This document shows, one piece after another, positions 1 through 21,115 of a stretch of 21,115 nucleotides of DNA. Under the pieces are notes generated by a model. That model was not told the origin of the DNA. It saw nothing but the letters and a program-made list of their open reading frames with translations, and made no database searches. The first letter of the stretch is position 1. Each line of letters begins with the position of its first letter. The position numbers and the translations under genes are program-made. Source of the stretch: a virus. The DNA lies in IMG/VR virus record IMGVR_UViG_3300023184_003585, positions 1-21,115 of that record; one strand, given 5' to 3'.

Positions 1-384
1 ATCAGTGCCGTTGTGTATACTGAGCTGACGGTTAGTTTGATCCCACCATTGGCTACCTGTTAGTGAAATTGAAGGTGCAGTATTTGAAACAAACACCGGA
101 TTAACTGGGACAAAAGTAGACCCAGTATAAATTTTTAATTTACCAAGGGTAGTATCGTACCATAGTTCGCCCTTCAATGGTTTACTTGGCGGGGTAGCGT
201 TAGCAAAGTTTTGTAGTAATTTGATAAAGTTTTCGTTTAAAAACTCACCATATAAAGGATAATTTTTACCAAATAGATCTACATCTGCAGAATTAATGCC
301 GGGATTAATACTAGGACCGTCGGCAGTACCATCAAGTATTTGAATTAGGACTTGCCCATCTGTTGTATTAATTGCGTATGCCAT
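1..384 (-). CDS. Fibre-like virion protein, N-terminal part (runs off left edge)
   Basis: The frame opens with ATG at 384-382 and stays open to base 1, giving 128 codons without a stop, so the C-terminus is missing. The protein starts MAYAINTTDGQVLIQILDG. It then has a conserved-looking stretch (FGKNYPLYGEFLNENFIKLL, around residues 40-60) and two copies of a short beta motif, ELWYDTTLGKLKIYTGSTF and SQWWDQTNRQLSIHNGTD, of the form W-[YW]-D-x4-[KQ]-L-x3-[TN]-G. I associate this N-terminal pattern with structural or fibre-like proteins of marine T4-like phages; no enzymatic motif is visible. An AGGA ribosome binding site lies 7 nt upstream and overlaps the end of the preceding 214-aa gene. The stop of that gene is only 4 nt away, so translation is probably coupled. 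The number of WYD/WWD repeats in the full protein is unknown. The coding call is firm and the role is inferred. Confidence 0.8.
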   Translation of the reverse strand, partial: MAYAINTTDGQVLIQILDGTADGPSINPGINSADVDLFGKNYPLYGEFLNENFIKLLQNFANATPPSKPLKGELWYDTTLGKLKIYTGSTFVPVNPVFVSNTAPSISLTGSQWWDQTNRQLSIHNGTD

Positions 385-388
385 TATA

Positions 389-1033
389 TTATCCTATGCT
401 ACTTAAATTAGTTAATGTTTGAATACGAACTGTATAGTTAACTTGAATCAATCTGTTTAAACTTTTTTGTACCGGGTGAAATACCACATGTGTAAGCATG
501 GGCCCAGTACTTGTTAATCCACTGGTACTATCGGTACTACGGCCAAATAATCCCAACTCATCAAATGTGTATGTATCGGTCAATGTTTGACTATTGTCAA
601 ATGCACTTTGGCCGCTGGGTTCGCCGTAATCTAACAAACAAGTTACTAATATATCTGTGTAAACTTGTCCGGGAATGTGGCGAACTTGAATATAGTTTTG
701 TGTAGGATTTGCATTGACTGCGCTGGCATCATCAACTATCTTACTGTATGTGCCGTTGTATAAGTTACTGTTCTGCCCTGTAGTATTTGGGGGCAAATAT
801 GTAATAACACCTGTAGGATCAACGTTGGTTCCACCGTTGCCAAAGTGCATTTCGTAGATGAAATTTTGATCTTTATTGGCTAGGTTATACGCCAACGCAG
901 TACTGATATTTTCATAGTGAATAGCATTGCTTTTATCGATGAAGACTTCTCCAGATGAGGGATCAAATATCTTGATATGGCCCCGAACGTATATTCCGCC
1001 GATGTCATCTGGTTTTTGTGTATCTTTGTTCAT
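389..1033 (-). CDS. Conserved-looking phage structural protein of unknown function (214 aa)
   Basis: This complete ORF of 214 residues starts MNKDTQKPDDIGGIYVRGHI and sits between two fibre-like genes. I see no signal peptide, membrane segment or catalytic motif. The N-terminal third contains IKIFDPSSGEVFIDKSNAIH and MHFGNGGTNVDPTGVITYLP, and the C-terminal part contains TYTFDELGLFGR and HVVFHPVQKSLNRLIQVNYT. The sequence is polar and beta-rich. I recall proteins with the NAIH...FGNGGT pattern from marine tailed phages but cannot name a function. Its place in the late region suggests a virion component, perhaps a baseplate or fibre adaptor; that is inference. AGAGT lies 8 nt before the start codon as a weak Shine-Dalgarno. 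A late-promoter-like element (1049-1060) lies upstream, so this gene can start its own transcript. Confidence 0.8.
   Translation of the reverse strand: MNKDTQKPDDIGGIYVRGHIKIFDPSSGEVFIDKSNAIHYENISTALAYNLANKDQNFIYEMHFGNGGTNVDPTGVITYLPPNTTGQNSNLYNGTYSKIVDDASAVNANPTQNYIQVRHIPGQVYTDILVTCLLDYGEPSGQSAFDNSQTLTDTYTFDELGLFGRSTDSTSGLTSTGPMLTHVVFHPVQKSLNRLIQVNYTVRIQTLTNLSSIG
392..395 (-). promoter_or_regulatory. Ribosome binding site of the leftmost gene
   Basis: AGGA on the minus strand, 7 nt before the ATG at 384-382. It sits inside the last codons of the 214-aa gene, just ahead of that gene's stop codon (391-389). This supports the chosen start and suggests translational coupling. Confidence 0.6.
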
Positions 1034-1048
1034 ATTGGTTACTCTATC

Positions 1049-1060
1049 TATATATTTATT
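1049..1060 (-). promoter_or_regulatory. Putative T4-type late promoter element
   Basis: The minus strand reads AATAAATATATA, ending 15 nt before the ATG of the 214-aa gene, within the 30-nt gap after the 343-aa gene. The core AATAAATA differs from the T4 late promoter TATAAATA only at the first base. The same 12-mer occurs at two other gene junctions of this window, which is the main support. No -35 element is expected for a gp55-type promoter. Confidence 0.5.
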
Positions 1061-1063
1061 GGT

Positions 1064-2095
1064 TTACAATCTACCCACAACAACTTCAATGATGCTGACT
1101 CCATTACCACTGTGATTGCCAAGTGCTTTACCAATTACTGTGCCCATTGCTGGTGTATTGTTGGTCATGGCCACACCGGGGATGGCACTGGTAACTATCA
1201 TGTCGCCACGAACAACTGGACCGATCACTTGACAGGGCACACGGCCTTGCAAGGCCACATCTACTCCGGCGGTTCCGGCATTCATTGTGTATGCAGGATT
1301 TGTACTCACAACCCCGGCCACACGGGTATCATTGGCTTGATAACTGGCTGTTACTTCGGTCGTTGTGCCAAAAACTACAACGGTTCCCGGTGGATACTGA
1401 CTATCACTTGTATATCGTTCTGCCAAGTCAGCATATAATGCGTGTACCGCAGTACCATAAACTTGGTTAAACCAGTTTGTAGTGCTGCCAATGTTGACTG
1501 TGACATTGGCGTTGGCCAATAGGTCTCCGGTATAAGTAGAAGTTCCTGTCACTATCAATGCGCCTACGTTGGCTGTTCCCAGCGTAGACAGGTTACCCGA
1601 TCTAACATTTGCGTTAACGGTTAGTACATTGGCAGTAATGTTTCCTAAATGTGTAATGTAGGGTTGCACTGGGAATGTAACATAAGCAGTCAAGTTACCA
1701 ACAATGGCGCCTCCGCCCGATGTGGGGTTGACCACGTTACCAACCAATGTTCCTGACACGTTACCAACTAAGTTGCCTGCTACATTGCCTTGTACGTTGC
1801 CCAGGAAATAGTTGCCCGTTACGTTACCAGTTACATATTCCCCGCCCAAAATTGTCAAATTTCCGCCAATTACAACGTCGCCGGTAGTAGTTAAACTAAT
1901 GGCTGCAGCAGTCCCAATTGCTGAAGTTGTGGAGACCAGTGTAGTAGCAGTGACTGTTGATAATGTGCCTGATGCAACATAGTTTCTAATACTCAATGCG
2001 GTGACTTTTCCCGTCACACTTGAGGTTTCCGAAGGGATATACGTGGTATCTTGTACTGTTCCTTGTGTCGGTAATCCGGTAATTGTAATACTCAT
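1064..2095 (-). CDS. Fibre-like protein with GNVx repeats and a C-terminal ADLAERY-type domain
   Basis: This complete ORF encodes 343 residues. The N-terminus (MSITITGLPTQGTVQDTTYI) is followed by a Thr/Ser-rich stretch. Residues about 89-121 hold short tetrapeptide-like repeats (GNVQGNVAGNLVGNV), typical of fibrous beta structure. More GNL/NANV beta sequence follows to about residue 215. From about residue 221 a different, compact domain begins with YADLAERYTSDSQYPPGTVV and continues through VAGVVSTNPAY, ALQGRVPCQV and GDMIVTSAIPG to the end. I recognise this C-terminal domain from marine phage fibre-like proteins. It resembles the self-cleaving intramolecular chaperone (peptidase G2/IMC) domains of tail spikes, but I could not identify catalytic residues, so cleavage is only a possibility. 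AAAGG lies 8 nt before the ATG and supports the start. The likely role is a trimeric fibre or appendage attached at the baseplate. Confidence 0.8.
   Translation of the reverse strand: MSITITGLPTQGTVQDTTYIPSETSSVTGKVTALSIRNYVASGTLSTVTATTLVSTTSAIGTAAAISLTTTGDVVIGGNLTILGGEYVTGNVTGNYFLGNVQGNVAGNLVGNVSGTLVGNVVNPTSGGGAIVGNLTAYVTFPVQPYITHLGNITANVLTVNANVRSGNLSTLGTANVGALIVTGTSTYTGDLLANANVTVNIGSTTNWFNQVYGTAVHALYADLAERYTSDSQYPPGTVVVFGTTTEVTASYQANDTRVAGVVSTNPAYTMNAGTAGVDVALQGRVPCQVIGPVVRGDMIVTSAIPGVAMTNNTPAMGTVIGKALGNHSGNGVSIIEVVVGRL
1729..1836 (-). repeat. Coding tandem repeat, GNVx tetrapeptides
   Basis: Imperfect 12-nt-step repeats, rich in GTTACC/GTTGCC on the plus strand, encode GN[VL]x units in the middle of the 343-aa fibre-like protein. 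The units are close to in-register (GNVQ, GNVA, GNLV, GNVS), interrupted by NYFL and GTLV variants. Such repeats can expand or shrink by slippage or recombination without breaking the frame. Confidence 0.65.
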
Positions 2096-2107
2096 ATCTT
2101 TTGCCTT

Positions 2108-5100
2108 TTATATATTTATTTTTAAACTCTGTATGAAAACAGCCGGGGTACTCATACTATTCTCTAATCCTAATCCGTCTGTAACAGCACCAATTGTTGC
2201 GCCAGTTGTAGTGAATATGTTGCCTGTGTTGTCAGTGATGCTTACACCAAAGTTGTCAACTATGATGTTGGCAGCCCCCACAGGCAAGTTTAGCCAGGTT
2301 GTGGTATGCACAAGATTACCGCCGGTTATGAGTTCTGGTAAATTAGCCTCAACTACGTCAGATCCTGCAACATGTACTGCAGGAGCACCAGTAGCGTCAA
2401 CTGCTCTGCGAATTTGCCCAAGTACATTATTGACTAAATCTACAGTGTAGAATGTAATCTTTTCTCCGTTGATGTAAATAACTCCGGGAATCAACAATGA
2501 TGTGTTTGGTGCGGTTAGCACAGATGCATTGGTTACACGAATATTACTGTCTGTGATATTTAGATTACTTGCCAATGTTGTACTATGTGCTGAACTAATT
2601 CCATAATACTTGGGCCAGATTGATGTGTCGGCGGAACTGGCATTTGCTCCCATATCATGTACAATACGATAACTCATTACCTTTGTATTATTCTGTATCT
2701 TAGTACGCACAATCATATTTAAACTGTCATATAATGTTCCAGGAACTAATTCTTCAGGGGCATGGCTACTGTAAGTGTCAATATAAACGCCGCCATCGAT
2801 TGATATATCATTGGGGCTTGTGCCAAAACTTGTATTGGTGTAGGTGTTTTGTATTGTAGAATCTAAGAATGCTGAATTCTCATAATCATAGTACTTGAGC
2901 GTGATATTTGCACCACGTGGAATAGCATTTGCTATTCCGCTGGCCACTAGTTGTGTGCTTGAAAAACTTGCAATAGTTAGGCTATACGTAACATTTGCAT
3001 CAGTGTCAATCATTGTCAGCGGTTCACCAATTGTATAACCCAATGTTGTAAAATCAAGTTTTGCTACATTAGAGCTGAACACAGTACCAATGTTGCTGTA
3101 TGCATAAAGAACGTTACTGGTTGTAACTACTGATGTATTTGCATCAAATTTAACCCCAGTGACTGTTACCCCAGGGTAACTGATTCCTGACATCAGCTGC
3201 GATAAATCTCGGCCAGGCATTCCGGCTGCTGGAGCATAGTAGGCAGTAATGCGATCAGTGGCACTGGTAAACGAATTTGCTTGTAATGTAGTATATTTGG
3301 TATAATCAAATACATTATTAATAGCAATTGGACGCGACCCGGTAGAGACTCCATTAACCGAAACATTGCCACCTCTGCGTTGATATGCGCCGGTTACATT
3401 ACCCAATGTAATTAATTGTAGATTACTTGATATTGCTAATACTGTTGCATTACCAGTGGCATTTGCTTGAGTAATATAGTTTCCAACATTGGCTGTTATA
3501 TTTCCACTTAGTGTTAAAATAGCAGTACTGTAAACATATGAGTTAGATGAAGTTGCACTAGATACTTTAGATACCAAGTTTACATTTGTAGTAAGGTTAA
3601 TATTACCTACATTGTAGATGTAACTTGTTGTGTTTGCACTAAAAGTACCATTAATAGAATCAGCTCTAATTACAACAACATTACTATTGGTGACTGCCGA
3701 GTATACAGTTGCATTTGCTCCAGTAACTGCTTGTTTTATAATATTGCCAGCTGGTATTGTTACATTATCACTTAATGTCAAATATTCATATTTGTTACTC
3801 AATGCTTCGTATGCCAAGTTGTTGTAAGAAACATAACTTCCTGCTTTTACCGTAATATTTGGTTGCCAGGCAATGATGTTACTGGTGTAACTTGTACGAT
3901 CAAATAACAATGTTGTTGTAATGTTTCTTACAGTATTGTAACTTTGATTAACAAACTGTGTATAACTATTAATTGTGTTAACTTTGGTACTTAGGTTTGA
4001 GAAGTCTCTAAAGATATATTGATTACTAGAGAACGTGCCGTCAACGTCAACGAGCGTAATCGTATTTCCAGTACTGGTACTGTATACTGTTCCGTATGCT
4101 CCTGTATTGGGTTGTGATACAATGTTACCAAGATAAACACTTACATTGGCCGCGGTAGTTAGGGTAGTAGTAGGCAAACTATCAATTTGATAATGATTTT
4201 TAAATTTTGCGTAGCCTATTGCCCCGGTACCAGTTCCATTAATGAAGATAGTTGGCTGGCTAGTGTAACCTTCTCCGGCACTAATAACTTCAAATCTACT
4301 GATAGTATTTGAACTAAAATTAACGTGTGCAATAATATTGGCTCCGGTGCCACCACCGCCAAGTACTGTAACTGTTGGAGTTAAGAAATAACCTGATCCA
4401 ACGTTGGCAACAGTAACATCACTAATTCCGTAGCCATGTGTGTTATACCATTGACTGTACTGTGGAAGAGTACTCAGACTTGTTTCGTCACTTTCTAACT
4501 TACCGTTAGGACTACGATATTTGCCAATTGAACTGATATAAGTTGATGGGATATCAAAGTCTGTACTATCTCCATAGTATTCGTCGTTACCTTGATAATC
4601 AATTAAGTATTCACGAATACTTGTTCTATATGGTTTAACTTCGTTAATATAGTTTTCGTAGTAAGTTTGGTTGTCAGGTACATAACTTGCAGGCTGACTT
4701 AGTTTACGTAGTTTATGTAACACACTGACAAAGCTGGTTTTAAACGCCCAGTCGATTGTTGGCTGTTCACTTAAAATATAATTAATTATATTAAAGAACA
4801 AGTCATTTAATGTTACATCAAAGTCTTTGAAGTATGTTGTGAAGTTAGATAAAATAACTCGTATTTCAACACTTGCGTTATCTGAGGTATATATATTTTC
4901 ATTGAATTGTATTGTGCCGTTTTGTACACCTACTAGGTCTGTAGTACCCGACGAGTTAACCTGATATATACTAAACTCTCCGTTACCGTTGTTTAGAACT
5001 TTAATTGTATCTCCAGAAATTGCACTAACAGTAGCAATATCGGAAATGGTACTAACTACATACGTTGGCAAAACTGTTGAATTATAAGAACTATCGTACC

Positions 5101-8100
5101 AGTCAACTTTATCCCAATAGAAAGGAGTATAGTAACTTTGTGTACTAGTTAATGTCCAAGCAGTTCCGCTCCAAGTATAAGTAGTCCACAATTCTTGTTT
5201 TGTTTCGTCGTTAGTCACTAGTACTACATATCCACTCGAAAGGGCAGTGGTACTTACATAAGTAAGTTCGGCGTAGGTGGCTACTTGTAAATCATAATTT
5301 ATTGAGTCTGGCAGTGGTTCTGCACCATTCAATGACAACAGATTAGAATCCGCTACTAGAGGATACAATATACACATATCGTTAATCCACTCAAAAAGAT
5401 TTTTCAGAGCATCTTTTCTATTAACTATCAGTGTTTGATTTCTGTTTAGACCAATTCGTTGTTGCAATGGTAAAACATAATTGCCATCGACATCTAGCGG
5501 GGTCACTGGATTCCCCATAGCATCTATGCCGCTTAAACTATCTATTAGTTTATCAATAATTCTTGTAGGAATATTACTATTATCATTTCCTTCAGATACC
5601 AATTGGTATTCACTATGAATTAAATTGGTATTCTTTAATGTGTCGTAGTCAATGTGCAACACCGTTGTATTGCCACTCAACATGTCAGTAACACCATATA
5701 AACTTATAGTATCGTCCCTGATTGCTGCAGCGTATGCTATTCCTTGCATACTTGGGTTTTCGATGACATCAGCAATAGTACTAACTGTACTTTGATGGTT
5801 ACTATTTGGTTCTAGACTTGTCTTGCCAGTCACCCAATAATAGTAATAACTAGTATATGCCTTAGTGTCGGGATTTACCTTAGTTACAATACAATATGCA
5901 CTATTGTCGGGATACACTGGTGTTCCAGGCCCCGAGTAGGCACTAGGCGGGACATTGCTTTCTACCCACTCAGCAACTTGTATTGTACTGCCCGGGAACA
6001 TTCTGCCCCAGTTGTTAGTTCTATAAGTTAAATCACCTTGCTCATAATTTAAATAACGCACTTGGTCAATATTCCACCAAGTCTTTGATTTTTGTTCTTT
6101 ACCCCAAAAGAAATCTAAACTGTTGGCCAAATTTGGCACAGAATCAATTCCGCCAACTGCATTATAAACCGCCGGATCATAAGCAGTAATATAGTCCAAG
6201 TCTTGTTGAGCGGATCCAAGGATTTTACCTTTGGCCGGATCAATATAATCTAAATGTCTTATAATAACATCTGTATCTTTATTGTACAAATAGAAATTAC
6301 TAACTGTATCAATATCAACCTTGGGTTGCTCTGAACTAATTATATCCCAACCAACATTTCCCGAAAAGTTATTGTATGTGTAATAAGTTCCAGAATTACT
6401 TAATGGAACATAAGCACCACTTTCGGGATCAATGGTCAATGTACCGTCGTCACCAGGGGCTCCTACCAACATAGTGTTGGCATTCATTGCTATATTATAA
6501 CCAAATTGGTCGTTACTTGATAAACTATTATTTTTTAAACGTTGTACAAGAACATATTGATCTTGTGCAGTACTTGAGAACGATCCATTTACTAATCCGT
6601 AAACATACACCGAGCCAGATCCGCTGATTGTGTCGGCAAATGTTGTTGACGCATAATCAAACAAGGTTGAGTTTTGATCAAACGTTGCTGAGTTGTATGC
6701 ACTGCCGCCTACAGCCGCCACTACAAGAATTGACCCATCGGGACTTGACAACACTTGACTACCAAATGAATTTACTTCATCTACTGCAGGATGCAACAAT
6801 GTTTGTACACTGGCGTAAACTTCTAGTCCAAGATTTGCTATAATGTTGCCATTGCCAGGAGTTATTACCAAACGTTGGTACTGCGTTGTAACATTACTTG
6901 TAATTGTCAGTGCGCCATATCCTTCTACAACTGATCCAACACCCGCGATATTTGCTGCATTAATATTAGTATTGGCTGTTACTACATTTGCTCCGGTCAT
7001 TACAACATCAATGCCATTAATTCGTATACTGTCTCCTACACTGACATTACCAGTAAACCCAGTTGCACTAATATTACTAGTAATAGTACCGTAACTAGCC
7101 CCTTGGTTCACAAATCTATAAACAATACCACTATAGTATCCCGGCTCACTATACCCAGGACTTGCAACATATACATCTGTATCGTTACCAGATATACTTG
7201 TAACTATACCAAATTGGCCGCCACTAGTCGGTGTTGGTGATGTTATTTGTTCTAGTAACTGTATCTTATTTGTATCAATATCAATAACACTGCCAATTAC
7301 AGGTGCGCTTGAGAAAACAACGGCACTGGCATTTGATGTAAATCCACTAGTAACAACATTGCCGTTGACCGTGACTTTTAGTGTGGTTGCAGTGATTGGA
7401 TACTTGGTCAAATATGTTGCACCGTTGGCGATAAATCTTTCTACGCTACGATCGTAAATGTATACTGCACCAGCGGCAGTTTTACTATTGACTGTTTGAT
7501 AAGGCGCTGAAATTACTGTCTGACTTGCATCGCTGGTTGTTTTTACTGTGTATCCAAGGTTGGCAACAGCATTGCCAATAATAGTATTGGCGTACGTATA
7601 CACGCCTCCTACATTGGCATAGACTTCAACATTACCTTTAAAAGGTGCTCCAACAAACAGCCAACTACTATCAGCACTGACACTTATACTGTGTCCAAAC
7701 TTGTCCCCAGTATTACTGCCCCAATTACTACTGATAGTTTGTAATAAATTGAACGTAGTACTACCATCAAATTGGTAAACATGCACTCTTCCATACTCAC
7801 TGGCACCGTCGCCAGGGTTTCCAATGTACAGCAAATTGCCAGCAGTATCTAAACTGGCACCAAAGTTACTTACGCTTCCGACCAAGGCCCCGAGATTGGC
7901 CACTTGTGTTAGTGTATTATGATTTGAAATATTTGCAACAAATACTGCAACGTTACCAATGCCTAATGTGGGCATTCCTGCAGCAGCAAAAGTACCGTCA
8001 GCATTAATGGCAGTTACCGTACCGAATCCTGCTCCAGATATATAAGAAGTTTGCTGAACACTAGTGATACTGGCGTATAAATTTGCACCATTCTTGTATA

Positions 8101-11100
8101 TAAATGTGTTACCACTGGTCACAAATGCATTTGAACTTATATTACTCTTAATTACAATTGTGTTACCGCTTACTCGAACTACACTTCCCCAAGAGCCGCT
8201 ACTTAATTGAGCAATATTACTATCTATGGCAATAGTATTTGTTGCCACTGATGACAAGTTGGCAGTTAAATTTGCACCACTATCATATATGTACGTATTC
8301 CCGGTGGTGTTAAATGCATACGAATTAATATACCCAACCGTCACTGTGTTACTGTTAACTACATTGGCCAGCACCTTCCTTGATGCACCGGTACTTAACT
8401 GTGTAATAGTATTACCGGCTCTAATATTAGCGTTAATGCTTAATGTCAAGGTTTGACTATTTGCAGTTGTATTAAGTAATAATGTTTGTTCTTCTGTGGC
8501 TAATTTTAAATTTCCGTTTAAGTAACTAACATTACCTGTCCACGGGGTACTCTTATTGTAAACGGCCCACCCGTTGACTGCGGTGTCATGATCCACCCAT
8601 AACTTGTCGTTATCTAACCAGCCCTGGGGTGGAGTGATAGTGCTTATATCTGTACTTGATATAATTCGAGAGCTCTTTAATTCAAACAATGCACCTGTGC
8701 TAGATATCTGCATTGCAGATTTAAGTTGTACTGCGCTCTCGCCAAAGAATACCACATTGAATTTATAAGAATTAATAGTTGAATAAACTCGATAAACTCC
8801 GTCAACCCTTACGTCAAATCCTTTGATAACAATCAAACTTCCGTACGATAAATTATGTGGTTTATCAACAGTCACAGTTCCTATATTGTCAACACTATAT
8901 GATATATCGATAATTGATGAAGTACTTTCGGTTACTCGGTAAACATTCCAATCACCATTGGTATCCTTGGCCGTCCAAATAGTATAACCTGTTCCCACGA
9001 CCGATAGATTGGTGCCTAATTGACTATAATTTTTAATATCAAATAGTGTGGTTGTAATATCGTTTATGTTTACGTACCCAGCGGTGCCTATATCATTTTC
9101 GTAATGACTCTCACGATTCCTATTGTTGTATATTTTAGGAACATAGTTAGTTGATGTTTTAAACAGGTGTGATGGAGTATATCCAACTATTCCATTATCT
9201 GCACTGGCGTTGTTGGGCAATAATGTCAGTGCCTTGGGATTACTATTAAACGTGCTTTCGGGTAGAATAACCTCAACGTACTTGTTGTTTTCAAGAGCTC
9301 CGTACTCACCAACACGCATACCCCATTCTTCATATAGACTTATCTCACTGGTTACCCCGTTAAAGCCTGCAGCAGTAAATGCCTTGACTGCGTTCATTGT
9401 ACCTTTTTCACGAATGTAACCTTGATAAAATTTAGCCTGGGTTGTTATATCAATGCCAAAGTTTGTTAAGTAGTCGCGCGGTTGGAATCCAATGGCGCTA
9501 CCACTGTATAAATCAAAGTCGCCGAGTAGTTCTGGATTATCAACATCATTGAATCTATGGAACTTGTCTGCGTTGTAACTAAAGTTTGGCAATAGACCTG
9601 TTTTTATTTCTGTAGAGCTCAACTGTCCCCAATACGACGGGTCAAATACTGTAGATCCAAGTACATCTTGTATAGCAGTATAATTGTTGTTCTTGTAACT
9701 GACTAAACTGCCAAGAGGGTAATCTTTGTTTGATTGCCAGGCATCCACAGTGGTGTTATTGTAAATGAACCCCGGTGGGTTTAGTGCGCCAGACCAACTG
9801 CCAGTTTTCTTACCAACAAGTTTAAGTCTGTACTGTCTGTTACCAAGTTCAGGCACATAGATAATGTCATTGAAGACTGTTTTGTTATCAAATATTATTA
9901 CATGCTCATATTCAACAACATCAAGTTTAACAAGCGCGATAGTTTGCCCTCCATTGGCAATTAACTTGAATGTGTTACCTTTGGGAGTACTATCTCGACT
10001 TATAGTTAACTGACTGTATCCAACAAAATTATAACTGGTATCAATGACTCGGCTTTGCATAAGTTGATTTTGAATTTTATCAACTACACCTATTTTAGTG
10101 GATAAATTTATAGTACTCAATACTGGACTCAATACTATTACATTTTTTGCGGCCCATCCTTGCTGTGCCCAAGTTAAAAATTCCCTAATGCTTAATAAAA
10201 AATCCCGTTGCAATTGCATGTCAGGATCTTGTTCTTTGAACTGAAACCCAATACCTTTTAAGTATCGTTGATAACTCACTAGGAAGTCAACTACCTGCTG
10301 TCTACTAGTAAACTCAAATCCATACGGAACTGTTACTTTATACTTTTGATAGTTCTGATATACGATACCAGAGTCTGTGCCCACACGTATAGGATAAGAA
10401 TTATTATTTGCTAAACTGGGAATAATTGTAAAGTATGGATAGTCAATGTCAAATCCACTAACTGTATAGCCAGTACCTGTGCGTTCAACTACAACTCCGC
10501 TGTAGGTAACAGTTTTTGTGGGTGTAGATTTATATAATTCTACTGTATAATTCTCTTTAGGAATCATTACTCCACTGTTTTTACTTGACGGACTACTTTG
10601 TTCTGCAATCACATCCATAAATGTCTGGTCCGTAAATCCGCCGACTTTGTAGGCCAATTGAATGTTGACATTACTCAGGTACTCTGTAAGTTTTACAAAG
10701 GGATCAATGCCCTGGTTGCGTAGATAATCACTAATCCAGTTAATATAACTTGCAGCACGTTGGGGTGTTCCATCAACAGTGTTTCCATTAAGTTTAACTG
10801 TGTCAGGAGTTATACGTTGTAGTGTATCATTTAATACATATTGATTTAATTCGGTATTTTTATAATAACGACCAACATCAACCAACGACCCAAAGTAAAA
10901 TGCAGGGTGGCTCAGGGCCAACGCCTGTTGCATTGCATATGGATAATCGCTGCTGCGTCTCCATGCCGACTCAACTGGACCATCGTCACCAATTTTAAAA
11001 TTACCACTGGCACTGTTGCTGTTAAATCTTTTAACCAACATCTCAGTAGGAGCACGTAGTCTGCCAGTATCATCTACAGGGATAAAGCCGCTGGTGTTTG

Positions 11101-14100
11101 CAGTTGTCATTCCGGGTCTTGCAAAGCGAGCGTCTGTATAACTATCTCCGTTATTCCAGATGTACCCGTCTTCTAAATCGTGCCATAGAACCAAGTTGCC
11201 GCCAGTATACGGAGCAGGCCCGTAGCGTGTTTCCCACCAACTTGGTTGTTCAGTGAAACCTAGCATTTCCCAAGGATGAGTGTGTGGACGATCTGTATCA
11301 AAGAAATGTTTGTAGATTCCTCGCCAGTATCCAGGCAACGTCTCGCCATCGACTGTGTCTACAAATCTATTATAATTCCAAGTAAATGCTTCGCTTGCTA
11401 CAAAGTAACTGTTAGTAATATAATCAACACGATTACCGCCAACCCATTGTAGGAAACTATTAGTCAATAACTGCGTAAAGTCTTTGTTACTATAGTCCGT
11501 TGTTCTAAATTTGCCAGGAAGGTAATTATAAATGTCAAATACATTTGTTGCATAATCTACTTTGATATTGTTATAGATGCGTTGCTCAAACTCTAGTAAT
11601 AAATCATCACGGTAGTCACCAAATGCAGGTGTTATACTACCATCGTGTCCTTGTATAACATACACAGGGACCTGGTATGTATCGTCGTATAATTTAGCTG
11701 GAGTGAACTTAGGATATAATCCTAATTTTGTTGGAGTCTCTGGAATGTAATTCCCGTCAGTATTGCTATACTCATAGAAGGTAAGTACATCATCAATCGC
11801 CAATGGAGTCAGTATGGTCACGCCAGCTCGGTTTACATCGAATTGATAATCAACGCCTTTGGTCAACTGTACATTGTTTAAGTAAACTAATACTGCCGTG
11901 TTGCCCAATGTAGTGTCACTGAATACACTTGATATTTCGTAATCAACAATTTCATCACTTAATACGGTGTAACTAATTGTATTTTTAGTATCTCCATACG
12001 GTACCATATCACTATAGTACCAAGAAAATGATTTGTTTTTAACTGAGTTTATATTTTTTAATATTGTATCAAGCAATACTGGTATGTTAGTGTAATCTAA
12101 TCCAGAGGTTCTTGTACTCAACTCGAGTATTTTATTCTTTATTTTGCTGTACTCGTGACGTGCCAAATTAATTGATTTAATAAAATTAGCATCTTTATCA
12201 ATTAAAAATAATTCACTATACAATACAGGGGCAGCGTGTTGCAGTATACTGCCACCTTGTGCTTTAATTGCCACGTCCCTGAGATTACTGTCTCCTGGAA
12301 CTGATCCAACAACTTGTGTACTATTGCCTACTGCGGTTGTTACGTGGTTACGTAATTGCCCCAAGGTCAAACTTGAAAAGTTAGCGTTCTCGCTGTTTAA
12401 ATCTAAGTTTTGTGGAATTTCATAATAACCCAATTTACTAACAGAGTCGCTGTAGATCAATATATCAATTTGATCTCCGTCGGTCAAATCGGGATCAGTG
12501 ATATGGACATAGGAAACTATTCCCACTGTGATTAATTCATAGTAACTGATTAGTTTACTATTACGGTATACTTTAAAATAAGGAATTGTTGTCTCAACAT
12601 TTTTTGTAATATCAATCTTGAAATAACTATTCTTACCGTCGTATACACCACCAATTATTTGAAACTGTTTGCTCTTTTCTTTATTTGTAATCCAGATATT
12701 ACGTAACTTATAAGAAGTCAACGAGTTGTTTTGTTGTAAAGTACCAAGGTTATTAATGTTTTTTGTTACTGTTACTCCTGTATCATCAGTGTAACTAATT
12801 GTATCGGCATCAAAGTTATTGTCAAATTGAATATCACCAATTTGATTAAAACTACGATAACTTAATGGAAACCCTAAAACTGTATCATTGATTCCAGTCC
12901 CTTGTTGGTAAGAGAATATTTTTGTGCCAGCAAATGTACTGTCAGTTAGTGTACTTAAACTATATCCAAGACTATCAATGACATCAAATACGGGTGCCTG
13001 ATTGACACCGTTCTTTTGTTGCCCAGCAATCCAAGCGGTGCCGTTGTAATAGTACTCTACTCCTTTATTAGTGCCTTGAGTCACAACCAAGTTGTTGTTG
13101 ACATCAACTACATAATCGTCAGTGGGCACAAGGTTAATAACATTACTCAGTAAGTTTAATATGTATACAATGTCAACTCGATAAATTTGATTTCGTACTG
13201 TTGGGTCAAAGTCATTGGCAAATGCAATACGCATATCCTGTGCCAATTCAACACCGCCAATTGTATAACCTTGCGGTTGTAATTCAACTGTATTTTTAGC
13301 ATCAGTGATAGTAAAATCTAATAGATCCACTGGAACCTTGGCCACCCGACCAAAGTTGTATAATTGCAGGTCGGCGTCAAATTCAATGATTGGTCTATTG
13401 GCGCGAAGATTTTGATCAATTAATGCCGTTGTATTGTTATATTCTGCAGTTGCGTTAATCACATCAATATGGAACCAACGATTGCTACGTGTCCAAGGAT
13501 TTAAGTCTCGACTTCCTCGGTTAATTGTGATATAATCTTGTGTATCAATACCGTTTACTGCATATGGCTCGGGCGTAATAAATGTGTTTACATCTAATAG
13601 TCGTATGCCGGTGCCTACTCCATCAACATAGTAGGTATTGTTTGCATAAGATGTAGGCAGTGCGTTACTGTCAAATTTAATCTTTAGACCGTTGGTAAAC
13701 GTAACCCCGTTTGGACTTTTATAAGTTGTTTTACCTATAATATCTGTATCTATGTTAAAAGTAATATTATCAACGGCCAATAAATCAATTTGTCCAACAA
13801 ACTCAGACTCAACTCCGTCTTGATAAAATAGGTTAGTCAACGGCGCTGTAATGTTTGGTACTGTTTTGTACACATTGTCTATTAGATAATCACTACTTAG
13901 ATAGTAGCTGTACTCTGCCCTTGACAAGCCGCCACGTACAAAAACTTTTTGTAATGGATCTATTGTAAATGCCTGTGCCAATGGATTCAATGTAACGATT
14001 GGATCTGCATCAGTGTTTAATGATATGATCCAGGCGTTGAGTCGGTTCTCAACAGGTATTGTTGTAGTACCCACTGTCCAGTAATAAGGATCAACATCAC

Positions 14101-15007
14101 CATTGACAAAAATCAATGACTTAAGGTTAATTTGTGCGGGTGCGCTTACTCCATCAAATCCGTTTTCTCCTGCAGCAACAACTTCACTTAGTCGTCGACC
14201 GTGTATTTGATTATAATGAAGTTTGGTACTTAAATCTGCATTGCCTGCAAGTAGTAGTCGTATATAATAATCTTGTGCAGTCGGTTGTGGTACTCTAAAT
14301 GTCACTGTGCCAACATCTGTGCCATTATTTTCTACACCAAGGATGTCTCGACTTGATACCGTTGTTTGGTTATTTTTTACTCCGCTGGTTCCGGCAGTTG
14401 TTTGTATCCAAAAAGGAAAGCCAGGCTGATCAACAACAAATTTATAAACGCCGCCGTAGGCAAGTCTGACTGTAGGGTTCTCAACTGCTCCGGCAGTAGA
14501 AAACAAATAACTACCTGTAACAGGGTTACGTGTTACTGTAAAAGTTTGAGTTGTGGGTATTTCTGCGCCGTACACATCAACAGAGTCAGGGCCATCAGTC
14601 AACCAGTAGTACTGATTAAAGTTAATGAACTTGTCAAAATCAAAAAGTCCATCAAAACTATAATTTTCGCCAGAGAACAAACGGCTTTGATTGTCGGTCA
14701 GACCGCCATAGTGTTTAACTTGTTGTAATAAATCAATGTAACTACTAAAGAGTTCAGTTTCGCTTGTAGTTTTATTCTTAACAACAACGCTGGGCTCAAG
14801 TTGATAATTTTGACGTTGAGCAGTGGGCTCTGGTTGATAGTTATCTGTACTCTTAAATGTTGGAGCAAATTTTCGTCCCACATACGCATTGACGCTACGT
14901 AAGTCTGGCTGAGTTACCAACTGATCCAGTGTAGCATTTAAAAACTTTTTATTGGTGTCGGTTTTAAATACTTCAGGTAAGAAATTACTGGTCTTTATTT
15001 GTGCCAT
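2108..15007 (-). CDS. Giant 4299-aa baseplate/tail structural protein (gp7/gp8 position)
   Basis: One uninterrupted ORF of 4299 residues follows gp6 by 1 nt, where T4 has gp7 (1032 aa) and gp8. I see no clear gp7 homology; the location suggests a baseplate-periphery role. The N-terminus (MAQIKTSNFLPEVFKTDTNK, then FDKFINFNQYYWL near residue 130) and DRPHTHPWEMLGFTEQPSWW with YGPAPYTGGN (about 1240-1270) match giant proteins I associate with uncultured marine T4-like phages. Further regions: a short WQSNKDYPLGSLVSY module (about 1755-1797), roughly 60-residue repeats (2180-2320 and 3620-3880), an FG-GAP-like propeller segment (2370-2860), EVKPYRTSIREYL (about 3460), Gly-rich GGGGTGA repeats (3545-3600), and a C-terminal domain with SSHAPEELVPGTLYDSLNM and PGVIYINGEKI. 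No signal peptide or membrane segment is seen. The start overlaps no other gene, and the nearest GGGA is 13 nt upstream, so translation probably depends on reinitiation after gp6. Virion structural role likely; exact function inferred. Confidence 0.85.
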   Translation of the reverse strand: MAQIKTSNFLPEVFKTDTNKKFLNATLDQLVTQPDLRSVNAYVGRKFAPTFKSTDNYQPEPTAQRQNYQLEPSVVVKNKTTSETELFSSYIDLLQQVKHYGGLTDNQSRLFSGENYSFDGLFDFDKFINFNQYYWLTDGPDSVDVYGAEIPTTQTFTVTRNPVTGSYLFSTAGAVENPTVRLAYGGVYKFVVDQPGFPFWIQTTAGTSGVKNNQTTVSSRDILGVENNGTDVGTVTFRVPQPTAQDYYIRLLLAGNADLSTKLHYNQIHGRRLSEVVAAGENGFDGVSAPAQINLKSLIFVNGDVDPYYWTVGTTTIPVENRLNAWIISLNTDADPIVTLNPLAQAFTIDPLQKVFVRGGLSRAEYSYYLSSDYLIDNVYKTVPNITAPLTNLFYQDGVESEFVGQIDLLAVDNITFNIDTDIIGKTTYKSPNGVTFTNGLKIKFDSNALPTSYANNTYYVDGVGTGIRLLDVNTFITPEPYAVNGIDTQDYITINRGSRDLNPWTRSNRWFHIDVINATAEYNNTTALIDQNLRANRPIIEFDADLQLYNFGRVAKVPVDLLDFTITDAKNTVELQPQGYTIGGVELAQDMRIAFANDFDPTVRNQIYRVDIVYILNLLSNVINLVPTDDYVVDVNNNLVVTQGTNKGVEYYYNGTAWIAGQQKNGVNQAPVFDVIDSLGYSLSTLTDSTFAGTKIFSYQQGTGINDTVLGFPLSYRSFNQIGDIQFDNNFDADTISYTDDTGVTVTKNINNLGTLQQNNSLTSYKLRNIWITNKEKSKQFQIIGGVYDGKNSYFKIDITKNVETTIPYFKVYRNSKLISYYELITVGIVSYVHITDPDLTDGDQIDILIYSDSVSKLGYYEIPQNLDLNSENANFSSLTLGQLRNHVTTAVGNSTQVVGSVPGDSNLRDVAIKAQGGSILQHAAPVLYSELFLIDKDANFIKSINLARHEYSKIKNKILELSTRTSGLDYTNIPVLLDTILKNINSVKNKSFSWYYSDMVPYGDTKNTISYTVLSDEIVDYEISSVFSDTTLGNTAVLVYLNNVQLTKGVDYQFDVNRAGVTILTPLAIDDVLTFYEYSNTDGNYIPETPTKLGLYPKFTPAKLYDDTYQVPVYVIQGHDGSITPAFGDYRDDLLLEFEQRIYNNIKVDYATNVFDIYNYLPGKFRTTDYSNKDFTQLLTNSFLQWVGGNRVDYITNSYFVASEAFTWNYNRFVDTVDGETLPGYWRGIYKHFFDTDRPHTHPWEMLGFTEQPSWWETRYGPAPYTGGNLVLWHDLEDGYIWNNGDSYTDARFARPGMTTANTSGFIPVDDTGRLRAPTEMLVKRFNSNSASGNFKIGDDGPVESAWRRSSDYPYAMQQALALSHPAFYFGSLVDVGRYYKNTELNQYVLNDTLQRITPDTVKLNGNTVDGTPQRAASYINWISDYLRNQGIDPFVKLTEYLSNVNIQLAYKVGGFTDQTFMDVIAEQSSPSSKNSGVMIPKENYTVELYKSTPTKTVTYSGVVVERTGTGYTVSGFDIDYPYFTIIPSLANNNSYPIRVGTDSGIVYQNYQKYKVTVPYGFEFTSRQQVVDFLVSYQRYLKGIGFQFKEQDPDMQLQRDFLLSIREFLTWAQQGWAAKNVIVLSPVLSTINLSTKIGVVDKIQNQLMQSRVIDTSYNFVGYSQLTISRDSTPKGNTFKLIANGGQTIALVKLDVVEYEHVIIFDNKTVFNDIIYVPELGNRQYRLKLVGKKTGSWSGALNPPGFIYNNTTVDAWQSNKDYPLGSLVSYKNNNYTAIQDVLGSTVFDPSYWGQLSSTEIKTGLLPNFSYNADKFHRFNDVDNPELLGDFDLYSGSAIGFQPRDYLTNFGIDITTQAKFYQGYIREKGTMNAVKAFTAAGFNGVTSEISLYEEWGMRVGEYGALENNKYVEVILPESTFNSNPKALTLLPNNASADNGIVGYTPSHLFKTSTNYVPKIYNNRNRESHYENDIGTAGYVNINDITTTLFDIKNYSQLGTNLSVVGTGYTIWTAKDTNGDWNVYRVTESTSSIIDISYSVDNIGTVTVDKPHNLSYGSLIVIKGFDVRVDGVYRVYSTINSYKFNVVFFGESAVQLKSAMQISSTGALFELKSSRIISSTDISTITPPQGWLDNDKLWVDHDTAVNGWAVYNKSTPWTGNVSYLNGNLKLATEEQTLLLNTTANSQTLTLSINANIRAGNTITQLSTGASRKVLANVVNSNTVTVGYINSYAFNTTGNTYIYDSGANLTANLSSVATNTIAIDSNIAQLSSGSWGSVVRVSGNTIVIKSNISSNAFVTSGNTFIYKNGANLYASITSVQQTSYISGAGFGTVTAINADGTFAAAGMPTLGIGNVAVFVANISNHNTLTQVANLGALVGSVSNFGASLDTAGNLLYIGNPGDGASEYGRVHVYQFDGSTTFNLLQTISSNWGSNTGDKFGHSISVSADSSWLFVGAPFKGNVEVYANVGGVYTYANTIIGNAVANLGYTVKTTSDASQTVISAPYQTVNSKTAAGAVYIYDRSVERFIANGATYLTKYPITATTLKVTVNGNVVTSGFTSNASAVVFSSAPVIGSVIDIDTNKIQLLEQITSPTPTSGGQFGIVTSISGNDTDVYVASPGYSEPGYYSGIVYRFVNQGASYGTITSNISATGFTGNVSVGDSIRINGIDVVMTGANVVTANTNINAANIAGVGSVVEGYGALTITSNVTTQYQRLVITPGNGNIIANLGLEVYASVQTLLHPAVDEVNSFGSQVLSSPDGSILVVAAVGGSAYNSATFDQNSTLFDYASTTFADTISGSGSVYVYGLVNGSFSSTAQDQYVLVQRLKNNSLSSNDQFGYNIAMNANTMLVGAPGDDGTLTIDPESGAYVPLSNSGTYYTYNNFSGNVGWDIISSEQPKVDIDTVSNFYLYNKDTDVIIRHLDYIDPAKGKILGSAQQDLDYITAYDPAVYNAVGGIDSVPNLANSLDFFWGKEQKSKTWWNIDQVRYLNYEQGDLTYRTNNWGRMFPGSTIQVAEWVESNVPPSAYSGPGTPVYPDNSAYCIVTKVNPDTKAYTSYYYYWVTGKTSLEPNSNHQSTVSTIADVIENPSMQGIAYAAAIRDDTISLYGVTDMLSGNTTVLHIDYDTLKNTNLIHSEYQLVSEGNDNSNIPTRIIDKLIDSLSGIDAMGNPVTPLDVDGNYVLPLQQRIGLNRNQTLIVNRKDALKNLFEWINDMCILYPLVADSNLLSLNGAEPLPDSINYDLQVATYAELTYVSTTALSSGYVVLVTNDETKQELWTTYTWSGTAWTLTSTQSYYTPFYWDKVDWYDSSYNSTVLPTYVVSTISDIATVSAISGDTIKVLNNGNGEFSIYQVNSSGTTDLVGVQNGTIQFNENIYTSDNASVEIRVILSNFTTYFKDFDVTLNDLFFNIINYILSEQPTIDWAFKTSFVSVLHKLRKLSQPASYVPDNQTYYENYINEVKPYRTSIREYLIDYQGNDEYYGDSTDFDIPSTYISSIGKYRSPNGKLESDETSLSTLPQYSQWYNTHGYGISDVTVANVGSGYFLTPTVTVLGGGGTGANIIAHVNFSSNTISRFEVISAGEGYTSQPTIFINGTGTGAIGYAKFKNHYQIDSLPTTTLTTAANVSVYLGNIVSQPNTGAYGTVYSTSTGNTITLVDVDGTFSSNQYIFRDFSNLSTKVNTINSYTQFVNQSYNTVRNITTTLLFDRTSYTSNIIAWQPNITVKAGSYVSYNNLAYEALSNKYEYLTLSDNVTIPAGNIIKQAVTGANATVYSAVTNSNVVVIRADSINGTFSANTTSYIYNVGNINLTTNVNLVSKVSSATSSNSYVYSTAILTLSGNITANVGNYITQANATGNATVLAISSNLQLITLGNVTGAYQRRGGNVSVNGVSTGSRPIAINNVFDYTKYTTLQANSFTSATDRITAYYAPAAGMPGRDLSQLMSGISYPGVTVTGVKFDANTSVVTTSNVLYAYSNIGTVFSSNVAKLDFTTLGYTIGEPLTMIDTDANVTYSLTIASFSSTQLVASGIANAIPRGANITLKYYDYENSAFLDSTIQNTYTNTSFGTSPNDISIDGGVYIDTYSSHAPEELVPGTLYDSLNMIVRTKIQNNTKVMSYRIVHDMGANASSADTSIWPKYYGISSAHSTTLASNLNITDSNIRVTNASVLTAPNTSLLIPGVIYINGEKITFYTVDLVNNVLGQIRRAVDATGAPAVHVAGSDVVEANLPELITGGNLVHTTTWLNLPVGAANIIVDNFGVSITDNTGNIFTTTGATIGAVTDGLGLENSMSTPAVFIQSLKINI
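2109..2120 (-). promoter_or_regulatory. Putative T4-type late promoter element
   Basis: The minus strand reads AATAAATATATA, 13 nt before the ATG of the 343-aa fibre-like gene. It lies inside the last codons of the giant gene and overlaps that gene's TAA stop (2110-2108). It is identical to the elements at 1049-1060 and 18404-18415. The core resembles T4 late promoter TATAAATA with A in place of the first T. Confidence 0.5.
3365..4140 (-). repeat. Three copies of a ~60-residue structural repeat in the giant protein
   Basis: Within the giant ORF (residues about 3620-3880) three units share the pattern G-N-x-I-x-Q-x3-T-G-A-x3-V, followed by a T/V-rich strand and often GTFS...YIY. The cores are LGNIVSQPNTGAYGTVY, AGNIIKQAVTGANATVY and VGNYITQANATGNATVL. 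The same pattern occurs in two earlier units at 8061-8457. The copies are diverged at the DNA level, so the duplication is old or selected at protein level only. Confidence 0.65.
4200..4372 (-). repeat. Two Gly-rich GxGYxxxPTxxxxGxGTGA units in the giant protein
   Basis: Two adjacent units, GSGYFLTPTVTVLGGGGTGA and GEGYTSQPTIFINGTGTGA (residues about 3545-3600), share a G-x-G-Y-x3-P-T pattern and end in G-[GT]-G-T-G-A. I know this unit from phage structural proteins of aquatic metagenomes, where it occurs in runs. It probably forms a small beta module; no function is known to me. Confidence 0.65.
6437..7890 (-). other. FG-GAP-like beta-propeller segment inside the giant protein
   Basis: Residues about 2370-2860 of the giant protein contain repeated units of the form F-G-x-S/I-x5-[GN]-x3-[LV]-x-V-[GS]-[AN]-P, typical of FG-GAP/integrin-alpha propeller blades. 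Examples are FGASLDTAGNLLYIGNPGDG, FGHSISVSADSSWLFVGAPF, FGIVTSISGNDTDVYVASPG, FGSQVLSSPDGSILVVAAVG and FGYNIAMNANTMLVGAPGDD. Each is followed after a short stretch by a G-x-V-x-V-Y/F-Y strand such as GRVHVYQF, GAVYIYDR, GIVYRFVN or GSVYVYGL. At least five blades can be read, with a non-propeller insertion between about residues 2640 and 2740. The Ca-binding DxDxDG loop of classical FG-GAP units is not evident. Confidence 0.65.
8061..8457 (-). repeat. Tandem pair of ~60-residue repeats in the giant protein
   Basis: Two adjacent units at residues about 2183-2315 align well by eye. The first has AGNTITQLSTGASRKVLANV and ends NTYIYDSGANLTANLSSV. The second has SNIAQLSSGSWGSVVRV and ends NTFIYKNGANLYASITSV. 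Their C-terminal thirds are nearly the same (NT[YF]IY-x2-GANL). They belong to the same family as the units at 3365-4140, giving at least five copies in two clusters that flank the propeller and downstream regions. Confidence 0.7.
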
Positions 15008-15008
15008 A

Positions 15009-18000
15009 TTAAATTACAATTCCCAATCCCGAAAGAGTTTGATTAATTTGTGCCGCAGTAATTGCCGATATAATCTGCACGTTTGTTGCAGTGGCTGCGC
15101 TGACCATTATTTCATTTGGGCCAGCATTGATTTGCATTAGTCCGCCAAAAGCAACATCTGTATTGCTTGGCACGATAATAATACTTGCCACGCTGGGTGC
15201 CAATGCATTATGTAAGTATGTGCTTAGTTCACTGAAGTAAAATACATCACCAAAATCCCAATTGGCTGTGTCAAAATATCTGTTAATGGCAGATACTGTA
15301 CTGCTAATAACATCGTTATCACTGACATTGACATTGGGATTTTTTACAATCTTAAATGTTGCTTGTAAGTTGGCAGGTGCTTTTGCTCCAAACAAGGGCT
15401 TGTAGCGGCCAGGGTTATACACAATAGTATCGCTTAAGGCTTTGTAGTTTTCAAGACTTGTAGTGCCGCTGCCGAACTCGGTTTTTAATGTATCGTTTGT
15501 GGGCAATTCCGGTTCAGCAACTGTTCCTGTAGTGTCTTGTATATAAGACAAATAGTCAGCAGAGTACTGTGTAGTCAATATATACAAGTCCATGATATTG
15601 TTAGGACTTGGGTCAATACGTCTATCATTGGGACTATTGTGCCTGTATTGGAATGACATGCCTTGGCGACCAACCTGTGCCGAATAGTCGGTTAATTTTA
15701 CAAGAGTTCTAGTGTTGGTTGCACTTATCGACAGTTGGTAGAATTCATTGTCGGTTGTTGCATAAAATATTTGTTCACTTAGATATAATGTCCAATTGGC
15801 AGTAATTGCACTTTGTGTAGCATAGGTAGTAACAATAGTATTATTATCCACTGGTGCAGTTGTAATAAAGTTGTCTGTACTGGTAACTTGTTTAAAGAAC
15901 ACATATTTCTTACTGGTATTCACTGTGGGTGCCACTATGTTTGTAAATAAATCTGGATCGTTAGGGACACCGTCATTGTTATCGTCAGGGAATGTGACCA
16001 GTATCTGTGTATTGTCTGTGTAACCATCGGTTTGTACAACGCTGTCATAAATGTACCAACTTTGATCTCGTCCGATTGGAACTGCACTATCAGGTTGACT
16101 ATTTGTTTTTAGTACGTTAATTTGATCTGTTAAGGTCAATCCAGTTTTACTATCGAATGTACGTACATCTGGATCAAAGTAAAAACGTGTTTCTGCGGCA
16201 CTTTGGAACACATACTGAGTTCCACGATGTACCAGATTGTAATTGATACCGTTATATGTAAACGCCACAAGCCAACTACTATCTAATCCAGTGCCGGTTA
16301 AATCACCCTGGTTAGTTAGGCTAAAATTACCTAAATTTAAATCTTGTGGCAGTATTACTTGCCAACTTTGTGTCGACACATTGTATGTCAAGCCAATGTT
16401 TTGATAACTCTGTAGTTGATTTACTAGTTGTGTAATAAATGTTGCGCTGGGCAATGCAGTTTTAAACACTGGTATAATGGTATCCAACACAGCATTTGTG
16501 GGAATATTTTGACTCAATTGCAACGGATATCCTGCGTTGGCCATAACAACCGCGGCCCATAGGTATTGGCTTTCTCCGGTATACACTGGCGTACCTGTAC
16601 GTATTTGATTTTGTGCGTCAAAGAATTTACCAGTACCGGCAGTGAACTTTAATAATGCCCCGGTTGTAACATATTTTAAATTACTACTAACACCAAGTCC
16701 AGTTTGATACTGTGTGCTTGATCCGTTTACCAAGTAGCCGGTGCTACTGTTGCTAGATGCAGTACTACGTGCCCAGTATGTGTTTGCATAAGTGTAGCGA
16801 GGATAATTTTCATAATAAAAATGCAATAGATCGTTGCCCTCTATTAGAGGATTAACAGTATTATAGATCACTTGATAAATGTCGTCTCTAGTAGAGAAAC
16901 CAAACACCGTACTTGACTTGGGGTTTTGTTTATACAATATACCGTCACTGCCAAATATATTTGTACTAGAATATTTTCCAGTTACATCCAACACATCCAA
17001 GAATCGACTGATACCCGAACTTGATCGATTGACTGCTTTGACTTTTAGTATGGTACTAAAATTAGTGTAAGGAAATATATTATAATCTTCGCCAGTGACC
17101 ATACGATTTTGCGTATAGTACTGTGCCGGGGCTTTTGCGCGAATGTTTTCTATACTCTCGCGAGTTTTTGAATTAGATACTGTGTAGTGCAGACTTGCAG
17201 TAACAGTCAAAGTTTCAACTGCGTTAGTTCGACTAATATAAGTTATTGGTATAGTAACACTCTGAATCTCGTCGGGTGTAATTTTGTATTGACGTCCTAC
17301 ACTAGTTCTGTAGTATAGTCTATAAACACCTTGTGGTATATTGGCAAAACTACCGTCGCCAAATACTAAATCAATTTGATCATTGTTGCGACTATTGATT
17401 TGAAATAAATTTCTATTTGTACTTTGATTGTAAATTACATTGATACCAGCAACCGCAGGAACTGCTTTCCAAGGGGTAACTGGTGCACCGGTTACACCAA
17501 GTTCATATAGCCAAACATCTTCGTTGTTGATATTGTTGAAGTTGACATTGACCACACGGTTAGGCATACTTTGATTTAAATTAAAATTTTCAGTTGCCAG
17601 TGTGCCCTGTTTAAAGTATAAGAAGTATCCGGTATTGATGCTGTTATTGCCCAAGTTATCATTACGATAAAGAATATTAAACGTACCGCTGGGTATGGGA
17701 TTTGGTTCGTATATATAACTTTCGCCGCTGCTAGTAGCACTTACTGCTTCAAAACTTAATGCAGAATTTTCAACTATTGCATTAAACCCATAGCGCGGAA
17801 GTACTCCGGGTGGTAAATTTATGCTGTATTCATCATTGGAAATACCGCTGATATCTTGTGAGTTTCCGGGCTTTCCAATTGCTTGGTTATTGACTAATGA
17901 GGCATTTAGTATTGTAGTTAGCTGTTCTTGCCAATCGGGGTTAGCAGTGTCGTTCCAAGAAATCAATAGATTGCTTAGATTTAATCCATTGCTATCGTAC

Positions 18001-18386
18001 AAACTTTCTGTAGTACTCACACTATCGATTTTTAAAAAGCCACTTGCACCAGTATTGCGTTTAGGATTGTAACTAATTAATCGTGCAAGTTTTAAAATAC
18101 TGTCACGACGTTCTGCAGTATCAAAGAAATTCTCGCGAGCATTTAAATCTGTACGGAATGCAAGACTTTGTCCCAAGAATGCAATAAGATCTATTAGGGC
18201 AACGTATTCACTGGAGTCAGTGAAGTCGTTGAAATCTTCAGGGTAATAAGTACGCAAATAGTCAATCATTGACTTGCGTAGCGTCTCAAAGTCGTAACTT
18301 TGGAAATCAGCCTGTTTAAAAGTTTGGTAAACCCTGGTCCAGTCCTGGTTTACTAATAAATTTGTCTGACGTGTGGTTATTGACAT
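15009..18386 (-). CDS. 6: Baseplate wedge protein gp6 homologue, enlarged (1125 aa)
   Basis: This is the gp6/baseplate-J family wedge subunit, which in T4 dimerises into the ring joining the six baseplate wedges. The N-terminal 110 residues have the family pattern: LRKSMIDYLRTYYPEDFNDF, then SSEYVALIDLIAFLGQSLAF, NARENFFDTAERRDSILKLA and ISYNPKR. The middle has ESIENIRAKAPAQYYTQNRM followed by VTGEDYN (residues about 411-436), the family's A-P-x3-x-x-Q-N-R-x-V-T-x-E-D-Y signature. The C-terminal 135 residues contain NWDFGDVFYFSELSTYLH and SVASIIIVPSNTDVAFGGL, as in gp6 of cyanophages. T4 gp6 has 660 residues, so about 465 extra residues are present, mainly between about 510 and 990. The stop codon is 1 nt from the next ATG. 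GGA lies 9 nt before the start, and a late-promoter-like element lies further upstream. Confidence 0.88.
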   Translation of the reverse strand: MSITTRQTNLLVNQDWTRVYQTFKQADFQSYDFETLRKSMIDYLRTYYPEDFNDFTDSSEYVALIDLIAFLGQSLAFRTDLNARENFFDTAERRDSILKLARLISYNPKRNTGASGFLKIDSVSTTESLYDSNGLNLSNLLISWNDTANPDWQEQLTTILNASLVNNQAIGKPGNSQDISGISNDEYSINLPPGVLPRYGFNAIVENSALSFEAVSATSSGESYIYEPNPIPSGTFNILYRNDNLGNNSINTGYFLYFKQGTLATENFNLNQSMPNRVVNVNFNNINNEDVWLYELGVTGAPVTPWKAVPAVAGINVIYNQSTNRNLFQINSRNNDQIDLVFGDGSFANIPQGVYRLYYRTSVGRQYKITPDEIQSVTIPITYISRTNAVETLTVTASLHYTVSNSKTRESIENIRAKAPAQYYTQNRMVTGEDYNIFPYTNFSTILKVKAVNRSSSGISRFLDVLDVTGKYSSTNIFGSDGILYKQNPKSSTVFGFSTRDDIYQVIYNTVNPLIEGNDLLHFYYENYPRYTYANTYWARSTASSNSSTGYLVNGSSTQYQTGLGVSSNLKYVTTGALLKFTAGTGKFFDAQNQIRTGTPVYTGESQYLWAAVVMANAGYPLQLSQNIPTNAVLDTIIPVFKTALPSATFITQLVNQLQSYQNIGLTYNVSTQSWQVILPQDLNLGNFSLTNQGDLTGTGLDSSWLVAFTYNGINYNLVHRGTQYVFQSAAETRFYFDPDVRTFDSKTGLTLTDQINVLKTNSQPDSAVPIGRDQSWYIYDSVVQTDGYTDNTQILVTFPDDNNDGVPNDPDLFTNIVAPTVNTSKKYVFFKQVTSTDNFITTAPVDNNTIVTTYATQSAITANWTLYLSEQIFYATTDNEFYQLSISATNTRTLVKLTDYSAQVGRQGMSFQYRHNSPNDRRIDPSPNNIMDLYILTTQYSADYLSYIQDTTGTVAEPELPTNDTLKTEFGSGTTSLENYKALSDTIVYNPGRYKPLFGAKAPANLQATFKIVKNPNVNVSDNDVISSTVSAINRYFDTANWDFGDVFYFSELSTYLHNALAPSVASIIIVPSNTDVAFGGLMQINAGPNEIMVSAATATNVQIISAITAAQINQTLSGLGIVI

Positions 18387-18403
18387 CTAAATATATCCGT
18401 TAT

Positions 18404-18415
18404 TATATATTTATT
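18404..18415 (-). promoter_or_regulatory. Putative T4-type late promoter element for gp6
   Basis: The minus strand reads AATAAATATATA, 17 nt before the gp6 ATG, in the widest intergenic gap of the window (18387-18446). It is identical to the elements at 1049-1060 and 2109-2120. This copy is fully intergenic, so its conservation is not explained by coding. It could start a transcript for gp6 and the giant gene, which has no element of its own. Confidence 0.55.
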
Positions 18416-18422
18416 GCAATTT

Positions 18423-18438
18423 TAAACTACGTAGTTTA
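18423..18438. repeat. 16-bp perfect palindrome between gp25 and gp6
   Basis: TAAACTACGTAGTTTA is a perfect inverted repeat without spacer, 8 nt after the gp25 stop and 7 nt upstream of the late-promoter-like element of gp6. As RNA it could form at most a 6-bp stem with one G-C pair and an ACGU loop, with no U tract after it on the minus strand. It is therefore a weak terminator candidate and could instead be a protein-binding site or an RNA processing signal. Confidence 0.5.
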
Positions 18439-18446
18439 TTAGTAGA

Positions 18447-18827
18447 CTAACCTGTGGTCAATTTGGCCGAGTTACCGTCAAATTGAAGATTGAGCGAAGT
18501 TGTTTGATCGGTGGGTATGTATACTAGATCAACTTCGACTTGTATACCGTGGTCTTGAGTGGTAATATTGATATTTTTCAATCCCATTCTAGGATCGTAC
18601 CCAACTATTCTTTTGACATCGTCAATGATTAGTTGTTCCAAATGATCTGTCAATGGTTCAAAAAGCAAACTCCATATCACGCTGCCAAAATTGGGCTGCA
18701 TGAGTTTTTCTCCCTTGCGTACACTAAAATGATTAATCAAGTCTTGCTTGACCAGTTCCACGTCCGTGACACGGAACTTTTTGTTACGATTAACGGTGCT
18801 AAAACCTCGGTATAGTATTTTTGCCAT
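18447..18827 (-). CDS. 25: Baseplate wedge protein gp25 homologue (126 aa)
   Basis: This is a gpW/gp25 family protein, the sheath-nucleating wedge component conserved in all contractile injection systems. At 126 residues it is close to T4 gp25 (132 aa). The family hallmark is present at about residues 36-60: RKGEKLMQPNFGSVIWSLLF followed by EPLTD, matching the R-x-G-E-x3-x-P-x-F-G-x5-x-L-F-E-P pattern. The N-terminus (GFSTVNRNKKFRVTDVELVK) and the C-terminal strand region (INITTQDHGIQVEVDLVYIP) also fit. It lies between the hub and gp6, as gp25 precedes gp6 in T4. Only 10 nt separate it from the hub stop codon, and no Shine-Dalgarno is seen in that gap, so translation is probably coupled to the hub gene. 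CATAAATA at 18842-18835 is close to the late motif but only 7 nt from the ATG. Confidence 0.92.
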   Translation of the reverse strand: MAKILYRGFSTVNRNKKFRVTDVELVKQDLINHFSVRKGEKLMQPNFGSVIWSLLFEPLTDHLEQLIIDDVKRIVGYDPRMGLKNINITTQDHGIQVEVDLVYIPTDQTTSLNLQFDGNSAKLTTG

Positions 18828-18837
18828 AGTCTAGTAT

Positions 18838-21115
18838 TTATGGACTTACATTGGCCAGCTGGATGTGTACATCGTCTGGTTTAGAGAATGTGCCGCCCCA
18901 ACGTAGGCCATACTGTGCTAGTTCTACAGTTCTAGAAACCATTTTAGATTCACTGCTGTCTATAGCAACACCACCGTTATGTGGACTACCTTTTCCGCCC
19001 TGGCTAACAGGTTTAGCAGGAGTAGTAATGCCACCAGCAGTAGGGTTGTTTGGTCCTCCACCAGCATTTATCCAACTTTGATATATACGATCTTGATCTG
19101 CTTGACTACGGTATGCGCTAGTAATTGTAATACTGCTACCAGTTTTCTTCTTGTAGTCGTCGGCCATTTTAAGTATTCTAGATTTAAAGTCACTATCAAG
19201 TTGATCAAAATTGCTTTGCGTACCCGAACCTTGGTTAGCGAAACGCAATACCGCACCGACCTCAATTCCACTGGTGTTAGGTGTTGCTGATTTTGGTGTT
19301 AGCGGTGCTGGTAAATTTGCTATTGCGCTGGCGTACAATACATCAATTGCATAACGACCTTGGTTAAAATATACGTCCCCGGTCTTGCCCAGTGCATCAG
19401 TCCCAGCATCACTGTCGCGCCATTTTTTAGCTGTATCAACACTTCTAAATTGGTGTGCTACAAACAACATACCTGCAGCAGTACAAATATCATCATCTGC
19501 TTTAATGCCACCGTTTGCAATCAATGCATCATAATTGGTTTTAAATTCGTTATACTGCATAATATCCTGGAACGCCACTGCATTAAAGAAATCTTGTTGG
19601 CTGGTTATTTTATCTTTGCCGGTCCAGCTGGCGTTGCTAGATAATGTTGCTGTTGCAGAAGTAACATAACCTGCAGTTTTTAATAATGCAGCGTCAACTT
19701 GATATTTGCCGATTCGAGATCCTTCGACTTTATCGGCAGCAAATTTACTTTCAAAATAACCCAACTCTGCCATCATGGATTTAACTTGTTGTGCAATCAA
19801 CATTGGGGTATCTCCAACATCTCCACTGGGGTTATATGTTGTTGCGGCATTTAGTGTATCAAGTGGGCATGTATCGCCTTGCACTTCTTTACCAATACTG
19901 TTTATGATTCCTTGATCTGTAGCAGCGGCTCCAGCAGATGCCCCAGAGTTAATAGGGTTTCCACTGCCGTCTGTCCATACTGTTCCACTGCCACTTGATA
20001 CTTGTCCCGGTCCGGCAACACCAGCATTGGCTAGTGCTTGTTTTACTTCTACTAAGTGTGATGAAATTGCGGTTGCTATCATTCCCACAGTGATGTATCC
20101 CACTTTGCCACCTGGATCAAATCCAGGGTTGGCTTTGTATGTGTTACTGCCTGCAGGGAATACTACATAGTCGTCTGCTTTGCCAACGGCTGCCGGCCAT
20201 AATATTGTTAAATAGATATCAACTAATCTAGGATTTGGTGCTTTGGTGCTTAGCCTATTTTTAACAAAATATTGATATACATAATCACATTGTGTCACAC
20301 GATCCATTTGCCTTAGATCCCCGCAAGTGGTACCGCATAGTTTTGCTCCCGACGCTTCGCCAAATTGTATCAATCCTGTATATCCTAGACTATTAGTAAT
20401 AGCAGGATCGAATGTTCTACCTGTTTCAAGATTCATACAGGCCAACATATCTAAGTAGTTTAAGTTTAGTTTGGCACTAATGTCTTTAACTTTGGTCAAG
20501 AAGGGGTCGTCTGTTGTCCAGCCGGCAGCAATGCCCTTAACCGTGCCTCGATCTAACTTGTTGTTGTTCTTTGCAGGGAAGTTATAGTTTGCAGGAGGTG
20601 CGCCTGTGCGTGGAGGACAAATTGTACTTTGTGCTTGTCTCTCCGCCGGGGCAACTGCACCTGTACGTGTCCAGGGCTGGTGTGCAGGCATACTTGATAC
20701 AATACTAGGTGTACTACTTGGCACCGCACTCCATAGTTTAGTAGTTGAGTTAAAAGTAGCATCGGCTGCAACATTCTTTTCAATAACTGGATTAGTTATT
20801 TCATTGCCGCCGGTACCGCCATCTAAGTCTATGGTTGCACCCTCTATAGTTGTTGCACCGCCGGCACTTACTAATAATTTACCGTCACTACTGACCGTGA
20901 TACTAGCCCCACCAATTTCTGTTTTAGCACCATATATCAATGTACCATCACTGCCGCCAATGTTGATCTGACCGCTAGTAATATTTGTACTAATACCACT
21001 GTCCATGTTAATTTTGCCTTTGGCTTGTATATTAACATTTGTATCACTGTGCATGTTGATATCACCTTCGGCACGTACATTAAATGCACCCGAAGTGTAA
21101 ACGTTACCCCAGTAT
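18838..21115 (-). CDS. 5: Baseplate hub/needle protein with lysozyme-like and M15 peptidase domains (5' partial)
   Basis: The frame is open to the right edge (758 visible residues), so the ATG at 21054 is internal and the true start lies outside. The first ~100 residues are gp5C/VgrG-like needle beta-repeat (AEGDINMHSDTNVNIQAKGK, INMDSG, TIEGATIDLDGG). A Pro/Gly linker follows, then a transglycosylase/lysozyme-like domain (LDMLACMNLETGRTF with candidate catalytic Glu230 at 20427-20425, then GYTGLIQFGEASGAKL). After a Gly/Ser/Ala linker comes a second lysozyme-like segment (AELGYFESKF with Glu455, then GSRIGKYQVDAALLKTAGY). The C-terminus is an M15/VanY-type peptidase: ITSAYRSQADQDRIYQSW, SPHNGGVAID (S-x-H-x2-G-x-A-x-D, His712 and Asp719) and DDVHIQL (His750), giving the three expected zinc ligands. 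It should puncture the outer membrane and digest peptidoglycan. In T4 gp5 (575 aa) the single lysozyme domain precedes the beta-helix; here the enzymes follow it, as in evolved VgrG proteins. The OB-fold domain, if present, is outside the window. Confidence 0.85.
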   Translation of the reverse strand, partial: YWGNVYTSGAFNVRAEGDINMHSDTNVNIQAKGKINMDSGISTNITSGQINIGGSDGTLIYGAKTEIGGASITVSSDGKLLVSAGGATTIEGATIDLDGGTGGNEITNPVIEKNVAADATFNSTTKLWSAVPSSTPSIVSSMPAHQPWTRTGAVAPAERQAQSTICPPRTGAPPANYNFPAKNNNKLDRGTVKGIAAGWTTDDPFLTKVKDISAKLNLNYLDMLACMNLETGRTFDPAITNSLGYTGLIQFGEASGAKLCGTTCGDLRQMDRVTQCDYVYQYFVKNRLSTKAPNPRLVDIYLTILWPAAVGKADDYVVFPAGSNTYKANPGFDPGGKVGYITVGMIATAISSHLVEVKQALANAGVAGPGQVSSGSGTVWTDGSGNPINSGASAGAAATDQGIINSIGKEVQGDTCPLDTLNAATTYNPSGDVGDTPMLIAQQVKSMMAELGYFESKFAADKVEGSRIGKYQVDAALLKTAGYVTSATATLSSNASWTGKDKITSQQDFFNAVAFQDIMQYNEFKTNYDALIANGGIKADDDICTAAGMLFVAHQFRSVDTAKKWRDSDAGTDALGKTGDVYFNQGRYAIDVLYASAIANLPAPLTPKSATPNTSGIEVGAVLRFANQGSGTQSNFDQLDSDFKSRILKMADDYKKKTGSSITITSAYRSQADQDRIYQSWINAGGGPNNPTAGGITTPAKPVSQGGKGSPHNGGVAIDSSESKMVSRTVELAQYGLRWGGTFSKPDDVHIQLANVSP

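Follow-up and report, generated by a model that had tools for sequence, protein, structure and literature searches.

The stretch of DNA analysed here (hereafter, the window) is a virus record of 21,115 bases, IMGVR_UViG_3300023184_003585, whose minus strand carries a baseplate cluster made up of a hub, a gp25-like protein, a gp6-like protein and a giant virion protein. The hub gene (18838-21114, minus strand) is the C-terminal part of a T4-type (gp5-like) baseplate hub; its frame stays open across 758 codons and recurs, conserved, in over 30 related contigs. The contig stops before the 5' end of the gene is reached, and the first three residues there (YWG) differ from those of a complete relative. 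Residue numbers are counted from the first codon of this 758-aa part, and all the residues named in the first-pass annotation were found at their places once the motif positions were checked. Downstream lie a gp25-like baseplate wedge protein (18447-18827, minus strand; Pfam GPW_gp25, 1.1e-8), a gp6-like baseplate wedge protein (15009-18386, minus strand; phrog_10646, 3e-289), which shares 34-37% identity with those of the jumbo T4-like phages PA5oct, Atu_ph07, SCTP-2, XaC1 and GAP32, and the giant virion protein, a single ORF of 4299 aa (2108-15007, minus strand). The order hub-gp25-gp6-giant virion protein is similar in GAP32 and XaC1; in SCTP-2, no hub was found adjoining gp6. The giant protein has both an FG-GAP repeat and a chitin-binding module (CBM_5_12), and PAC2, Atu_ph07 and GAP32 have giant proteins in the corresponding position.

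From the letters alone, the hub had been read as a needle-type beta-repeat followed by two lysozyme-like segments and a zinc peptidase, a three-domain observation that the sequence comparisons confirm and that, given the conservation of the frame and the matches obtained for each domain, is not due to chance. The C-terminal part of the needle occupies residues 1-103 (20806-21114, minus strand), with a DUF2345 match on residues 8-70 that stays under its cut-off (E 0.01). The needle assignment is borne out by the complete relative L002, whose hub of 1074 aa (P0002, L002:56-3277) matches the window ORF with identities reaching 93%, and whose OB domain and needle are spanned by phrog_13211, “baseplate hub and tail lysozyme” (residues 25-463, 1.1e-35). 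Within its first 130 residues, L002 has a gp5/VgrG OB domain (Pfam Phage_base_V, 1.2e-6, above cut-off), so the question of an OB fold in the missing 5' part is answered through this relative, the window itself being truncated. No lysozyme was found between the OB domain and the needle, which is the T4 gp5 trait, the enzyme-like domains being instead C-terminal to the needle, and the complete hubs of the window type (1074-1100 aa) follow the order OB-needle-LTG-seg2-M15, an architecture shared by more than 30 related contigs. Judging from its family, the hub would be a homotrimer.

The first of the three domains (residues 201-352; 20059-20514, minus strand), for which a lysozyme- or transglycosylase-like nature had been proposed, has turned out to be a lytic transglycosylase (LTG) by both sequence and fold. 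It matches the phage lytic transglycosylase 9udh with an E-value of 1.3e-18 by sequence and of 1.5e-31 by family profile, as well as phrog_4928/196, and Foldseek returns 9udh again (1.8e-8, with 33% identity in the fold alignment), together with phiKZ gp144 and MltE. The fold is of the phage type represented by 9udh, the GLIQF motif is present, and the predicted catalytic residue, Glu230 (20425-20427, minus strand), lies in the motif NLETGRTF (residues 228-235) and is a Glu in all 29 aligned hubs covering that position.

The second segment (seg2; core residues about 440-600, 19315-19797, minus strand) was initially assigned to the lysozymes on the basis of a short motif, a basis now widened by family, fold and homology, which makes the call much firmer as far as models and sequences go. 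It is matched by phrog_27932 (1.6e-15), and its AlphaFold (AF2) model, built from 26 sequences, is confident (pLDDT 92.5) and predicts a lysozyme-like fold, so that a fold of this kind is supported for both of the first two segments. Although each of its leading PDB fold matches is weak (best E 0.15), all of them (Slt, MltF, goose lysozyme, GH124 and MltD) fall within the lysozyme superfamily, and the search of BFVD retrieves a protein of the gp5-like OB type from an uncultured phage (5.8e-12) and, at 5e-9, the hub of Atu_ph04, with SLT and LT_GEWL proteins thereafter. Searching PDB by sequence produced no meaningful match for seg2, whether it was used by itself or in profile form. In the Pootjesviridae (phiM9, AF3, Atu_ph04 and ORM_20), the domain preceding the needle of gp5 is homologous to seg2 (27-32% identity), and in the alignment Glu455 (19750-19752, minus strand; in GYFESKF, residues 452-458) is paired with the Glu of (K/R/H)ES(S/T), within ESSG(N/D)Y, and its partner motif GKYQV (residues 469-473; 19696-19710, minus strand) with a GGYQM-type motif. 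Across the wider family the motif reads ESGGxY..N..GY.GKYQFG, to which the Pfam family Transglycosylas gives a below-cut-off match (1.3e-4), and a weak profile comparison aligns seg2 and LTG Glu to Glu. Domains of this family also occur in other places that contact the wall, as in the pre-needle position of the Pootjesviridae, in an apparently prophage-borne, tape-measure-like protein of Methylobacterium oxalidis (L166:1457-4804) and in a small protein of 220 aa of Flavobacteriaceae (Flaviramulus, L186:3749-4411).

How widespread is seg2 among related hubs? A scan with the domain itself yielded 28 and then 41 loci. With the OB domain and needle as the query there were at least 599 relatives, and the counts that follow refer to the 80 best. 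They are numbers of loci rather than lineages, since near-identical contigs and 5'-truncated hubs occur in the set: seg2 was the sole one of the three domains detected in 46 of these 80, none of the three in 26, seg2 with M15 in five and all three in three. Among the closest relatives (the best 80 of at least 599), the state seen most often is thus a C-terminal seg2, of which the window hub is an elaboration.

It is in seg2 where the catalytic residues vary. In 36 aligned hubs, the position of Glu455 is occupied by Glu in 20, Leu in seven, Val in five and Ile in four, that is, it has been replaced in 16 of the 36 close relatives, and Gln472 turns into Ala or Gly along with it, the remainder of the domain being conserved. 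The seg2 tree places this loss in one clade, which is adjoined by two hubs with Glu and Ala (L020 and L021), suggesting that the Gln was lost first. The Glu is also missing elsewhere (Thr in L091 and L092; deleted in L114, L116, L117 and L122), so independent losses occur outside that clade. That the loss of the seg2 Glu is a mere consequence of having gained the LTG domain was considered and rejected, since no LTG or M15 was detected in these six hubs and since L022, which the LTG tree places in the loss clade, has its seg2 Glu intact. As for L021, a domain exchange is likelier than a reversion restoring the Glu, because its seg2 is 64% identical to that of L069 and its other domains 85-91%; its seg2 was probably received by recombination.

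These losses make seg2 catalysis look dispensable, at least in the sister clade, and raise the alternative that only two of the three domains of the window hub are enzymes, its seg2 serving already to bind peptidoglycan or as a spacer, with no catalysis. The drift of the motif in the window branch (GYFESKF...GSRIGKYQV) from the consensus of the wider family points in the same direction. However, both Glu and Gln are kept in the window, L002 and L011, in the deep outgroups L071, L078 and L080 and in most seg2-only hubs, and their retention in the window branch is what would be expected if catalysis were maintained there. We therefore regard a non-catalytic seg2 in the window as possible but rather unlikely; with its Glu and Gln intact, the domain of this phage probably cuts glycan as well. 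In the relatives that did lose the Glu, catalysis may have been given up and the domain may survive as a binding or spacer module, and this clade offers a natural mutant series for the question of which activities entry needs.

The third domain (residues 638-752; 18859-19203, minus strand) is a VanY/M15-type zinc peptidase-like domain, as claimed, and the three ligand positions then proposed (His712, Asp719 and His750) are all in place. Pfam VanY scores above its cut-off on it (28.4 bits versus 25; 1.5e-6), M15_4 matches too, and so does the endolysin family phrog_2649 (1.2e-14). The predicted Zn ligands His712 and Asp719 lie in HNGGVAID (18958-18981, minus strand), within SPHNGGVAIDS (residues 710-720), and the predicted ligand His750, together with a candidate base, Asp747, in DDVH (18865-18876, minus strand), within DDVHIQ (residues 747-752), so that both the SxHxxGxAxD motif and the C-terminal His of M15/VanY are present. 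In Ply500, the His and the Asp are likewise seven residues apart, with an Asp three residues before the last His. The family profile aligns SxHxxGxAxD with the Ply500 peptidase 2vo9 at an E-value of 0.021, whereas a tblastn search with the M15 segment against phages had no match at E 0.01. The call, which had been described as firm, should nevertheless be taken as good in view of its modest single-sequence score and weak structural match: a PDB search with the segment as a single sequence returned no related chain, and in the model comprising the three domains the M15 part has moderate confidence (blocks of 44-91 pLDDT) and a weak match of the model to the VanY-like 4mph (E 0.84). Such absent or weak matches to solved M15 structures might be taken to mean that the domain is a binding relic deprived of zinc hydrolysis, but this is very unlikely, as across 37 aligned hubs neither the three ligands nor Asp747 vary, in contrast to the remainder. 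The M15 ligands and the LTG Glu never change, even where the domains diverge down to 46-60% identity.

Taken together, sequences and models support the interpretation advanced in the first-pass annotation, a wall-digesting tip with glycan- and peptide-cutting activities. Our preferred reading, which we hold to be very probably correct, is that an uncultured T4-like myovirus from the PA5oct/RaK2/GAP32 neighbourhood uses this hub, as a trimer, to puncture cells, with LTG and M15 opening the wall for the tube and seg2 probably acting as a second glycan cutter. The N-terminal OB domains would anchor the hub in the baseplate, with the beta-repeat needle next and the three wall-enzyme domains forming a C-terminal tail on or close to the tip, although the domains behind the needle might also lie beside the tip rather than on it. 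Upon sheath contraction the tip would cross the outer membrane of a presumably Gram-negative host, and the LTG would then cut the glycan strands and the M15 the stem or cross-link peptides, leaving a hole for the tube. That the C-terminal enzymes serve in assembly or lysis instead of entry, as a virion-bound endolysin, is scarcely plausible despite the match of the M15 segment to an endolysin family, since they are fused to the OB-needle hub in every relative with the 5' part present, the gene lies in a baseplate cluster, and T4 hubs are injection-tip proteins. If the cell-puncturing reading is true, a T4-like hub would combine two domains of the glycan-cutter type with one of the peptide-cutter type (and esterase-like ones in relatives), meaning that such tips can be full wall-digesting machines, and its domains would be candidate antibacterial modules.

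How does this hub compare with known ones? Evolved VgrG effectors of type VI secretion are likewise OB-needle spikes with a C-terminal enzymatic extension, although the window hub belongs to a phage baseplate context. It shares with T4 gp5 the N-terminal OB domain, the needle, a muralytic domain and a baseplate with gp25 and gp6; however, gp5 has one lysozyme, placed before the beta-helix (PMC3622015, PMC5259590), whereas the window hub has three wall-enzyme domains behind the needle. Enzymes in that position have already been described in RaK2-like phages: RaK2 gp078 has a beta-helix with a C-terminal lysozyme, termed very unusual (PMC3622015), and in its CBB homolog, CBB_240, the lysozyme at the C-terminus is accompanied by an OB domain and a possible M23 peptidase (PMC5259590), a layout also found in the hub of GAP32 (gp234), with its M23 peptidase-like region. 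Like the window hub, these run from an OB domain through a needle to C-terminal enzymes. The kind of hub is therefore known, and the combination of a peptidase with a glycosidase is not new. What differs is the set, M23 and a T4-type lysozyme in those hubs and LTG, seg2 and M15 in that of the window. Enzymes C-terminal to the needle are thus less new than initially stated; as for this set and order, no LTG/seg2/M15 hub was found among 50,697 phage records, and neither the combination nor the nested and swapped modules described below were found in those records or in the searched literature. According to a 2017 review (PMC5380687), the virion-associated lysins known to have two lytic domains all came from phages of Gram-positive bacteria, and only one Gram-negative phage had a virion-associated lysin with demonstrated endopeptidase activity. 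Other comparisons are more partial. The Pootjesviridae gp5 has its seg2 before the needle and no detected LTG or M15; phiKZ-type transglycosylases (gp144, gp181) and 9udh share the LTG domain but differ in carrier protein and domain order; and PA5oct-type hubs (PAC2) provide a contrast case, with no enzyme detected behind the needle.

Judging from these sequences, the window hub is one of a group of related phage tips in which wall enzymes are stacked, swapped and sometimes disabled. In three relatives (L078:1001-5380, L080:1118-5506 and L077:1-2652; the contigs of the first two are 152 and 155 kb), a GDSL/SGNH-like stretch (GDS, GSND, LHP) is nested in seg2, between AELGYFES and IGKYQV, and the C-terminus carries an alpha/beta-hydrolase-like domain (GFSKGAE). 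The Pfam scores of both parts are below cut-off (E 0.001-0.04), so they are to be taken as leads, and the presence of the nested module in three separate contigs argues against an assembly error. These SGNH-nested hubs reach about 1460 aa and up to five enzyme-like domains per hub. In another relative (L089:5001-8267), the LTG slot between needle and seg2 is taken by a chitinase-like domain of GH19 type, with a Pfam score above cut-off, and L103 and L108 have there a stretch of similar size without an assigned family. In L081 (3407-6322), the OB domain is followed by a seg2 homolog before the needle, in the position of the T4 lysozyme, and the C-terminus is M15_3-like; L083 and L084 have hubs of the same type. 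Whether the needle tip of this T4-like lineage is, in general, a modular cassette of wall enzymes is a proposition for which the chances seem evenly balanced: seg2 would be its core, with LTG or GH19 before it, M15 or an alpha/beta hydrolase after it and an SGNH esterase inside it, up to five enzyme-like domains in all, and some branches would have lost seg2 catalysis, the added enzymes retaining theirs. Apart from these, the hub of the Sinorhizobium phage Phosso (L009:4240-7374) has its needle joined by a glycine-rich linker of great length to regions that match phrog_430 and phrog_90, with a C-terminal end that is trypsin-like by eye, and in three further hubs (L142:4914-8255, L133:2795-5476 and L148:4911-8108) seg2 is degenerate or unrecognisable and the protein ends in a long low-complexity or helical-looking extension, as though a structural tail had replaced the enzyme there.
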